From Acidimicrobiaceae bacterium (lineage in GTDB: Bacteria > Actinomycetota > Acidimicrobiia > Acidimicrobiales > RAAP-2): 64,000 bases of DNA. Location of the stretch: NCBI GenBank assembly GCA_003151235.1, contig PLWZ01000047.1, positions 1 to 64,000 on the forward strand, read 5' to 3'. The position numbers were made by a program, and so were the translations under genes. The notes under the pieces are model-generated. The model did not search any database, was not told the DNA's origin, and worked only from the letters and a program-made list of their open reading frames with translations. The first letter of the stretch is position 1; every line of letters begins with the position of its first letter. Shown piece by piece: positions 1 through 64,000 of this stretch.

Positions 1-211
1 GACGTGATCTCCCACCACTGAGCCCGAGCCCCCGCAGGAGCCCTCCGAGCCCGCTGTTGGTCTTGCGGTAGGCAGCTCGGCGGACGTACCACCTGCCGAG
101 GGACGCGGGACCCTTCTCGGCCGCCTCGAGGTTGACACCCTTGCCCAGACGTGCCCACCATGAGGGCGCATAGATAAAGCCGGGGCACCCGCAGATACGG
201 GCCCCCGGCAT
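1..211 (-). CDS. Partial small protein of unknown function, runs off left edge
   Basis: An open frame starts at ATG 211 on the minus strand and continues without a stop to position 1, so about 70 residues are visible. The N-terminus reads MPGARICGCPGFIYAPSWW, followed by a basic, Trp/Tyr-containing stretch and a Gly/Leu-rich segment. Third codon positions are G/C-rich through most of the frame, as expected for a coding sequence here. It is divergent from the small zinc-ribbon frame starting at 239, with 27 bases between them. I do not recognise the family. The two cysteines are too few to argue for zinc binding. It could be a remnant. Confidence 0.4.
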   Translation of the reverse strand, partial: MPGARICGCPGFIYAPSWWARLGKGVNLEAAEKGPASLGRWYVRRAAYRKTNSGLGGLLRGLGLSGGRSR

Positions 212-238
212 GGCCGACACCTGGCGAAAGGTGACGAC

Positions 239-595
239 GTGGCGAAAGTAGCAGCGCAAGTCTGCGGGAATTGCGGATGCAACCGCGGCCCATATGCGAC
301 AGGAGATCGCTGCGCCCGTTGCCATAGCTACCGAGCGTTTCGCGGGCACGACCGGCCGGTCAGACGACAGGTCGCAGGGGCGGTGCCAACGGGGCGCAAG
401 CGCGAAGAAGCTGTCCGCAATTCTTGCAGCCGGTCCCTCCGTTTGAGGCGACCGGGATGGGCGCGAGCATCGGTGACACCGCCTGCAGGTCCCGACAGAC
501 CCGATCGTTACGTTGCGGCTTCAACGCTGCTCTGCGGGTCATCTACAACGAGCGAGGTGGCTTCAGTCACCTCGCTCGTTCGCGAAACGCGCTAG
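239..595 (+). CDS. Small zinc-ribbon-like protein; C-terminal part doubtful
   Basis: The GTG start at 239 has a plausible Shine-Dalgarno (AAAGGTG) at 5-nt spacing. The first ~43 residues contain CGNCG and, 14 residues later, CARCH, a CxxC...CxxC zinc-ribbon or knuckle pattern, followed by the basic tail RGHDRPVRR. Tiny actinobacterial proteins with this layout are common and mostly uncharacterised; nucleic-acid binding is the usual guess. Beyond residue ~45 the sequence is Arg/Ser/Pro-rich and resembles an out-of-frame translation, so the gene may have lost its original stop by frameshift. The 3' end overlaps the minus-strand frame 592-834 by 4 bases. Only the N-terminal motif is convincing. 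Confidence 0.4.
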   Translation: MAKVAAQVCGNCGCNRGPYATGDRCARCHSYRAFRGHDRPVRRQVAGAVPTGRKREEAVRNSCSRSLRLRRPGWARASVTPPAGPDRPDRYVAASTLLCGSSTTSEVASVTSLVRETR

Positions 596-834
596 TTCTC
601 CGCCTCACGAGCTGGTCCGGGCGACACGGTCACATTTGCTTGGGACTCACCACGGACCACGGCGAACTTGGCTACGAGTGCCCAATAGCGCCGGCGCTGG
701 ACTTCTATTTCTTGGGCCAGCGCGGCTGAGTCCTCAGTTCGCGAACGAAAGGCTCGTTGGCGACAAGCGGAGGCGCAGTATCGAGCATCAGCCCGTTTGG
801 CGTCCCACCCACTCGGTACCGTCGCGCCGTGCAT
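592..834 (-). CDS. Small protein with a C-x3-C 'RYC..ACRQRA' motif, possibly truncated
   Basis: The 80-residue frame starts at ATG 834 (an in-frame TAG lies five codons upstream) and contains RYCASACRQRAFRSR near residue 18. This matches a recurring motif in short actinobacterial proteins where an N-terminal CxxC precedes an RYC-S-x-x-CRQ segment. Here the first cysteine pair is absent, so a complete zinc site cannot form from this polypeptide alone. The rest is a charged helical segment without membrane character. I read it as a shortened relative of that family or a decaying copy. Confidence 0.4.
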   Translation of the reverse strand: MHGATVPSGWDAKRADARYCASACRQRAFRSRTEDSAALAQEIEVQRRRYWALVAKFAVVRGESQANVTVSPGPAREAEN

Positions 835-926
835 GTCGCCGTGGTGCGCCTACTCATGACGTCGGGCGACATTCCCGCCGTCGACCGGTTCCAACGGCCG
901 GCATGTGCACGGCCTCGATCGTGATG

Positions 927-2234
927 TCAATTCGCGGGAGGGCCTGCCGAGCGAGGCGAGCCGATTGGCGAGTTGTCTTCCAGGAGGACATCGGCGAACC
1001 ACCGCGCCGTGTGTGATCGTACGGTGAGCCGATCACCCAGGCTGGTTACAGCGGCAGCGACCGTACGCTCCCGGCTTGTCGGCGCTCCGTCCAGCAGTTC
1101 GTTCCAGAAGATCGACCAGCCGCCGGCGAGCGCGGCTCCGATTCCAGGCGAGGTGATGGCACGGCCCGCCGCCGCCACGGCGGTCGGTCGACCCACCAGC
1201 GCGGCGTGGACGGCCCCGGCGATCCGCTGGTAGGGGAGATGTGCGCTGGCGAGGGTGGTCCGGTAAAGATCGGCTGGGTTACCTGGGGCGCGAAGGATTG
1301 CGTTAGCCGCAGCCTTCCCGCTTCCCATGGCTTGTGAGATGCCTTCCCCTTGCAATGGGTTCACCAGCCCGGCGGCATCACCGACCAGTAGAGTCCGGTC
1401 GCGGGCCGGCGTAGTCCCGATCATTCCCATCTTGAGCCAGCCCCCAAGCCGGCGAGACGGCTCGGGGGTGGCGCGATCGATGAACCCCAGTGCCCGGAGG
1501 TGATCGAGGAACGCCGGCAACATGCGCACCGCGCCAGCGCCCTCTGACCGATTGGAGCGCATGGCGATGCCAAGGCCCACGTTTGCGCCCCCATCAGCGG
1601 CGGGGAAGATCCAACCGTATCCGGGAAAGGCACGCCAGCGGCGCTGTTCCCACAATACGATCGCCGGGAGCTCCACCGGTTGGTTGAGATAGGCCCGTAC
1701 GGCGAATCCCCATAAGACCTTGTCGGCTTCGACCAGTCCCGCTGTCGCCGCCACGTGACTGGTCGCGCCGTCGGCGCCAATCACAAAGTCCGCACGCAGC
1801 TCTCTGCCATCAGCGGTCTGGAAGCCATCGAGCCGTCCGTCGGCTTCCAACGGCCGGTCAGCCCTGCCGGTGAACAAGATGGCGCCCGCTTCAACTGCTG
1901 CATTCTGCAGCGAGGCGTCGAACGCGACACGGGTGATTGTTATTCCATGCCCAGGGTAGGTATGACCAGCCGCGGACGGCAGTCGGACCCGTCGCCCGGT
2001 GGGCCCGACAACGATCATGTCACCGACGTTGAGCCCACCAGGAAGCGAGTGGCCGATATCGGTCAACATTTGTATGCCACGGGGCCCGACCAAATCGCCG
2101 CACGCCTTGTCACGGGGGAAGGCTGCCTTGTCCAACAGCGCGACCCGCGCACCTTGGCGAGCCAGCGTGAGCGCCGCGAAGCTGCCAGCGGGACCTGACC
2201 CGACGATCAGCACGTCGAAACGCACCCTGCTCAC
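927..2234 (-). CDS. FAD-dependent oxidoreductase, geranylgeranyl-reductase family
   Basis: This 435-residue flavoprotein has the N-terminal Rossmann dinucleotide-binding motif VGSGPAGS (about residues 11-18), a conserved PRDKACGD segment near residue 40 that is typical of the geranylgeranyl reductase / halogenase-like group, and the second FAD motif GDAAGLVNPLQGEGIS near residue 290. The length fits the family (~400-440 aa). Members reduce isoprenoid double bonds in chlorophyll, archaeal lipid or menaquinone side chains, or oxidise other hydrophobic substrates, so the substrate here is uncertain. The start is GTG 2234, with a second in-frame GTG at 2225. It lies 89 bp downstream of the LuxR-type regulator on the same strand and could be co-transcribed. 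Nearby genes give no pathway context. Confidence 0.85.
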   Translation of the reverse strand: MSRVRFDVLIVGSGPAGSFAALTLARQGARVALLDKAAFPRDKACGDLVGPRGIQMLTDIGHSLPGGLNVGDMIVVGPTGRRVRLPSAAGHTYPGHGITITRVAFDASLQNAAVEAGAILFTGRADRPLEADGRLDGFQTADGRELRADFVIGADGATSHVAATAGLVEADKVLWGFAVRAYLNQPVELPAIVLWEQRRWRAFPGYGWIFPAADGGANVGLGIAMRSNRSEGAGAVRMLPAFLDHLRALGFIDRATPEPSRRLGGWLKMGMIGTTPARDRTLLVGDAAGLVNPLQGEGISQAMGSGKAAANAILRAPGNPADLYRTTLASAHLPYQRIAGAVHAALVGRPTAVAAAGRAITSPGIGAALAGGWSIFWNELLDGAPTSRERTVAAAVTSLGDRLTVRSHTARWFADVLLEDNSPIGSPRSAGPPAN

Positions 2235-2323
2235 AGAGCTCTCAGCGGACGGTCGGGGCTCATCACTTCATCATTGGGACCGACATAAGCCTGCCAGCAC
2301 CGAGCTCGAGTTGTTGGAGCAGA

Positions 2324-3013
2324 TCAGTCGACGGGCTCAGATCGACGGCGATGGTCTCCGAGGATGTCCTGACTGGCGAGGGACGCGGCTTGAGCACGGT
2401 TGCGAACGTTGAGCTTGGTGTATAGGTGGCTTAGCTGGGTCTTGACGGTGTTCTCACTGACGTAGAGGTGGCGGCCGAGTTCGCTGTTCGTCATTCCGGT
2501 CGAGAGCAGGGACAAGAGTTCGCTTTCGCGTTCGGTAAGCCCGATCTCGCGCCCCGGCCAGCGCAGCGCTTCGTCGATCGCGGCGCGTTGGGAGCTTCGG
2601 GTCAGGACCACGCGTTCGCCGCGTGCGGCAGCGACGACGCCATCAATGATCTCTTGGATAGGTACAGCCTTGGAGATAAATCCTTGTGCGCCGGCACCCA
2701 TGGCATGACGCACGGCTCGGGTTTGGTCGGAGAAGCTGAATACCACGATCGCGCCGGCACGCGGGTTGGCTGCAAGAGCACGCACCCGATCTCCGAGGTC
2801 TTCAATCTCTCCGTACGTGTCCAGCAGAGTGACATCGACCCGTCGTCTCGGTCCCTTCTTGATGTCGATTTCGACGACGTGGATCTCCCGTTCGCTCGGC
2901 TTGAGTAGGGCGCGGAGACCTTCCAGGACGATCTCGTAGTCGTTGACGAGAGCGACCTGGATCGGTTTTGCCACCCTCCAGAGTCTAAGGCGGGCGACGA
3001 AGGCTCGAATCAC
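2324..3013 (-). CDS. LuxR/NarL-type response regulator with atypical receiver
   Basis: The protein has an N-terminal receiver-like domain (about residues 18-130) and a C-terminal LuxR helix-turn-helix (about 155-220) with the typical LTERESELLSLLSTGMTN and VSENTVKTQLSHLYTKL blocks. The likely phospho-acceptor is Asp65 (LLDTYG) and the conserved lysine is Lys115 (ISKAVP). The usual acidic pair is reduced to NDYE (Asp25, Glu27), so phosphorylation is possible but not certain. No histidine kinase is adjacent. The longest frame starts at GTG 3013, inside a perfect palindrome; a shorter start at GTG 2974 (VAKPIQV) begins right at the receiver fold, but its GGAGG abuts the codon. The gene is divergent from the GAF-ANTAR gene. 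Confidence 0.85.
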   Translation of the reverse strand: MIRAFVARLRLWRVAKPIQVALVNDYEIVLEGLRALLKPSEREIHVVEIDIKKGPRRRVDVTLLDTYGEIEDLGDRVRALAANPRAGAIVVFSFSDQTRAVRHAMGAGAQGFISKAVPIQEIIDGVVAAARGERVVLTRSSQRAAIDEALRWPGREIGLTERESELLSLLSTGMTNSELGRHLYVSENTVKTQLSHLYTKLNVRNRAQAASLASQDILGDHRRRSEPVD

Positions 3014-3027
3014 CCGATCGGGTGATT
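3008..3027. promoter_or_regulatory. Perfect 20-bp palindrome between divergent regulators
   Basis: The sequence AATCACCCGATCGGGTGATT is an exact inverted repeat with no spacer. It sits in the gap between the LuxR-type regulator (minus) and the GAF-ANTAR gene (plus) and overlaps the first codons of the longest LuxR frame. The size and position fit a dimeric regulator's operator, perhaps autoregulation. The function is inferred. Confidence 0.5.
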
Positions 3028-3139
3028 GACCTCTCTGGCTTTTTCAATAAAGCTGAATCAACGAACAATATGGCCCGGATGCCGGTACCGCCGCGGGCTA
3101 TCAAAGGAGTGGTAATACCCTCATCGATGAGAAAAACGA

Positions 3140-3928
3140 GTGGATATGCCCGGGGAACATCGAGCCGCCAATAAGGCGAGGGAGATTGAGGGCACGGTCG
3201 TCGACGGGGACCCCACCTCCGAGCTCGCCGCCGACTTCTCCGAGACGGCCCGGATTTTGTTTGCCGCCGGCAGTGTCACCGACACCTTGGCTCAGGTCGT
3301 GCAGCTGGCCGTGACCACCATCGAGGGATGTGACTTTGCCGGCGTCTTTCTGCTCGAGAAGGACGTGGTCACTTCCCCGGTGCACACCGACCCGGTCGTG
3401 GACCAGATCGACGCTCTCCAGCACGAGACGGGCGAGGGACCCTGCCTCGACGCCATAGCCCAGCGGCAGATCTTCTATGCCGACGACGTGGCCGACGACT
3501 CCCGCTGGTCAAGTTTCGGCCCCCAGGCGAGCGCGGCAGGGATACGGAGCGTCTTGGCTCTCCCCTTGACCACCAACGGCAGCTTGGGAGCCCTCAATCT
3601 GTATGCCCGCTACCCGGCCGCGTTTGGCGTCGTCGATCGGGCCAAGGGGGTGATCCTGGCGTCTTTGGCCGGTCTCGCCGTCTCGGCCGCCCACTCTCAC
3701 GAGGATGAGGAACTTCGGGCTGCCAACCTCAACGCTGCCCTCGCCACTCGCGAGGTGATCGGACAGGCCCAGGGGATCTTGATGGAGCGCGAGCGAATCT
3801 CCCCTACTCAAGCCTTTGACGTCTTGCGTCGAGCATCCCAGCACTTGAATCGCAAGCTCAGAGACGTCGCTCAAGATTTTGTGGATACCGGCCAGAGACC
3901 GGAGACGGGCGTATCCGGGCCGGCTTGA
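3140..3928 (+). CDS. GAF and ANTAR domain-containing regulator
   Basis: The 262-residue protein has a GAF domain at about residues 30-180, with a central ETGEGPCLDAIAQRQ segment and a QASAAGIRSVLALPL block, and a C-terminal ANTAR domain at about 190-250 (ATREVIGQAQGILMERERIS, then VLRRASQHLNRKLRDVA). ANTAR domains bind paired RNA hairpins and act as antiterminators. GAF-ANTAR proteins are common in actinobacteria as stress or redox sensors, and the ligand here is unknown. The start is GTG 3140 or ATG 3146. The short inverted motif GGTAATACC lies about 30 bp upstream. The gene is divergent from a LuxR regulator and is followed 9 bp later by the metal transporter, so the two may be co-transcribed. 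Confidence 0.9.
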   Translation: MDMPGEHRAANKAREIEGTVVDGDPTSELAADFSETARILFAAGSVTDTLAQVVQLAVTTIEGCDFAGVFLLEKDVVTSPVHTDPVVDQIDALQHETGEGPCLDAIAQRQIFYADDVADDSRWSSFGPQASAAGIRSVLALPLTTNGSLGALNLYARYPAAFGVVDRAKGVILASLAGLAVSAAHSHEDEELRAANLNAALATREVIGQAQGILMERERISPTQAFDVLRRASQHLNRKLRDVAQDFVDTGQRPETGVSGPA

Positions 3929-3937
3929 GCGCGGGCC

Positions 3938-5350
3938 ATGGTCACGAACGGGCTAATGGCGAGAAAGCCTGAGGGAAAAGCCGGTTCGGCGTCGACCGTC
4001 GCCGCTGGTGCTCGCGCGTCATCGCGGCCATCGGAAGTCGATATCACCAAGGGCCGCACCGGGCCGGTCTGGCGTCAGTACCTGCGGGCCATGGGGCCTG
4101 GCCTGGTTACCGGGGCGTCCGACGACGACCCTTCTGGGATTGCCACCTACTCGCAGGCCGGGGCCCGATTTGGCTTCTCGTTCTTGTGGGCAGCCCTATT
4201 GACATTGCCGTTGATGGCCGCGGTTCAGGAGATATGTGACCGCACTGCTCTGGCGACGGGCACCGGTCTCGGCGAGCTGGCCGTCAAGCGTTTCCAACGC
4301 GCTGGTCGAACAATCCTGGCGGTCCTCCTCGCCGCCCTCATCATTGCCAATGGTCTCAACATTGCCGCCGACCTGGTCGCGGTCGGCTCAGGGATGCAAC
4401 TGCTCCATGCCGGACCGACCTGGCTCTGGGCGCTCTTGGCGGGCGTCCTCATCACCGCGCTGCTGGTTCTGGGCGACTTCGCCCGCATCGCGCTGGCCTT
4501 CAAGGTGCTCTGCGCCGCGCTGCTGGCCTATCTCGTCGTGGCGGTCCTCGTCACCCATCAGTGGGGCAGCGTTCTCACCCACACCGTCATCCCCCATATC
4601 CAGTTCAACAAGGCCTATCTCGCCTTGCTGGTCGCGGTACTGGGCACAACCATCTCGCCCTACCTCTTCTTTTGGCAGAGCGCTCACCGCCTCGAAGAGA
4701 TGCGCGAGGAACCCGAAGGCGGCACGCAGGCACAACCTCTCAAATACCAGCCCACGAAACGCGCGAGACGCAAGCAGTCGACCAGCCGGCTGGACGTTTT
4801 CGTCGGCATGACATTCTCCAATCTCGTCATGTTCGCCATCATCGTGGCGACTGCTCAGACCCTGCACGCCCATGGCCGCACCAACATCCAAAGCGCGGCC
4901 CAGGCCGCCGAGGCGCTCAAGCCGTTCGCCGGCCATTTCGCCAGCACCATCTTTGCGCTCGGCTTCATTGGCAGCGGGTTGTTAGCCATCCCAGTGCTGG
5001 CCGGATCGGGCTCAGTCGGCATGGCCGGACTCCTCGGCAAACACTGGGGATTCTCACGATCCGTTCGCAAGGCCCCTGTCTTCTACGGCCTCGTCGCGCT
5101 GGGAACAGCTGGGGGAACCGCGCTGAGCCTCCTGCACGTCAACCCGATCAAGTTGCTCGTCTTTGTGGCCGTCCTCAATGGTGTCATCGCCGCACCATTC
5201 CTCTTTGTGGTCATGCGGGTATCGAGCAGCAAGCAGCTCATGGGCGACTACGTGAACGGCAACGCGGCCAAGATCCTCGGGTGGACCACCGCGACGCTCA
5301 TGGGTGTCGCAGCCATCGCCCTGTTCGCCACCGGAGGTGTAAGCCTCTGA
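3938..5350 (+). CDS. NRAMP-family divalent metal transporter with divergent metal-site motifs
   Basis: This 470-residue multi-pass membrane protein belongs to the NRAMP/SLC11 superfamily and has about 11 hydrophobic segments. The first transmembrane segment carries DPSG (Asp64-Gly67, within GASDDDPSGIA) where classical Mn/Fe transporters have DPGN. In the sixth segment (about 235-245) the usual MPH motif is replaced by TISPYLFFW. These changes remove the canonical metal-coordinating Asn and Met, so transport of a different ion (Mg2+ or Mn2+ have been proposed for divergent branches) is an inference. A basic cytoplasmic loop at about 260-285 separates two halves. ATG 3938 and ATG 3956 are both possible starts. 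It follows the GAF-ANTAR regulator by 9 bp, which suggests joint regulation. Confidence 0.85.
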   Translation: MVTNGLMARKPEGKAGSASTVAAGARASSRPSEVDITKGRTGPVWRQYLRAMGPGLVTGASDDDPSGIATYSQAGARFGFSFLWAALLTLPLMAAVQEICDRTALATGTGLGELAVKRFQRAGRTILAVLLAALIIANGLNIAADLVAVGSGMQLLHAGPTWLWALLAGVLITALLVLGDFARIALAFKVLCAALLAYLVVAVLVTHQWGSVLTHTVIPHIQFNKAYLALLVAVLGTTISPYLFFWQSAHRLEEMREEPEGGTQAQPLKYQPTKRARRKQSTSRLDVFVGMTFSNLVMFAIIVATAQTLHAHGRTNIQSAAQAAEALKPFAGHFASTIFALGFIGSGLLAIPVLAGSGSVGMAGLLGKHWGFSRSVRKAPVFYGLVALGTAGGTALSLLHVNPIKLLVFVAVLNGVIAAPFLFVVMRVSSSKQLMGDYVNGNAAKILGWTTATLMGVAAIALFATGGVSL

Positions 5351-5534
5351 CCGAGCCTTCCACGTCAGTTAGCGCGGTCTGAGGGTATGGCGCGGATTTG
5401 ATCCGAACCTTTCGCACTCTCAATACGCGCATCCCAGCTCCCGCGCAGTTGGTGATTTCGGTTGTGACCTCTCATTTGGTGCGTCAAACAAAGGAGCCCA
5501 CGAGCGTCGTCTGTTCCTCATCGCTGCACTCGTT

Positions 5535-5822
5535 ATGTTCATCTTCGCCCTCATCGCCGCCGCCAGATCGGTCGTGACCTTCCTCACCGTCGGTTGGCCG
5601 GTATGGATAGCCGCTGGGTTCGTCGCGTGGGCTGCCGATCAAGTGCTCGGTGATCGACTGCACCCGTCCCGAACCCAAAGCACCGCCGCCTGGCGGCGAT
5701 ACCACGAGATGCGCCAGGCACTCGTCTCAAAAGGGATGCGTTGCGTGACCAGAGCGTTGTCTTCTCCCCGGAAAGCACCGAGCCGCCGAAGAGGTGCTCC
5801 CAATGCGCTGCCACTCACTTAA
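5535..5822 (+). CDS. Possible small membrane protein
   Basis: The frame from ATG 5535 encodes about 35 hydrophobic residues that could form two membrane helices (FIFALIAAARSVVTFL and GWPVWIAAGFVAWAA), then a short charged tail. The same frame stays open and hydrophobic for about 10 codons upstream, but no acceptable start was found there. The last ~30 residues are Arg/Pro/Ser-rich and overlap the zinc-ribbon-like frame at 5741, so the true 3' end is doubtful. I recognise no family. Confidence 0.35.
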   Translation: MFIFALIAAARSVVTFLTVGWPVWIAAGFVAWAADQVLGDRLHPSRTQSTAAWRRYHEMRQALVSKGMRCVTRALSSPRKAPSRRRGAPNALPLT

Positions 5823-5938
5823 TGGAATACTCGGGCGGCGAACGGACGGTCGCCATTGGGTGGAAATGCCCAGGGGGACCACAACCAGGAGTCGGCGCGG
5901 ACGAGGGAGGCCAGCCCAGTTGCGCCATTGCGAGGTAG
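5741..5938 (+). CDS. Possible small zinc-ribbon fragment
   Basis: A 65-codon frame from TTG 5741 contains RCSQCAATHLMEYSGG followed by AIGWKCPGG, a CxxC...C pattern with an intervening beta-hairpin-like stretch. The fourth cysteine of a complete ribbon is missing, and the C-terminus quickly becomes Gly/Pro-rich. It overlaps the preceding small membrane frame by 82 bases in a different frame. It could be a decayed relative of a small zinc-ribbon protein or a chance frame. Confidence 0.25.
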   Translation: MRDQSVVFSPESTEPPKRCSQCAATHLMEYSGGERTVAIGWKCPGGPQPGVGADEGGQPSCAIAR

Positions 5939-6007
5939 ATCAGTGAAGTGCCTCGAAGTCGGTACCGTGTCGCAACCCCCCAGAGACGCGGGCTGACCCC
6001 CAGCAAA

Positions 6008-7096
6008 GTGGCAACCATCGAGTTCGAGAACGTGTCGAAGCGGTTCGGCGACAGCGTGGCGGTCGACAATCTGAACCTGACCGTGCAAGACGGTGAGCTC
6101 CTCGTGCTCCTGGGCCCCTCCGGGTGCGGCAAGAGCACCGTGCTTCGCATGGTTGCTGGCCTCGATGAGCCCGACGAAGGGTTGATCAAGATCAACCAGG
6201 AGACCGTCAACGATGTCGAGCCCCGCGATCGTGATGTAGCGATGGTCTTCCAGAGCTATGCGCTCTACCCCCACCTAACCGTCGCCAGGAACCTCGAGTT
6301 TCCTCTCCGCCGACGCGGGGTCGAGCAAGCCGAGAGACAGAAGATCGTCTCCGACGTGGCCGAAACCCTCCAACTGACTCCCCTCCTCGAACGAAAGCCG
6401 GCCGAGCTCTCAGGAGGGCAACGCCAACGGGTGGCCCTTGGCCGCGCGATCGTCCGCAAACCTTCGGTCTTCTTAATGGACGAGCCGCTGTCCAATCTCG
6501 ATGCGGCCTTGCGCGTCGAGACCCGGGCACAGATCGTCGCTCTTCAACGGCGCCTTATGACGACGACGATGTATGTCACACACGACCAGGTGGAGGCCAT
6601 GACAATGGGCGATCGGATCGCCGTCATGAAGGCCGGGGTCTTACAGCAGCTCGCGACACCGAAGGTCCTCTATTCGCTCCCTGCCAATGTCTTCGTCGCC
6701 GGATTCCTGGGCAACCCACCGATGAATCTGCTTCCGGGCACGGTGGGATCATCAACAGAGGGGTCGCCGGTGATCCGCTTGACTGGCGGTGAGCTCCCCC
6801 TGCCCTCCGCCTATGTCGGTCTCAATCTCCCCGAGGCCGTCTTCGCCGGGGTCCGGCCGGAGGCTCTCACCGTTGACCCCGACGGATCGCTCTCGGCCGT
6901 CACCACCATCGCCGAGGTGCTGGGTTCTGAGGTTCATGTGATCACTGCTCTGCCGGACGGTTCTCATCTCATTGTCCGCCAGGACGCCGATCTACCCATA
7001 CCTGAGCGAAATGAATCGATCCGAATCCGAGCGGACGATCCCGAGTCGATCCTCCTCTTCGATGCGCTCAGCGGCGAACGCGTGCAGGCCCGATGA
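6008..7096 (+). CDS. Carbohydrate-type ABC transporter ATP-binding protein (UgpC/MsmK-like)
   Basis: This cytoplasmic ATPase would energise the importer encoded by the next three genes. From GTG 6008 (MATIEFENVSKRFG) it has Walker A GPSGCGKST (residues 36-44), a Q-loop MVFQSYALYP, signature LSGGQRQRVALGRA, Walker B VFLMDEP and switch His in YVTHDQ. A C-terminal OB/TOBE-like regulatory domain (about 240-362) is typical of MalK/UgpC-type ATPases, which can serve several sugar or glycerophosphate importers. The frame is open for 20 codons upstream, but the conserved family start is at 6008. The stop overlaps the next start by 4 bp (ATGA), so translation is coupled. Confidence 0.93.
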   Translation: MATIEFENVSKRFGDSVAVDNLNLTVQDGELLVLLGPSGCGKSTVLRMVAGLDEPDEGLIKINQETVNDVEPRDRDVAMVFQSYALYPHLTVARNLEFPLRRRGVEQAERQKIVSDVAETLQLTPLLERKPAELSGGQRQRVALGRAIVRKPSVFLMDEPLSNLDAALRVETRAQIVALQRRLMTTTMYVTHDQVEAMTMGDRIAVMKAGVLQQLATPKVLYSLPANVFVAGFLGNPPMNLLPGTVGSSTEGSPVIRLTGGELPLPSAYVGLNLPEAVFAGVRPEALTVDPDGSLSAVTTIAEVLGSEVHVITALPDGSHLIVRQDADLPIPERNESIRIRADDPESILLFDALSGERVQAR

Positions 7097-8013
7097 CGGT
7101 TCCCCCGACGAAGGCACCATCTAAGCGACACCGTGCACGTCAACGACGGATGAGTTTGATCGCATACTGCTTCATCCTCCCGCCGCTTCTCGTATTTTCC
7201 GTCTTCTCGTTCTACCCATTTCTGCACAATTTCAAGGAGGCCCTGTATCAGACGCCGCCATACCCCAATGAGCCTTCCAAGTACGTAGGTTTCCACCAGG
7301 TGGCTCAGGTTCTGTCGTCGACCCAATTCGTCCAGAGCCTGACGACCACGATCCTGTTCTCTCTGATCGTGGTGCCCATCGGATTAATCTTGGGGTTGCT
7401 TCTCGCCGTGGCCGCCAATCGCAAACTCAAGGCGATCGGGATCTATCGGACGATCTTCTCGTCGACCGTCGTGACCTCCGTGGCGATCGCGGCAGTCATC
7501 TTTGGCACCTTCATGGACCCGGTCGTTGGTCTCTTGCCGTGGTTGGGAATCAATCCGATGCCCCCGCTCCTCCAGAACCCGACCTGGGCGCTTCTCGCCG
7601 TGTCCGTCGTCACCATCTGGCAAGGATTGGGTCTCTCATTTATCATCATGTCGGCGGGCCTCCAGTCGGTGCCCGAGGACGTGCTCGAGGCCGCCGAGGT
7701 TGACGGCGCTTCCCCCGTCGCGCGGTTCTGGCACGTCACAGTTCCGTTGCTCTCCCCAATCCTTTTCTTCGCTCTGGTTGTGGCGACAATCTCGGCTTTC
7801 CAAAGCTTTGGGCAGATTGACCTGTTAACTGGAAGCAACTCCGCGTATCTGCACACCGACGTGCTCACGTACCTCATCTACCAAAACATCCAGGGACAAG
7901 CACCAAACCCTGGTGTCGCCTCGGTGCTCTCCATCGTTTTATTCCTGCTGACGCTCTCGCTGACGCTGATTCAGCTCCGGTACGTGGAGCGCAGGGTCCA
8001 ATATGCCCTCTGA
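7093..8013 (+). CDS. ABC sugar-type transporter permease (MalF/UgpA-like)
   Basis: The 306-residue protein has a basic N-terminus and six predicted membrane spans. The cytoplasmic EAA coupling loop lies near residues 195-220 (EDVLEAAEVDGASPVARFWH), the contact site for the ATPase. Length and layout fit the UgpA/MalF-like subunits of carbohydrate uptake family 1 importers. It overlaps the upstream ATPase by 4 bp and the downstream permease by 11 bp, so the three are one operon. The substrate cannot be assigned; oligosaccharides, polyols or glycerol-phosphate are typical for the family. Confidence 0.92.
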   Translation: MTVPPTKAPSKRHRARQRRMSLIAYCFILPPLLVFSVFSFYPFLHNFKEALYQTPPYPNEPSKYVGFHQVAQVLSSTQFVQSLTTTILFSLIVVPIGLILGLLLAVAANRKLKAIGIYRTIFSSTVVTSVAIAAVIFGTFMDPVVGLLPWLGINPMPPLLQNPTWALLAVSVVTIWQGLGLSFIIMSAGLQSVPEDVLEAAEVDGASPVARFWHVTVPLLSPILFFALVVATISAFQSFGQIDLLTGSNSAYLHTDVLTYLIYQNIQGQAPNPGVASVLSIVLFLLTLSLTLIQLRYVERRVQYAL

Positions 8014-8899
8014 CCTCTCCACAATTTCGCCAGCTAAGCGACGAACAAACGCGCCTCGCGGACAACACAGAACGCACAAGCACGGTCGATGGCGGGCTAT
8101 CGGCAGCTATCTGTTGCTTTCGGCCCTCGCACTTATTGTGCTCATCCCCCTGTACATCACTGTGGTCAACTCATTGCTCCAGGGCAATCTGATTGCGCAT
8201 CAGCCCCCACCACTTTTCCCAGTGCACCCCGACTGGAGCACGTACTCGACCGCTTGGACCGAAGGGGATCTCGGTATCTATTTGCGCAACAGCGTCATTG
8301 CAACATCGATCATCGTAAGTGGCCAGCTGTTGACGACCATCTTCGCTGCCTACGCGTTTGCCTTCTTGGAATTCCCTTTCAAGCGCACCCTCTTCGTCGT
8401 GATGCTCTCGACGATGATGATTCCCTTCGAGGTAACTCTGGTGACCAACCTGACCACGATCACCAAGCTCGGTTGGTACAACACGTTTGCCGGACTCACG
8501 GTGCCGTTCCTTGCGACGGGGTTTGGGACCTTCCTATTGCGTCAGGCTTTCCGGCAGTTGCCCAAGGAGCTCCGCGAAGCGGCCGAGCTCGACGGGTACG
8601 GCCACTTTCGATTCCTGTTTCGAATCGCGCTCCCACTTGCCCGGCCGACCGTCGCAGCGTTAGCCGTGTTCTCGTTCCTCGGCGCCTGGAATCAGTACCT
8701 TTGGCCACTCGTCGTGACCGGCGACAACAACGCCATCCGAACGGTCCAGATCGGGCTCAAGCAGCTCCAGGCGACCCAGGCCAATCAGATCAACGTCACA
8801 CTCGCGGGCACGATCATCGCCGCAGCCCCGCTGCTCATTCTCTTGATCATTTTCCAGAAACAGCTGGTCAGGGGCCTGACAGCGGGAGCCGTCAAATAG
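8003..8899 (+). CDS. ABC sugar-type transporter permease (MalG/UgpE-like)
   Basis: This second membrane subunit of the importer has 298 residues, a basic N-terminal tail, six predicted spans and the EAA loop LPKELREAAELDGYGHFRF near residues 185-205. The C-terminus KQLVRGLTAGAVK is the usual MalG/UgpE ending. It starts inside the end of the upstream permease gene (11-bp overlap). It is followed by a 48-bp gap that holds a 9-bp-arm hairpin before the binding-protein gene. Confidence 0.93.
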   Translation: MPSDLSTISPAKRRTNAPRGQHRTHKHGRWRAIGSYLLLSALALIVLIPLYITVVNSLLQGNLIAHQPPPLFPVHPDWSTYSTAWTEGDLGIYLRNSVIATSIIVSGQLLTTIFAAYAFAFLEFPFKRTLFVVMLSTMMIPFEVTLVTNLTTITKLGWYNTFAGLTVPFLATGFGTFLLRQAFRQLPKELREAAELDGYGHFRFLFRIALPLARPTVAALAVFSFLGAWNQYLWPLVVTGDNNAIRTVQIGLKQLQATQANQINVTLAGTIIAAAPLLILLIIFQKQLVRGLTAGAVK

Positions 8900-8919
8900 G
8901 GTCTTTGGCCACTTACGCC

Positions 8920-8949
8920 ATGGACGCAAAAGAGCGAACATGCGTCCAT
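8920..8949 (+). promoter_or_regulatory. Hairpin overlapping the binding-protein start codon
   Basis: The arms ATGGACGCA (8920-8928) and TGCGTCCAT (8941-8949) are exact inverted repeats around a 12-nt loop. The right arm contains the first two bases of the ATG at 8948. In mRNA this could sequester that start or protect upstream permease mRNA from decay, as intergenic hairpins do in other binding-protein operons. An in-frame second ATG at 8954 lies just outside the stem. Confidence 0.5.
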
Positions 8950-10360
8950 GACCATGAGATCCGTTTTCCGAGCCACAGGGGTAGTGGTCGCCACGTCGGC
9001 GCTTGCCCTAGCTATGACGCTCGTCGCTGGCGGGACCAACCCCACCGGAGCATCAACGAAATCCGCCCCTGTCTGCGCCTTGTCGACCCTGGCCAAGGCC
9101 ACGCATCCCGTGAACATCGTCTTCTGGGAGTCCATGAGCCAGGCCAACGCGACCACGTTGAGCAACCTGACCAACGATTTCAACTCCATGCAGACCGCGG
9201 TTCATGTGACGCTCGTGCAGCAGGGTGGTTCGGACGTGACCTGGGAGAAGTACCAGGCCGGACTGAGCAATGGCGAGCTTCCGAATCTGGCGCAGATCCA
9301 GGACACGGACGTCCAGGGTGCTATCGACACTAACTCCATCCTGCCGGTCCAAAATTGCATTACTACGAACCATTACTCGACATCGGATTTCGTCCCTGAA
9401 GTTCTGTCGTACTGGAAGGTCAAGGGGGTCCAGTGGGCACTGCCGTTCGCAGTGTCCAACCCGATCCTCTACTACAACAAGCTCGCCTTTGAGAAGGCGG
9501 GACTGAACCCGAACAAGCCACCAGCTACTCTCCCGCAGATGATCGCCGATGCCGCGGCCCTGAAGAAGGCTGGGTACGGCACTGCCCTCAAGTTGGACTC
9601 ATGGCACCTTGAGACGTGGTTGGCGACCGCAGACCAGCTGTTTGTGAACAAGGCCAACGGTCGAAAGGGCCGCGCGTCGAAGGCCGTGTTTGACACGGCG
9701 ACCGGCCGCAAGATATTCACGCTCCTCGATAACTTTGTTCGGAGTGGGCTGGCCACGACCAATCCCTCTACTGGTCCCTCGGACTATGACAACCTACTTG
9801 GGCTTGGAAACGGTAAGTACGCGATGACGATCGACACATCGGCAGCGTTGGGCACGATCCAAGCGCTTCTGAACGGCGGTCAATACCCCAATGTGCAGCT
9901 CGGAGTGGGAGCCTTCCCCGTGCTCAGCGCATCAACCAAGGGAGGAATCGAACCCGGCGGATCCGCCCTGTACATCATGAAGGAGGGATCATCCCCAGCC
10001 AAGGAAGCAGCGGCGTGGGCCTACATCACGTTCCTCGACAGCACGCAGAGCCAGGCGACCTGGTCCGCTGGCACCGGGTTCATCCCAGTGAGGATGTCGT
10101 CGACCAAAACCGCAACCCTGAAAAACTTGTGGAGTAAGAACCCTGCATTCGCGGTCGCCTATCAGCAGCAGGTCGGTGGCATCACGACTCCGGCCACGTC
10201 GGGATCCGTGATCGGTGACTACTCCGATGTTCGTACTGCGGTCCTGAACGCCGAAATGTCCATGTATCAGAGTGGCGTCTCCCCCGCGGCCGCGCTTTCC
10301 GCGGCTGCCTCCCAGGTGAACTCGATCCTCCAGAGCTACAACCAGCGCCTGGGCTCCTGA
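8948..10360 (+). CDS. Extracellular solute-binding protein of the sugar-type ABC importer
   Basis: The 470-residue family-1 binding protein starts with a Sec-type signal (MTMRSVFRATGVVVATSALALAMTLVAGG). No lipobox cysteine follows, so it is either secreted or held by an uncleaved anchor, which is unusual because most actinobacterial binding proteins are lipoproteins. The mature part has the expected two-lobe pattern, with NIVFWESMSQ at the N-terminal strand and the hinge-type GTGFIPVR near the end. It is the last gene of the ATPase-permease-permease-binding protein operon. ATG 8948 or 8954 is the start, depending on the overlapping hairpin. Confidence 0.9.
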   Translation: MTMRSVFRATGVVVATSALALAMTLVAGGTNPTGASTKSAPVCALSTLAKATHPVNIVFWESMSQANATTLSNLTNDFNSMQTAVHVTLVQQGGSDVTWEKYQAGLSNGELPNLAQIQDTDVQGAIDTNSILPVQNCITTNHYSTSDFVPEVLSYWKVKGVQWALPFAVSNPILYYNKLAFEKAGLNPNKPPATLPQMIADAAALKKAGYGTALKLDSWHLETWLATADQLFVNKANGRKGRASKAVFDTATGRKIFTLLDNFVRSGLATTNPSTGPSDYDNLLGLGNGKYAMTIDTSAALGTIQALLNGGQYPNVQLGVGAFPVLSASTKGGIEPGGSALYIMKEGSSPAKEAAAWAYITFLDSTQSQATWSAGTGFIPVRMSSTKTATLKNLWSKNPAFAVAYQQQVGGITTPATSGSVIGDYSDVRTAVLNAEMSMYQSGVSPAAALSAAASQVNSILQSYNQRLGS

Positions 10361-10500
10361 CTTGGCGACCCTGATGGAACCGTTTGCGAGCCGAGATTGA
10401 CCAGCGTCGGCGAATCCGAGAAGGACACCTGAGGCCCAACCCGTCCGTATCCCCCAGAATCCGTCGACAACGCCCCGGGACCGGCCAAACCGGCCAGGGT

Positions 10501-10552
10501 CCAGGACCTGGGGATTGTGGAGACACCGCTGCTTAACCTGTGGAGACACCGA
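10501..10552 (+). repeat. Dispersed repeat family 1, copy 1
   Basis: This copy has a CCAGGACCTGGG palindromic head, then TGTGGAGAC, then CTTAACCTGTGGAG. A second copy follows at 10633, and related copies occur at 16051, 19888, 24670 and 27715, all in the same orientation and all between genes. It lies in the 356-bp gap after the binding-protein gene. I see no gene in that gap. Confidence 0.6.
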
Positions 10553-10632
10553 GTGAACCCTGGCCCTGACCCTGGCCAGCGCGTCCGTAGTCTTCAGGAA
10601 AGGTGCGACCGGTCTTGCGGTCAACGCGCCGA

Positions 10633-10680
10633 CCCAGGACCTGGGCGTGTGGATACTGCCGTCCTTAACCTGTGGAGCGC
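10633..10680 (+). repeat. Dispersed repeat family 1, copy 2
   Basis: The order is the same as in copy 1: CCCAGGACCTGGG, GTGTGGATAC, CCTTAACCTGTGGAG. The two copies are about 130 bp apart and most similar to each other over ~45 bp. The right end reaches the earliest possible start (GTG 10672) of the following hydrolase frame, which argues that the hydrolase really starts further downstream. Confidence 0.6.
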
Positions 10681-10716
10681 TCGACGCGCCGGGTGCCGCC
10701 GACGGAAGATAGGGAG

Positions 10717-11946
10717 GTGACCGACCTCCCGGAGATTAACGGAGCCTGTGCCGCCGGTTTCGAGCCGGTCCGCGACGCTTTTGAGAAGAACTTCCGCGAC
10801 CACGGTGAGGTGGGAGCCGCCTTCGCTCTCGCTCTCGATGGGGAAATCGTCGTTGATCTGTGGGCGGGCTGGGCCGACCGTGGACGAACCCGGCCGTGGA
10901 CGAGGGACACGCTCGTCAACGTGTACTCCACCACCAAGGGGATGACGGCCCTGTGCGCCCACATCCTGGCCGACCGGGGCGAGCTCGACCTGGACGCCCC
11001 GGTGACCGAGTACTGGCCCGAGTTCGGCCAAGCGGGCAAGTCGGCAATACCGGTCCGGCAGCTACTCACCCACCAGGCCGGCCTTCCGGTGATCGACGAG
11101 AACCTGCCTCCCGGCGCCGCCCTCGACTGGGAGCGGATGGTTGAGGCCCTCGAGCATCAGGCACCGGTCTGGGAGCCCGGCTCCAAACAGGGCTACCACG
11201 CGGTCACGTTCGGCTGGCTCGTGGGCGAGGTGGTACGGCGGGCGGCGGGCGCGGACCGATTCGGCGACTTCCTTGCCGAGGCGGTGGTCGAGCCCCTCGG
11301 TCTGGACATGTACGTCGGCACTCCGCGGTCGGAACACCACCGGGTGGCGGACCTGGTGAGAGACCGCCCCGCCACCGCCCCCCCGCCGCCTGAGGCCCCG
11401 CCGGTCGACGAGACTTCGGAGGCGAGGGCGATGCGGGAGCGCTTCACGGCGATGCTCGCGCCGGGCTCGCTAGCCTCCCGTTCCCTCGGGTTGGCCTCGG
11501 TTCCCTACGCGGCCGGCAACAACAGCCCCGAGTGGCGGTCCGCCCAAATGCCCGCGGCCAATGGCCACACCACCGCCCGGTCGCTCGCCCGAATGTACGG
11601 CGCCCTCGCCAGAGGCGGGGAGGTCGATGGAGTTCGGCTGCTCAGCCCAGAGGCGGTCCGGCGGGCGGCGAGCGAACAGGTGCGCGGCCCAGATGCCGTG
11701 CTGGTGATGGAGACCCGCCGCTCGCTCGGGTTCATGCTCCCGGTACCCGGCCAGCCGGACAACCGGGGTCCCGCCTCCTTCGGCCACGGTGGAGCGGGCG
11801 GTTCGCTCGGCTACGCCGACCCGGACCGGGGAATCGGCTTCGGGTACACGATGAACAAGATGTGGGACCTGGGGTCCTTCATGACGCCGGACCCGCGGGC
11901 GCAGTCCCTGGTGGCTGCCGTCCACGGTTGCCTGAACGCCGCCTGA
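10717..11946 (+). CDS. Serine hydrolase of the beta-lactamase class C / EstB family
   Basis: This is a penicillin-binding-protein-fold hydrolase of about 410 residues. The catalytic Ser-x-x-Lys is in YSTTKGM (about residue 71), the Tyr of the YxN-like motif is in GYHAVTFGW (about 160), and the third motif is HGGAGG (about 357) instead of KTG, as in carboxylesterase-type members. No signal peptide is visible, so it is probably cytoplasmic and acts on small esters or lactones. Possible starts are GTG 10672, 10693 and 10717. I prefer 10717 (VTDLPEING), preceded by AGGGAG, because the upstream frame lies in repeat DNA. It is flanked by the sugar-type importer and, convergently, by the HxlR gene. 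Confidence 0.85.
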   Translation: MTDLPEINGACAAGFEPVRDAFEKNFRDHGEVGAAFALALDGEIVVDLWAGWADRGRTRPWTRDTLVNVYSTTKGMTALCAHILADRGELDLDAPVTEYWPEFGQAGKSAIPVRQLLTHQAGLPVIDENLPPGAALDWERMVEALEHQAPVWEPGSKQGYHAVTFGWLVGEVVRRAAGADRFGDFLAEAVVEPLGLDMYVGTPRSEHHRVADLVRDRPATAPPPPEAPPVDETSEARAMRERFTAMLAPGSLASRSLGLASVPYAAGNNSPEWRSAQMPAANGHTTARSLARMYGALARGGEVDGVRLLSPEAVRRAASEQVRGPDAVLVMETRRSLGFMLPVPGQPDNRGPASFGHGGAGGSLGYADPDRGIGFGYTMNKMWDLGSFMTPDPRAQSLVAAVHGCLNAA

Positions 11947-12045
11947 AGCCGCCGGAAGATCAGCCCGAGAGAGCACTCCACTGCGGACCCGGACCCAGGC
12001 CGATCGAAGCTGGCTCCGAACGGGATTCGTTGGGTGAGCGGCAGC

Positions 12046-12483
12046 TCAGCCGGAGGCGCTGATTTCGAGAGCATGCGCAGCGTCGTATAGCTCCCTTGCC
12101 ATAGCGATTTCGACATGATGGGCGATGGCCCACTCCACGAGGGACTGGACGGTGGCGAGCAGCGTGTGCCCGAGCTTCGTCAGTTCGTAGTCGACTCGGG
12201 GGGGGACGACGGCGAACACCGTGCGCGTCACCAACCCATCCCGCTCGAGTTGACGAAGGGTCAAGGTGAGCATGCGTTGACTGATGCCGTCGATCTCTCG
12301 CTTGAGTTCGCCGAACCGGCGTCGACGACCCCCGAGCAGCGCGATGACCAAGACGGACCATTTGTCGCCGATGAGATCGAGAGTCCGACGCGCCTCGCAC
12401 GCCCCGCTTTCGCGGGCCCGATCCCACCAGTCGTCCCCGGTTCCCTCGCTGTGACCAAGTGACTTACAAGTGCCGTCTTCCAT
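12046..12483 (-). CDS. HxlR-family transcriptional regulator
   Basis: The 145-residue winged-helix protein has the family core CEARRTLDLIGDKWSVLV, then FGELKREIDGISQRMLT and LRQLERDGLVTRTVF. HxlR regulators often sense electrophiles or oxidants through a conserved cysteine, and Cys32 of the preferred frame lies at the expected place just before the winged helix. The start is ATG 12483 with GGAGG two bases upstream; GTG 12501 is an alternative without a ribosome site. It is divergent from the YceI gene, with AT-rich operator-like repeats in the 70-bp gap, so control of itself and yceI is likely. Confidence 0.88.
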   Translation of the reverse strand: MEDGTCKSLGHSEGTGDDWWDRARESGACEARRTLDLIGDKWSVLVIALLGGRRRRFGELKREIDGISQRMLTLTLRQLERDGLVTRTVFAVVPPRVDYELTKLGHTLLATVQSLVEWAIAHHVEIAMARELYDAAHALEISASG

Positions 12484-12510
12484 TACCTCCAATGGTGCCA
12501 CATAATGGGG

Positions 12511-12546
12511 TTAGTTACAATAAGGAACTCAATATAAAGGAGTTAC
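12511..12546. promoter_or_regulatory. Promoter and operator-like repeats between hxlR and yceI genes
   Basis: On the plus strand TTAGTT (12511-12516) and TATAAA (12533-12538) are 16 bp apart and could form the yceI promoter. Overlapping it are the inverted pair AACTC (12526-12530) / GAGTT (12540-12544) and the direct repeat AGTTAC (12513-12518 and 12541-12546). The AT content is much higher than in the surroundings. Binding by the divergent HxlR protein is the natural inference. Confidence 0.5.
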
Positions 12547-12553
12547 TGACCCC

Positions 12554-13153
12554 ATGAGCAGGAACCACCCTGAAACGACGCTGGACCTCGCCACCCTCCC
12601 CTTGTCCCAGGGTGAATGGCGGCTCGACCCTCTTCACTCTGCGGTGGTGTTCTCGATCCGCCACCTAGGTCTGTCCAAGGTCCGGGGCCGCTTCGATCGC
12701 TTTGAAGCCAGCCTGAACGTCGGGGCCGCCCTGTCCGACGTCCGAGTCGAGGCCACCGTCGACATGGCGTCGGTCGATACCAACAATGACGACCGGGATG
12801 CCCACTTGCGCTCGACCGACTTCTTCGGGGTGGAAGCTCACCCGACGATGCATTTCCTGTCAACGGAGGTGACGTTGTCCGACGACGGATACCGCATCGT
12901 CGGCGAGTTGACCATCAACGGCATCACGCGGCCAATCGAGATGCCTGTCGAGTTCCATGGACTGCAGGACTTTCAGGGTCGAGAGCTCCATGCCGGGTTT
13001 AGCGCCGAGGGTGAGCTGCACCGAAGTGAGTTTGGCATCGACTTCGGGATCTTGCCCTTGGGGGGCGACAGGCTCGCGCTGGCCGATGTGGTGAAGTTCG
13101 AACTCGACATCCAGTTCGTCGCCCCATCCATCGCCAAACAAGACGCGGAGTAG
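12554..13153 (+). CDS. YceI family protein
   Basis: The 199-residue lipocalin-like beta-barrel has the family landmarks WRLDPLHSAVVFSIRHLG, the FDRFEA strand, HPTMHFLST and LTINGITRPIEMPVEF. YceI proteins bind polyisoprenoid or other amphipathic ligands, and many are linked to stress responses. No signal peptide is visible, unlike the periplasmic E. coli homologue, so this is probably cytoplasmic, as are many actinobacterial members. AAAGGAG lies 9 bases before ATG 12554. It is divergent from an HxlR regulator and followed 75 bp later by a strong hairpin. Confidence 0.93.
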   Translation: MSRNHPETTLDLATLPLSQGEWRLDPLHSAVVFSIRHLGLSKVRGRFDRFEASLNVGAALSDVRVEATVDMASVDTNNDDRDAHLRSTDFFGVEAHPTMHFLSTEVTLSDDGYRIVGELTINGITRPIEMPVEFHGLQDFQGRELHAGFSAEGELHRSEFGIDFGILPLGGDRLALADVVKFELDIQFVAPSIAKQDAE

Positions 13154-13215
13154 GTGCATCAACGATCTGTTAGTGCAGCAGGTCGGCGTTGACGACCGGT
13201 TCTCCAAATCGGATA

Positions 13216-13260
13216 CCACCTGAAACGCACAAACCGCCGGCCTTCGGGCCGGCGGTTTGT
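13216..13260 (+). terminator. Strong 14-bp hairpin, member of dispersed repeat family 2
   Basis: The arms at 13229-13242 and 13247-13260 pair perfectly around a TTCG tetraloop, preceded by the family-2 lead CACCTGAAACGC. It lies downstream of the YceI gene and would terminate it, although no T-run follows directly. Near-identical hairpins with the same lead are at 16218 and 18924. Confidence 0.7.
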
Positions 13261-13404
13261 CATTGGACCTCTTGGACGTCGACACCGACGCCATGAGCGA
13301 CGGGCTGGTCACCTGAGCGTCGCGGCCCCGACGAACGGCACGGTCGTACACCCGTAGCGAGGCCGCCAGTGACGGTCCAGGGTCCGACATGGGAACATGA
13401 CGCC

Positions 13405-13617
13405 ATGACGAAGCCATGGTCAAGCGCCCCGGCCGAGGACGTGGTGGTGGGCGAGCGCGTGCGGCTGGGGAACGGAGAAGTCGTGCAGGTCTCGAAGATC
13501 GAAGACACGTTCATGGGTATGAACACGATGCTGGCGTTCATCGAGGACACGCCAGCGCGATGGTTCAAGGCGCCGGTGCCCAAGGGAACCACTGTCGAGG
13601 TCGAGCGGGATAGCTGA
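13405..13617 (+). CDS. Small hypothetical protein
   Basis: A 70-residue protein from ATG 13405 (MTKPWSSAPAEDVVVGERV). The alternating hydrophobic pattern with short turns (VVVGERVRLGNGEVVQVSKIED) suggests a small all-beta fold such as an SH3-like barrel. There are no cysteines or catalytic motifs and no membrane segment. The frame is open upstream to 13369, but that start has no ribosome site. I do not recognise the family. It sits alone between the YceI hairpin and the MFS exporter. Confidence 0.5.
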   Translation: MTKPWSSAPAEDVVVGERVRLGNGEVVQVSKIEDTFMGMNTMLAFIEDTPARWFKAPVPKGTTVEVERDS

Positions 13618-13752
13618 CCACCCTCGCCGCCCGAGGCCGGCGAGAGGGCTCCGCCGACCGATCCGTTCGCATCGGGCCGCCCGTAGATCGCTGCCTGATC
13701 AGGAAAGCTCTGACCCCCCGGGGGAAGGTCCCGGGCACCGTGGGAGAACATG

Positions 13753-15303
13753 ATGGCAGTAGACGAACGCCTCATCGCCCCGAGCGCCAGCGCGCGCATG
13801 CGAGACAATCCGTGGTGGACCCTCATCACGGTCGCCCTCGGAATCGTGATGGTGGGCCTGGACGGTACCGTCGTAGCGATCGCCAACCCGTTCATCGGGC
13901 GCAGCCTCCACGCATCGCTGTCGGACCTGCAGTGGATCACCAACGCCTATCTGTTGGTGTTGGCGGTCCTCTTGGTGGTGGGCGGGCGTTTAGGTGACCG
14001 TTATGGGCGCCGCCGCATCTTCCTCACCGGCGTCGTCGGGTTCGCCCTCGCCTCGGTCGGCGTCGGGTTGGCCGATTCGATTACCGGCGCCATCATCCTG
14101 CGCGGCCTCCAGGGGGCCTTCGGGGCGCTCCTTCTGCCGAACACGCTTGCCCTCATGCGGGTGGCGTTTCCCGACGACAAGCTCAACAGCGCCATCGGCA
14201 TCTGGAGCTCGATGTCCGCACTGGCGACCGCCGGGGCGCCGATCATCGGCGGGCTCCTGGTCGAGCACGTCTCATGGCAGAGCGTCTTCTATCTCAACGT
14301 CCCCGTCGCCATCATCACCTGCGCGGTCGGCGCGTTTGCGCTGAGCGAGAGTCGCGAGAGCGTGAGGGAGCGAGTCGACTCGACCGGCGTCCTGACGCTT
14401 TCGATCTCGCTCTTCGCCATCGTCTTTGGCATCGTGAAGGCACAGTCGTGGGGATGGGGCAACCCGAGCACGCTCGGGTTCTTGAGTGGGGGCCTCGCGA
14501 TGATGGCCGTGTTCGTCTGGGTCGAGCTGCGAGCGCCCGCCCCGCTCGTGCCACCCCGCTTCTTCCGGATCAGGTCTGTGTCCCTCGGAAGCACCACGGT
14601 GGTCCTCAGCTTCTTCGCGCTCTTCGCGGTGCTGTTCTTCGTGAGCTTGTTCCTCCAGAACGTGCAGGGGCTCAGCGCAGTGGCCACCGGAACGCGCACC
14701 CTTGCGCTCACGCTGGCGTTCGCGCTCACGAGCATCAGGGCGGCCCGGATCACTACGAGGCTCGGGCCCGGCCTCACCATTACCATCGGCCTTTTGCTGG
14801 TGGCCGGGGCGCTGCTCGGGATGACCGTGCTCGAGCCAAACTCCGGCTACCCCGTCCTGTTCCCCTCGCTCGCCGGCCTCGGGATAGGGCTCGGTCTGGT
14901 GGTCGTGGCGTCAGCCGAGGCCATCATCGGCAGCGTGCCCGTCGACGACGCCGGACTGGCGGGTGGGCTGCAGGCGACGGCGGCACAGCTGGGCGGGGTG
15001 CTCGGGGCGTCGGTGCTCGGCTCGGTGGTGGCGGCCCGGGCCACGAGTGTGTTGCCGGCTCGCCTCGCCTCGGCCGGGGTCGGCCCCGCCATGACGCGCC
15101 ACGCGCTGGCCAACGCAGCGCTCGTGGGTCAGGGTCTCTCGGTAAGCCGGGCGTCGGCGGTCATCCAAGCCAGTCACGCGGCTTTCATCTCGGGGTTCCA
15201 CCTGGCTCTCCTGATCGGCAGCGCGGTGGCATTCCTCGGCGCGCTCACCGGCCCGTTCATCCGGCGAAACGAGCTGACCGAGGTCGTCGCGGTCCACCTC
15301 TGA
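13753..15303 (+). CDS. MFS transporter, DHA2 (EmrB/QacA) family
   Basis: A membrane exporter of about 516 residues with 14 predicted spans, as expected for DHA2 drug:H+ antiporters. The family motif D1 near the first span is seen as MVGLDGTVVAIANPFI, motif A as GGRLGDRYGRRRIFLTG (about residues 78-94), and motif C-like Gly/Pro residues in span 5 (ALATAGAPIIGGLLVEH). Two starts are adjacent, ATG 13750 and ATG 13753; GGGAG is better spaced for the second. No regulator adjoins, so the substrate is unknown. A toxic-compound or metabolite exporter is the usual role. Confidence 0.92.
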   Translation: MAVDERLIAPSASARMRDNPWWTLITVALGIVMVGLDGTVVAIANPFIGRSLHASLSDLQWITNAYLLVLAVLLVVGGRLGDRYGRRRIFLTGVVGFALASVGVGLADSITGAIILRGLQGAFGALLLPNTLALMRVAFPDDKLNSAIGIWSSMSALATAGAPIIGGLLVEHVSWQSVFYLNVPVAIITCAVGAFALSESRESVRERVDSTGVLTLSISLFAIVFGIVKAQSWGWGNPSTLGFLSGGLAMMAVFVWVELRAPAPLVPPRFFRIRSVSLGSTTVVLSFFALFAVLFFVSLFLQNVQGLSAVATGTRTLALTLAFALTSIRAARITTRLGPGLTITIGLLLVAGALLGMTVLEPNSGYPVLFPSLAGLGIGLGLVVVASAEAIIGSVPVDDAGLAGGLQATAAQLGGVLGASVLGSVVAARATSVLPARLASAGVGPAMTRHALANAALVGQGLSVSRASAVIQASHAAFISGFHLALLIGSAVAFLGALTGPFIRRNELTEVVAVHL

Positions 15304-15449
15304 TCGGCGTACCCAGCGGGTCGCATCGTCCCTGTGCCCCTCCACGGCATCTAGGGCCCGAGGGAAACCCGAAACCTACTCACCACGCGTGTCACGACGG
15401 TCACCTCGAACGCTCAAGGCTGGCCGGGTGCCGTCTACGATGCCCACCG

Positions 15450-16040
15450 ATGACCGGGACCCGGCCGGGAATGCACTGGGCGGAGGAGCGGTCCAACCAC
15501 GGTGGGGTGGACGAGATTCCCCTCTCCGCTGGCATGCCCGGGCGGCTGTGGCTCTGTGGGAAGCAGTTCATCGGCGCCAACCCCGAAGCGGCGCTGGCAT
15601 ACATCGACGGCACGGCCGTCGTGTGCCTGAACGAGCCGAACGAGTTGGATCGCTATCCGCACTACGTGGAGTGGCTGAGGTCCCAACCGGCGAGCCGCGT
15701 GCTCTGGTGGCCGATTCCAGACCTCTATGTGCCCGACCGTGACGCCGCCCCCCACCTCTTCGAGCAGCTTCGTTCCCGCCTAAGCGATGGCCAACGCCTA
15801 CTCATGCACTGTGGCGCGGGCGTCGGCCGGGCGGGCACCATTGCTGCAGGCCTTCTGGTGACCATGGGCGAGACGCCACTAGACGCGATCGCTCGTGTCC
15901 GCGCACACCGTCCAATGGGCGGGCCAGAGGCCGGGCCGCAGACCGAGTTTCTCTACTGGCTCTGGGCGGAGTGGGGTGGGGACCTCGAGACGCGAGCAGA
16001 TGAACGGCCATCGACTGTGCCACCACACAGTCAACGGTGA
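15450..16040 (+). CDS. Protein-tyrosine/dual-specificity phosphatase-like protein
   Basis: The 196-residue protein carries the cysteine-phosphatase P-loop HCGAGVGRAGT with Cys at about residue 121 and Arg at 127. A candidate general-acid Asp lies upstream in WWPIPDLYVPD (about residue 93). The C-terminal part has the conserved RAHRPMGGPEAGPQTEF block seen in bacterial dual-specificity phosphatases. The start is ATG 15450 or ATG 15471 (MHWAEERS). Substrates could be phosphoproteins or inositol-like phosphates. No kinase is adjacent. The gene ends 10 bp before a copy of repeat family 1. Confidence 0.85.
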   Translation: MTGTRPGMHWAEERSNHGGVDEIPLSAGMPGRLWLCGKQFIGANPEAALAYIDGTAVVCLNEPNELDRYPHYVEWLRSQPASRVLWWPIPDLYVPDRDAAPHLFEQLRSRLSDGQRLLMHCGAGVGRAGTIAAGLLVTMGETPLDAIARVRAHRPMGGPEAGPQTEFLYWLWAEWGGDLETRADERPSTVPPHSQR

Positions 16041-16050
16041 TGCGCTGTCC

Positions 16051-16166
16051 CGACCTGCCCGTGTGGAGACTCACCTCCTTACCTGTGGAGCCTCCGAGTG
16101 CCCAACCGCATCCGCCCCGGTTGTCACGTTTCCTGTACACCCCACTCGGGGGTGTTCATGAAACCC
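16051..16166 (+). repeat. Dispersed repeat family 1, longest copy
   Basis: The copy has CGACCTGCCCGTGTGGAGAC, CCTTACCTGTGGAG, then a second half with GTTTCCTGTACACCCCAC and GTTCATGAA that is shared with the copies at 24670 and 27715. Inside it ACACCCC (16137-16143) and GGGGTGT (16149-16155) form a 7-bp hairpin. It is followed directly by a family-2 element, so the two may be halves of one ~200-bp composite element. Confidence 0.6.
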
Positions 16167-16178
16167 CTTGTTGAAGGT

Positions 16179-16249
16179 GGCGATGAGTCTTTGACTCGGC
16201 CGTCATCCCCTGAAACGCACAACTGCCGGCCTTCGGGCCGGCAGTTGTG
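16179..16249 (+). repeat. Dispersed repeat family 2 with 14-bp hairpin
   Basis: GGCGATGAGTC..TTGACTC, then CATCCCCTGAAACGCACAA, then a perfect hairpin (arms 16218-16231 and 16236-16249, TTCG loop). The whole 70-bp unit recurs at 18885-18955 with only a few differences. The hairpin lies 7 bp beyond the relE stop and may also terminate that operon. Confidence 0.65.
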
Positions 16250-16256
16250 TTGGGCG

Positions 16257-16544
16257 CTAGAGCGGTCGGTAGGCGTCCCGTCGATGCTCGATCCGGAGCA
16301 CGACAACTTCGCGAGGGTCTTCAAGGATTCGATACAAGATTCGATAGGTGCCTCGGCGCGCTGACCAGATCCCGGCTAGATCGTCCCGCAGTGGCTTGCC
16401 CATCCGTGCCGGCTCCTTAATCAACGACGTCGTGAGGAAGTCGATGACCGCCGAGGCGACTACCTCGGGCAGCTGATCAGATAGGGCACGCGGAGCGGGT
16501 GGAGTGAGGACCAGCTCATAGTCGCCACCCTGACCAGGCTTCAC
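16257..16544 (-). CDS. relE: RelE/ParE-superfamily toxin
   Basis: The 95-residue basic protein has the RelE fold pattern: an N-terminal YELVLTPPAPRALSD strand-helix, GKPLRDDLAGIWSARRGTYRILYRI in the core, and the C-terminal VVVLRIEHRRDAY. RelE toxins cleave mRNA at the ribosome, and the conserved basic and His/Arg residues at the C-terminus (IEHRRDAYRPL) are where catalytic residues sit. The GTG start overlaps the antitoxin stop by 4 bp (GTGA), the usual antitoxin-first arrangement. The gene is followed by a repeat-borne hairpin. Confidence 0.9.
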   Translation of the reverse strand: MKPGQGGDYELVLTPPAPRALSDQLPEVVASAVIDFLTTSLIKEPARMGKPLRDDLAGIWSARRGTYRILYRILEDPREVVVLRIEHRRDAYRPL

Positions 16545-16807
16545 CGACGCAGCTTGCGCACCGCTTCAACTCCACGTACGACGTCACCACGTGCGTACGC
16601 TCGATCCGCCTCACGGATGTCAGCGAGCGCTTGCGGATCACTCAGAACGTCAATTGTTTCCTCCAACTGGGCGAGGTCCTCGGGGCTGATGAGCACCGCG
16701 GCCGACCGTCCATTCCGGGTGATCACCACCCGCTCGTGGTGGGATTCGACTCGATCGACAACCTCGGAGAGATGGTCGCGCACCACCCTTAGCGATTCTG
16801 TCGTCAC
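16541..16807 (-). CDS. Phd/YefM-family antitoxin
   Basis: The protein has an N-terminal DNA-binding fold with the family sequence LRVVRDHLSEVVDRV and ERVVITRNGRSAAVLISPEDLAQLEETID, and an acidic, Ala-rich C-terminal tail that would wrap the toxin. The open frame begins at GTG 16813, but a promoter (TTGACT, 17 bp, CACAAT) places the -10 box one base before that codon and 7 nt before GTG 16807, so I take 16807 (VTTESLRVV) as a leaderless start. It would repress its own operon through the palindrome across the promoter. Confidence 0.88.
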   Translation of the reverse strand: MTTESLRVVRDHLSEVVDRVESHHERVVITRNGRSAAVLISPEDLAQLEETIDVLSDPQALADIREADRAYARGDVVRGVEAVRKLRR

Positions 16808-16843
16808 GGCCACAATTGTGGCGCTTCGGACCCCCTAAGTCAA
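16805..16843 (-). promoter_or_regulatory. Leaderless promoter and palindromic operator of the phd-relE operon
   Basis: Reading the minus strand, -35 TTGACT (16843-16838), 17-bp spacer, -10 CACAAT (16820-16815), then 7 nt to GTG 16807. The 14-bp perfect palindrome GCCACAATTGTGGC (16809-16822) covers the -10 box and is the likely antitoxin operator. Confidence 0.65.
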
Positions 16844-16998
16844 GGACCGGTGAAGTGACAGAAACGGCGGGCGCTAATGGATTCTCGCTAACCAGCGAGA
16901 AGATCGACGGACTACGAGCCGCTACCGAGCCCAAAAGCGGGACCGTCGTGCCCTTTACTCGACCGAATGCGGTTGGAAGGTCGTAGGAGCAAGCGTCA

Positions 16999-17397
16999 TC
17001 ATCCAGTTTCCGTAGCCACGTCGATGAGCTGGGCCACCCGTTGGTGGGAAATGCCAAGGAGGTACCCGGCGTCTCGAAGTGGGACACCAATTTCAACCAG
17101 TTCGGTGGCCGCTTTGGTGGTAGCGCTGACCGACGCAGCCTGTGCAGCCGCAAGTCGCCCACGTTCTTCAATGGCCCGCTGGACATCTTCAGCGACGGTT
17201 CCCGGGAGACCAATGATGTTCGATCGATACACCTCGAACGTGGTTGGGTCACTCTCAAGATGCAGTGCGATGATCGACTTCGCCATGCGGTCGGTCTCAC
17301 GCAAGTTCCGAGCTTGCGTCGTGAGGCCCAAACTGGGAATTCGGACGACCCAGCTGCGGCCCTCTTGGTGGATCTCGTACTCATAGACGTCGTTCAT
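16999..17397 (-). CDS. hicB: HicB-family antitoxin with C-terminal helix-turn-helix
   Basis: The N-terminal HicB fold (about residues 1-60) begins MNDVYEYEIHQEGRSWVVRIP, continues through an ALHLESDPTTFEV segment, and is followed by a helical linker and a C-terminal helix-turn-helix-like block GVPLRDAGYLLGISHQRVAQL that would bind DNA. The ATG at 17397 overlaps the HicA stop (ATGA). An alternative ATG at 17409 has GGAAAGG one base upstream. The order toxin then antitoxin is normal for hicAB. It probably represses the operon and neutralises HicA. Confidence 0.85.
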   Translation of the reverse strand: MNDVYEYEIHQEGRSWVVRIPSLGLTTQARNLRETDRMAKSIIALHLESDPTTFEVYRSNIIGLPGTVAEDVQRAIEERGRLAAAQAASVSATTKAATELVEIGVPLRDAGYLLGISHQRVAQLIDVATETG

Positions 17398-17600
17398 TTC
17401 TGTAGCCATCCCTTTCCAAACTCTGGGGCCATGGCATCTTGAATGCTTCGGCAAACCCCGACGGTCACGGTCTTGTGCTTCGGCACGTAGCACTGGCAGT
17501 CGCCCAGCTTCCACACTTCGTGATCACCGTCCTGCCGGATCATCACTGCACCTCGCTGCGAAAGCATCCTCACCACTACTCGTTTGGCCATCGCCTTCAC
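17394..17600 (-). CDS. hicA: HicA mRNA interferase toxin
   Basis: The 68-residue double-stranded-RNA-binding-fold toxin has the HicA pattern: KRVVVRMLSQRGAVMIRQDG, then the catalytic His in DGDHEVWKLG and the strand KHKTVTVGVCRSI. The canonical GSHH is here GDHE, with a single histidine. The GTG start at 17600 lies 7 nt downstream of the -10 box TAGACT, so the mRNA is probably leaderless. A second in-frame start, ATG 17591 (MAKRVVV), is possible. It overlaps hicB by 4 bp. Confidence 0.88.
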   Translation of the reverse strand: MKAMAKRVVVRMLSQRGAVMIRQDGDHEVWKLGDCQCYVPKHKTVTVGVCRSIQDAMAPEFGKGWLQK

Positions 17601-17607
17601 GCATTGC

Positions 17608-17663
17608 AGTCTAGGATACTAGACAATCTGCGTCAAGGGAACTAGACAGAACTGCATCAAGGA
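17608..17663 (-). promoter_or_regulatory. hicAB promoter with duplicated operator-like element
   Basis: On the minus strand -35 TTGACG (17636-17631), 17-bp spacer, -10 TAGACT (17613-17608), then 7 nt to the hicA GTG. Plus-strand segments 17618-17640 and 17641-17663 are tandem imperfect 23-bp repeats starting ACTAGACA and ending in CAAGG(G)A. An inverted pair TCTAG/CTAGA spans the -10 box. This looks like a two-site operator for HicB. Confidence 0.6.
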
Positions 17664-18040
17664 GCGCATCGAATGTCCTGTCCAACTAAGTGCCGACGTT
17701 GCTCGGCGCACCCGGTCCGAGCGGCAGCTTCGCTGGAGGAGACAGCGTCCCGTGCAGCAATGGGTCACCAGGTCGGGCAGATGGACCAGCGGCCCCTTTC
17801 TGGACCTTTGTTGGTTGAATCGGATCTTTGATCAGAGTCCAGACGCGCCGAAACTGCCGCCTCGACTAATCGTGCTCGAAGACGGCGCTGCTAGCCGTGG
17901 TCCCTCCGCCTCGGTTGCGTCCTCGGGTGGCAAGTACGAGACGTAGGAGTTCCTATATCGAGCGGGCAGATTCGACCTGACCCATTGAGCCGAGACGATG
18001 AGATCTTTGAAGATACGCAGCGAGGCTCTGGCTGGACTGG
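17664..18040. other. Gene-free stretch between hicAB and vapBC
   Basis: About 380 bp without a frame I can support. Short minus-strand frames here have no ribosome site and no recognisable motif. It may contain remnants of an older gene, since a ~75-codon minus frame (18059 to 17832) is open, but nothing in it resembles a known family. Confidence 0.5.
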
Positions 18041-18085
18041 CATCCCCCGAAATGCGCAAACTGCCGGTCTGAGGGTCGGCGGTCG
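18041..18085 (+). repeat. Degenerate copy of dispersed repeat family 2
   Basis: CATCCCCCGAAATGCGCAAA followed by CTGCCGGTC..GGTCGGCGG: the family lead is recognisable, but the hairpin is broken by substitutions in the right arm. It lies just beyond the vapC stop codon, in the same plus orientation as the other copies. Confidence 0.5.
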
Positions 18086-18087
18086 CA

Positions 18088-18453
18088 TCAGCGGATCTGT
18101 CGGATCCGCCCGTGGCTCCCCCACATGCCGTCGGCAGTCAATACATAGGCATCCAAGCGACCTCCTAGAGCCAGGCACAGCCGGTCGGCGAGTGAGAGTC
18201 CTTCACCCCGAACCCAGCGCTGCGCCGCCCATTCAGCGTCCGTCGCTGTCACCGATTCGATCTCAAGGTCATACATGGCCAGGAGCGATCGGGAGAGGTC
18301 CCAGTTGCGACCGTGAGCTCGAATCTTCTGAGCGATCTCGGACCAGTTCGCCGCGCCACACGCACCACCCGACTCGAGAGCCGCTTCGACTGTCGCCGCG
18401 CCGTCTTCACCCTGGAGAAATGCAAGAAGAGCAGAGGAGTCGAAAACCGTCAC
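18088..18453 (-). CDS. vapC: VapC-type PIN-domain ribonuclease toxin
   Basis: The 121-residue PIN protein starts MTVFDSSALLAFLQGE with the first catalytic Asp in FDSSALLA. The second acidic residue is in NWSEIAQKI (Glu), a third in SLADRLCLALG (Asp) and a fourth near YVLTADGMW (Asp). These are the four positions that hold Mg2+ or Mn2+ in PIN nucleases. VapC toxins cleave tRNA or rRNA. The start overlaps the vapB stop by 4 bp (ATGA). Confidence 0.92.
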   Translation of the reverse strand: MTVFDSSALLAFLQGEDGAATVEAALESGGACGAANWSEIAQKIRAHGRNWDLSRSLLAMYDLEIESVTATDAEWAAQRWVRGEGLSLADRLCLALGGRLDAYVLTADGMWGSHGRIRQIR

Positions 18454-18695
18454 GTTGCATCGTCGGCCGCAGCTTCAGCCCGACGTTCTGCGAGCAGTTC
18501 TTCGACGAGGTCCAAGTCCGCGAGGTCGGCTCTTACTCGTCCTTGGAGTTGGATGCGGGTGAGCATCACGAGCCCCCCCGGGGTCTCCAAGAGAACCAGA
18601 GGTGAGCCTTCCTTTAGGCCAGATCGTTCCCTGAGCTCGGAAGGGATCACCAACCGGCCCCTATCTCCCATCTTGACTGCATATGTCCCACGCAT
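18450..18695 (-). CDS. vapB: AbrB/VapB-type antitoxin
   Basis: The 81-residue protein has an N-terminal AbrB (swapped-hairpin) DNA-binding domain, TYAVKMGDRGRLVIPSELRE, and an acidic C-terminal tail (ADLADLDLVEELLAERRAEA) that would inhibit VapC. ATG 18695 lies 6 nt after a TACAAT -10 box, suggesting a leaderless transcript. It overlaps vapC by 4 bp. Confidence 0.92.
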   Translation of the reverse strand: MRGTYAVKMGDRGRLVIPSELRERSGLKEGSPLVLLETPGGLVMLTRIQLQGRVRADLADLDLVEELLAERRAEAAADDAT

Positions 18696-18710
18696 GTATG
18701 CATTGTACCA
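18693..18710 (-). promoter_or_regulatory. Extended -10 promoter at the vapB start
   Basis: The minus strand reads TGGTACAAT (extended -10, TACAAT at 18707-18702), then GCATAC and the ATG. No good -35 box is seen 16-18 bp upstream, as is common with extended -10 promoters. GCAT/ATGC arms around the start (18692-18701) could be operator sequence. Confidence 0.5.
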
Positions 18711-18884
18711 CTCAGGAATGGTTTGTGGGACTGGCCGAAATGTCGTGCAAAACCCTCCGATCGCGTCGAGACCGTCTTGACCGGTGGAGTGTCAGTGAAG
18801 GCGCACACCGGAAGTGTGTGCTTGAAAGCTGCGAGTCAAAGTCTGCGAAACCGGCCTCAGACGCGTGCAAGGCGGAGTCAAGAA

Positions 18885-18960
18885 GGCGATGAGTCATTGA
18901 CTCCTCCGCCATCCCCTGAACGCACAAACTGCCGGCCCTTCGGGGCGGCAGTTTGTTTTT
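18885..18960 (+). repeat. Dispersed repeat family 2, second long copy with T-tail
   Basis: GGCGATGAGTCATTGACTC, then CATCCCCTGAACGCACAAA, then a hairpin (arms beginning 18924 and ending 18955, one internal mismatch) followed by TTTTT. It matches 16179-16249 over ~70 bp. The T-tail makes it a good intrinsic terminator in the plus direction, yet no plus-strand gene precedes it. Confidence 0.65.
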
Positions 18961-19055
18961 GAATCGGCTCTTGCTCAGGGTCTAGGCGCGCAGAAAGAGC
19001 CGCTCGGACTTCTCGGTTCTCGAAGACCACGGTCTCGGCTTCGTGCTCCGGGGCG

Positions 19056-19298
19056 TCATTGTTGGTACTTCTCAACCACTCCCTGGGGGCGCTCGCTTGC
19101 TTGATCCGGGTCCTGGCCAGCGGAACGTCGGGCCCGTCGCTGTCTAAGGAAATCCCAGCACTGATCGAGTTCGAGTTCGATCTGCCGTAAGCGCTCGAGC
19201 TCCCGGGCGGGCGCCGCCACACCAACGTGACCCTCTTCGAGCTCACGTTCCTCGTCCGCAAGCTTCGCGATACGTCTCAGGACACTGCCGTCATCCAT
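19056..19298 (-). CDS. DUF2630 family protein
   Basis: The 80-residue acidic, helical protein has the DUF2630 hallmarks MDDGSVLRRIAKLADEER, LERLRQIELELDQCWDFLRQ and the C-terminal RPQGVVEKYQQ. It is a small actinobacterial family of unknown function, predicted to form a helical hairpin. It stands alone; no partner is evident next to it. Confidence 0.9.
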   Translation of the reverse strand: MDDGSVLRRIAKLADEERELEEGHVGVAAPARELERLRQIELELDQCWDFLRQRRARRSAGQDPDQASERPQGVVEKYQQ

Positions 19299-19356
19299 TC
19301 GTCTTTCCCTTCAATCTGCAACTTGTGGCGCCTTGGAGGCCCCGAGTCATAAGGAA

Positions 19357-19741
19357 TCAGCGCTGCGTGTATGGGTAGGCCACACTCCCGTGATAGCCCT
19401 TCGCCCCGATGGTAACGGCCAACGAACCCCTTGGGTCTTCGTTGACCCGAAGCCGCTCGAGCGCTGATCCGAAGTCATAACGGGGTGACCACCCGAGCTC
19501 GTTTGGCACACGGTGGTTGACATAGACGCGGTCAATGTTGGGGAAGAGCTTCCATCCGAGAGCACCGTAGATCCCGTCACATTGTGGAAAGTACCTTCGT
19601 ACCGCTGCTGGCGCATCGACCCGCAACTCGGCCCGATGAGCCGAGGGCGTCGATACCGACAACGTCAGAGCCTTCCGAAACGAGAACGCGCACCAGGGCT
19701 TCGCCTAGATGCCCCGAGCTCCCGGTGACGAGCGCTCTCAC
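19357..19741 (-). pseudogene. NAD-dependent sugar epimerase/dehydratase pseudogene with internal deletion
   Basis: From GTG 19741 the frame encodes an NAD-binding N-terminus, VRALVTGSSGHLGEALVRVL, then SEGSDVVGID. After about 32 codons the homology jumps to another frame that encodes a family C-terminus: RAELRVDAPAAVRRYFP, GWKLFPNIDRVYVNHR, ELGWSPRYDF and GSKGYH-like AKGYHGSVAYPY, ending at 19357. Intact members are about 300 residues; here about 170-190 central residues, including the YxxxK catalytic pair, are missing and the join is frameshifted. It cannot make an active enzyme. Neighbouring repeats suggest this interval has rearranged. Confidence 0.8.
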
Positions 19742-19887
19742 GAATGCGGTATAGCAGGCCGAGTACGAAGGTCTCTTCATCGCCATTGGCAGGCCAGGCG
19801 GAACCGCGTTGCGGCCGAGGTCGATTGGCGCAGCACGGAGCCGACGCCCAAATTCAGCCAAGAGCGGCGAACCCGCCACGGTTGAGT

Positions 19888-19935
19888 GCCCTCGGGATCG
19901 TGGAGACTCTCTCCCTAACCCGTGAAGACTCCCGG
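19888..19935 (+). repeat. Dispersed repeat family 1, diverged copy
   Basis: GCCCTCGGGATCGTGGAGAC, CTCCCTAACCCGTGAAGACTCC: the same order of blocks as at 10501 and 16051, with substitutions in the second GTGGAG. It lies immediately upstream of the PPOX-fold gene. Confidence 0.5.
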
Positions 19936-19962
19936 TTGAATGTGCCGGTACGCTGCCTAGCC

Positions 19963-20433
19963 GTGCCGGCGTGGAAGGTGATCGAGGAGGCCGAGCCTGA
20001 GTTCGCCGGCCGGGTGCGGCGCCTGTTCGACGCAGGTCGCCACAAGACGATCGCAACTCTGCGCGCTGACGGCTCTCCACGCATCTCAGGGATCGAGTGC
20101 GAATTCACGGATGGCGATCTGCGCTTCGGTTCGATGACCGGAGCGCTTAAGGGGGCGGACCTCAAGCGGGATCAGCGCTTCGCCCTACACGGCCCAACCT
20201 TCCACCCTGAGGAGGGCAAAGAGAGCGACTGGCCGGGCGAGGCCAAGATCGCCGGACGAGCCGTGCCGGCCGGCCCGGTGACTCCGGACAAGGCGGGCGA
20301 ACAACCTGACGGGGAGATGTTTGTCGCCGACATTACCGAGGTTGCCATCACCGGACTCGACGCCGAGGCCACCAAACTCGTCGTCGAGTCATGGACGCCT
20401 GAGCGAGGACTCCGAAGGGTCGAGCGGGACTAG
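19963..20433 (+). CDS. Pyridoxamine 5'-phosphate oxidase-fold protein
   Basis: The 156-residue split-barrel protein has the N-terminal block DAGRHKTIATLRADGSPRISGIECEF, then DLRFGSMTGALKGADLKRDQR, both typical of actinobacterial PPOX-like proteins that bind FMN or F420. True PNPOx signature residues for PLP synthesis are not evident, so a flavin- or F420-dependent reductase role is more likely. The GTG start (VPAWKVIEE) lies 8 nt after a weak TACGCT -10-like box with no clear ribosome site, so it could be leaderless. The C-terminus ends in a conserved VVESWTPERGLRRVERD. Confidence 0.85.
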   Translation: MPAWKVIEEAEPEFAGRVRRLFDAGRHKTIATLRADGSPRISGIECEFTDGDLRFGSMTGALKGADLKRDQRFALHGPTFHPEEGKESDWPGEAKIAGRAVPAGPVTPDKAGEQPDGEMFVADITEVAITGLDAEATKLVVESWTPERGLRRVERD

Positions 20434-20759
20434 GGAAGGGTTCACTCCGATCGCTGAGCCTGGGCGCGCTACGAGCACCGCAGTCGTTCGTAGTGCTCCA
20501 AGTGAGTCCACTGGAAGATAAGCACGGCTTCAATTCAGATCGCTGATTTCTTGGACCTCCGGCTTTTCCGCCCTTCTTGCCGGCTGAGTTCCGGGGTCTG
20601 TTCACGCCACCGAGATACGCGCCGGCTCCGTTGGGTAACGCCTGTGAGGAGAAGCTGGCTAGCCGACGGCCGCCAGGACCGCTCGGCCGCACCGGGACTC
20701 GTGACCCCAGCTGAGGCCGTCATCCGTTGCGGTGGCGATCGTGTGACTTGGGGGAACGA
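20434..20759. other. Gene-free gap with a short duplicated motif
   Basis: No supported gene in 326 bp between convergent genes. Two related 20-bp segments, GGGTTCACTCCGATCGCTGA (20438) and GGCTTCAATTCAGATCGCTG (20526), are 88 bp apart. Inverted segments GAGCAC/GTGCTC near 20472-20497 could form a weak hairpin. Confidence 0.4.
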
Positions 20760-21125
20760 CTACAGAGACGGCTGGTCCTGGTCAAGAACCTGCCTAGCAA
20801 GCCTGCGCGGTGCAATCAAGGTGTAGGAGGTACGGATCCACTCCTCGACCTCCTGCCAGCGCGCCGTGCTGGGGCGCCGGTCCAGGGTGATCGATACCCA
20901 GCCGTGACGGCCGAGGCCGTAGCCGGTCGGAGCGGCTTGCGGGTCGGTGGCGATCACAGCGGCGGCCTCGTCTTTGGGCAGCTTCAAGCTGATCCTCGTG
21001 GCGTCAGTGCTGGCGAACACGAAGTTCTTGTCCCGGACCCGGAAGGTGGGCTCTCCGCCCCACGCCTCGATGTCCACCCGTCTCGCCTCCGGCAGCCTGC
21101 CGACGATCTGCTCCAAACGCTCCAT
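20760..21125 (-). CDS. MmcQ/YjbR family protein
   Basis: The 121-residue protein has the family core GRLPEARRVDIEAWGGEPTFRVRDKNFVFAS, followed by the strand ISLKLPKDEAAAVIA, HGWVSITL and the C-terminal VEEWIRTSYTLIAPRRL. YjbR has a double-wing DNA-binding-like fold, but its function is not settled. I chose ATG 21125 (MERLEQIVGRLPEAR), where the family normally begins. The frame extends to 21263 with non-conserved sequence, and GTG 21152 is another option. Confidence 0.85.
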   Translation of the reverse strand: MERLEQIVGRLPEARRVDIEAWGGEPTFRVRDKNFVFASTDATRISLKLPKDEAAAVIATDPQAAPTGYGLGRHGWVSITLDRRPSTARWQEVEEWIRTSYTLIAPRRLARQVLDQDQPSL

Positions 21126-21444
21126 GTTCGGCGCTGCACTCAATCTCTTCACTCCTGACTCAGACACGGACCGATCGTTGACCGTGAGCCCACCCCCGAG
21201 CACCACAGGTCGATCCGCACCCGACACAGCCGCAGGGCCATGGTCCCATTGGCTCCACCCCATGCGTACATGCTGTAGGCCGGTTAACCCTCAATCAGAA
21301 CGCCATTGGCCGACGGCTGCTCAAGCATGGAGGCCCTCGACCGGAGTGCTTGCGCTCCCGGGTACGTGGGCCGATCTCCAGGAAGCCCCTTTCACTGCAT
21401 GTCAGCAACTGGTGACGCGTAGAGTGCCTCGAGATCCGGGAGGC

Positions 21445-22347
21445 ATGGTGGAGGAACTGTCCAAGCGGGCACGGAAGCTGGCAGCCGCTCTCGAGCCCGT
21501 CGCTGGCCAGGTGTACTTCTCTCCCGAGGCGCACCAGGGATATGAGCGACTTGGGTTCGATCCCAGTCCTGGCGACTTCGGTGGGGTGGCAGGACCCGAC
21601 ATGTCGGCGTACTTCACCTCTCGCGGATCAGTGATGGGGCAGGTACCCGGTGAGGTGGTGGCTGCCGCATTCGGGGTGTTCAACCCCACCGTCGTCGTGG
21701 GAGCGGTTGACCACGGTTGGTCGCTCACCGACGCCGCGACGATCTGCGCCGCCCGGGACGAGGGTGCCATCGCCCAGTTGGTGCGCATTCTCGGCGAGAA
21801 GCCCGACGGGATCGACCGAGTGAATCAGCTGTTGGCAGTTGCGGTCGACGAACTACGTCCAGAAGGACGCCCGCTCTATGCCGGACTGGCGTCGCTCGAC
21901 CTGCCCGGTCATCCGGTCGGCGATATGTGGCGCCGTGCGGACCTGCTGCGCGAGTTCCGAGGCGACGCTCATATCAATGCGTGGACGAGTGCGGGCGTTG
22001 GCGGATGCGAAATGTGCCTGTTGACGGAGCCGTACTGGGGGCTACCGCTCCGTACTTACAGCAGGACCCGGGCCTGGCGCGAGGTCGACTTCGACTCCGC
22101 CGAAGCGCGGCTGATCGACCGCGGGTGGCTGGAGGAAGGTGGCCTCACCGAGGCGGGTTCGGCCGAGCGGGAGCGCATCGAGGTCGCGACAGATCGGCAG
22201 TGCAAGCCCGCGATCGACGCCCTTGGAGACGATCTCGGCGAGCTCATCGCGACGCTCTCGAGCTGGGGCGCCGACGTTCGCGAAGCGAAGGGCTACCCGG
22301 CGTCGGGTCCGCAAGAGCTCGCCGATCTCGCGATGTCGCGACGGTAG
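21445..22347 (+). CDS. SCO6745-like protein
   Basis: This soluble protein of about 300 residues resembles the actinobacterial SCO6745 group. Landmarks are QVYFSPEAHQGYERLGFD near the start, YFTSRGSVMGQVPGEVVAAAFGVFNP (about residues 52-77), a central DLPGHPVGDMWRRADLLREFRGDAHI, and a helical C-terminus with RQCKPAIDALG. The function is not established; a winged-helix-like C-terminal part suggests a regulatory or ligand-binding role. The start is ATG 21445 or GTG 21448, preceded by GGGAGG. The next gene is an F420-type oxidoreductase converging from the other strand, 17 bp away. Confidence 0.75.
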   Translation: MVEELSKRARKLAAALEPVAGQVYFSPEAHQGYERLGFDPSPGDFGGVAGPDMSAYFTSRGSVMGQVPGEVVAAAFGVFNPTVVVGAVDHGWSLTDAATICAARDEGAIAQLVRILGEKPDGIDRVNQLLAVAVDELRPEGRPLYAGLASLDLPGHPVGDMWRRADLLREFRGDAHINAWTSAGVGGCEMCLLTEPYWGLPLRTYSRTRAWREVDFDSAEARLIDRGWLEEGGLTEAGSAERERIEVATDRQCKPAIDALGDDLGELIATLSSWGADVREAKGYPASGPQELADLAMSRR

Positions 22348-22364
22348 GTCAGCCGGCCACGTAA

Positions 22365-23207
22365 TCAGCTGGCCGCGAGCTGGGCGAGGAGGGCACGGGT
22401 CCGGCGGCGAGACCCCGAGCGGTCCTCCCCAACCGGGAACGGGGCGGCCCACACGTCGGTTGCCCCGGCGGCAAAGAGCGCTTCGACCTGTTCGGTCACC
22501 GCGTCTTCGTCCCCGACCAAGGCGGCCTCGGCCGGGGAAGTGACTCCGCCGTGCGACAGGATCCGCTGGTAGTTCGGAAGCGTCCCGTACGCCGAGAACT
22601 GCTCCCCTGCGGCCGCCCGCGCGGCGTCGACGTCGTCGTGGACCGCGACCGGCAGGCCGGCAACGATCCGCGGTGCCGGCCGGCCGGCCTTCTCCGCTGC
22701 CGCCGAGATCCGAGGGGCCACATGGGACTCGACCGCCTGAGCGTTCGCCATCCAAAGGATGGTGCCGCGTGCGTACTGGCCCGCAACCCTGAGGAGGCGG
22801 GGGCCGAGCGCGGCGACGAGCACCGGGATCTCGTCGCCCAGCAATCCAGTCAGAGTCTCGATGTAGTCCTCGACGTGCTGACCGACCCCCTCGTAGGAGA
22901 GGCCGAGACGCTCGATCACCATCTGATGGGAGGGGCCGATCCCGAGGGTCATCGGACGTCCCATCGCCGAGGCCACTGCTTTCACCCGGTTCGCCTGGAG
23001 CACGGGGTGACAGGTGTAGGTCTGGAGCACCGAGGTCCCGAGCTCAATGGACTTGGTCGATCGGCCCGCCAGCGCCATCAGGACCAGCGGGTCACCGCCG
23101 GTGCCCCCCGCATACCACAGGCTGGTGAAACCGTCCGACTCGGCCTCAGTCGCCTGCTCGATCACTCGCTCGGTGGTGTTCCCACCTCCACTGATTCCGA
23201 TCCGCAT
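22365..23207 (-). CDS. LLM-class F420-dependent oxidoreductase (TIGR03620-like)
   Basis: The 280-residue luciferase-like monooxygenase-fold protein starts MRIGISGGGNTTERVIEQA and has GFTSLWYAGG, the conserved IELGTSVLQTYTCHPVLQA, and RPMTLGIGPSHQMVIERLG, where bulge and His residues line the F420 pocket in this class. It is shorter than the ~330-residue typical members. Members use reduced F420 for hydride transfer or oxidise substrates with F420. No substrate is indicated. The stop lies 17 bp from the convergent SCO6745-like gene. Confidence 0.88.
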   Translation of the reverse strand: MRIGISGGGNTTERVIEQATEAESDGFTSLWYAGGTGGDPLVLMALAGRSTKSIELGTSVLQTYTCHPVLQANRVKAVASAMGRPMTLGIGPSHQMVIERLGLSYEGVGQHVEDYIETLTGLLGDEIPVLVAALGPRLLRVAGQYARGTILWMANAQAVESHVAPRISAAAEKAGRPAPRIVAGLPVAVHDDVDAARAAAGEQFSAYGTLPNYQRILSHGGVTSPAEAALVGDEDAVTEQVEALFAAGATDVWAAPFPVGEDRSGSRRRTRALLAQLAAS

Positions 23208-23400
23208 AGCGACGGAGCCTACCGAGGGCCGGGCCGGCTCACCCGATCTCGAAGGAGCTCGAGGACAACAAAGCGCGGCTCGCCGTCGCCAACTGCCCGG
23301 AGCATGTGATCAAGGTCGTGTCGGAGTAACAGGTGTGGGAGCGATGGTCAGGGTTGACCAGGCCTGATCGGCCGTCACCGCCGCGGGTGATACTGGGGAG

Positions 23401-24657
23401 GTGACGGTCGAGATACGTCCCATCGGCCCAGACGAGGTCGACCCCTGGATACGGAGCCTGCACGTCCCGTTCCTCGCCAAGGCCGACAACGATGGTGTTG
23501 CGCATTGGGTCGACCACCTAGAGATCGGTCGCACCTGGGTTGCGGCCGACGCGGGGAGGTTCGTCGGGACCTCGTGCGTGTTCACACGCGACGTGACGCT
23601 GCCCGGCGTTCCGGGCGGGCTGGCACCCACGGTGCCGCTGACCGCCGTGAGCGGGGTCGGCGTGCACACCACCCATCGCCGCCGGGGCATCCTCAGCCGG
23701 ATGATGGGGACGATGATGAGCGACGCCATCGACCGCGGCGAGCCGATCGCCGGGCTGCTGGCGTCGGAGGCCGCCATCTATGGCCAATTCGGGTTCGGCT
23801 GGGCGACATCGACCGTGGAGTTGTCGTTGCCCCGGAGGACGACCCACCTGACGCATGACGCACCAGCCCTGGATCTCGTGTTGTGCGGCGCCAAGGAGGC
23901 TGAGAGTCGCCTGCCGAAGCTCTTCGACCGGTTCCGGCTCCAGCGGTCCGGCCAGGTCGATCGGAACCCGGCGTACTGGAAGAACGTGTTCGCTGATCCC
24001 AAGTCCATGCGCCCCACCGGGACCTCCGAGCGTTTTTTTGCCGTCTGCGACGACGGCTATGTCGCCTACCGGCCGAGCAATCACTGGGACTCCGGGAACC
24101 CGAACGTCCTGCATCTCGACGAGCTCTTCGGCGTCTCCCCCGACGCCGAGGCGGCGCTGTGGCAGTACCTCTTAAGCGTGGACCTGGTCGACACGATCGT
24201 GGCCGGCCGCCCGGTCGACGAGCCCATCCGGTGGCGGCTGGCCGATCCGAGGAGTCTCGCCGTGACCGGACTCAAGGACATGCTCTGGATCCGGGTGCTG
24301 GACGTCCCGACGGCCTTGACCGCCCGCCGCTACCGCACCGAGGGCCGGCTGGTGCTCGAGGTCGAGCCGGCGCCAACGTCGGTCGACAAGCACGGCGAGG
24401 CTCGTCCCGACCCCGCCGCCGGAAGGTGGGTGTTGGAGGTCGGCCCTGACGGATCGTCGTGTCGGTCGGCCCGAGCCGGTGAGCGCCAGGAGCTCCGGCT
24501 CGGCGTCTCCGAGCTTGGGGCGGCCCTCCTCGGCGGGCAGGACCTCAGGTCCAGGGCGTCGGCCGCCCGGGTTGCCGAGCTCGTGCCGGGAGCACTGGAA
24601 CGGGCCGACGCCATCTTCGCCACGACTCCCGCGCCGTTCTCGTCGACCGGCTTCTGA
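23401..24657 (+). CDS. eis: Eis-type GNAT N-acetyltransferase
   Basis: The 418-residue protein has the three-part Eis layout: an N-terminal GNAT domain with the acetyl-CoA loop VHTTHRRRGILSRMM (about residues 90-104), a second GNAT-like domain, and a C-terminal sterol-carrier-like domain. The catalytic Tyr is in AAIYGQFGFG (about residue 127). The chain ends in Phe (PFSSTGF), matching the family feature in which the C-terminal carboxylate is the general base. Eis enzymes acetylate aminoglycosides and lysine side chains as hexamers. The GTG start is preceded directly by GGGGAG. The gene stands alone. Confidence 0.9.
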   Translation: MTVEIRPIGPDEVDPWIRSLHVPFLAKADNDGVAHWVDHLEIGRTWVAADAGRFVGTSCVFTRDVTLPGVPGGLAPTVPLTAVSGVGVHTTHRRRGILSRMMGTMMSDAIDRGEPIAGLLASEAAIYGQFGFGWATSTVELSLPRRTTHLTHDAPALDLVLCGAKEAESRLPKLFDRFRLQRSGQVDRNPAYWKNVFADPKSMRPTGTSERFFAVCDDGYVAYRPSNHWDSGNPNVLHLDELFGVSPDAEAALWQYLLSVDLVDTIVAGRPVDEPIRWRLADPRSLAVTGLKDMLWIRVLDVPTALTARRYRTEGRLVLEVEPAPTSVDKHGEARPDPAAGRWVLEVGPDGSSCRSARAGERQELRLGVSELGAALLGGQDLRSRASAARVAELVPGALERADAIFATTPAPFSSTGF

Positions 24658-24669
24658 GAAGGCCTCGGC

Positions 24670-24772
24670 TTACAACTCCAAACCTGTGGAGGAGTGTCGC
24701 CGCGACCAGGCCCAAGCGGTTTCCCGTGCACCCCACGACCAACGACCATTGGTTGGTGAACACCCATAGAAG
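24670..24772 (+). repeat. Dispersed repeat family 1, copy with second half
   Basis: AACCTGTGGAGGAGTGTCGC then AAGCGGTTTCCCGTGCACCC CACG and a hairpin ACCAAC/GTTGGT (24738-24757). The GTTTCC-TGCACACCC half is shared with 16128 and 27767. It lies just after the eis stop. Confidence 0.5.
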
Positions 24773-24795
24773 GCCTGTCTTAGTGAGCGACAGGC
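24773..24795 (+). terminator. Hairpin downstream of eis
   Basis: The arms GCCTGTC (24773-24779) and GACAGGC (24789-24795) pair perfectly around a 9-nt loop. No T-run follows, so termination efficiency is unclear. Confidence 0.4.
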
Positions 24796-24917
24796 TGTAG
24801 GACCCGAGTACGACCTCAAATCAGCGGCTTCACGCCGTCAACGCCTCTCGGTGGCCCTCACACGACCGCACAGGGATGCGGTTGCCACCGGCCAGTCCAC
24901 GCGCGCGAGGATCGGCC

Positions 24918-25409
24918 ATGGACGGTGAAACGAAAGCATTGCTCGACTGCCTCGAAAATCAGCGCGGACACGTTGTCGGGATCCTGGACGGACTGTCTAG
25001 CGAGGCACTCCACCAACCCATGCTGCCGAGTGGGTGGACCAGCCTCGGACTCGTGAACCATCTCGCCCTCGATGTCGAACGATTCTGGTTCCGCCAGGTT
25101 GTCTCCGCCGAGACCTTCGATCTTGATCCTGACGGTGACGCAGCATCGGCGTGGGTGGTTTCACCCGACACACCACCTGAGGAGGTTTTCGATCGCTACC
25201 GCCAGGAGGTCGAAGAGGCGAACGCCATAGTCGCCGCCACTCCCCTCGACGCCGAGCCGAGAGCCTGGCCGGACTTCTTCGGTGAGTGGCGACTGGCCGA
25301 TCTGAGGGCCGTAATTCTGCACGTCATCGCCGAGACGGCGTGCCACGCCGGCCATCTCGATGCCGCCCGTGAACTCATCGATGGCCGCACCTGGCTCACG
25401 CTCACCTAG
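24918..25409 (+). CDS. DinB-like / DUF664 protein
   Basis: The protein has 163 residues from ATG 24918 (MDGETKALL) and a four-helix DinB fold. Metal-ligand histidines are in VNHLALDVERFWF and in the C-terminal HVIAETACHAGHLDAARE, the usual three-His arrangement. Actinobacterial DUF664 proteins are related to mycothiol-dependent isomerases and S-transferases, so a thiol-transferase role is possible. The frame is open 14 codons further upstream, but those codons are not conserved in style. Confidence 0.88.
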   Translation: MDGETKALLDCLENQRGHVVGILDGLSSEALHQPMLPSGWTSLGLVNHLALDVERFWFRQVVSAETFDLDPDGDAASAWVVSPDTPPEEVFDRYRQEVEEANAIVAATPLDAEPRAWPDFFGEWRLADLRAVILHVIAETACHAGHLDAARELIDGRTWLTLT

Positions 25410-25430
25410 CGGGCGGAGACCAACCCCCAA

Positions 25431-25460
25431 CATGGACCGGCCTTCGGGGCAGTTACGACA
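25431..25460 (+). repeat. Remnant of dispersed repeat family 2
   Basis: CATGGACCGGCCTTCGGGGC AGTT retains the loop and right part of the family-2 hairpin, but the CCTGAAACGCACAAA lead is missing. It lies shortly after the DinB-like gene. Confidence 0.35.
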
Positions 25461-25528
25461 ACCACTCAAGCCTGATCGGTCGATAGGCCGTATCCGGCAT
25501 TCATAGGGTCCGGCCGAACAAACCTCGG

Positions 25529-26203
25529 CTAGTGAACGTCAACGCTGGCGACGATTGGAGCTACCCGGCGGGAACCACCAACACGCATATGGAGCGCAAT
25601 TGCGCCACTTGAGATCGCGGCCCAGCCACACCAGACAGAGGCGAACCCATCGATCGTGAGCCAGGCGATGACAGCAACGGCGGCCAGGTTGGCGACGCCG
25701 AACACGACGACGCGGCGACTGCTCGACAGGAGCAACGTTCCGCAGATGGCTACCACATAGAGGGCAACGATGAACCCTCCGTGGCTGAGCGCAATGCTGT
25801 ATGCGAGGTGATACGGACGCAATTCCACGTTGACCGGACCGCGAATCATCGCGGCAAACAAGACACACGCAACCGCCACGCCCAGCAGGGACAGCGGCAT
25901 CATCGCCCGTCGACGACTCCGTAATGGTTCGTTCAACAAGACCGCCAGGGGTACGCAAATGGGAAGTACGACGAAGGCGATCAGCAAGTACACCCAGAGG
26001 GCAACCCGCTCGAGCTCATGTGGAACATGACCTTGTAGTCCCCACCAGACGAACGCCTCGGTGAACTGGTGGAAGCCGAGAAGCAGCGGCAACGCGGCGA
26101 GCGCAACGTGACCGTGGCGCTTTTGCACATGGCGAACCGCATCGACCCCGATCGCTCCGATGACGACGCCACCGACGAGGTCGGCCTGTGGAGAAAAACA
26201 CAT
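25529..26203 (-). CDS. DUF6629-like membrane protein
   Basis: The 224-residue protein has about seven hydrophobic spans and begins MCFSPQADLVGGVVIGAIGV. The MCFS start, the HQFTEAFVWWG segment in span 2 and the LRPYHLAYSIALSHGGF loop are features of a widespread membrane family of unknown function. There is no signal peptide and no soluble domain. It lies 80 bp downstream of the desaturase on the same strand and may be co-transcribed, which would hint at a membrane-lipid role, but that is inference. Confidence 0.8.
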   Translation of the reverse strand: MCFSPQADLVGGVVIGAIGVDAVRHVQKRHGHVALAALPLLLGFHQFTEAFVWWGLQGHVPHELERVALWVYLLIAFVVLPICVPLAVLLNEPLRSRRRAMMPLSLLGVAVACVLFAAMIRGPVNVELRPYHLAYSIALSHGGFIVALYVVAICGTLLLSSSRRVVVFGVANLAAVAVIAWLTIDGFASVWCGWAAISSGAIALHMRVGGSRRVAPIVASVDVH

Positions 26204-26283
26204 CTACGGACGCGTCAAATCGAGTTCGTCGCGTTCTTCCGGCCGAGCGGAGTATTCGATGACAATCACCACTTGCGCTGCCA

Positions 26284-27306
26284 CTAGGTCCGCTCTCGTA
26301 AGTCAATCGCCTGACCGGACTCCAGTGTATGAAGCCCTGATTCGCTCACCCGGCGTCGCGCATCGAGCATTTCTGGCGAGGGCCACTGAACATCGGAGAT
26401 GAGTCCACCCAGCTCGAGCAGTCTGATCAACCGCGCCGTTGAGTCGAGTTGGCCGCGATCCACTCCATGGCGCGCCGAGCGTGGGAGCGAGTGGTGAAGG
26501 TTGTGCCAGTTTTCGCCCATCGAGAATACGGCGAGGGGGGCGAAATTCGTTGCTCGGTCGGAAGTGCGCGTCGTGAACGGCCGGGATCCCCACAGGTGGC
26601 ACGCCGAGTTGACGGCGAATGTGGCGTGCTGGAGGAGGAACACTCTGACCAGGCCAGCCCAGATGAACGCACCCAGGGCTCCCGATGCGGTCCCGGTGAC
26701 AGCCCAACCGATGAATGTGGGGGCCCCGAGCGACATGACGCACAGGAACGGGAAAAGGCGATCGATCAGAACGAGGTCCGGATCGGAAGCCAGGTCCGGC
26801 GCCCAACGTTTGACGTCGGTCGATTGGCCCTGAAGCAGCCAACCGATGTGGGCGTGGAAAGCGCCACGAAGTTGTGACCAAGGCCGGCCAGCCCCGAGAT
26901 GGGGGGAATGAGGGTCTCCAATTCGGTCGGTGTAGGCATGGTGTCGACGATGATTTGCCACCCATCCGATCACCGCACCCTCAAAGGCAAGTGAGCCGGC
27001 GAGAGCGAGCACGACCTTGACGGTCCGTGTCGCGTGGAAGCTCCGATGGGCAAACAATCGGTGAAACCCCGCCGTCACGCCGTGACCCGTGATCGCGTAG
27101 AAAGCCAGTGCGAGAACGATGTCGAGAATGGTGGGGAACCGCCCCAACAGCGATATCGCGGCCACGATGACGCCAACGAACGGCCCGAGAAGGATAAGCA
27201 GCGTGACCGCGACCTGAAGTCGTCCCAACGGCATCTGCGGCGAAGCGACGGCCCCCGCACTGGTCGCCTTGGGACGGGTCTCGACGAGCGTCGACGCGGC
27301 GGTCAC
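26284..27306 (-). CDS. Acyl-CoA/acyl-lipid desaturase
   Basis: The membrane di-iron desaturase (about 340 residues) has the three histidine boxes of the family: HRLFAHRSF (HxxxxH), HRRHHAYTD (HxxHH) and NWHNLHHSLP (HxxHH). Two pairs of hydrophobic segments surround them, consistent with a delta-9-type stearoyl desaturase acting at the membrane. It introduces a double bond using O2 and two electrons from a reductase not encoded nearby. I prefer GTG 27306 (VTAASTLVETRP); the frame extends to TTG 27444 through low-complexity sequence (IRAVRAVRG) made by a 9-bp tandem repeat. Confidence 0.9.
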   Translation of the reverse strand: MTAASTLVETRPKATSAGAVASPQMPLGRLQVAVTLLILLGPFVGVIVAAISLLGRFPTILDIVLALAFYAITGHGVTAGFHRLFAHRSFHATRTVKVVLALAGSLAFEGAVIGWVANHRRHHAYTDRIGDPHSPHLGAGRPWSQLRGAFHAHIGWLLQGQSTDVKRWAPDLASDPDLVLIDRLFPFLCVMSLGAPTFIGWAVTGTASGALGAFIWAGLVRVFLLQHATFAVNSACHLWGSRPFTTRTSDRATNFAPLAVFSMGENWHNLHHSLPRSARHGVDRGQLDSTARLIRLLELGGLISDVQWPSPEMLDARRRVSESGLHTLESGQAIDLRERT

Positions 27307-27714
27307 CTGGCCGCCATCGGCTGCAGGAAGGGCCGGACAAGCCGGGCGTCCGCTAGCGCGGTTGGCATGCCCTGGACCAAGGGGAGGCGCTCGGCTGCCT
27401 CGAACAGCTCGAACAGCTCGAATTCCATCAGGGCCGATCTTCAAGATTCGGGGTCAAAGCCCCGGGTCACAGCCCTGCGTGTCGAAGGCACCTTCACGTT
27501 AGCAACTCGCGGGATGCAGGTCGATCAGTTAAGGAGAGAAAACTGACCTTGCTTCAGGCTGATCCGGTGAGCGAGAGACAGAAGATGCGACAACCCGTTA
27601 CCCGGTCTCCGGGGCTGATCGGGCTGGCCGGTCAGGGTGCCGATCCACCCGCCCGAAGGTACCGGCGGTTCACAACGCTGCCCTGCCACTGCCCACGGCG
27701 GCGAAGGCTCTCGT

Positions 27715-27805
27715 TTTGACCTGTGGAGGCTCTCGGATTGGCCAAACGGCGCTCACGGTCAAGAGGTTTCCATGCACACCCGACAACACGATGTTCATGA
27801 ATGCC
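27715..27805 (+). repeat. Dispersed repeat family 1, copy with second half
   Basis: TTTTGACCTGTGGAGGCTCT, then GAGGTTTCCATGCACACCCG and GTTCATGAATGCC. It aligns along its whole length with 16078-16166. It lies in the ~540-bp gap between the desaturase and the next oxidoreductase. The rest of that gap shows no gene; a promoter-like TAACGT lies on the minus strand near 27500. Confidence 0.55.
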
Positions 27806-27842
27806 ACACAGTTCTTGTTCCACCGCGAGCCAGGAGCCTCTC

Positions 27843-28892
27843 CTACAGTTCGAGACCCCGAGGCAGGCCAGCGGTCTCGACCTGCTGCACGCGTCGCCGG
27901 AGGTCTGTCGCGCGCTCTCGCTCATCCTCGGTGCCGACGGGCACCGCAACGCTGACTCGAGACGCGTACTCGCGATGGGCGGCCAGGAACTCCGGGAGGT
28001 CGTCGTATTTGCAAGTCTGCGAGAGCTCGGCGACCGCGTCGAGAGGAACGGCTTCGCGCATCTCGTCCCACCGTCCCTGAAGCGACAGCGAATGCAGCTT
28101 CTGCCCGAGTTCCTCGAGACCGTGGAGTTCCAGCACCTTGTGGTAGGTCCGAGTCGAACCGTAGAAGGAAAGCGCTTGGCGCATCCCGAACATCTTTTCC
28201 TCGATTTCCTTCTCGTCGTCATAGAGGACGAGGTAGCCGCTGGCCGCGATCTCCAGGTCCGACCAGGTCCTCCCGGCCGACACGAGGCCCTTGCGGACGG
28301 CCGGAAGGACCACCTCGCGCATGTACCGGTCGGACATGATGCCGCCGTGGGGCATGATCACGTCGGCCCGCTCGCCACCGACCCGGGCCATCCCGGGTCC
28401 CACCATGGCTAGCCCTACCTTGGGCTGGGACACGTCCAGTCGACCCGGATCGAAGTTGGGACTCATCAGCGTGTAGCGGTACTCCTTGCCCACGAAGTTC
28501 GGCTGGGAACCGTTTTGCCAGGAGTCCCAGATGGCCCGCACCATGTCGATGTACTCGCGCATCCTCGGAGCCGGTGCCGACCAGGTCCCCCCGAATCGCC
28601 GCTCGTTGTGCCCCTTCACCTGACTGCCGAGCCCCAGGCTGAACCTGCCCCCCGACATGTGCTGGATGTCCCAGGCCTCCATGGCGAGGATCATCGGGCT
28701 GCGGGGAAACGCCATGGTCACCGACGTCTGGAGCTCGATCCGCTCGGTGGTCGTGGCGGCGAGCGCCATCGTGAGCATCGAGTCGTGGGCGAGCTCCCCA
28801 CACGTGACGATGTCGAAGCCCTCCGCTTCGGCCCGTCGGGCCGCGCCGGGTGCCTGCTTCGGCCATCCCCCGATGCCCGTAACGACTTTCAC
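27843..28892 (-). CDS. LLM-class F420-dependent oxidoreductase (TIGR03617-like)
   Basis: The 349-residue TIM-barrel protein starts MKVVTGIGGWPKQAPGAARR and has IELQTSVTMAFPRSPMILAM, MSGGRFSLGLGSQVKGHNERR and PRMREYIDMVRAIWDSW, all hallmarks of the F420-dependent subgroup. Its size matches TIGR03617 proteins, whose substrates are unknown; proposed roles include reduction of unsaturated ketones or dehydrogenation. The gap to the upstream MDR reductase gene (28941) is 48 bp on the same strand, so the pair is probably an operon. Confidence 0.9.
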   Translation of the reverse strand: MKVVTGIGGWPKQAPGAARRAEAEGFDIVTCGELAHDSMLTMALAATTTERIELQTSVTMAFPRSPMILAMEAWDIQHMSGGRFSLGLGSQVKGHNERRFGGTWSAPAPRMREYIDMVRAIWDSWQNGSQPNFVGKEYRYTLMSPNFDPGRLDVSQPKVGLAMVGPGMARVGGERADVIMPHGGIMSDRYMREVVLPAVRKGLVSAGRTWSDLEIAASGYLVLYDDEKEIEEKMFGMRQALSFYGSTRTYHKVLELHGLEELGQKLHSLSLQGRWDEMREAVPLDAVAELSQTCKYDDLPEFLAAHREYASRVSVAVPVGTEDERERATDLRRRVQQVETAGLPRGLEL

Positions 28893-28940
28893 GGCCCCGA
28901 CAGTACGGCGATCCTCGACGGGCTCACGCCTGCAGCCACC

Positions 28941-29930
28941 TCACTCACCGAGCTGGACGAGCATCTTGCCCGCGTTGAGACCCTGGAACAATCCAATGAG
29001 AGCCCTCGGGGCGTTCTCGATGCCCTCCAAGATCGTCTCTTGATACCGAATCTCGCCGCGGAGCAACCAGTCGGTCATGTTTCGCAGGAATTCGGCGTGG
29101 AGATCGGCGAAGTCGGCCACCGTGAAGCCCCGGATGGTGATTCGCCCGTAGATGATGTTGGCCAGGTTCCGAACGGTGGTGCGCGCCCCCGGTTCGTTGT
29201 ACCCCGAGATCATCCCGCAGACGGCCACTCGCCCCCGCTCGTTCATGCAGGCCAGCGCCGCGTCGAGGTGATCGCCGCCCACGTTGTCGAAGTAGACGTC
29301 GATCCCAGCGGTCGCGACCTCCCCCAGGCCCTTGCGGATCGGGGTCTCCTTGTAATTCACGACGGCATCAAGGCCAGCCTCTTCCGCGAGCCACCTGGCC
29401 TTCTCGTCCGACCCCGTCGAGCCCACCACCCAGCAGCCCTTGAGCTTGGCGATCTGGGCGGCCACCGATCCGACCGCCCCGGCTGCGGTCGAGACGAACA
29501 CCTTGTCCTCCGCCTTCACCTGGGCGATGTGGAGGATCCCGCCGTATGCGGTGAACCCGGTACCGCCGAGCGCGTGCATGTGGACCGTAAGAGGCAGACC
29601 CTGGATCGTCTCGAGCTTGCGCAGGCCGCGGGCTCCGGAAACGAAGAACTCCTTGAAGCCATGGCGGTTTGAGACGACGTCACCGGGCGCGAATTCCTCC
29701 GCTCGCGACTCAACCACTCGTCCGATCGCAGAACCCGACATCGCCTGATTGAGCTCGTATCCCGCGGTCAGCCTCGGTCGCATCGCAGGGTCGACCGACA
29801 TGTAGAGGTTCTGGATCAGCACCTCGCCCTCGGCCGGGTCGCCGACCTCGGTTTCAAGGATTTGGAAGTCCTCCTCGGTGGGCAAACCCTCTGGCCTCGC
29901 GACCAGATGGACCTCTCTGCTCGTCGTCAT
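28941..29930 (-). CDS. NADP-dependent MDR oxidoreductase (CurA/PTGR-like, zinc-free)
   Basis: The 329-residue medium-chain reductase has an N-terminal GroES-like domain with NLYMSVDPAMRPRL and a Rossmann domain with the nucleotide motif STAAGAVGSVAAQIAKLKG (about residues 148-166), then GSTGSDEKARWL and IDVYFDNVGGDHLDAAL. Zinc-binding cysteines are absent. Such enzymes reduce alpha,beta-unsaturated ketones or aldehydes with NADPH. The start ATG 29930 follows AAGGAGTGACGCC. It is probably co-transcribed with the F420-type oxidoreductase downstream. Confidence 0.92.
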   Translation of the reverse strand: MTTSREVHLVARPEGLPTEEDFQILETEVGDPAEGEVLIQNLYMSVDPAMRPRLTAGYELNQAMSGSAIGRVVESRAEEFAPGDVVSNRHGFKEFFVSGARGLRKLETIQGLPLTVHMHALGGTGFTAYGGILHIAQVKAEDKVFVSTAAGAVGSVAAQIAKLKGCWVVGSTGSDEKARWLAEEAGLDAVVNYKETPIRKGLGEVATAGIDVYFDNVGGDHLDAALACMNERGRVAVCGMISGYNEPGARTTVRNLANIIYGRITIRGFTVADFADLHAEFLRNMTDWLLRGEIRYQETILEGIENAPRALIGLFQGLNAGKMLVQLGE

Positions 29931-30241
29931 GTCGGCGTCACTCCTTCTCTCCGGCCATGGGGGTTCGACCGGTTTCGTAGGTTTCCCTCAGGACGCCCCG
30001 AACCACGATGGCACGGACAGCCGGGTTACCTTGAACCAGGACCGGCGGTGGCCCGTAGCCAGCGTCCGATGAACTGGCGAACCCGGTGAGGACAGGGTCC
30101 GCGGTCATGGCTTCTCGGCTCTCATGTCGAACCTACGGACGCCATAGCCGGTTGGACAATGAATCTCGTCGAGGTCGTGGACGTTGTCGCGTAACTCGGC
30201 TCCACGGTCGCCCAGACACGGGCTGGCGAAGGCTGTTCGAG
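29931..30241. other. Gap upstream of the MDR gene
   Basis: About 310 bp with no supportable gene. It should hold the promoter for the MDR/LLM pair, but I see no convincing -35/-10 combination, only scattered G/C-rich sequence. Confidence 0.4.
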
Positions 30242-31540
30242 CTACGCGGTTGTCGCGGCGGTGGGACGTCTGCCGAAACCACCAATGCCACGAGTTATAT
30301 GGTCGATGTTGAACTCGGGTAGGTCCCGTTTGAAGTCGTCGGGCCTCGCTTGAATGTCGCTCACCTCGAAGCCGACACGCTCGATGTCGGGTTGGAGTGC
30401 GTCGACGTCGAAACCGTAGACGTCGGCTGCGGTGTCGAACAGGATGTGGTGCGCCTCGTCATCAGTGATGATCGGTGTCGTGACCAGGGTCGCGACCTCA
30501 CCCATATTGCGCTGGAAGCACGACTCGAAGTGCGGGAAGTCCACCCCGTACATGAGCGGCACGGAACCGATGTGGAATCCCGGCTTCCTTTCGCCGTCGG
30601 CGTCCTTGCCCAACACGTCGCCCGTCGGATCCTGGCGGGGTGAGAACGGCGAGAGCCCTACGAAGATGTTGGTCCCGAAGTACTCACTGGGCTTGTGCTT
30701 GATCGTCGGTTTGATCGAAAACTGTCCCATCCAGTCGCTGTCACAGACCCTGTCCAGATAGGAGATCGTGGGGATGATGAGGTGGACCTGGGTCTCGACC
30801 CACGCCGCCCGCAGGTCCGGGAAACGGTCGAACACACCCCCAACGATCAGCATCCACAGCGAGCGGTTCGAGAAGAACGCGTTCTCGGTCGAGAGCATCA
30901 TGAACGCACCGAACCCGGGCGCGGTGGCACGGATGTCCCCGCTCCCTCGTGGTCCATTGGGGTCGATCCCGCCACCGTGTTGGCTGATTGTGAGTCCGGT
31001 CTCGACGCAAGCCGCCCAAATCGGATCGAGCCCCGAGTCGAAGTAGAACTTGCCGTCGCGGGTGAGCCCCGGCAGCGCGATCCCGCCAAGGCCATGCTCC
31101 TTGGCCCAGAACACGTCCGCGACCGCCCGATCGATGTCTGCGAAGGACATCACCATCTGGCCACGGCGCCGCCCCGGGGACTTCGCACAGAAGTCAACCA
31201 GCCAGCGGTTGTAGGCCTGACGTCCGATCTCGCCCAGCTCGATGTTGGCCGGGTTGGCGAAGTCATCCAGTCGGTTCGTCTGGAACGGCTGGCCGTTCGG
31301 GAACAGCACCTCGGCCACCACCCCGATGCTCTCGAGTTCAGAGGTCCGAAGATCGGAGTCCCATTGGACGTCGGGGGCGAAGTCGGGATGGAGGTTCCCC
31401 GCGTCAGGCGTCCCCGCCTCTTCAGCCGCCTTGACCTGCTCGTCGTAGACCCCGAGATGCTTCGCCGGGAGATAGTCGCGGTACCCGCTGCGCGACCCTT
31501 TGACGTGTCCGTCTATGGAGATGATCGCCGTCTTGGCCAT
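30242..31540 (-). CDS. Amidohydrolase_2 family metal-dependent hydrolase, paralogue 1
   Basis: The 432-residue TIM-barrel hydrolase of the ACMSD-like group begins MAKTAIISIDGHVKGSR, where DGH supplies the first metal ligand. Further ligands are expected in TISQHGGG (His), AAWVETQ (Glu) and YGVDFPHFES (Asp). A family insert of ~45 residues (KAAEEAGTPDAGNLHP to VQWDSD) and VVAEVLFPNGQPFQTNRLDD are shared with two paralogues at 31603 and 59100. Reactions in this group include hydrolysis and non-oxidative decarboxylation. The start follows GGGAGGATAGGCAAG. It is 62 bp downstream of paralogue 2 in an operon. Confidence 0.9.
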   Translation of the reverse strand: MAKTAIISIDGHVKGSRSGYRDYLPAKHLGVYDEQVKAAEEAGTPDAGNLHPDFAPDVQWDSDLRTSELESIGVVAEVLFPNGQPFQTNRLDDFANPANIELGEIGRQAYNRWLVDFCAKSPGRRRGQMVMSFADIDRAVADVFWAKEHGLGGIALPGLTRDGKFYFDSGLDPIWAACVETGLTISQHGGGIDPNGPRGSGDIRATAPGFGAFMMLSTENAFFSNRSLWMLIVGGVFDRFPDLRAAWVETQVHLIIPTISYLDRVCDSDWMGQFSIKPTIKHKPSEYFGTNIFVGLSPFSPRQDPTGDVLGKDADGERKPGFHIGSVPLMYGVDFPHFESCFQRNMGEVATLVTTPIITDDEAHHILFDTAADVYGFDVDALQPDIERVGFEVSDIQARPDDFKRDLPEFNIDHITRGIGGFGRRPTAATTA

Positions 31541-31602
31541 CTTGCCTATCCTCCCGTCGGGACTCCCCGACCGCTTGCTCTTAAAAAGATCGCGTTCTTC
31601 GA

Positions 31603-32877
31603 CTATGCGGAGGCGGTTGCCCTCGCCGCCGCGCTGCCCATCAGTGGGGCTCGGGTCTCCTTCGGCATCTTGCTCTTCAGCTCTTCCGCGTTCGCACGAA
31701 CCTCGGTCAAGTCGAAGCCGGCTCGGTCGATGTGGGGCTGCAGAGCGGAGACGTCGAAGAGATACACCTTGGCCGCGTTCTCGAGAAGGATCCGCCGAGC
31801 ATCGTCATCCGTCACGCCCGGCGTGGCTACCAGTGTCGCCACTGCGCCCATGGTGCGATCGAAGATCGACTCAAACTGGGGGTAGTCCACCCCGAACATC
31901 GCGGCACCGGATCCTATGTGGACCCCAGGCAGGGGTTGACCCCCAGCATCCTTGCCCACCAGATCGTCCATCGGGATCTGCACGGATGAGAACGGAGAGA
32001 CCCCGACGAAAACGTTCTTCCCCAAGTACTCGCTTGCGAACCGCTCGGTCGTCTGCTCGCGGTTCCTGGTCCGTGCGAATCCCATCCAGTCCCCGGCCGG
32101 GTTCACCATGCTGTCCAGATGCTGGAGTGCGGCAGTCATCATGTAGGCCTGGGTCTCGACGTAGCACACCCGCAACTCTTGGAATCGGTCGAAGACGCCC
32201 CCGGAAATCAGCATCCACAGCGAGCGGTTGGAAAAGAACGCGTTCTCGGCCATGGCCGCCACCAGTGCCGCGAATCCGCCCGGGCCGTAGTCGGGAAGGC
32301 TGGCCCCGCCGTGGGCGCTGATCGGCAAGCCGGTCTCCTGGCAGGCCGCCCAAATCGGATCGAGCGCCGGATCCACCAGGGACCTGCTCTCCCGGGTGAG
32401 CTCCGGCATCATGATCCCGCCCAGGCCGTGCTCCTTGGCCCAGTGGATGTCCCGAACTGCCTGCTCGACATCCATGAACGACGTCTGCATCTGACCGCGA
32501 CGCCTTTCCGGCGCCCGGGCACAGAAGTCCACGAGCCACCGGTTGTAGGCGTGCCGGCCCGCCTCGGCAAGCTCCGCGGTGGCGGCGTGCGGATAGTCGT
32601 CAAGCCGGTTGATCTGGAAGGGCTGCCCGTTCGGAAAAAGCACCTCGGCAACCACACCGATGGCTTCGAGGCTCTCGAGGCGACGATCGGAGTCCCACTG
32701 GACCTCTGGATCCAACTCGGGATGCAGGTTCCCCGCATCGGGGATCTCCGCTTCCTCGGCCGCCTTGACTTCCTCGTCGAAGAGTCCCAGATACTTCTCC
32801 GAGATGTACTCGCGGTACTCGCGACGGGACGCCTTCACATGCCCATCGACCGAGATGACGGCCGTTTTGCCTATCAC
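31603..32877 (-). CDS. Amidohydrolase_2 family metal-dependent hydrolase, paralogue 2
   Basis: The protein has 424 residues from GTG 32877 (VIGKTAVISVDGHVKASR). The metal-site motifs are the same as in paralogue 1: DGH, LPISAHGG, CYVETQ and FGVDYPQFES. The shared NRWLVDFCARAPERRRGQM and VVAEVLFPNGQPFQINRLDD blocks show recent common origin. The frame is open for 132 codons upstream with unrelated sequence. It is divergent from the ABC binding-protein gene, with a 350-bp control region holding a strong dyad. Co-localisation with the importer suggests its substrate or product is imported. Confidence 0.9.
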   Translation of the reverse strand: MIGKTAVISVDGHVKASRREYREYISEKYLGLFDEEVKAAEEAEIPDAGNLHPELDPEVQWDSDRRLESLEAIGVVAEVLFPNGQPFQINRLDDYPHAATAELAEAGRHAYNRWLVDFCARAPERRRGQMQTSFMDVEQAVRDIHWAKEHGLGGIMMPELTRESRSLVDPALDPIWAACQETGLPISAHGGASLPDYGPGGFAALVAAMAENAFFSNRSLWMLISGGVFDRFQELRVCYVETQAYMMTAALQHLDSMVNPAGDWMGFARTRNREQTTERFASEYLGKNVFVGVSPFSSVQIPMDDLVGKDAGGQPLPGVHIGSGAAMFGVDYPQFESIFDRTMGAVATLVATPGVTDDDARRILLENAAKVYLFDVSALQPHIDRAGFDLTEVRANAEELKSKMPKETRAPLMGSAAARATASA

Positions 32878-33093
32878 AATCGTCTTGCCCAGGCAAGGGA
32901 TGACAGCACTGGCACATCGTAAACCCTTCCCGCCGTTTCGGCCGCAGTTCGTTGGACCCATGACCGTCAAAGACAGCCGCGGGCCGATCGGTTTCGGCCG
33001 TGGGTCGAAATGAGGCGCCCAGAGAAGCCCTCCGATGGTCGTCCTCGACCCGCAGCTGCCATCTCCTCTTGCCAGATAATGACGCCTGCTGCG

Positions 33094-33122
33094 CGCAGCG
33101 TGACACTTTGTGTCATGCTGCG
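33094..33122. promoter_or_regulatory. 29-bp dyad in the divergent amidohydrolase/importer control region
   Basis: CGCAGCGTGACAC (33094-33106), TTT, GTGTCATGCTGCG (33110-33122): 12 of 13 positions are inverted-repeat matches and the thirteenth is a G-T pair. It lies 217 bp upstream of the amidohydrolase start and 106 bp upstream of the binding-protein start. The form fits a TetR- or GntR-type operator; no such regulator is encoded in the window. The remaining 320 bp of this gap show no gene. Confidence 0.6.
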
Positions 33123-33227
33123 AACTTGCCAGGTCGATGTCGGACCAAGGCTTGGGGATGGCTCTCGGTCGTCGGTTGCCAACCCAGGTCGACGCCGGCA
33201 GGTTGTGTAACCACGGGGGGTGGGGAA

Positions 33228-34487
33228 GTGACCAAGCGCAGTGGGGTCGCGATTGCGACCGTGATCTTCGCAATGCTCAGCGGTGCTCTGGGCATGAGTC
33301 CGGCGTCGGCGTCAGGTGGGACCCAGGGGGTCACCGCGACGACGATCCGCGTCGGTATTCCTTATGTCGATGTCGCCGCGGTCAAGGCCGTCGGCGTGAA
33401 CATCAACTGGGGCAACGTGACCGACGCCTACAAGGCGGTCATTGCCGACGTCAATGCCCACGGAGGGATCAACGGCCGGAAGATCGTGCCGTTTATCATG
33501 GCCGTTGACCCGACAGGCGCCGCACCCGCTGCCACAGCGTGCACCGCACTCACCCAGGACGACAAGGTCTTCGCAGTCATTGCTCCGCTTCAACCCACGT
33601 GTTACCTGGCCGCCGGGGTGCCAACAATCAATGGGCTTCTCGCGTCCGCTACGGGAACCGGGGTGGCGCAGAACTTCGCCCTGGCCCCACCGGCCTCCAT
33701 CTATGACCCCTTGCAACTGTCGATCTATTCGAAGCAGGGCCTCTTCAAGAACAAGAAGGTGGGTGTCTTTGCCGGGGTGACGACCGACGACACTGAACTC
33801 AAGATCGTCCAGACCTCGCTCTCGAAACTTCACGTCAACGTGGTTTCAAGCGCGGTGGACTCGGCACCGCAGGGCGATCTCTCTGCAGAAAACGAGCAAC
33901 TAGCGGTGATCGCCCAGCGCTTCCAGGCTTCGGGTGTCAATGAGGTGGTAGCGGTCGGCTACGGCAGTTCCGTCTGGCCGGAGGGTCTTTCGGCGATTCA
34001 GAGCAGCTACAACCCGCCCTGGGTGGCGACCAGCGAAAGCGACTTCACCGGAGATGTCGGCGGCAGCAACAACCCGCAGTACCTGGCCAACGTGGTCACC
34101 TCCAGCCCCCTCGCGGGTGGTGCCACGATCTGGGCCGACCCGGGCACCCAGCGTTGCGTCAGGCTCGCTCGGAAGGCCTACCCGTCAGACCACATCAACG
34201 CCTTCAGCGCGACGCTTCCGGGTTCGGAGGCGACCTGGACCGGGATCGAGCAGGCGTGCACCGACGTCGCGCTGTTCACTGACATCGCAAAGGCCGCAGG
34301 CAAGCACTTGACCTTGGCCAGTTTCATGCACGCCGGTTACGCGCTCCGAAATGTCGTGATCCCGGGATCAAGCGCGCCGATCTCGTTCGGCCCGAACCAG
34401 CCCTACGCACTCGGTCCGGTGTACATGGTTCACTATGACCCCAGCACCAAGGCAATCGTCGTCGCGAGCAAGCCGGTCACGAAGTGA
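33228..34487 (+). CDS. Branched-chain-type ABC transporter substrate-binding protein
   Basis: The 419-residue type-I periplasmic-binding-fold protein has an N-terminal Sec signal, VTKRSGVAIATVIFAMLSGA, with an AxA-like site at SPASASG and no lipobox. The mature part starts with TTIRVGIPYVDVAAVKAVG and has YKAVIADVNAHGGINGRKI, the usual LivK-like block. The ligand is unknown; such proteins bind amino acids, amides, urea or aromatic acids. The GTG start follows GGGGAA. It is followed 61 bp later by the MFS-ATPase fusion, and all three importer genes read in one direction. Confidence 0.9.
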   Translation: MTKRSGVAIATVIFAMLSGALGMSPASASGGTQGVTATTIRVGIPYVDVAAVKAVGVNINWGNVTDAYKAVIADVNAHGGINGRKIVPFIMAVDPTGAAPAATACTALTQDDKVFAVIAPLQPTCYLAAGVPTINGLLASATGTGVAQNFALAPPASIYDPLQLSIYSKQGLFKNKKVGVFAGVTTDDTELKIVQTSLSKLHVNVVSSAVDSAPQGDLSAENEQLAVIAQRFQASGVNEVVAVGYGSSVWPEGLSAIQSSYNPPWVATSESDFTGDVGGSNNPQYLANVVTSSPLAGGATIWADPGTQRCVRLARKAYPSDHINAFSATLPGSEATWTGIEQACTDVALFTDIAKAAGKHLTLASFMHAGYALRNVVIPGSSAPISFGPNQPYALGPVYMVHYDPSTKAIVVASKPVTK

Positions 34488-34548
34488 GCCTGGTCTAGGT
34501 CTACGCCACACCGCCGCGCCCGTCAGACTCCGCGAGTGAGGGGTATCA

Positions 34549-36759
34549 ATGTCCACGGCAGAGAGCGATGCCCACCATGCGCGTACTTCGGACCTGGCAC
34601 AGGCGGTCGTAGACAGCTCATCTGAGCGCCAACGGGCCGAGCAGGCTGAGGGCGTCCTGCTGCCGGACGATCTCCTCCCAGGCACCAGGGAAACACATAC
34701 CTCGCTGAAGGACGGCCTGCAGAAGGTCGGCTTTCGCACCTTCACCATCCTGCTGATAATCGTCTCACTCGACAACCTTCAGAGCTCCGGCCTCGCGGTG
34801 CTGGCCCCAAACATCCAGGCATCGCTTCACGTCAGCTCCGGGGTGATCGTCTTTGTGAGCGGGATCTCCGGAGGGTTCCTCGTTCTCGGGATCGTGCCTC
34901 TCGGATGGCTGGCCGACAGGGTTAGGCGGGCGCCGATCGTCGGGATCGCCACCTTCGTGTTCGGCATCATGGTCTTCGCCTCGGGGGTCGCTTCGAACAT
35001 CTTCTTGTTCTTCCTGGCCCGGTTTGGGGCAGGCGTGTCTCAATCGAGCACCCAGACGGTGCACACGTCACTACTGGCCGACACCTACCCGATCGGTCTG
35101 CGGGGGCGCATCAGTGCGGGGATGGCGATCGGCGCCGGAACCGCCGGCGCCTTGAGCCCGCTCTTGGTCGGATCCATCACCACCGCGGTCGGTGGGGCAA
35201 ACGGTTGGCGCTGGGCGTTCTGCCTGCTCGCGGCCCCGATCCTCCTCGTTTCTGTCATCGCTTTTGGCCTACCGGAACCTCCTAGAGGGCAGTTCGAGAA
35301 GTTGGACGTCCTCGGTGAGGTCATCGAAGACCCCGACCCGGTGCCACCGTCGCTGGAGGCCGCGTTTGGGCGGATCACACGCATCCGCACCATAAAGGCC
35401 TGCCTGGTGGCCTTTTCCGCCATCGGGTTCGGCCTGTTCACGGGCCCGGTCCTGGGCAACCTATTTCTGAAGCAGCACTTCCATCTCGATGCCTTTCGGC
35501 GCGGACTGATCGGCACGATCGGTGGGATCGGGGTGCTCATCGCGCTGCCCTTTATCGGTCGTTACTACGACCGCCTGTACCACCAGGACCCGGCCAAGGC
35601 ACTGGCGCTCATCGGCAAGGTCCTCCTGCCCGCGGCCGTGCTGACACCGATCCAGTACTTCATGCCGAACGTGTGGCTGTACGCCGTGTTCAGCGTTCCG
35701 ACTGCGGTTCTCCTGTTGACCTCGTTCTCGATGATCGCCCCGATCCTCCAATCCGTCGCTCCCTACCGGCTCCGAGGCCTCACCTTCGCGGTCTCGTCGA
35801 TCTACGTCTTCTTCATTGGCGCCACCGGTGGGGCAGCACTGTCGGCACTGTTCGACGCATCGTTCGGCCCTCGGACTGCCATCCTGCTCGTCTCGATCCC
35901 TTCCATCCTCCTCGGTGGCATCCTGATCATCAGGAGTTCGAGATTCGTGCGCAACGATCTCTCCTTGGTCGTCGTGGAGCTCCAGGAGGAGCTCGAGGAT
36001 CACAAGCGTCGACAAGCCGATCCTGACTCGATACCCGTTCTCCAGCTGAACGCGATCGACTTCAGTTATGGAAACGTGCAAGTCCTCTTCGACCTGGCAT
36101 TCGAAGTCAAGCGGGGAGAGGTCCTGGCCCTGCTCGGGACGAACGGTGCGGGTAAGTCGACTGCGCTCCGTATCGCCGCCGGTCTTGAAACCCCCTCTCG
36201 AGGGGTCGTACGCCTCGATGGGCGAACGATCACCTACACGTCCCCTGAGCAACGGTCGCGGCTCGGGATCCACTTCCTGCCTGGGGGGAAGGGCGTCTTT
36301 CCCGAAATGACGATCGCCGAGAACCTCGAGATCGGAGCTTTCGCCTACCGATCCGATCGCGCCGACACCCGCGATCGGATCGAGCGAGTCTTCAATCTGT
36401 TTCCGATGTTGGCGCAGCGAAGGACCAAGCGGGCCGACACGCTATCGGGCGGTCAGCAACAGATGCTGGCCCTCGCCATCTCCCTGCTGCACGATCCCAA
36501 GGTCCTCATGATCGACGAACTCTCGCTCGGGCTCGCCCCAATCATCGTCCAAGAGTTGATCACGATGGTGGAGCGACTGAAGGAAGAGGGCGTGACGCTG
36601 ATCATCGTCGAACAGTCGCTGAACGTTGCGGCCGCGATCGCCGACAGAGCCATCTTTATGGAGAAGGGCCAGGTCCGGTTCAGTGGACCGATGGACGAGC
36701 TCATGGCACGCGACGATCTGGCTCGGGCCGTCTTCCTCGGAGGCCAGATGCCCACATGA
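34549..36759 (+). CDS. MFS transporter fused to a LivF-like ABC ATPase
   Basis: The 736-residue fusion has a charged N-terminal tail of ~60 residues and then about 12 membrane spans with the MFS motif A GWLADRVRRAPIVG (about residues 116-129). The spans end near residue 465. After a short helical linker (LQEELEDHKRRQ), residues ~490-736 form a complete ATPase: Walker A GTNGAGKST (about 529), signature LSGGQQQMLALA, Walker B KVLMIDELSLGLAP and H-loop replaced by VEQS as in LivF proteins. The frame is continuous. It overlaps the next gene by 4 bp (ATGA). An ATPase of the LivF class is otherwise missing from this importer, so the fusion probably supplies it. Confidence 0.9.
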   Translation: MSTAESDAHHARTSDLAQAVVDSSSERQRAEQAEGVLLPDDLLPGTRETHTSLKDGLQKVGFRTFTILLIIVSLDNLQSSGLAVLAPNIQASLHVSSGVIVFVSGISGGFLVLGIVPLGWLADRVRRAPIVGIATFVFGIMVFASGVASNIFLFFLARFGAGVSQSSTQTVHTSLLADTYPIGLRGRISAGMAIGAGTAGALSPLLVGSITTAVGGANGWRWAFCLLAAPILLVSVIAFGLPEPPRGQFEKLDVLGEVIEDPDPVPPSLEAAFGRITRIRTIKACLVAFSAIGFGLFTGPVLGNLFLKQHFHLDAFRRGLIGTIGGIGVLIALPFIGRYYDRLYHQDPAKALALIGKVLLPAAVLTPIQYFMPNVWLYAVFSVPTAVLLLTSFSMIAPILQSVAPYRLRGLTFAVSSIYVFFIGATGGAALSALFDASFGPRTAILLVSIPSILLGGILIIRSSRFVRNDLSLVVVELQEELEDHKRRQADPDSIPVLQLNAIDFSYGNVQVLFDLAFEVKRGEVLALLGTNGAGKSTALRIAAGLETPSRGVVRLDGRTITYTSPEQRSRLGIHFLPGGKGVFPEMTIAENLEIGAFAYRSDRADTRDRIERVFNLFPMLAQRRTKRADTLSGGQQQMLALAISLLHDPKVLMIDELSLGLAPIIVQELITMVERLKEEGVTLIIVEQSLNVAAAIADRAIFMEKGQVRFSGPMDELMARDDLARAVFLGGQMPT

Positions 36760-39620
36760 CTCTGGCCACCGTCTCGTGGATCAATAGCCAGATTGTCTTC
36801 GATGGTGTCGTGCAGGGAATGGCGATTGCGATCATCGCCGTGGGAGTCATTCTCGTCTACAGAGCCACACGAATCATCAACTTCGCGGTCGGGGGGATGG
36901 GCGTCGTAGGGGCGGTGATCCTCGCGCTGCTCAACATCCAGTACCACGTGCCGTTCTGGCCGTCGTTCATCATCGCCATCTTGATCGGGCTGGTGTTCGG
37001 CGCGGCCGTCGACTCGACGATCGTGCGACGACTGCGACGTGCGCCGAAGGTCGTCATTCTCGTGGCGACGATCGGGATCGCTCAGGTGGCCCAGGCGATC
37101 GCGGCGGAGATCCCCACACCGAGCAACGTGAGCGTTCGGTATCCGACGGTCTTCAACGGGTCATGGACCGTGGCCGGAGTGAGCATTCATGGCTCCGACC
37201 TCAGTGTCTTGGTGCTGGTTCCGCTGAGCCTGGTCGCCCTGATGTGGTTCCTCGATCGGACGACGCTCGGCAAGACGGTGAAGGCCTGTGCCACCAACCC
37301 GGAGCTGGCCCGGATCTCGAGCGTCAGTCCGAAGTGGGTGTCGACCATGGTCTGGTCGCTGGGCGCCGGCCTCTCGACGCTGTCCATCATCCTCATCGCC
37401 GGTCAGGCCGGCTCGGTCGGAATGGTGGCCAACCTGGGTCCCGAGACGCTCTCTCGAGCCCTTGCCGCTGCCGTGATCGCTGGAATGACGTCGGTGCGCA
37501 GAGCGATCCTTGCCAGTGTGGTGATCGGCATCGTCCAGAACATCGTCACGTTCAACTTTCTCGCGGATCCCGGTATCACCGATCTATTGCTCTTCGTCGT
37601 GATCCTGGTCGCACTGGGTTTCTACCGGAACGAGCGTGGCGGTGGAGCCCAGGTCTTTGCGTTCACACCGAAGGCTCGGCCGATCCCCGAGCGGCTCCGA
37701 TCCATCTGGTGGATACGTCACCTCGACAAGGGTGGCGTGCTCCTTCTCGGGTTGATCGGCATTCTGCTTCCGATCATCGTGACGCGGCCCTCCAGCCAGC
37801 AGCTCTTCGCGGCGGTCCTGGCCTATGCCATCTGCGCTTCGTCGCTGACTGTCGTGACCGGGTGGTCGGGCCAGCTGTCGCTCGGTCAGATGGCGTTCGC
37901 CGGTCTCGGCGCGCTCTTCGCCGCGCGACTGGTCTTCGAGGGTGTGCCGTTCTGGGCCACGGTCGCCGTAGCCGCAGCGGCAACAGCCATTCTGGCTGCG
38001 GTCGTCGGCGTCGGCTCCTTGCGGGTGCGCGGCCTGTACCTCGCCGTGGTCACGTTTGCCTTCGCTCTCGCGGCGCAGCAGTACTTCTACCTCTTGCCCG
38101 TCTTCAGCGGAGAATCGACTGACGGGGTCACCGTCCCATACAGCCCGGGCCATCTCTTCTTCCTGGCTTTCTCGGGCAACCGCACCTACTACTACGTGGT
38201 CCTGGTGATCCTGGCCCTGGTGATTGCGCTGCTGAGTCGATTCCGGTCGAGCAGCCTCGGCCGGACCACCAAGGCCGTTCGGGACAACGAAATCGCCGCA
38301 GCGGCCTTTACCGTCGCTCCGCCAGTCACCAAGGTCCGGGCCTTCGTCGTCGCGGGCGCACTCGCGGGATTGGGCGGCGCGTTGTTGAGTGGGGCGTTCG
38401 CCAGCATTCCGTTCGTGCCGAGCGGTGGCGGAGGCGCAGGGTTCTTCCTCGTAAACGGCTCGCTGTCGCTCGTCGCCATGGTCGTCATCGGCGGGATGGG
38501 TTCGGTCACCGGGGCGGTCTTGGGGGCGATCTGGGTCGTCGGCATCCCGGCGTTCGCCCCTAACAACCAGGTGCTGGCACTCCTCACATCGAGCGTCGGC
38601 CTGCTGGTGATCCTCCTGTACTTCCCGCGCGGGCTCAACCAGATCGTCAGCGGCGTCCGCGACGCCATCGTCGACTTTGCAGACCGTCGACTGGGCGAGC
38701 GGGCCGCACCCGAAACAGCCCCGTACCCGGCGGCGGTGCGCCGGGCCGAGCCCGCCCAGCTTGGCCCCGGAGAGCCGGCGCTTGCGGTGACAAATCTGAG
38801 CGTCAACTTCGGGGGGAATCTTGCCCTCAACGAGGCCACGTTGACCGTCGGTGACAGGGAGATCGTCGGTCTCATCGGGAACAACGGCGCCGGCAAGTCG
38901 ACGCTCATGAACGCCGTCGGCGGCTTCGTGACCAGCCACGGCTCGGTGCGACTCCTTGGGGACGAGATCGGTGACAAGTCCCCGGCCCGTCGAGCCGCTC
39001 TCGGACTGGGGCGGACCTTCCAGTCAGCGATGCTGTTCCCGGAGCTGACGGTCAGCGAGACCCTTTTGGTTGCGCTCGAGGCGAGGCGCAGCACCGGGGT
39101 GCTCTCAACGGCGTTCTCGCTCCCGCGGGCGAGGCGCCACAGCCGCGAGGTCTACGCCGAAGTTGGCGAACTCGTCGCCTTCCTCGGGCTGGCCCAGTAC
39201 CGGGACTCCTTTGTGAGCGACCTCTCAACGGGGACCAGGAGGGTCGTCGAGTTAGCGGGCCTGCTCGCCCTGAACGCCAGGGTCCTCTGTCTCGACGAAC
39301 CGACCGCCGGACTCGCGCAGCGAGAGACCGAGGCCTTCGGACCCCTGATTACCGCCGTGCAGCGAGAACTCCAGGCTTCGGTGCTTGTGATCGAGCACGA
39401 CATGCCCGTCGTCATGAGTATCAGCCAGCGCGTCTATTGCCTGGAGACGGGGGCGATCATCGCGGAGGGGCCGCCCAGTGATATCCAACACGACCCTCGG
39501 GTTATCGCCAGCTATCTCGGCACCGATGAGCGAGCCATCGCCCGGAGTGGAAAGACGAACCGGGAATCACAACCGTCCGTGCCAGTGATCACCTCCGCGG
39601 TTCCGCCATCAATCGTCTAG
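36756..39620 (+). CDS. LivH-LivM-LivG fusion: branched-chain-type ABC permease/permease/ATPase
   Basis: The 954-residue protein has a LivH-like permease at about residues 1-290 (AVGVILVYRATRIINFAVGG), a LivM-like permease at about 325-640 (VVTGWSGQLSLGQMAFAGLG), and a LivG-like ATPase at about 670-930 with Walker A GNNGAGKST, Walker B VLCLDEPTAGLAQ and H-loop VLVIEHDM. The ABC signature is DLSTGTRRVVELA, not the consensus LSGGQ; LivG proteins often vary here. With the upstream binding protein and MFS-LivF fusion it completes a five-component importer in three chains. Translation is coupled to the fusion gene by the ATGA overlap. Confidence 0.93.
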   Translation: MTLATVSWINSQIVFDGVVQGMAIAIIAVGVILVYRATRIINFAVGGMGVVGAVILALLNIQYHVPFWPSFIIAILIGLVFGAAVDSTIVRRLRRAPKVVILVATIGIAQVAQAIAAEIPTPSNVSVRYPTVFNGSWTVAGVSIHGSDLSVLVLVPLSLVALMWFLDRTTLGKTVKACATNPELARISSVSPKWVSTMVWSLGAGLSTLSIILIAGQAGSVGMVANLGPETLSRALAAAVIAGMTSVRRAILASVVIGIVQNIVTFNFLADPGITDLLLFVVILVALGFYRNERGGGAQVFAFTPKARPIPERLRSIWWIRHLDKGGVLLLGLIGILLPIIVTRPSSQQLFAAVLAYAICASSLTVVTGWSGQLSLGQMAFAGLGALFAARLVFEGVPFWATVAVAAAATAILAAVVGVGSLRVRGLYLAVVTFAFALAAQQYFYLLPVFSGESTDGVTVPYSPGHLFFLAFSGNRTYYYVVLVILALVIALLSRFRSSSLGRTTKAVRDNEIAAAAFTVAPPVTKVRAFVVAGALAGLGGALLSGAFASIPFVPSGGGGAGFFLVNGSLSLVAMVVIGGMGSVTGAVLGAIWVVGIPAFAPNNQVLALLTSSVGLLVILLYFPRGLNQIVSGVRDAIVDFADRRLGERAAPETAPYPAAVRRAEPAQLGPGEPALAVTNLSVNFGGNLALNEATLTVGDREIVGLIGNNGAGKSTLMNAVGGFVTSHGSVRLLGDEIGDKSPARRAALGLGRTFQSAMLFPELTVSETLLVALEARRSTGVLSTAFSLPRARRHSREVYAEVGELVAFLGLAQYRDSFVSDLSTGTRRVVELAGLLALNARVLCLDEPTAGLAQRETEAFGPLITAVQRELQASVLVIEHDMPVVMSISQRVYCLETGAIIAEGPPSDIQHDPRVIASYLGTDERAIARSGKTNRESQPSVPVITSAVPPSIV

Positions 39621-39899
39621 CGACCCCAGGGGCCTTCGCCGGTCCCGGTCGGCTCGCGATCGGCCATCCTCGCGAGTGCCTGCCGCTCGGATGCGCCCCG
39701 AGCGGGTGAGGTCGGACACAAACATCGTGGGTCGGTACGCCTTTGGGCGGCCTCAGCGGTTGCAAATTGAGCTACAAGTGGCAGAATCTGCCATGCGGGA
39801 GCGAGGGGAACGTGCGACGAGTGGGCTTCGAGGTCGCGGGCGTCTTGTCTGCGAGCTCCCCGTGATTGACCGTCGAACATCGACTTTAGAGGAGGTCCC

Positions 39900-41255
39900 G
39901 TGACCGTTACGCCTGCTGTATTGACGAATCCGCCATCTGGAGCGGGGTCTGAGCCCTTCGTGCCGACCGGCGCTTACCGCGGTGATCTCGACGAGTTCGA
40001 CTATGTCGAAGAGGAGTGGTTTGCGAGCGGTGAGGTCGACGGCCACCCCTACACCACATCGGTGTTCGTGCGACGCCCGCGGGACAAGGCCCACTTCAGC
40101 GGCACCGTCATCGTCGAGCCGGTGCATGCAGCCAGTGCGGCACCGGTCTGGATCTACACGTCGCTGTATCAGCTGCGTTCAGGTCACGCATGGGCCGCTG
40201 TCTGCTCGCAGAAGAGCGCGCTCGATGCCTTCGTCAAGCCATCCAACGAGCAACGGTACGCGTCTCTCGATATCTGGTCCGACGCGACGCCCACCGAGGG
40301 TTCCGGCTTCTCCGCTCTCCCCCGGGACCCTGCCCAGATGCAGGCGCGCATGGAGCACATGCGTAAGGTCAACCAGCAGTCGACGCCGATCCTGGCGCAG
40401 GTGGGTGCTGCGCTTGCCAGCGGGGTCGGCCCCTTCTCGGACCTGGGCGTCCGCCATGTCATCCTCACCGGTCACTCGCAGACGGGCGGGACCGTGACCG
40501 ACTACATCCTGAACGGCCACGATGCGCTGCGCAACGAAGATGGCTCCCCCGTGTATCACGGGTTCTTCCCGAGCGGTGCACCGTCGGTGAAGTTCGGGCC
40601 GTGCGACGTGCCGATCGTGCAGGTGCTGAGCGACGGTGACATCTCGAACCCCCACCGGCCCGGCAGGGAGGGCCGCGGCTATCGACGGTCCGACAGCGAC
40701 GACGCCGCCGATCGCTACCGCCTCTACGAACTGGCCGGCGTTGCCCACATGGGTACCCGGTACCCCCCGTACAGCGATAACGCAATGTGGCAGAACGATC
40801 CGCTCGGCACCGCCGGGAACGTCCCGACCGACGCGACGATGAACAGCCTGCCCCACGACGAGCTCTTCTGCATGGGGATGCACCACCTCGTGCGGTGGGT
40901 CAACGACGGCGTGTCGCCGCCCCGCGCCGACCGTATAGAAGCCGGTCCCGACGGGCTCTTCGTGAAGGATGAATGCGGAAACAGTCGCGGTGGGATTCGC
41001 TGTCCTCAGATGGACGTGCCCCGTCTGAAGTACATCTCCAACCCGGCAGTCGACGACCAAGGAATGCCCGCCTTCGGCGTCGTCGGAATCGAGAAGCCCC
41101 TGCCTCCCGAGACGCTCAAGCAGCTCTACCGGGATCACGACGACTACGTCGAGCGTTTCGAGCATCGATTGGAGGAGCTGGAGTCACAAGGCTGGCTGCT
41201 TCCTGCCGATGCCGATGAGATGCGCCGGGAGGCTCGAGAGGCGACGGTGCCCTGA
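39900..41255 (+). CDS. Alpha/beta hydrolase domain protein (Abhydrolase_10-like), copy 1
   Basis: The 451-residue protein has the serine-hydrolase elbow TGHSQTGG near residue 197 and conserved blocks HFSGTVIVEPVHA, VQVLSDGDISNP and a C-terminal GGIRCPQMDVPRLKY that are shared with the second copy at 47849. No signal peptide is seen. Family members are poorly characterised; esterase or amidase action is likely. AGAGGAGGT precedes the GTG start at 39900. The 280-bp upstream gap has a promoter-like TTGCAA..CAGAAT pair near 39760. It follows the importer genes on the same strand. Confidence 0.85.
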   Translation: MTVTPAVLTNPPSGAGSEPFVPTGAYRGDLDEFDYVEEEWFASGEVDGHPYTTSVFVRRPRDKAHFSGTVIVEPVHAASAAPVWIYTSLYQLRSGHAWAAVCSQKSALDAFVKPSNEQRYASLDIWSDATPTEGSGFSALPRDPAQMQARMEHMRKVNQQSTPILAQVGAALASGVGPFSDLGVRHVILTGHSQTGGTVTDYILNGHDALRNEDGSPVYHGFFPSGAPSVKFGPCDVPIVQVLSDGDISNPHRPGREGRGYRRSDSDDAADRYRLYELAGVAHMGTRYPPYSDNAMWQNDPLGTAGNVPTDATMNSLPHDELFCMGMHHLVRWVNDGVSPPRADRIEAGPDGLFVKDECGNSRGGIRCPQMDVPRLKYISNPAVDDQGMPAFGVVGIEKPLPPETLKQLYRDHDDYVERFEHRLEELESQGWLLPADADEMRREAREATVP

Positions 41256-41534
41256 ACGGGCGCGAACGTGCCGGTGCCGGGCGCCGTGTCAGAGCCCGCG
41301 ACCGCGCTACGTCAGGGTGCGGGTCCTCGCGAACGTCCGGGTGGCAGGCCTCGACGAGACGTCGGCAGGCCACCAATTGGTCCATCCAGTGACACAAGCT
41401 CGGTGTGCCGCCGGCGTGTGATCGCCTCCCTTGTGCGAGACTTCGGGCCGTCCTGACCGAGGCGCGTTGAGCAACCAGGGACATGAGATACCGCCGGCGT
41501 CGGGGGCGGACCGCGCCGCCTGTGGGGGAAAACC

Positions 41535-43997
41535 GTGCGCCAGCTCCTGAGCGACATCCGGGTGGTCGAGCTGTCCGACGAACCGGCCGGCGCGTACTGC
41601 GGAAAGGTCTTCGCGGATCTCGGCGCCCACGTGGTGAAGGTCGAGCGACCGACGGGCGCCGCGCTCCGGCAACGACCCGGCGCCTGGCTCCACCTGTGCA
41701 CGAACAAGCGCTCCGTCGTCCTCGGAGATGACCGGGCGACGGGTCCGGCGCTCGACGAACTGCTCGCATCGGCCGACCTGATCGTCGAGAGCCCTGGCCA
41801 AGGCGACCTCGCCGCCTTCGGCATGCAACGAGAGGAGATTCGGGCCGGTCATCCCAGGCTCGTGATCGCGTCGGTCAGTGGCTTTGGCGTCGAAGGACCC
41901 TACGCCGGCTACCGCTGGTCCGATCTGGTGGCCCAGGCGGCCGCCTGGCTCGTGCTGCCGCTCGGCCGCTCGCAGGTTGTCCCGGTGAAGTTCCCCGCGC
42001 TCGCGGCCATGAGCACCCTCGGCCACACCATGGCTTGCGGGGCGTTGGCCGGAGTTCGCTACGCCCGAGCCACGGGCCGCGGCGCGCACATCGACTGCGC
42101 GGCGTCGGAGGCGCTCGCATCGGGGCCGTTCCGCATCGCTCGGTTCTTGGGTTGGGAGTACCGGGACCGTGGTCCCGAAGAGGACGTCCCGGTGAGCGCC
42201 GACGGCACCCTCATCCCCATCGGGGTCTTCCCGTGTGCCGACGGATACGTCTCATTGATGTCCACCCCCCAACAGCTGCCCGAGATGCTGTCGGTCCTCG
42301 ACAACGAACCGCTCAACGAGGCGTTCCGCCGGCCCGACGCATTCGTTCGTCCAGAAACCAAGGAGATCCTCGACGCCGCGCTCTACCCATGGCTCTTCGC
42401 ACACCCGCGGGCCGAGCTCACTGCGATGGCCCAGCGGGCCGGGTGGCCGTTCGCCCACGTCCTCTCGACGGCCGAGGTCCTCGAGGTCGACCACCTCCAC
42501 CAGCGGGGCTTCTGGTCGGAGGTGGAAGGGCCGTCGGGGCCGATCCGGTTGGCCGGTCCCCCCTACCGCCACGCCGAGGGTGGGTGGCGCCTCCATTGGC
42601 CGGGCCCCGAGCTCGGTGGCCCCGAACATTCCGGTGGCTCGCTCCCGGCACGTCCGGCTAACCCGGCCACTTTGAATCGCACCGTGACCCCTTCGTCCAC
42701 GCCGCCCCTCGACGGCATCCGGGTGCTCGATCTCACAACCGTTTGGTCGGGGCCATACCTGACCCTTCTGCTCGCCGATCTCGGAGCCGAGGTCATCCGG
42801 ATCGAGAACCCGTCGGTCTTCCCGCCGACGACCAAGGGGTATGTCCCCCGGCCCGACCCGACCCGCATGCAGCTGGGCAGCCTGGTGTCGATGTACGGGC
42901 CCGGGCTCCCAGGGCGGCCGGACCGCCCCTACAACCGCCACGCCATGAACAACTCGCTGGCCCGCAACAAGCTCTCGTGCACGCTCGACCCTCGGCGGCC
43001 TGAGGCCCGCGAGCTCTTCATGCGCCTTGTCGAGCGGTCCGACGTATTCGTCGAGAACCTCAAGCCGTCGACGCTCCACCGCCTCGGGATCCACGAGAGC
43101 GAGCTGATGGACCGCAACCCACAGATGATCGTGATCCGGCTCCCCCCGGCCGGACTAACCGGGGATTGGGCCGGGTACACCGGCTTCGGCGCCCAGTTCG
43201 ATGGGTTGAGCGGCCTCGTGAGCCTGCTGGGCCACCACGACAGCGAGATCGTCGATACCCCGTCGTCCACCTTCATGGACATGTCGTCGGGTCCAGCGGG
43301 GACCTTCGCCGTCTTGGCCGCGCTCCACTATCGCGAGGCCACGGGGCGCGGCCAGGTGATCGAGCTTTCCCAACTGGAGAACATCGTGGCCCAGCTGGGA
43401 GACGTGCTCGTCGAGACCCAATGGGGCGAGCCACCCGAGCGGGTTGGCAACCGGGACCCCCGGCAGGCCCCCCAGGGGATCTACCGCTGCCGGGGCGATC
43501 ACCGCTGGCTGGCCCTCACGGTCACCGACGACGAGGCCTGGATCGGCCTCACCTCGGTGCTCGGGCAGCCGGGGCTGGCCGAGGACCCGGACTTCGCTGA
43601 CTACGCGAAGCGCTACGAGCGCCACGACCTCCTCGACGAGCTCATCTCGGGGTGGGCGGCCGGGCAGGACGTGGTGGTGGCCTTCCACGCCCTCCAGCGC
43701 GCCGGTGTGGCCGCGTCTCCGCTCTTCAACGAGGAGCTCGTGGTCGCCGACCCCAACGTGGCCGCCCGCGAGTGGGTACGTCCCCTGACCTCGGCCGACG
43801 TGGGAACGCATCTGCACATCGGTAACGCCTTCCGGGGCATCCCCCAGCGATGGGACCGGGGCTCCCCCACCCTGGGCGAGGACAACGAATACGTGTACCG
43901 CACGCTGCTCGGGCTCACCGACCAGGAGTACCGGCACCTCCAGGAAGTCGGCATCGTCACCGAGGACTACCTGGGACCCGACGGCTATCCGGTCTGA
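41535..43997 (+). CDS. Tandem-domain CaiB/BaiF (family III) CoA-transferase
   Basis: The 820-residue protein has two family III CoA-transferase units. The first (about 1-375) starts LSDIRVVELSDEPAGAYCGK; the second (about 390-820) starts LDGIRVLDLTTVWSGPYLT. The second unit has the catalytic Asp in TFMDMSSGPAG (about residue 582). At the equivalent place the first unit reads FPALAAMSTLGH with no Asp, so it may be structural only. Family III enzymes move CoA between carboxylic acids as interlocked dimers; a tandem chain could form such a dimer in one polypeptide. GGGGGAAAACC precedes GTG 41535. Confidence 0.88.
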   Translation: MRQLLSDIRVVELSDEPAGAYCGKVFADLGAHVVKVERPTGAALRQRPGAWLHLCTNKRSVVLGDDRATGPALDELLASADLIVESPGQGDLAAFGMQREEIRAGHPRLVIASVSGFGVEGPYAGYRWSDLVAQAAAWLVLPLGRSQVVPVKFPALAAMSTLGHTMACGALAGVRYARATGRGAHIDCAASEALASGPFRIARFLGWEYRDRGPEEDVPVSADGTLIPIGVFPCADGYVSLMSTPQQLPEMLSVLDNEPLNEAFRRPDAFVRPETKEILDAALYPWLFAHPRAELTAMAQRAGWPFAHVLSTAEVLEVDHLHQRGFWSEVEGPSGPIRLAGPPYRHAEGGWRLHWPGPELGGPEHSGGSLPARPANPATLNRTVTPSSTPPLDGIRVLDLTTVWSGPYLTLLLADLGAEVIRIENPSVFPPTTKGYVPRPDPTRMQLGSLVSMYGPGLPGRPDRPYNRHAMNNSLARNKLSCTLDPRRPEARELFMRLVERSDVFVENLKPSTLHRLGIHESELMDRNPQMIVIRLPPAGLTGDWAGYTGFGAQFDGLSGLVSLLGHHDSEIVDTPSSTFMDMSSGPAGTFAVLAALHYREATGRGQVIELSQLENIVAQLGDVLVETQWGEPPERVGNRDPRQAPQGIYRCRGDHRWLALTVTDDEAWIGLTSVLGQPGLAEDPDFADYAKRYERHDLLDELISGWAAGQDVVVAFHALQRAGVAASPLFNEELVVADPNVAAREWVRPLTSADVGTHLHIGNAFRGIPQRWDRGSPTLGEDNEYVYRTLLGLTDQEYRHLQEVGIVTEDYLGPDGYPV

Positions 43998-44075
43998 GGT
44001 TGGCCTGACCTCTCGACCCAGTCCGACGACGACGCCGACAGGTCGCGCCGATGCGATGAACCAGGGTCATCCGCG

Positions 44076-44795
44076 TCAGGCGGCGGCGACCTCGCTCAGG
44101 GCCGCGGCGACCCGCTCCGGCTCGGTGATCATGAGGTCGTGCCCGGTGTCGATGTCCCACAGGCGGCCCTCGGCGCGAGCCGTGGCCATCTGCTCGGGAT
44201 CCCGGGTGGCCAGGGTCGAGGTGCAGACGATGTGGTACTGCGGGATCGCCCAGAGCGCGTCCTCGTTGGTCAGCTCGAGACGCTGTTCGAAACACTTCCA
44301 GGGGTGGCCGGCCAGCCGACCGTCCATCCAGGCGAGATCCACGGGATCCTCCACGCCGTAAAAGCGACCCGCTTCGGCGCCCGGTAGAAGCACCAGCTCG
44401 ACCCCGTCGACCACCTTGCCGAGCGGGCGGGTCGCCTCGATGATGGGGCCTGCGACGTCCAACAACGACTGACCATTGACCGGCGTGGCGGCATCCAGGT
44501 ACACGAGGCGGCCGACGCGATCGGTCGTCCGGTCGGCAACTCCGGTGATGACCATCCCGCCGTAGCTGTGGCCTACCAGGATCACGTCGCGCAGGTCCTC
44601 GTAATGGAGGACGGCCACGATGTCGTGGATGTGCATGTCGAGGTCGATGTCGGGCCGCAACAGGTGCGACCGCTCGCCGAGGCCGGTCATCGAGGGCGCG
44701 TACACCTCGTGCCCTTGAGAACGCAGGATCCGGGCCACGCTCCGGTAGCACCAGCCGCCGTGCCCCCCACCGTGAACAAGGACGAATGTCGACAC
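44076..44795 (-). CDS. Alpha/beta hydrolase (methylesterase/hydroxynitrile-lyase-like)
   Basis: The protein has about 240 residues from GTG 44795 (VSTFVLVHGGGHGGW). The oxyanion loop is HGGGHGGWCY, the nucleophile elbow is VGHSYGG (Ser about 83), and the catalytic His is in DTGHDLMITEPERVA near the C-terminus. This layout is that of small plant-esterase-like hydrolases common in actinobacteria. It converges on the tandem CoA-transferase and is divergent from the CocE-like gene. The frame extends 22 codons upstream of the preferred start. Confidence 0.88.
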   Translation of the reverse strand: MSTFVLVHGGGHGGWCYRSVARILRSQGHEVYAPSMTGLGERSHLLRPDIDLDMHIHDIVAVLHYEDLRDVILVGHSYGGMVITGVADRTTDRVGRLVYLDAATPVNGQSLLDVAGPIIEATRPLGKVVDGVELVLLPGAEAGRFYGVEDPVDLAWMDGRLAGHPWKCFEQRLELTNEDALWAIPQYHIVCTSTLATRDPEQMATARAEGRLWDIDTGHDLMITEPERVAAALSEVAAA

Positions 44796-45096
44796 CGCTG
44801 CGATCCCTTCCCAATACCCTGAGCCCGTCCGCCCAACGGCGACCGATGCCCGCATGCGCAAACGGCGCCGAGCGCGCCAACGATACGGGGATTGGGCCGC
44901 ACCTGCGACAACAACGACTGCGCGGCGCCTTTACGACACCACGGCCGAGACCGCTGCCGGCCCGAAACACCCGACCGCCGCCGGCCGGGTCGATATAGGG
45001 TGAGCCCTCAGCTCCCGGGATCACCCTTCGGCACGCAACTCCTCTCGATGCGGGCCGCCCGGTAACACAGTCGTCCGAGCGGGGGAACGAAGCCTC
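44796..45096. other. Divergent intergenic region
   Basis: About 300 bp between two divergent hydrolase genes, very G/C-rich (CCGACCGCCGCCGGCCGG near 44970). It must hold both promoters, but I see no box pair that stands out and no gene. Confidence 0.4.
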
Positions 45097-46770
45097 ATGA
45101 CCACCACGTCGTCGCTATCGGCGGGGAAACGTCGCTCGACCGTCGGTCGAGCGATCGAAGACCGCCTCACCCGGAAGCTGGGCCTCGCCCCCGCCACCAC
45201 CGATTTCACGGTGACTCGCAACGTCCGAGTTGCGACGCGAGACGGGCTGGAGCTCGCCGCAGACTTGTATAGGCCGACCTCGAGCGCGGTGGGCACCCTG
45301 TTGGTTCGCGGGCCCTACGGGCGGTCCCTGCCCCTCGCCTTCCCCATGGCACGAGTCTTCGCAGCCCGCGGGTACAACTGCCTGTTCGTCAGCAGCAGAG
45401 GCACGTTCGGCTCGGGCGGGGACTTCTATCCGATGCGCACCGAGGCCGACGACGGCCACGACGTCGTCGCCTGGATGGTCGCCCAGCCCTGGTTCACCGG
45501 TACCTTCGCCACCTTGGGCGGCTCCTATCTCGGATACACCCAGTGGGCGCTCCTCGCCGACCCACCAGCCGAGCTTGTCGCCGCCGTCGTCTCGGTCGGG
45601 CCTCACGATTTCGGCGAGCACGCATGGGGAACCGGGGCGTTCAAGCTCGATTTCCTCGGCTGGACCAACCAGGTCGTCCATCAGGAGGACACCGGACCGG
45701 TTGTGGGCGCGCTCCGCATGGCACTGGCCACCAACGCCCGGCGGGTCCGCTCCGCACTCGACGAGTTGCCGCTCGTCGGGGCGGCCCAAAGCCTCCTCGA
45801 AGGCCGTGCGCCCTGGTACACCGAGTGGGTCTCCCGGCCGGACCTCGAGGATCCGTTCTGGGCGCCGATGAGGCACGGGGTGGCCCTGGACCGCATCGAG
45901 GTCCCCGTGCTCCTCCTCGGGGGCTGGCAGGACATCTTTCTCGAGCAGACGATCCACCAATACCGCCGGCTCCATGACCGCGGGCTCGATGTCGCCATGA
46001 CGATCGGCCCGTGGTCGCACATCCAGGTCGGCACCAAGGGCATCTCGATCACCACGCAAGAGACGTTCGACTGGCTCGAGGAACACCTGGCCAAGAGGGG
46101 TGGGCGACGACGGCCGACCCCTGTCCATGTCTTCGTGACGGGGGCGAAAGAGTGGCGGGACCTGTCCAGCTGGCCCCCCGAGACCGACCGGCAGACCTTG
46201 TACCTTCACCCCGACCACAGCTTGTCCGATGCGGCTCCGCCGGCCGATGCGGCGCCGTCCACATTCACCTTCAACCCAGCCCATCCGACACCCACGATCG
46301 GCGGGCCTGTGCTCACGGGCCGCTGTGTGGTCGACGACACCGCACTCTCGCAGCGCTCGGACGTGTTGAGCTTCACCGGCACGGTCCTCGAGGCTCCGAT
46401 CGAGGTCCTCGGCCCGCCCGTGGTCGAACTGGCGCACCAGTGCGACAACCGCCACGCCGACTTGTTCGTGCGCGTCTCGGAAGTCGACGGCCACGGCCGG
46501 TCGCACAATGTCACCGAGGGCTATCTGCGGCTTGATCCGGCGAGGACGGGGGGGCTCGTCACGGTGACGCTCCGAGAGATCGCCCACCGGTTTGTGGCAG
46601 GCTCCCGCATACGGCTGCTCATCGCAGGGGGCACGCACCCCCGATACGCCCGGAACCTCGGAACCGACGAGAACCCGGGCACCGGCACCGAGCTACGCCC
46701 AGCCGTCCACTCCATCGGCCACGGCCGGGACGGCGTGTCGCGTCTGCTGCTTCCGACATCGCGGGTCTAG
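45097..46770 (+). CDS. CocE/NonD family serine hydrolase
   Basis: The 557-residue protein has an N-terminal alpha/beta-hydrolase domain with the conserved VATRDGLELAADLYRP and SSRGTFGSGGDFYP and the nucleophile in LGGSYLGYTQW (Ser about 149). The His is expected in IGPWSHIQ (about 308). The C-terminal jelly-roll domain carries RSHNVTEGYLRLDP. Members include cocaine esterase and X-Pro dipeptidyl peptidase relatives, which cleave esters or acyl-amides. GGGGGAACGAAGCCTC precedes ATG 45097. Confidence 0.92.
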   Translation: MTTTSSLSAGKRRSTVGRAIEDRLTRKLGLAPATTDFTVTRNVRVATRDGLELAADLYRPTSSAVGTLLVRGPYGRSLPLAFPMARVFAARGYNCLFVSSRGTFGSGGDFYPMRTEADDGHDVVAWMVAQPWFTGTFATLGGSYLGYTQWALLADPPAELVAAVVSVGPHDFGEHAWGTGAFKLDFLGWTNQVVHQEDTGPVVGALRMALATNARRVRSALDELPLVGAAQSLLEGRAPWYTEWVSRPDLEDPFWAPMRHGVALDRIEVPVLLLGGWQDIFLEQTIHQYRRLHDRGLDVAMTIGPWSHIQVGTKGISITTQETFDWLEEHLAKRGGRRRPTPVHVFVTGAKEWRDLSSWPPETDRQTLYLHPDHSLSDAAPPADAAPSTFTFNPAHPTPTIGGPVLTGRCVVDDTALSQRSDVLSFTGTVLEAPIEVLGPPVVELAHQCDNRHADLFVRVSEVDGHGRSHNVTEGYLRLDPARTGGLVTVTLREIAHRFVAGSRIRLLIAGGTHPRYARNLGTDENPGTGTELRPAVHSIGHGRDGVSRLLLPTSRV

Positions 46771-46865
46771 GCGGCGCCTTTCCACCTTGTCGCGCGAAAA
46801 CCCTCGTCCTACGATCTAATCGCCAAACCCGGCGGCGAGGAGCACGAGAGACCCGACGGACCGAG

Positions 46866-47804
46866 TCAGCGCTCCCCTGACTCGGGTCCCACCGACGCCA
46901 GCGTCGAACGGAGCCAATCGCCGATGCGCGCAAATGCCGGTTCGGCTGCCGGGAAGGCGAGATTCATGAAGCCGTGCGGCTGACCGGGGTAGCTGACCTC
47001 TTCGACGTCGACGCCCTCATCGCGCAGTCTGTTCGCGTAGGCCCGCCCCTCGTCCCGCAGGACGTCACATCCGCCGAGCACCACGAGAGCGGGCGGCAGG
47101 CCCTTCAGTGAGTCGGCCCACAACGGGGCAGCGAAGGGATCGCCGCTGAGGTCCTGCCCGCCACAGTAGGCCTGCCAGTACAACGTGGTTGTGGCGCGGT
47201 TCAAGACCACGCCGTCGAAGGCCTCCCGTGATGGGAAAGTCCCGATGGACCCCGCGACGGCCGGATAGATCAGAACCTGGCCAGCGAGCGACACATCGCC
47301 GGCTTCTCGCAACCGGAGGGCCAGGCCGGCAGACAGGTTGCCGCCGGCGCTCTCCCCTGCGATCGCCACGGCCGCCGGCGACAGGCCGAATCGCCCCGCG
47401 TTGGCGAGGGCCCATCGGGTCACGGTCTCGCAATCATCGAGTGCGGCGGGATAGGGATGCTCGGGAGCGAGGCGATACTCGACCGACACGACCACAGCCC
47501 CCGAACCGTGGGCCAACTCACGAGCGACGTTGTCCATGAGCCCGATGCTTCCGATCACGAAGCCGCCGCCGTGGAAGTAGACGACGAGCCCGGTGGGGGG
47601 CCCGTCGCCCTGGTAGACCCGGATCGGGACGCCGTTCACGACCTCGTCGGTCACCGTGGCGATCTCACGGGTCGGGGGTGCACCGACCGGGCTTCGACCT
47701 AGCTCGAGCACCTCTGGCATCAACTCCTCGAGCGGCGCGCTGATGTACGGGTTCGCGGCGAGCCACTCGGCTGCCCACTGGTCGAGGACTCCTTCGTCAT
47801 CCAT
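46866..47804 (-). CDS. HSL-family alpha/beta hydrolase (carboxylesterase)
   Basis: The 312-residue esterase of the hormone-sensitive-lipase group has the oxyanion motif YFHGGGFVIGS (about residues 75-85), VEYRLAPEHPYPAALDD, the nucleophile in AGESAGGNLSAGLALR (Ser about 149) and the C-terminal His in GQPHGFMNL. It hydrolyses short-chain esters. It is followed on the same strand, upstream, by the Abhydrolase_10-like copy 2 with a gap of only 44 bp, which suggests one transcript. Confidence 0.92.
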   Translation of the reverse strand: MDDEGVLDQWAAEWLAANPYISAPLEELMPEVLELGRSPVGAPPTREIATVTDEVVNGVPIRVYQGDGPPTGLVVYFHGGGFVIGSIGLMDNVARELAHGSGAVVVSVEYRLAPEHPYPAALDDCETVTRWALANAGRFGLSPAAVAIAGESAGGNLSAGLALRLREAGDVSLAGQVLIYPAVAGSIGTFPSREAFDGVVLNRATTTLYWQAYCGGQDLSGDPFAAPLWADSLKGLPPALVVLGGCDVLRDEGRAYANRLRDEGVDVEEVSYPGQPHGFMNLAFPAAEPAFARIGDWLRSTLASVGPESGER

Positions 47805-47848
47805 GTTGCTCAGCCTCTGTCGGTTGGGACCGGCGATGAAGACACGGT

Positions 47849-49246
47849 TCAGTGCTGGAGTTCAGGGCGCGCTGCCGCCTCGGCTATGAGCGCGTCGGCA
47901 TCGCTCGGCAGGATTGCGCCGGTGGTTTCCACCGCGCGTGCCGCCTGTTCGAAGAGCTTCAGATAGTTCGCCTGGCTCCCGTAGAGCGCCTGCAGCTTCT
48001 CGGGTGGGAACGGCGCACAAGTTCCCCCGAGGCGGCTAATGAAATCGGGGGTCAGCGGGATCGCGCTGTTATGGGCGATCGGGACCTCCACCTGGGGTAG
48101 TCGGATCCCGCCACGAGCGATCCCGTGCTCGTCGCGGCTGATCTCAGGGGGTTCGCCCGTGAACTCGATACGGGGCTGGCTCGGTGGAACCTCGCCGCGC
48201 TCCACCCAGGCCAGCATGTGGTGCAGAGCCGCGTCGACGACGGGGTTCATCGGCACCTCGTTGACGCCCGGCTGATCGGGCGGAACGAACCCGAAGTCAC
48301 GTTGATAGCGGGGCCCGACAGAAGCCATCGCCTGCCGCGATATGTGGGAGGTCCCCGCCGCCTCCCAGTACCGGAAACGCTCGGTGTCGGGCTGCCGGAC
48401 CCCGTAACAAGGTTCCGTCTCGCACTCCGAGTTCACCACCATCACAGGCACGTCGAGGTCGTCGCGCAACAGGTGGGTGCCGATCAAGGGGGGACGTCGC
48501 CTCGCCTCTTCGGTACCCGGGGCGGGCACGGCGACGAAGCCCTCGCCGACCTCGAGGGGCGACCCAGAGCCGAAGTACAACGTGAGCATGAAGCCGTCGA
48601 TAACCCCGGCCAGCGGTTGCACGGCGTTCAGGTAGGCCGAGAGCCGTCCCGCCGACTGCGATGCTCCCTGAGCGATGATCCGGCGAACCTCAAGTCCCCC
48701 CAGGGGATCGACGCCGCCGTCAGCCGCGCCGCCCAAGATCGCTTGCGCCGCCTGGGTGAAGATGTCGAAGGAGAAGTCATCGCTCGGGATGGCCAGCGAT
48801 CCGTACCGATCCCGATCCCAGCCAATGAGGCCCATCGGATGTTCGGGGAACCCGTGGACTCCGACCCGTTGCGCGCTGACGGCGACGAAGGCGCCGCCAT
48901 TGTCGAAGAGCACCGGGCTGTCGCCGCCACCGAAGTTGTCATAGCCGGCGGTCACGTTGTTCCAGGCCATCAGGACGGTGCCGCTGAACGCGGCGGGGTC
49001 CACGGGCCGCACGACGACCATGCGGGTCTTGAACGGCGCGCTCTCGATCGATTCCACCTGCCAGCGCCCGTCCCATCCGAGCTCGGTGCCGGGCACGGGT
49101 AAGTAACGGGTCGCGTGGCCCTCCAGGAAGAACTCGTCCTCCCGGTAGCCGTGGGCGGCCAGGTCGGTCACGGGTGTGCCGAATGCCCACCCGTGTGTTC
49201 CACCGGTCACCGGTCCGGTGACTGTCGCTCGGCTCAATTCAGGCAT
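47849..49246 (-). CDS. Alpha/beta hydrolase domain protein (Abhydrolase_10-like), copy 2
   Basis: The protein has 465 residues from ATG 49246 (MPELSRATVTG), preceded by GGGGAGGGATCG. The nucleophile elbow is AQGASQSAGRLSAYL, and the closing His is in the AAGTSHISRQA region. The blocks AAFSGTVLMAWNN and IARGGIRLPQVEVP align with copy 1 at 39900, so these are distant paralogues. The frame is open 26 codons further but without a ribosome site. Together with the HSL esterase it forms a minus-strand hydrolase pair. Confidence 0.85.
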   Translation of the reverse strand: MPELSRATVTGPVTGGTHGWAFGTPVTDLAAHGYREDEFFLEGHATRYLPVPGTELGWDGRWQVESIESAPFKTRMVVVRPVDPAAFSGTVLMAWNNVTAGYDNFGGGDSPVLFDNGGAFVAVSAQRVGVHGFPEHPMGLIGWDRDRYGSLAIPSDDFSFDIFTQAAQAILGGAADGGVDPLGGLEVRRIIAQGASQSAGRLSAYLNAVQPLAGVIDGFMLTLYFGSGSPLEVGEGFVAVPAPGTEEARRRPPLIGTHLLRDDLDVPVMVVNSECETEPCYGVRQPDTERFRYWEAAGTSHISRQAMASVGPRYQRDFGFVPPDQPGVNEVPMNPVVDAALHHMLAWVERGEVPPSQPRIEFTGEPPEISRDEHGIARGGIRLPQVEVPIAHNSAIPLTPDFISRLGGTCAPFPPEKLQALYGSQANYLKLFEQAARAVETTGAILPSDADALIAEAAARPELQH

Positions 49247-49398
49247 CGATCCCTCCCCTTGGCATATTGTGCCACGGCGAGCCGATGTCCAGCTGAGTCG
49301 CCCGGCTGGGCAGATCGTCGTCAAGGCGAACGGCTGAACCTTGTCCTGTGAACCCGGTTTCCGCCGTTCACCGGCCCATCTACGCCCTGTTCAAAAGG

Positions 49399-49420
49399 TT
49401 CACCCTTTCGTGTGGGTGAA
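49399..49420 (-). terminator. Intrinsic terminator downstream of the DUF1330 gene
   Basis: The arms TTCACCC (49399-49405) and GGGTGAA (49414-49420) are followed on the minus strand by CCTTTTG. It is placed 40 bp beyond the DUF1330 stop and reads in that direction. Confidence 0.65.
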
Positions 49421-49460
49421 GGGCTTTCTTGAGTTCGGCAACGGGTGTCCGGCCGGTTGT

Positions 49461-49766
49461 TCATCCAACGTCGGCGTCAAAACCAGACACGATGACGACG
49501 TTGCTCACGGCGGCGTCATGTCGAATCTTGGCTGCCGCCTGGTATGTGTCCGACATGTACCAGGTGCGCGCCGCTTCGACCGACGCAAACTCGAGAACGA
49601 CGGTCTGTGTTGCCGGCCATTCGCCTTCGAGGAGGTCGGGCTGCCTATCAACGACGAGGACCTTCGCTTGGCTCTCCCGGATCGACGGCCCGGCCGCTCG
49701 GCTGTAGGCCTGCATGCCTTCGGGGTCCCGGATCACCTCGGTCAAAATGACATAGCCCTTCGGCAT
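49461..49766 (-). CDS. DUF1330 family protein
   Basis: The 101-residue dimeric ferredoxin-like protein starts at ATG 49766 (MPKGYVILTEVIRDPEGMQAY), with GGAGGAGACCG immediately upstream. The conserved block LEFASVEAARTWYMSDTYQA is the family hallmark. DUF1330 proteins resemble small monooxygenase or isomerase subunits (dimeric alpha-beta barrel); the function is unknown. It is divergent from the LLM-type gene at 49958, so the two may share control. Confidence 0.92.
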   Translation of the reverse strand: MPKGYVILTEVIRDPEGMQAYSRAAGPSIRESQAKVLVVDRQPDLLEGEWPATQTVVLEFASVEAARTWYMSDTYQAAAKIRHDAAVSNVVIVSGFDADVG

Positions 49767-49957
49767 CGGTCTCCTCCGTTCCGTGGGCCGCTGATGTCCA
49801 GGGCCAGACCGTAGCGTGGCTCCGGCGTCATCTTCTCCTCCGGGGTCCAGTCCAATTCCCATGGCCAGGAAGCATTGTTTTCCATTACCGTCACCGATTG
49901 TGCCGACCTCCCTGGTGTGGCAATCGCGTGCGATCCGATGCATCGTGGAGCGGCAAC

Positions 49958-50926
49958 ATGGCTAACTTCGAACTGTCTTGTGGGCTGCCGCCGGGCCCCG
50001 ACTTTGCCGCCCTTGTCGAGTTGGCCGAAGAGCTCGGCTACACCCGGGCATGGGTCTTCGATTCGGCACCACTCTGGGAGGATTCGTTCGTCCACCTGGC
50101 GTTGGCCGCCGAGCGGACCACGCGGATCGGCCTCGGAACCGCCGTTCTCATTCCGCAACAGCGGTCGGTGATGGCCATGGCCTCGGGCATAGCGACCATC
50201 GCCCGAATCTCGGGTGGCCGTTTCCGGGCGTGCTTCGGCACGGGCTTCACCTCTCGCTTCGCGATGGGCCAATCGCCCATGACGATCAACGCCCTCGCCG
50301 ATTACTTCGGCGCTGTTCGGAAGCTCTTGGCGGGACAAACCGTGATCCTGGACGGGAAACCCGCCCGGATGCTGCATGCGGACGGGATTTCCGAGCCGCG
50401 GCCCATCGAGGTACCGCTTTGGCTCAGCGTTCTCGGACCCCGAGGCGCAGCCTTGGCCGGTGACGTCGCCGACGGGGTCATCGGCCCTCCTCACGCCACA
50501 CTGCCCACCGCGACGATCGCTTCGGGCACCGTGCTCGATCCCGGCGAAGACCGGGGGTCCGACCGCGTCCGAGAGGCAATCGGGCCGTGGCGGGTCGTCG
50601 GCTGGCACACGGCCTACTCGGGTGGTGGCGCCGAGGCGGTCGACGCCAAACCGGGTGGGCAGGCTTGGCGAAAGGCACTCGAAGCGCTCGCCCCGGAGGG
50701 AGAGCGGCACTTGTTGACCTTTGAAGGCCACGTCACCCATCTCCCCGATCGCGACAGAGAGCTCCTCGAGCACATAGACGTGAACACGTTGGTCGGCGGC
50801 GCCGCTGACGTCGGCCGGCAGCTCGCTGGTCTGGCCGACACCGGGTTCCACGAGATCATCTACACACCGTCGGGGCCCGACGTCGCCCGTGAGCTCCGCG
50901 CGTTTGCTTCTGTACGCGAGCAGTGA
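49958..50926 (+). CDS. LLM-class flavin/F420-dependent oxidoreductase
   Basis: This 322-residue TIM-barrel protein starts MANFELSCGLPPGPDFAALV and has ELGYTRAWVFDSAPLWEDSF, TTRIGLGTAVLIPQQRSVMA and ARISGGRFRACFGTGFTSRF, the features of F420-dependent luciferase-like enzymes. A central segment with LGPRGAALAGDVADGVIG is where the ring-binding loop lies. GGAGCGGCAAC precedes ATG 49958. The divergent DUF1330 gene is 191 bp away. The reaction is unknown; it may process a product of the neighbouring hydrolases. Confidence 0.88.
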   Translation: MANFELSCGLPPGPDFAALVELAEELGYTRAWVFDSAPLWEDSFVHLALAAERTTRIGLGTAVLIPQQRSVMAMASGIATIARISGGRFRACFGTGFTSRFAMGQSPMTINALADYFGAVRKLLAGQTVILDGKPARMLHADGISEPRPIEVPLWLSVLGPRGAALAGDVADGVIGPPHATLPTATIASGTVLDPGEDRGSDRVREAIGPWRVVGWHTAYSGGGAEAVDAKPGGQAWRKALEALAPEGERHLLTFEGHVTHLPDRDRELLEHIDVNTLVGGAADVGRQLAGLADTGFHEIIYTPSGPDVARELRAFASVREQ

Positions 50927-51031
50927 CCACGAGAGGACTGAGGCACACTCCGCCGAAGTCCACTTTTGACCGCACGGGTACTTGCCGACGAACGGGACGG
51001 TGCCCGAGCTCTTTGGTGAGCCCGGAGCCGC

Positions 51032-51340
51032 TCAGTCCGACGATGGCAGTGGCTTGGCGCTCTTTAGGTTCAACGCTTGGCCGGCAAGAGAGAGCGTCCC
51101 TTCGCCCGGCTTCGTGCAAAGGACCTCGAGATCCTGGCCTTCATCGCAGTAGCGCTTTCCCAACTGAGTGCCAGCATTCTGCGACGGGTCCATCGTTCCC
51201 GACGCTTCACCTTCGGATCCGAAGGCCACCATCGCATGACCACCGCACCGAAGATCGACGTCGTCCTTGGGAGCCTTGACGACGACGACCTCAGTCGTGT
51301 CCACCACGCTTCGCCAACGCGAGCCGGCCGTAAGTTGCAC
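51032..51340 (-). CDS. Conserved small protein of unknown function near acyl-CoA ligases
   Basis: The 102-residue protein starts at GTG 51340 (VQLTAGSRWRSVVDTTEVVV), with AAGGAG six bases upstream; the frame remains open far upstream, but that part looks non-coding. It has the recognisable pattern AGSRWRS..TTEVVVVKAP, VDLRCGGHAMV, LGKRYCDEG, LEVLCTKPGEG and AKPLPSSD. I recall similar actinobacterial proteins beside fatty-acyl-CoA ligases but know no function. The sequence suggests a compact beta-rich fold with three cysteines. Here the acyl-CoA ligase starts 500 bp away, divergently. Confidence 0.7.
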   Translation of the reverse strand: MQLTAGSRWRSVVDTTEVVVVKAPKDDVDLRCGGHAMVAFGSEGEASGTMDPSQNAGTQLGKRYCDEGQDLEVLCTKPGEGTLSLAGQALNLKSAKPLPSSD

Positions 51341-51841
51341 GTCGAGCTCCTTCTCCTTCGGCTTCCGAGATCCTGTCCTCACTCGGTGACCCCGCGGTAA
51401 CGGGGCGAGTACAGACTTCCGTCCGAGCTGACACAAGCTATCGGATCTCAGAATCCGGTAGGAGCACACGCACGGTCCGAGGGCCAGTCCAGCTCCCGAG
51501 CCAGCCGCCCTTCGATCGATCATGTCGGTCTCGAGGAGTGTCGGCACTCTCCCTTCACGATGGATGTCGATTCGAGATTGATCGAGATACAGGCAGGCCT
51601 CATGATCGACGGACTGCCCTTCGTGGTTCGACCAACGCGCGGGACTGTCCGAAACGAAGCCACACTCGAGGCTCACCGGGGGTCGGCGTACGATGGCCCC
51701 GAACTGTCGTCAGCCCAAGCAATCCTGTACAAATGTGACCGTGAAGAGGCGCGCAATGCTGGCCCAATGGCCGACAGAAGAGCAGGCTGAGGCTGCAGTC
51801 GCGGGTGCGGAGCCGGTGCCCGGCCAAGGAGCGCCGCTTCT
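51341..51841. other. 500-bp gap between small gene and acyl-CoA ligase
   Basis: I find no gene I can support. Open frames in both directions lack ribosome sites and familiar motifs. A TACAAAT box near 51727 could serve the ligase gene. The stretch may contain decayed sequence. Confidence 0.4.
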
Positions 51842-53338
51842 GTGAACCTCCTGACGATCCTCGACATGACGGCTTCGGCGCTCGGCGAGCGCCAAGCTCT
51901 CGGACATCGAGGGCAGGGACCCACCTACGCCAATCTTCGCAAGCAGGCCGGGACGGGCGGGGCGTTCCTGCACAGGGAAGCGAGCGGCAAAACCATCTTC
52001 GTCGGACCGAGCGGGCACGCCTTCGTCAGTGCCTTTTTCGCTTCCAACTGGGCCGACGTGCCCTTCGTTCCGCTCAACTACCGACTGGCCATCGACCAGC
52101 TACATCGCCTCATCGAGCAAGCGGGTCCCGCTGTCATCATCAGCGAGCCGGGCTTCCAGGCCGAGCTCACTCGGCCGGGACGCACGGTCATCACCACCGA
52201 TGAGTGGTGCTCGATCATCGATGGGCCGTCGCCGACACCCGACAGTGTGGCCGAAGTCCCGGAGCGCTTCGCCGTCGAGCTCTTCACGAGCGGCACCACG
52301 GCCGAACCCAAAGCCGCTGTCCTCGAGCACCGACATCTGGCTGCCTACATACTCGGTTCCGTCGAGTTCGCATCGGCCGACGAAGACGAGACAGCGCTCG
52401 TCAGCGTGCCGCCGTATCACATCGCGGGGGTGGCCAATCTGCTCTCGAACGTCTTCGCGGGGCGACGAATCATCTACCTTCCGACGTTCGAGCCCAAGAC
52501 CTGGTTGGACACGGTGAAGCGAGAAGGCGTCACCCAGGCCATGGTCGTGCCAACCATGTTGGCCCGGATAGCCGAGGCGATGGACGGTGCCACCGACGCC
52601 ACCGCCACCCTCCGAACGATCAGTTACGGCGGCGCGCGGATGCCCCAAACGGTCTTGGAACGGGCGCTGCGCCTGTTTCCCCACACGGGTTTCGTAAACG
52701 CCTACGGGCTCACCGAGACGAGCTCGTCGATCGCTGTCCTCGGACCGGAGGACCACCGTCTCGCGCTCGAGAGCAACGACCCGATGGCCAGGCAACGGCT
52801 CTCATCGGTCGGACGGGTCCTGCCTGGAGTCGAGATAGAGATCCGAGATGGCATCGATCCGGTACCGCCCAACTCGCACGGTGAGATCTGGGTCCGAGGC
52901 GAACAGGTTTCGGGTCTCTACGCCGACGGGCGTTCTCCACGCGACGAACAAGGATGGTTCCCGACCCGCGATGCCGGATGGATCGACGAAGAGGGGTACT
53001 TGTTCGTTGAGGGCCGCACCGACGACACCATCATCCGAGGCGGCGAGAATATTGCGCCGGCCGAGATCGAAGAGGTGCTGATGCGGCATCCGGCGGTCAT
53101 GGACGTGGCGGTCGTCGGCCTGCCCGACGAAGAGTGGGGGCAACGGATCACTGCGGCCGTCGTGCTTCGGGACGGCATGTCCGTTGAGCCCCAGGAACTC
53201 TCCGAGTGGACCCGTCGGCACCTCCGCACTTCGAAGACGGCCGAGCGCGTCGTAATCCGCCAGGCACTGCCGCGAACGGAAACCGGCAAGCTTCTCCGCC
53301 GACAAGTGTTAGCCGAGCTACTTAGCGAACTCGAATAG
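51842..53338 (+). CDS. AMP-dependent acyl-CoA ligase / acyl-activating enzyme
   Basis: The 498-residue adenylate-forming enzyme has the P-loop FTSGTTAEPKAAVLEH (about residues 150-165), A5 motif AYGLTETSS (about 290), A7 GWFPTRDAGWIDEEGYL with the hinge-region GRTDDTIIRGGENIAPAEIE (about 395-415), and the catalytic Lys in PRTETGKLLRR (about 484). It activates a carboxylic acid with ATP and CoA in the cytoplasm; chain length cannot be read from these motifs. GTG 51842 has no strong ribosome site. It converges on the thiolase gene and probably feeds it. Confidence 0.93.
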   Translation: MNLLTILDMTASALGERQALGHRGQGPTYANLRKQAGTGGAFLHREASGKTIFVGPSGHAFVSAFFASNWADVPFVPLNYRLAIDQLHRLIEQAGPAVIISEPGFQAELTRPGRTVITTDEWCSIIDGPSPTPDSVAEVPERFAVELFTSGTTAEPKAAVLEHRHLAAYILGSVEFASADEDETALVSVPPYHIAGVANLLSNVFAGRRIIYLPTFEPKTWLDTVKREGVTQAMVVPTMLARIAEAMDGATDATATLRTISYGGARMPQTVLERALRLFPHTGFVNAYGLTETSSSIAVLGPEDHRLALESNDPMARQRLSSVGRVLPGVEIEIRDGIDPVPPNSHGEIWVRGEQVSGLYADGRSPRDEQGWFPTRDAGWIDEEGYLFVEGRTDDTIIRGGENIAPAEIEEVLMRHPAVMDVAVVGLPDEEWGQRITAAVVLRDGMSVEPQELSEWTRRHLRTSKTAERVVIRQALPRTETGKLLRRQVLAELLSELE

Positions 53339-53382
53339 AGCTCGCAGGTTGTTGGTTCGGAACCTTCGCTGTTCGCTGCCGG

Positions 53383-54582
53383 TTATGCCGCCTTCTCGAG
53401 GATGTGGACACCGCACGCGTTGCCGAGGCCGATCACGTGTGCCAAGCCGACCTTGGCCCCTTCGATCTGGCGCGCACCCCCCTCACCGCGCAGGTGGGTG
53501 CACACCTCCCAGATATTGGCGATCCCGGTTGCCGAGATTGGATGGCCCTTGGACTCGAGCCCGCCGGAGACATTGACCGGCGTCTTGCCGTCACGCCACG
53601 GCGCGCCGCTGTTGAAGAAGTCCACCGCGCCGCCCTCTTCGCACAGCATCAAGTTGTCGTAGTGCACCAGCTCTGCCGTCGCGAAGCAGTCGTGCAGCTC
53701 GACCAGGTCGAGGTCCTCGGGACCGACCGACGCCTGCTCGTAGGCCTGGCGGGCCGCGTTGCGGGTCAGCGTGTTGACGTTGGGCAAGACCTGGCAGGCG
53801 TCCTCCCACGGGTCCGTTGTCAGGATCGACGCCGAGATCTTGACGGCCCGGCGCCGTTGCTCAGCCGAGAGCTTCTTCAGCTTCGAGTCGCTCACCACCA
53901 CCGCCGCCGCCGCACCGTCGCAGTTCGCCGAGCACATCGGCCGGGTGTTCGGGTACGCGATCATGACGTCGCCCATGATCTCTTTCAGACTCATTTTCTT
54001 CTGGTAAGAGGCCAACGGATTGAGGGTCGAATGTGAGTGGTTCTTCTCGCTGATCCGTGCGAAGAGCTCGAAGGACGTTCCTCCGTAGCGGTGCCCGTAC
54101 TCCATGCCGATCTGGGCAAACACCCCAGGCATCGTGTCGGTCCCGACCCGTCCGTCCAGGGCCGCGACCGCCCCTTGGCGGCCCTGGGGCGTCCAGTTCT
54201 TCGAATTGTCGGCCCGGGATCCGCCGGCCAACAGCCCGGCTCCGGCCAGCTTCTCGACGCCCACGGCTAGGCCGCAGTCGACCTCTCCCGCCTTCACCGC
54301 CATCGCGGCAACGCGCAGCGCGGTGGCGCCGGTGGCGCAGGCATTGGCCACGTTGTAGACGGGGATCCCGGTCTGTCCGACCTGCTTCTGGAGCTGCTGG
54401 CCGATCCCCCCGGCCCCTCCCATGAGGTTCCCGGCCCCCATGACGCCGATGTCCTTCATCGTCACACCGCCGTCTGCCAGTGCGCCCATCACGGCCTCGG
54501 AAGCCAGGTCCAAGGTGTCCTTGTCCGGATGTTTCCCGAACTTGGTCATGTGGATGCCCAGGATCCAGATGTCCTCACTCAT
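53383..54582 (-). CDS. Thiolase / lipid-transfer-protein-like acyl-CoA C-acyltransferase
   Basis: The 399-residue thiolase-fold protein starts MSEDIWILGIHMTKFGKHPD. The nucleophilic Cys is in NVANACATGATALR (about residue 82), the first His in SGGLESKGHPISATG (about 345), and the second Cys-region is GLGNACGVHIL. The subgroup is SCP2/lipid-transfer-like, which works either as a thiolase or, with a DUF35 partner, as a retro-aldolase in side-chain degradation. GAGGAATGCG precedes ATG 54582. It lies 22 bp downstream of the DUF35 gene, so the pair almost certainly forms a complex. Confidence 0.92.
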   Translation of the reverse strand: MSEDIWILGIHMTKFGKHPDKDTLDLASEAVMGALADGGVTMKDIGVMGAGNLMGGAGGIGQQLQKQVGQTGIPVYNVANACATGATALRVAAMAVKAGEVDCGLAVGVEKLAGAGLLAGGSRADNSKNWTPQGRQGAVAALDGRVGTDTMPGVFAQIGMEYGHRYGGTSFELFARISEKNHSHSTLNPLASYQKKMSLKEIMGDVMIAYPNTRPMCSANCDGAAAAVVVSDSKLKKLSAEQRRRAVKISASILTTDPWEDACQVLPNVNTLTRNAARQAYEQASVGPEDLDLVELHDCFATAELVHYDNLMLCEEGGAVDFFNSGAPWRDGKTPVNVSGGLESKGHPISATGIANIWEVCTHLRGEGGARQIEGAKVGLAHVIGLGNACGVHILEKAA

Positions 54583-54604
54583 CGCATTCCTCTCAGGTCG
54601 GGAA

Positions 54605-55000
54605 TCAGCCGACCGGCTCGTATCCGAAACTGATCGCCTCCACGCCAGCCTCGTCGACGCCGATCGGAAACGTGGTCAGTCGAAGCTTCATGCCCATGGT
54701 GACCTTGTCGGGATTCGGTTCGACGTTGACAACGTTGGCCCGCACGGCTGTGCCGTCAACGTCGATGACTCCCGAAACGAACGGGACCGGGATGCCCGGT
54801 GCGGCCTGGGCGACAATGGTGAAGGTCTCGAGGGTTCCCTCGTCAGGAATCCGCACCGTCTTGAACTCGGTCCCGAAGCAGCCGGCGCACGCATTGCGGC
54901 GCCCGAAATAGCGGGATCCGCACTGCTCGCATTCCCGCGCTACGAGATGCGGGTTGTCGCCCAACACCAGATAGTCGACCAGCGGGATCTGATCCGCCAT
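54605..55000 (-). CDS. DUF35 zinc-ribbon/OB-fold protein
   Basis: The 131-residue protein from ATG 55000 (MADQIPLVDYLVLGDNPHL) has a zinc ribbon CEQCGSRYFGRRNACAGC (about residues 24-41) and a following OB-fold (TVRIPDEGTLETFTIV to GMKLRLTTFP). DUF35 proteins bind CoA thioesters or thiolase partners and channel intermediates. It is directly upstream of the thiolase gene. The frame extends 10 codons further, but family members begin near this Met. Confidence 0.92.
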   Translation of the reverse strand: MADQIPLVDYLVLGDNPHLVARECEQCGSRYFGRRNACAGCFGTEFKTVRIPDEGTLETFTIVAQAAPGIPVPFVSGVIDVDGTAVRANVVNVEPNPDKVTMGMKLRLTTFPIGVDEAGVEAISFGYEPVG

Positions 55001-55164
55001 GCACACGCTCCTGGTCCTTCGCCGACGCAAGTCGAACCCGGCTCTGCCTCTCGCCGGGACACTCCCGCGAGGAACCTTGACTCCGGTCGGTAACTATACC
55101 GAGTTGAGCGACGCACGATTCTGGGAGCGTCGAGCCGTACTCGATATCCGACCCCGGCGATGGT

Positions 55165-56223
55165 TCAAGGTTCGGGGTCGCGGACCTCGTCGACCAGACC
55201 CCACGCGAACGCGGTCGCCGCGTCGAGCCACCCACCGCCGAGACCCAGCCACGCCGTCCGATGTCGTCCGATCCGCCGCGGCAGGCTGGCCGTTCCCCCG
55301 GCCCCGGGGATAAGGCCCATCCCAACCTCGGGCAGCCGGACTCTGGTGTCGGTCGTCGCGACGACGCGGCCGGCCAGCGCGGCTATCTCGATACCGGCGC
55401 CGACGCAGGCGCCATGGATCTCGACGGTGACCCGGGACGCCACGCGCGAAAGCAAGAGCGCCGGGCTGCGGGTGGTCCGGATCAAATGGGACGCCGTCGG
55501 CCCGGGCCCGGTCCCGAACTCGTCGAGGTCACCGCCACTGCAGAAGTCGGAGCCGGCGCCAAGGAGCCTCGCAGACTCGATGCTCGGGTCCAACGCGACA
55601 AGCTCAAGGGCCTCCTGCAGCCCATCACGCACCCCAACATCAAAGGCATTGCGAACCTGCGGACGGTTCAAGGTGATGGTCAGCACCGCACCGTCGCGTT
55701 CAAGCACGACCGGTGAGCCGATCTGCGCCCCGTGGTCGCGGCCGGTCGGCTTGGAGCCCAGCCAACTGAGGTGCTCGACGCCCGCCTGAAGCGCGCTGTA
55801 GGCGAGTGACTCGACGAAAAGGTCGCGTTCGATGGACTCAGCGGACCCGGCTCGCAGGACCTGCATGAGCGTGACGGTCGCGATCGGTGACCTCTTCAAC
55901 GCCTCGTCGACCCGCGACAGCTCGGCATCGAGATCGGCAACAGCCACCCACCCAACGCGAAGACGTGGCCCGAGCCGGGCCACGTCTTCGGGCACGAGCA
56001 CAATATCGACACCAGCCGATATATCCGATCTCGACTCCGTGGACCCGGTGCGCGATAAACCGATCACCACTCCGGCGAAGGCGACCGGCAGGCGCTCCAA
56101 TGCCGTCGATCGCGGAGCGTCCAGGTCGATGACCACCAGCGCGGCCTGGTCGGCCGGCAACCGCGCCAGGCCAAGTGAAGGCGGGTCGTCCGATCCGGGA
56201 TCACTGGTCAACCGCTCGTTCAT
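55165..56223 (-). CDS. Enoyl-CoA hydratase/isomerase with long N-terminal extension
   Basis: The 352-residue protein has the crotonase fold in its C-terminal half: GAVLTITLNRPQVRNAFD (about residues 182-199), the oxyanion loop in GAGSDFCSGGDLDEFGTG and HGACVGAGIEIAALAG, and the catalytic Glu in RLPEVGMGLIPGAGG. A normal enzyme has ~260 residues; here ~170 extra N-terminal residues contain ALVVIDLDAPRSTALER, which looks like a degenerate second crotonase-like half. Divergent from a CoA-transferase (89-bp gap), it probably hydrates the CoA ester formed there. Confidence 0.88.
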   Translation of the reverse strand: MNERLTSDPGSDDPPSLGLARLPADQAALVVIDLDAPRSTALERLPVAFAGVVIGLSRTGSTESRSDISAGVDIVLVPEDVARLGPRLRVGWVAVADLDAELSRVDEALKRSPIATVTLMQVLRAGSAESIERDLFVESLAYSALQAGVEHLSWLGSKPTGRDHGAQIGSPVVLERDGAVLTITLNRPQVRNAFDVGVRDGLQEALELVALDPSIESARLLGAGSDFCSGGDLDEFGTGPGPTASHLIRTTRSPALLLSRVASRVTVEIHGACVGAGIEIAALAGRVVATTDTRVRLPEVGMGLIPGAGGTASLPRRIGRHRTAWLGLGGGWLDAATAFAWGLVDEVRDPEP

Positions 56224-56312
56224 GGTTTGCCGAGCCTACGGCGAGGGCTCGACGAACCGCCCACTCCGTATGCGGTCGCTCATTTTCGGAACCGGCCATT
56301 AGCGTCGCCGCC

Positions 56313-57416
56313 ATGCCCGTTGGACGGATCGATGCCGGTTCCTCGGGCGAACCCACACTGGCCGACCCGCAGGCTCGCCTTCTACAGACACTCGCCGATG
56401 AGATCGACGGCCGATCCGCGCCAGCCGGCCGAGCAGGGAGACTCGACTGGCATCACGAACTGACGGTCCGTGGCCGACTCCTCGGAGGGCGGCCGAGGGG
56501 GCGCAGCTCGGCGAGCGGCGCCTGCCGGATCCTCCGCAGCGGCGACGGATGGATCGCCATCAGCTTGGCCCGACCGTGGGACCTCGAGGTGTTGCCGGCA
56601 CTCGTGGAGGGCCCCGTTGCCGAGGACCACTGGGCGACATTGGGCTGTTGGGTCGCGGCTCGGCCCGGGGCCGACGCGGTGCGGCGGGCCCGCCTCTTGG
56701 ACATGGCCGCAGCTCAGTTCGATTCGATCGCACCTGACACCCCGGTCCCGCTGTCGGCAACCCGACGATGGCCATCGCGCGACGCGCCCGACCTGTCAGA
56801 ACTACGAGTGGTCGACCTCTCGTCCCTGTGGGCGGGGCCCCTCACCGCACGGATCCTGTCGGACGCCGGCGCCGCTGTGACCAAGGTCGAGTCGGTTGCG
56901 CGGCCGGATGGAGCACGGGAGACGCCCGGTTTCTACCGCTATCTCCATCCGGCCGAACAGTCCAACGTCGTGGTCGACTTGTCCACGGCCCTCGGCATAG
57001 CCCAGCTGCACGAGCTGATCGAGGCTGCCGACGTGGTGATCGAGGCATCTCGCCCCCGGGCCCTCGAGCAACTCGGCTCGGGGCCCGACCAGGTTCAACC
57101 CAAGTCCGGGCGCGTCTGGTTAAGCATCACCGGGTACGGGCGCCGTGGACCGGGGGCCAACTGGATCGCCTTCGGGGATGACGCAGCGGTGGCCGGTGGC
57201 CTCACGGCCACGACCAACGACGGGGAGCCCGTCTTCTGCGGCGACGCCGTCGCCGACCCCGTGACCGGGTTGTTCGGAGCGGCGGCGGTGCTTCGTTCGC
57301 TCGCAGCCGGCGGCGGTCATCTGATCGACCTGGCCCTTGCCGGCGCCGCGGCAGCGGTCGCCCGGGCCGGTGCATGCGAATCGAGGGAGGCACTGGAGCC
57401 GATTTGGCCGTCCTGA
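56313..57416 (+). CDS. Half-size CaiB/BaiF-type CoA-transferase
   Basis: The protein has 367 residues from ATG 56313. The conserved CoA-binding start LSELRVVDLSSLWAGPLTAR, normally near residue 5-25, is here at about 162, followed by AAVTKVESVARPDGARETPG, a VVVDLSTALG strand and SITGYGRRGPGANW. The catalytic Asp may be in AVADPVTGLFGAAAVL (about residue 315). The first ~150 residues (WHHELTVRGRLLGGRPRG and onwards) resemble material that usually follows, so the chain looks rearranged or permuted. It overlaps the next gene by 43 bp and is divergent from the enoyl-CoA hydratase. Confidence 0.75.
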   Translation: MPVGRIDAGSSGEPTLADPQARLLQTLADEIDGRSAPAGRAGRLDWHHELTVRGRLLGGRPRGRSSASGACRILRSGDGWIAISLARPWDLEVLPALVEGPVAEDHWATLGCWVAARPGADAVRRARLLDMAAAQFDSIAPDTPVPLSATRRWPSRDAPDLSELRVVDLSSLWAGPLTARILSDAGAAVTKVESVARPDGARETPGFYRYLHPAEQSNVVVDLSTALGIAQLHELIEAADVVIEASRPRALEQLGSGPDQVQPKSGRVWLSITGYGRRGPGANWIAFGDDAAVAGGLTATTNDGEPVFCGDAVADPVTGLFGAAAVLRSLAAGGGHLIDLALAGAAAAVARAGACESREALEPIWPS

Positions 57417-58900
57417 TCCGTCGGGTCGTCGTGGATCCCGTCACGCCCGGGAGCGTGCCGGACGTGATCGGTGGCGAGATCGTCGACGTGCGGACCGTCG
57501 GCGATCGCATTGACGAAATCGGACCCCACATCGCGCCACGGCCGGGCGACGAGACGGTCGACGGCCGAGGCGGGCCGATCCTTCCCGGGCTTCATGACCA
57601 TCACGTGCACCTGTGGGCGTGGGCGGCCGCGGCGGAGTCGGTCGATGTAGCGCCGCCGGCGGTTGACTCCGCCGACAGCCTCGCTAGGTGCCTCCGGGCG
57701 GCTCCCGGTGCACCCGGCACCTGGATCCGCGCGATCGGCTACCACGAATCGGCCGCAGGCCTTCTTGATCGCGAGACGCTCGATCGGCTCCTTCCGGACC
57801 GCCCGGCTCGGATCCAGCATCGCAGCGGGGCGCTGTGGGTCTTGAACTCCCTGGCTTTGGAAAGGCTGGGGCTCGACCCGCCCCCTGCCGACGCGTCGAC
57901 GCCCCTCGAGCTCGACACCACGGGCCGCCCAACCGGGCGCGTCTGGCGAGGCGATACGTGGTTGCGCGAGCGGCTGGCCACCTTTGGGTGTAGTCAAACC
58001 CCCGACCTCGCGGCAATCAGCCGGAGAGCCGCCTCACTCGGGGTCACCGGTTTGACCGACGCGACGCCCGACCAGGATCACGCTTCGCTCGCTGCCCTGA
58101 TCGATGCCCGCACCAGCGGCCTGATCCTCCAGCGCCTCCATCTCATGGTCGGACGGGACGCCCTGGGTCCTGATGGATCGGGACCCTCCACCAGTGCGTC
58201 GGCCGCCCCCGGGTGGCCCGCGACGATCACCCCGGGACCGGTCAAGGTCATGCTCGACGACGAACGCCTGCCGACCTTCGACGAGTTGGTCACCCTTATC
58301 GGCCGTGCCCACTCGTCGGGCCGGCCGGTTGCGGTCCACTGCGTGACGAGGACCCAGGGCGCTCTCGCGGTGGCCGCTTTCTCGGAAGCAGGGGCGGTGC
58401 CGGGCGATCGAATCGAGCACGGGTCGCTTATCGGCTTGGACCTGGTTCCAACGTTGCGGCGGCTCGGCCTCATCGTGGTCACCCAGCCCGGGTTCCTCCA
58501 CCAACGCGGTGACCGCTACCTGGCCGACGTGGCTGCCGAAGACGGTCGCGACCTGTGGAGGCTGGGGTCATTGCTCGACGCCGGAATCCCAATCGCACTG
58601 AGCACCGATGCACCGTTCGGGCCCGACGATCCCTGGTCCGTCATCCAGTCCGCCGCCTCCCGGCGGACGGCCGCGGGGCGGTTGATCGGGCCGGGCGAGC
58701 GGATTGCGGCGCGACGGGCCGTCGCGCTCTTTTGCGGCGAAGGCGAACGACCGCGCCGTCGGCGGGTCGTCACGCGTGGTGGCCCTGCCGACCTCGTGGT
58801 CCTGACCGACCCGCTCGACGACTCATTGGCCAGCGGGTCGCCAACGGTGCTCGCCACGGTCGCGGCGGGGACGATCGTGCACCGCGCGGAGGCCGGTTGA
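57374..58900 (+). CDS. YtcJ-like amidohydrolase (amidohydrolase family 3)
   Basis: The 508-residue hydrolase has an N-terminal beta-sandwich leading to the metal motif GLHDHHVHLW (about residues 73-82), a central ARIQHRSGALWVLNS block, VAVHCVTRTQGALAVAAF (His) and the terminal metal Asp in IALSTDAPFGPDDP. It fits N-acyl or formamide hydrolases of the YtcJ group. The start ATG 57374 lies 43 bp inside the preceding CoA-transferase gene, indicating tight coupling. An imidazolone or N-acyl substrate is possible; I cannot choose. Confidence 0.88.
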   Translation: MRIEGGTGADLAVLIRRVVVDPVTPGSVPDVIGGEIVDVRTVGDRIDEIGPHIAPRPGDETVDGRGGPILPGLHDHHVHLWAWAAAAESVDVAPPAVDSADSLARCLRAAPGAPGTWIRAIGYHESAAGLLDRETLDRLLPDRPARIQHRSGALWVLNSLALERLGLDPPPADASTPLELDTTGRPTGRVWRGDTWLRERLATFGCSQTPDLAAISRRAASLGVTGLTDATPDQDHASLAALIDARTSGLILQRLHLMVGRDALGPDGSGPSTSASAAPGWPATITPGPVKVMLDDERLPTFDELVTLIGRAHSSGRPVAVHCVTRTQGALAVAAFSEAGAVPGDRIEHGSLIGLDLVPTLRRLGLIVVTQPGFLHQRGDRYLADVAAEDGRDLWRLGSLLDAGIPIALSTDAPFGPDDPWSVIQSAASRRTAAGRLIGPGERIAARRAVALFCGEGERPRRRRVVTRGGPADLVVLTDPLDDSLASGSPTVLATVAAGTIVHRAEAG

Positions 58901-59099
58901 ATCGTGGGGCCCCTCGATCGACCGCTCCCAGAGGCGGCGACGCCACCACCTCGCACGGGTCGAGATTGCCAATGAGGCGGTTGACAGGGACCCTGGCGCC
59001 TGACCCTTGACAGCCACGTCCGACAATGGCAGGGTCTGCCAAAAACCTGCTGCACGCTGCGTGAACGTATCGGCAACCGGTGACGGCGAAGGGGGATCC

Positions 59100-60296
59100 G
59101 TGGGACGAACAGCGATCATCTCGGTCGATGGCCACGTCAAGGCTTCTCGGGCTGGTTATCGCCAGTACCTCGAGCAGAAGTACCTCGAGCAGTACGACGA
59201 ATCGGTGAAGGAGGCCGAGGACGCTGGGGTGCCCGACGCCGGCAACTTGAATCCGGAGTTCGGGTTCGACGCCCAGTGGGACTCGGAACGCCGGCTGGAG
59301 TCCTTGGAGGGCCAGGGTGTGGTCGCCGAGGTGCTCTTTCCCAACGGCCAGCCGTTCCAGGTGAATCGCCTCGAGGATGCCGGACGGGCGATGGACGCCG
59401 AGCTGGCTGCGGCGGGCCGCCGGGCCTACAACCGCTGGTTGGTTGACTTCTGCGCCGAGGCCCCGGGACGCCGAGCCGGGCAGGCGGTGGTCTCCTTCGA
59501 CGACATCGACGAGGCGATCGCCGACATCTCCTGGGCCAAGGAGCGCGACCTCGGGGGGATCATGATGCCCCCGCTCAACCCGGGGGGGACGTTCTTCTTC
59601 GACCCGGCGCTCGACCCGATCTGGGCCGCCATCCAAGACGTCGGGCTGCCGATCAGCCAGCACGGCGGCGCCGGCCTTCCGGCCTACAGCCCGCCCGGCT
59701 TCGCGTCGATCATCACGATCTCGGTGGAAAACGCGTTCTTCTCGTCGCGCTCTTTGTGGCAGCTGATCGCCGGCGGGGTGTTCGACCGTTTCCCGGATCT
59801 GAAGGTGTCGTTCATCGAGACCCAGGTGTTCTTCTTGACGGCGGCGATCGCCCACATGGACCAGACCTTGGCAGGGACCGATGACTGGATGGCCTTCGCC
59901 CGGTCCTTGAAGCGGGAGCGGACGGTCAGCCGGCCGGCCAGCGAGTACATCGCCACCAACTGCTACATCGGTGTCTCACCCTTCGATCCGAGGCAAATCC
60001 CGATCGACCAGCTGGTGGGCAAGGACGCCGACCAGCGCCCGCTGCCCGGTTTCCACATCGGCGCGGACGCTGCCATGTTCGGGGTCGACTACCCGCATTT
60101 CGAGTCGATCTTCCCCGGCACCATGGACAAGGTCGCCACCTTGACGAGGGACCCGAGCGTCACCGAACAGGACGCTCGCAAGATCCTCTTCGACAATGCC
60201 GCCCGGCTCTACGGCTTCGACCGGGCCGTACTCCAGCCGCACATCGACCGGATCGGCTTCGAGTTGGAAGACTTGCTCGTCCCGAGCCTCGCCTAG
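59100..60296 (+). CDS. Amidohydrolase_2 family metal-dependent hydrolase, paralogue 3
   Basis: The protein has 398 residues from GTG 59100 (MGRTAIISVDGHVKASR). It has the same motif set as the paralogues at 30242 and 31603: DGH, LPISQHGG, SFIETQ, FGVDYPHFES, the PDAGNLNPE insert and VVAEVLFPNGQPFQVNRLED. The shared insert sets this trio apart from the fourth amidohydrolase at the right edge. It is 30 kb away from the pair and on the opposite strand. A G/C hairpin (GAGCGG/CCGCTC, 60296-60310) directly follows the stop. Confidence 0.9.
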   Translation: MGRTAIISVDGHVKASRAGYRQYLEQKYLEQYDESVKEAEDAGVPDAGNLNPEFGFDAQWDSERRLESLEGQGVVAEVLFPNGQPFQVNRLEDAGRAMDAELAAAGRRAYNRWLVDFCAEAPGRRAGQAVVSFDDIDEAIADISWAKERDLGGIMMPPLNPGGTFFFDPALDPIWAAIQDVGLPISQHGGAGLPAYSPPGFASIITISVENAFFSSRSLWQLIAGGVFDRFPDLKVSFIETQVFFLTAAIAHMDQTLAGTDDWMAFARSLKRERTVSRPASEYIATNCYIGVSPFDPRQIPIDQLVGKDADQRPLPGFHIGADAAMFGVDYPHFESIFPGTMDKVATLTRDPSVTEQDARKILFDNAARLYGFDRAVLQPHIDRIGFELEDLLVPSLA

Positions 60297-60490
60297 AGCG
60301 GGCCCCGCTCGTATGGGCGCCGGGGACAATCGCACCGAAACGGGTTGAACGACCGTATCTTCGACTGCAACGAGACGAGTCGGTGGGCGCTTGCGCTACC
60401 GGCAGAGGCCGCGACTTGGCCACACAATGCAACCGGTGCTAATCCGTATCCGGCGCGGCCGCCAGGCGAGCGCCGACAAAAGGGGACGCC

Positions 60491-61249
60491 GTGCAGATCG
60501 ATGGAAAGGGTGCGGTCATCGTCGGCGGCGCGTCGGGAATGGCGCGCGCGTCGGCAGAGTTGCTGCGCGAGCGTGGCGCGTCGATCGCGATCTTGGACCT
60601 GCCGACATCCGCAGGCGAAGAGGTTGCGACCGGACTGGGCGGGTCGTTCCATCCAGTCGACGTGACCGACGAGGAAGCGGTTGAGACCGCGTTGTCGGAC
60701 GCGGTTCAGGCCCTTGGAGGCCTGCACATCGCTGTGAATACGGCCGGCGGGGGTATCGGCAAACGCACCCTGGGCAGGGACGGGCCGCATCCGCTGGCCG
60801 ACTTCCGCAGAGTGATCGAGCTCAATCTCATCGCCACCTTCAATCTCAATCGACTACAGGCGCACCACATGTCGAAGAACGAGCCCGACGACGATGAACG
60901 CGGGGTCATCATCGACACCGCCTCGATAGCGGCGTTCGAAGGCCAGATCGGGCAGGTCGCCTACTCGGCCTCCAAGGCCGGTATCGCAGGCATGACGCTC
61001 ACGATGGCCCGGGACCTGGGTTCGTTCGGCATTCGGGTCGTGACCATCGCACCCAGCCTCTTCAGCACCGGCATCACGAGTGGCCTAACTTCCGAGTTCG
61101 CAGAGGTCCTGACCAAGGACGCCGCATTCCCCAAGCGGATGGGCAGGCCGGAGGAGTACGGCCGACTGGCCGTCGCCATCGTCGAGAACCCAATGCTCAA
61201 CGGGTCCACCATCCGCCTCGACGCTGGTCAACGGTTCGCACCCAAATAG
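60491..61249 (+). CDS. SDR-family NAD(P)-dependent oxidoreductase (HSD10-like)
   Basis: The 252-residue short-chain dehydrogenase has the Rossmann motif VIVGGASGMARASAELL (about residues 9-25), NAG replaced by NTAGGG (about 82), the catalytic Ser in IDTASIAAFEG, and the YSASKAG Tyr/Lys pair (about 158-162). It resembles 3-hydroxyacyl-CoA dehydrogenase type 2, which oxidises 3-hydroxyacyl-CoA in isoleucine and branched-chain fatty-acid breakdown. That role fits its position between the hydrolase and the semialdehyde dehydrogenase. GTG 60491 follows AAAAGGGGACGCC. Confidence 0.92.
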   Translation: MQIDGKGAVIVGGASGMARASAELLRERGASIAILDLPTSAGEEVATGLGGSFHPVDVTDEEAVETALSDAVQALGGLHIAVNTAGGGIGKRTLGRDGPHPLADFRRVIELNLIATFNLNRLQAHHMSKNEPDDDERGVIIDTASIAAFEGQIGQVAYSASKAGIAGMTLTMARDLGSFGIRVVTIAPSLFSTGITSGLTSEFAEVLTKDAAFPKRMGRPEEYGRLAVAIVENPMLNGSTIRLDAGQRFAPK

Positions 61250-61471
61250 CTCGAGACGGCGAGCTCTACCAGCGATCGCGCACCCCCCGATGCAGCGGGA
61301 CCCGCACAGCAGCTTCAAGGGCCGGACGTTCGCTTCAGCCATCTCGCCGGAGTACGGAGCTGATGGGTAGGGAGCTCTGGAAGTGACCGCTCGGACTTCC
61401 AACCAGCCGGGCGGCTCAACCAGAGCACCAGCGGCCAACCAGCCCGAGCCGGGACCCTATTGACTGGACAT

Positions 61472-61906
61472 CTACATGGGGGCCTCGAAATCACCCGCCG
61501 CGAGAACCTTCTGCCACGCTTCAATACCTGCCGCGTCCATGTCCGACTGCAGCGCGACGATGGCCCCTTCGCCGACGCTGAAGAGCGTGTTCGTCCGCAC
61601 GTCGACGGTGGTGCCGTCGAGCAGCGTCCCGGCGGTGCGGCGCCGAACACGAATGGCGTCAGCCTCGACGGTGATCTCGGGGTCCTCAGCCAGGAGACCA
61701 GGGAGCGCCCGGGAAACCGCTTCTGCCTCACGGCGCGCGACCTCTGAGAGAAGTCGACCCGAGATCGGTCCGTCACTCGGACGCCGCGGCACATGGCGCA
61801 GCTCGACGGTCTCGGCGAAGAGGCCAACAAGCACCTCTCGCGATCGGACGAGGTCATGGGCGACCGCCCGTATCTGCTCTGCAATCTCCAAGGCGGATTG
61901 CGTCAT
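61472..61906 (-). CDS. Small protein, possibly NTF2-like
   Basis: The 144-residue protein (MTQSALEIAEQIRAVAHDLV) has a long N-terminal helix, then an ITVEADAIRVRRRTAGTLLDG beta-segment and a C-terminal DVRTNTLFSVGEGAIVALQS. The helix-then-curved-sheet order suggests an NTF2/SnoaL-like cone fold, but no active-site residues are clear. GGAGCTCCC precedes ATG 61906. It lies 40 bp downstream of the mmsA gene on the same strand and may be co-transcribed. Confidence 0.65.
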   Translation of the reverse strand: MTQSALEIAEQIRAVAHDLVRSREVLVGLFAETVELRHVPRRPSDGPISGRLLSEVARREAEAVSRALPGLLAEDPEITVEADAIRVRRRTAGTLLDGTTVDVRTNTLFSVGEGAIVALQSDMDAAGIEAWQKVLAAGDFEAPM

Positions 61907-61946
61907 GGGAGCTCCTGTCGGCGTCGATCACCGACCAACTCGACAC

Positions 61947-63431
<1,485 letters not shown>

Positions 63432-63448
63432 ACCGGGCAGCCCGCGAA

Positions 63449-64000
63449 TCAGACGCGGTAGAGCTTCCGGGCGTTCTCGCCCAGAATTTTGCGCCGAGCC
63501 TCAGGTGACAGCTTGGCCAGCTTTCCTTCGACGGACCCGAGCGGATTCGGGTACAAACACGTCGGGTGGGGGAAGTCCGTCTCGAACATGATCTTGTCCT
63601 CGCCAACCGCTTCGACCAGATCCGCGAGCTTGTCGTGATTGTTCTCGAACCAGAACGTCGCGTACAGGTTGGTCTTGAAGTACTCGGAAGGCATCTTCTT
63701 CATCGCGGCGAATTCGTCGGGCGCGTTCTCCCTCATCTCGTAGTCGAGCGCTTCCAAAATGAACGGAATCCAGCCACACCCGCTCTCGACGGACACCATC
63801 TTGAGGTCCGGGTGCCGATCGAATATCCCTGACACAATGAGGTTGCTGACGACTCTGGCGTTCCCGATGAAGAGCAGGGTGCCGCCGAGCGCGAGGCGGG
63901 TGTTCGGTGAGTGCGAAGGCCAGGAGTACTTGCCGTAAAAGGACATGGCGGTCACGCTGGCCCCGATGTGGAAGTGCACGGGCATCTCAAGCTCGGTGCA
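63449..64000 (-). CDS. Amidohydrolase_2 family protein, partial (runs off right edge)
   Basis: The visible C-terminal ~183 residues show FHIGASVTAMSFYG, GIFDRHPDLKMVSVESGCGW (metal Glu), the bulky NLYATFWFENN and the metal Asp in IMFETDFPHPTCLYPN. This is the ordinary amidohydrolase_2 subgroup (ESG..W, FETDFPHP), unlike the DGH-type trio inside the window. The N-terminal half lies beyond the window. It is 17 bp upstream of mmsA on the same strand. Confidence 0.88.
   Translation of the reverse strand, partial: CTELEMPVHFHIGASVTAMSFYGKYSWPSHSPNTRLALGGTLLFIGNARVVSNLIVSGIFDRHPDLKMVSVESGCGWIPFILEALDYEMRENAPDEFAAMKKMPSEYFKTNLYATFWFENNHDKLADLVEAVGEDKIMFETDFPHPTCLYPNPLGSVEGKLAKLSPEARRKILGENARKLYRV

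Follow-up and report, generated by a model that had tools for sequence, protein, structure and literature searches.

A gene from an Acidimicrobiaceae bacterium likely encodes a covalent pseudo-heterodimer of the BbsE-BbsF type, in which two family III CoA-transferase units fused in one chain would interlock with each other around a single live site. The gene lies in the window, i.e., the 64,000-nucleotide stretch of DNA analyzed in this study. An arrangement of this kind, with one active site, had been suggested in the initial annotation. It is supported here as the best reading by the loss of Asp from the first half, by the grouping of the two halves with BbsE and BbsF, by a two-gene version of the enzyme at another locus (L046), and by structure predictions for the whole chain and for its first half. 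The parts of the gene are as follows:

41535..43997, + strand: tandem (two-domain) family III CoA-transferase, 820 aa (open reading frame, Pfam and structure search)
41535..42134, + strand: Rossmann (large) domain of the first unit, residues 1-200, predicted dead site (from the mesaconyl-CoA transferase (MCT) domain layout and DSSP elements; approximate)
42003..42011, + strand: A157-A158-M159, the place of the missing catalytic Asp (profile alignments)
42207..42509, + strand: small domain of the first unit, residues 225-325, predicted to complete the live site (approximate)
42618..42692, + strand: linker between the units, residues 362-386, poorly conserved, pLDDT <50 (ortholog comparison and AlphaFold2 model)
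42702..43409, + strand: Rossmann domain of the second unit, residues 390-625 (approximate)
43278..43280, + strand: codon of the catalytic Asp582 (alignment to BbsF and profile alignments)
43467..43748, + strand: small domain of the second unit, residues 645-738, predicted to face the dead site (approximate)

The open reading frame starts with GTG, and the ortholog at locus L021, whose product is 92% identical, has ATG at this codon. The presence of two fused family III units was borne out by Pfam, which detected CoA_transf_3 (PF02515) in two stretches of the protein (E 1.3e-141, 472 bits against a cut-off of 23.3). By its domains the protein belongs to family III (CaiB/Frc), and the catalytic Asp of this family is found in the second unit only.

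This Asp had been expected near residue 582 and is located exactly there (TFMDMSS), aligned with D178 of BbsF. D178, the residue opposite D582, is also the one named as a CoA adduct in the title of PDB entry 9fol. The first unit, as proposed, does not have a catalytic Asp. Its residues 152-164 read KFPALAAMSTLGH, profile alignments place M159 in the Asp column with A158 beside it, and residues 131-186 are devoid of Asp. A relocated nucleophile in the first unit could be ruled out: besides the Asp-free stretch 131-186, D130 is kept among orthologues, but it is the family-wide "GYD" Asp located approximately 28 residues upstream of the Asp column (D in 15/15 single-domain rows) and is therefore not a relocated nucleophile. 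With Asp in the second unit and none in the first, there is thus one catalytic Asp per whole protein.

Comparison with fusion homologues, which had been proposed as a check, revealed that the one-Asp pattern is general. We aligned 42 tandem proteins to a profile built from 15 single-domain proteins; the catalytic column was occupied by Asp in 42/42 second halves, in 3/42 first halves and in all 15 single-domain proteins. This set included L026 (shifted frame near the start) and L030 (cut by the contig end), and left out L032 (which matches L027 in lengths and places), L008, L013 and L017 (the same proteins as L003 and L015), and the split L046. An Asp present in the second half and missing from the first is thus the rule among tandem homologues, and its loss on one side versus its retention on the other is not a matter of chance. 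Two further columns behave similarly: the "VEN" Asn (Asn508 column) occurs in 42/42 second halves vs. 0/42 first halves, and the Arg477 column is Arg in 69% vs. 5%. The three first halves bearing Asp are those of L025 (minus strand), L053 and L056, and 10/42 first halves have Glu in the column; because of these residues, some tandem relatives may have two sites.

Matches at E 1e-60 or better were found in 44 of 198 genomes of the order, and the source genome contains three further tandem enzymes (contigs C24, C51 and C47), all with Asp confined to the second half.

The ancestry of the two halves was examined by structure searches and trees. When the PDB was searched with the second half, the best match was BbsF (9fn0_B, E 2.7e-42), whereas the first half alone matched several family III enzymes, among which BbsE (9fn0_A, E 4.5e-20) was fourth in the list. 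The catalytic column lacks Asp in BbsE, as it does in the first half. In a tree calculated with the Asp column blanked (76 of 104 rows, near-duplicates removed), 26/28 first halves grouped with BbsE and split-N (SH-aLRT 97), and 26/28 second halves grouped with BbsF and split-C (SH-aLRT 99). A FastTree tree, without bootstrap, contained the same two groups. These matches and groupings indicate that the tandem halves are homologous to BbsE and BbsF, respectively. The branches of the first halves are long, and long-branch effects are therefore possible in the trees. The 26/28 figures leave out L006 and L015 (source genome, contigs C51 and C47), which branched among single-domain enzymes and probably arose through separate fusion events. 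Although outside the main tandem group, these proteins also have first halves without Asp, so that repeated loss after separate fusions is possible.

A two-gene version of the enzyme occurs at L046 (genome G169, minus strand), where the first gene ends with TGA, followed by AAGGAGG and then by the ATG of the second. The first protein of this split pair has Ser at the Asp column and the second has Asp. There is thus a clear ribosome-binding site between the adjacent split genes, and next to the pair lies one more unit without the Asp, with Glu at the column.

Structure prediction of the monomer, also proposed initially, was in line with the pseudo-heterodimer. The full-length AlphaFold2 model (11 sequences) is one confident 820-residue unit with a pTM of 0.87 and a pLDDT of 78.4, and 400 residues of its second half can be superposed on BbsF at 2.2 Å. 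The first half predicted alone, with the same number of sequences, reached a pTM of only 0.50, and this model matched family III structures only at 12-17 Å rmsd over 257-310 residues, in a test whose inputs differ in length and in which partner information is lacking. It is as if the first-half domains needed the partner for their placement, which is a reading of the models and not a proof.

Conservation was compared between domains in 11 orthologues. In the first half, the small domain is more conserved than the Rossmann domain (0.682 vs. 0.551; contrast +0.114 [0.030, 0.197]). This order is reversed in the second half (0.517 vs. 0.659; contrast -0.145), and the small domain is likewise the less conserved one in a single-domain control of 25 sequences (0.309 vs. 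0.472; contrast -0.177). The pattern in the 11 orthologues fits one live site; the contrast was not significant when 23 more diverse tandem proteins were compared (0.038 [-0.071, 0.147]).

The excerpted text of PMC9196870 describes the family III pocket as shared by two subunits, of which one contributes its Rossmann domain and the other its small domain. In the tandem protein, the two halves would adopt the folds of the two subunits found in the usual interlocked dimer, within one chain, and the live site would lie between the second-half Rossmann domain, which carries Asp582, and the first-half small domain. Attack of Asp582 on the acyl-CoA donor would give a mixed anhydride, followed by an aspartyl-CoA thioester, from which CoA would pass to the incoming carboxylate. 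The mirror site, composed of the first-half Rossmann domain and the second-half small domain, has lost the Asp and the conserved Asn and Arg, and probably has a scaffold role. Within a catabolic gene island, the enzyme may activate a carboxylic acid, and its donor is perhaps succinyl-CoA, as for BbsEF.

Other explanations were considered. Family III enzymes are interlocked dimers, according to the same excerpt (PMC9196870), and two tandem chains could dimerize such that first and second halves of different chains interlock, i.e., as domain-swapped fusions with two live sites per dimer. Each live site would still combine a first-half unit with a second-half unit, the swapped pairing needs no different contacts, and the model shows little order in the linker (residues 362-386). 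However, the monomer was predicted as one confident unit without a second chain (pTM 0.87); such a model is compatible with swapping, which we nevertheless consider unlikely. Quite improbable is a pair of independent units in which the first relies on a different residue or does something else, such as binding, regulation or different chemistry (racemization or lysis). A precedent for dual function is DddD, described as both a CoA-transferase and a lyase in the excerpted text of PMC6006322, and the Glu and Asp residues at the column in 10/42 and 3/42 first halves could be taken in the same sense, but in this protein the column holds Met with Ala beside it, the family-wide Asn and Arg are lost as well, and the first half alone is poorly predicted (pTM 0.50).

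An assembly or annotation artefact, in which two adjacent genes were joined in error, has a negligible probability. The window comes from a draft assembly of 93 contigs and a split form does exist at L046, but the artefact was ruled out by full-length open orthologues in named genomes, including one in Trujillonella endophytica strain DSM 45413 (57%), and the three further tandem paralogues in the source genome also argue against it.

The tandem gene is surrounded by genes for hydrolases (PF20091 twice, PF12697, PF07859 and PF02129), a branched-chain amino acid type ABC uptake system, an acyl-CoA synthetase, a thiolase-like protein, an enoyl-CoA hydratase-like protein and an aldehyde dehydrogenase, and these surroundings look like a catabolic island. 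Orthologue loci contain luciferase-like monooxygenases, amidohydrolases, solute-binding proteins or SDRs. Neighborhoods differ between orthologues, with the exception of the near-identical L021, and conserved neighbors that would fix a pathway were not found across the orthologue loci; therefore, no pathway is fixed for the tandem enzyme. Among the genes scanned, a Peripla_BP_6 gene lies beside the orthologue at three loci (L022, L027 and L028), and these genes did not match the Peripla_BP_6 gene of the window (best E 0.040).

Some other genes of the window were noted alongside. At 34549-36759 (+), MFS transporter and ABC ATPase domains are fused in a protein of 736 aa, which is 96% identical in L021. 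It is directly followed by a second fusion at 36756-39620 (+), in which two PF02653 branched-chain amino acid permease stretches are joined to an ABC ATPase (954 aa). An S15 peptidase gene (45097-46770) matches L021 11555-13220 in two frames, perhaps as a result of a frameshift in the L021 assembly.

A more novel lead than the tandem gene itself is a compact relative located 12 kb from it, together with two partner genes:

55165..56223, - strand: enoyl-CoA hydratase-like gene, partner of the compact CoA-transferase (shared trio)
56313..57413, + strand: compact CoA-transferase relative, 367 aa, small domain followed by a Rossmann domain with Asp315 (profile-profile comparison)
57374..58900, + strand: amidohydrolase (PF07969), partner of the compact CoA-transferase (shared trio)

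The compact protein matches PF02515 positions 1-208 and looks truncated. A simple truncation was ruled out by profile-profile comparison, in which its N-terminal part matched the small domain. For these hhalign comparisons, profiles of 19 rows were hand-chosen from 30 found per compact type. The N-terminal part corresponds to single-domain positions 162-326 (prob 66, E 5.5e-5), or to positions 150-328 (prob 89, E 2e-6) when Rhodococcus, Streptomyces and Sphingobium relatives were added, and the next part corresponds to Rossmann domain positions 13-217 (prob 99.8). A second compact type, of 467 aa and with the same layout, is encoded on contig C4 of the source genome (L020, 1291-2691, minus strand); its N-terminal part matches single-domain positions 173-347 (prob 97, E 9.4e-11) and the next part positions 12-225 (prob 100). 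None of 20 column-shuffled controls exceeded a prob of 0.4 (L020 type) or 0.3 (window type). All 19 rows of each type retain the C-terminal Asp. The N-terminal copy begins near the position of the Asp loop, where the alignment is too loose for an Asp count.

Matches spanning both parts were counted by hand from tables in 29/148 genomes for the window type and in 18/148 for the L020 type; L020-type relatives at E 1e-30 occur in 29/148 genomes of the order. Three plasmid records, from Rhodococcus, Streptomyces and Sphingobium, were examined among 15 matches. They contain annotated CDS of 394-455 aa, each with genes for an enoyl-CoA hydratase and an amidohydrolase beside it, the same trio as in the window; 56313-57413 is thus a real, conserved gene. 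Rhodococcus WP_151097024.1 is a compact protein of this kind.

The compact form is without the first-unit Rossmann domain and the second-unit small domain, i.e., the parts of the predicted dead site, and keeps the small domain and the Asp-bearing Rossmann domain, i.e., the parts of the predicted live site. There is a little less than an even chance that the compact relatives have a single self-contained site without interlocked rings and arose by trimming of a tandem protein or by circular permutation through a tandem intermediate. In the Rossmann trees (86 rows without near-duplicates, and 64 rows with long branches removed as well), the compact Rossmann domain grouped with second halves at an SH-aLRT of only 84-90, and its placement with first halves was not rejected by the AU test (p 0.267). 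The L020 type fell outside all other rows in the Rossmann tree. Its N-terminal part, which matched the single-domain profile at prob 97, gave prob 92 with the second-half and 26 with the first-half profile, and the large2 match at its C-terminus was weak (prob 16 and 5). In the openly licensed literature on CoA-transferases, the one paper among the matches listed that used the term "circularly permuted" dealt with a phage named CaiB. If the proposal is true, the compact forms mark the end point in the loss of the second active site and represent a natural deletion experiment that backs the one-site model of the tandem enzyme. If confirmed, they would represent family III enzymes released from the interlocked-dimer arrangement, with which the parts of the fold required for catalysis could be tested.

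Among known systems, FRC (formyl-CoA transferase), SUGCT, CaiB and mesaconyl-CoA transferase share the unit fold and the nucleophilic Asp with the tandem protein. These enzymes are homodimers with two live sites. MCT is also referred to as a dimer in the excerpted PMC9196870.

The idea of a two-domain, one-Asp CoA-transferase is not new. According to the excerpted text of PMC6006322, PtmU4 is a two-domain enzyme with an essential Asp in the C-terminal domain, mutation of which decreases activity 125-400-fold, and 2,401 relatives were reported, mostly in Actinobacteria and Proteobacteria. By this description, PtmU4 resembles the tandem protein in its tandem family III units, conserved C-terminal Asp and poorly conserved linker, but it acts in thiocarboxylic acid synthesis. 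Since two-domain enzymes with a C-terminal Asp have been described, the tandem gene is of an already known kind. DddD (DMSP CoA-transferase/lyase), an outgroup to the other one- and two-domain enzymes in the same excerpt (PMC6006322), differs, again by description, in its lyase activity; a DddD model, if NCBIfam has one, was not among the matches in an NCBIfam scan of the tandem protein. A link of two-domain fusions to BbsE and BbsF was not found in the openly licensed literature searched.

In BbsEF (succinyl-CoA:(R)-benzylsuccinate CoA-transferase; PDB 9fn0, 9fol and 9fun), one subunit has and the other lacks the catalytic Asp, as in the tandem halves. However, BbsEF consists of two separate chains and has a known substrate, and its identity to the tandem protein is only about 22-28% in structure searches. 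The tandem halves are related to BbsE and BbsF but are not separate subunits; because they form one 820-aa chain, we classify the protein as a fused relative of BbsEF and not as BbsEF. Thousands of two-domain CoA-transferases carry the bare annotation "CoA transferase". The correspondence of their halves to BbsE and BbsF would provide a structural template (9fn0 and 9fol) and a rule, by which the live site is composed of the second-half Asp and the first-half small domain.
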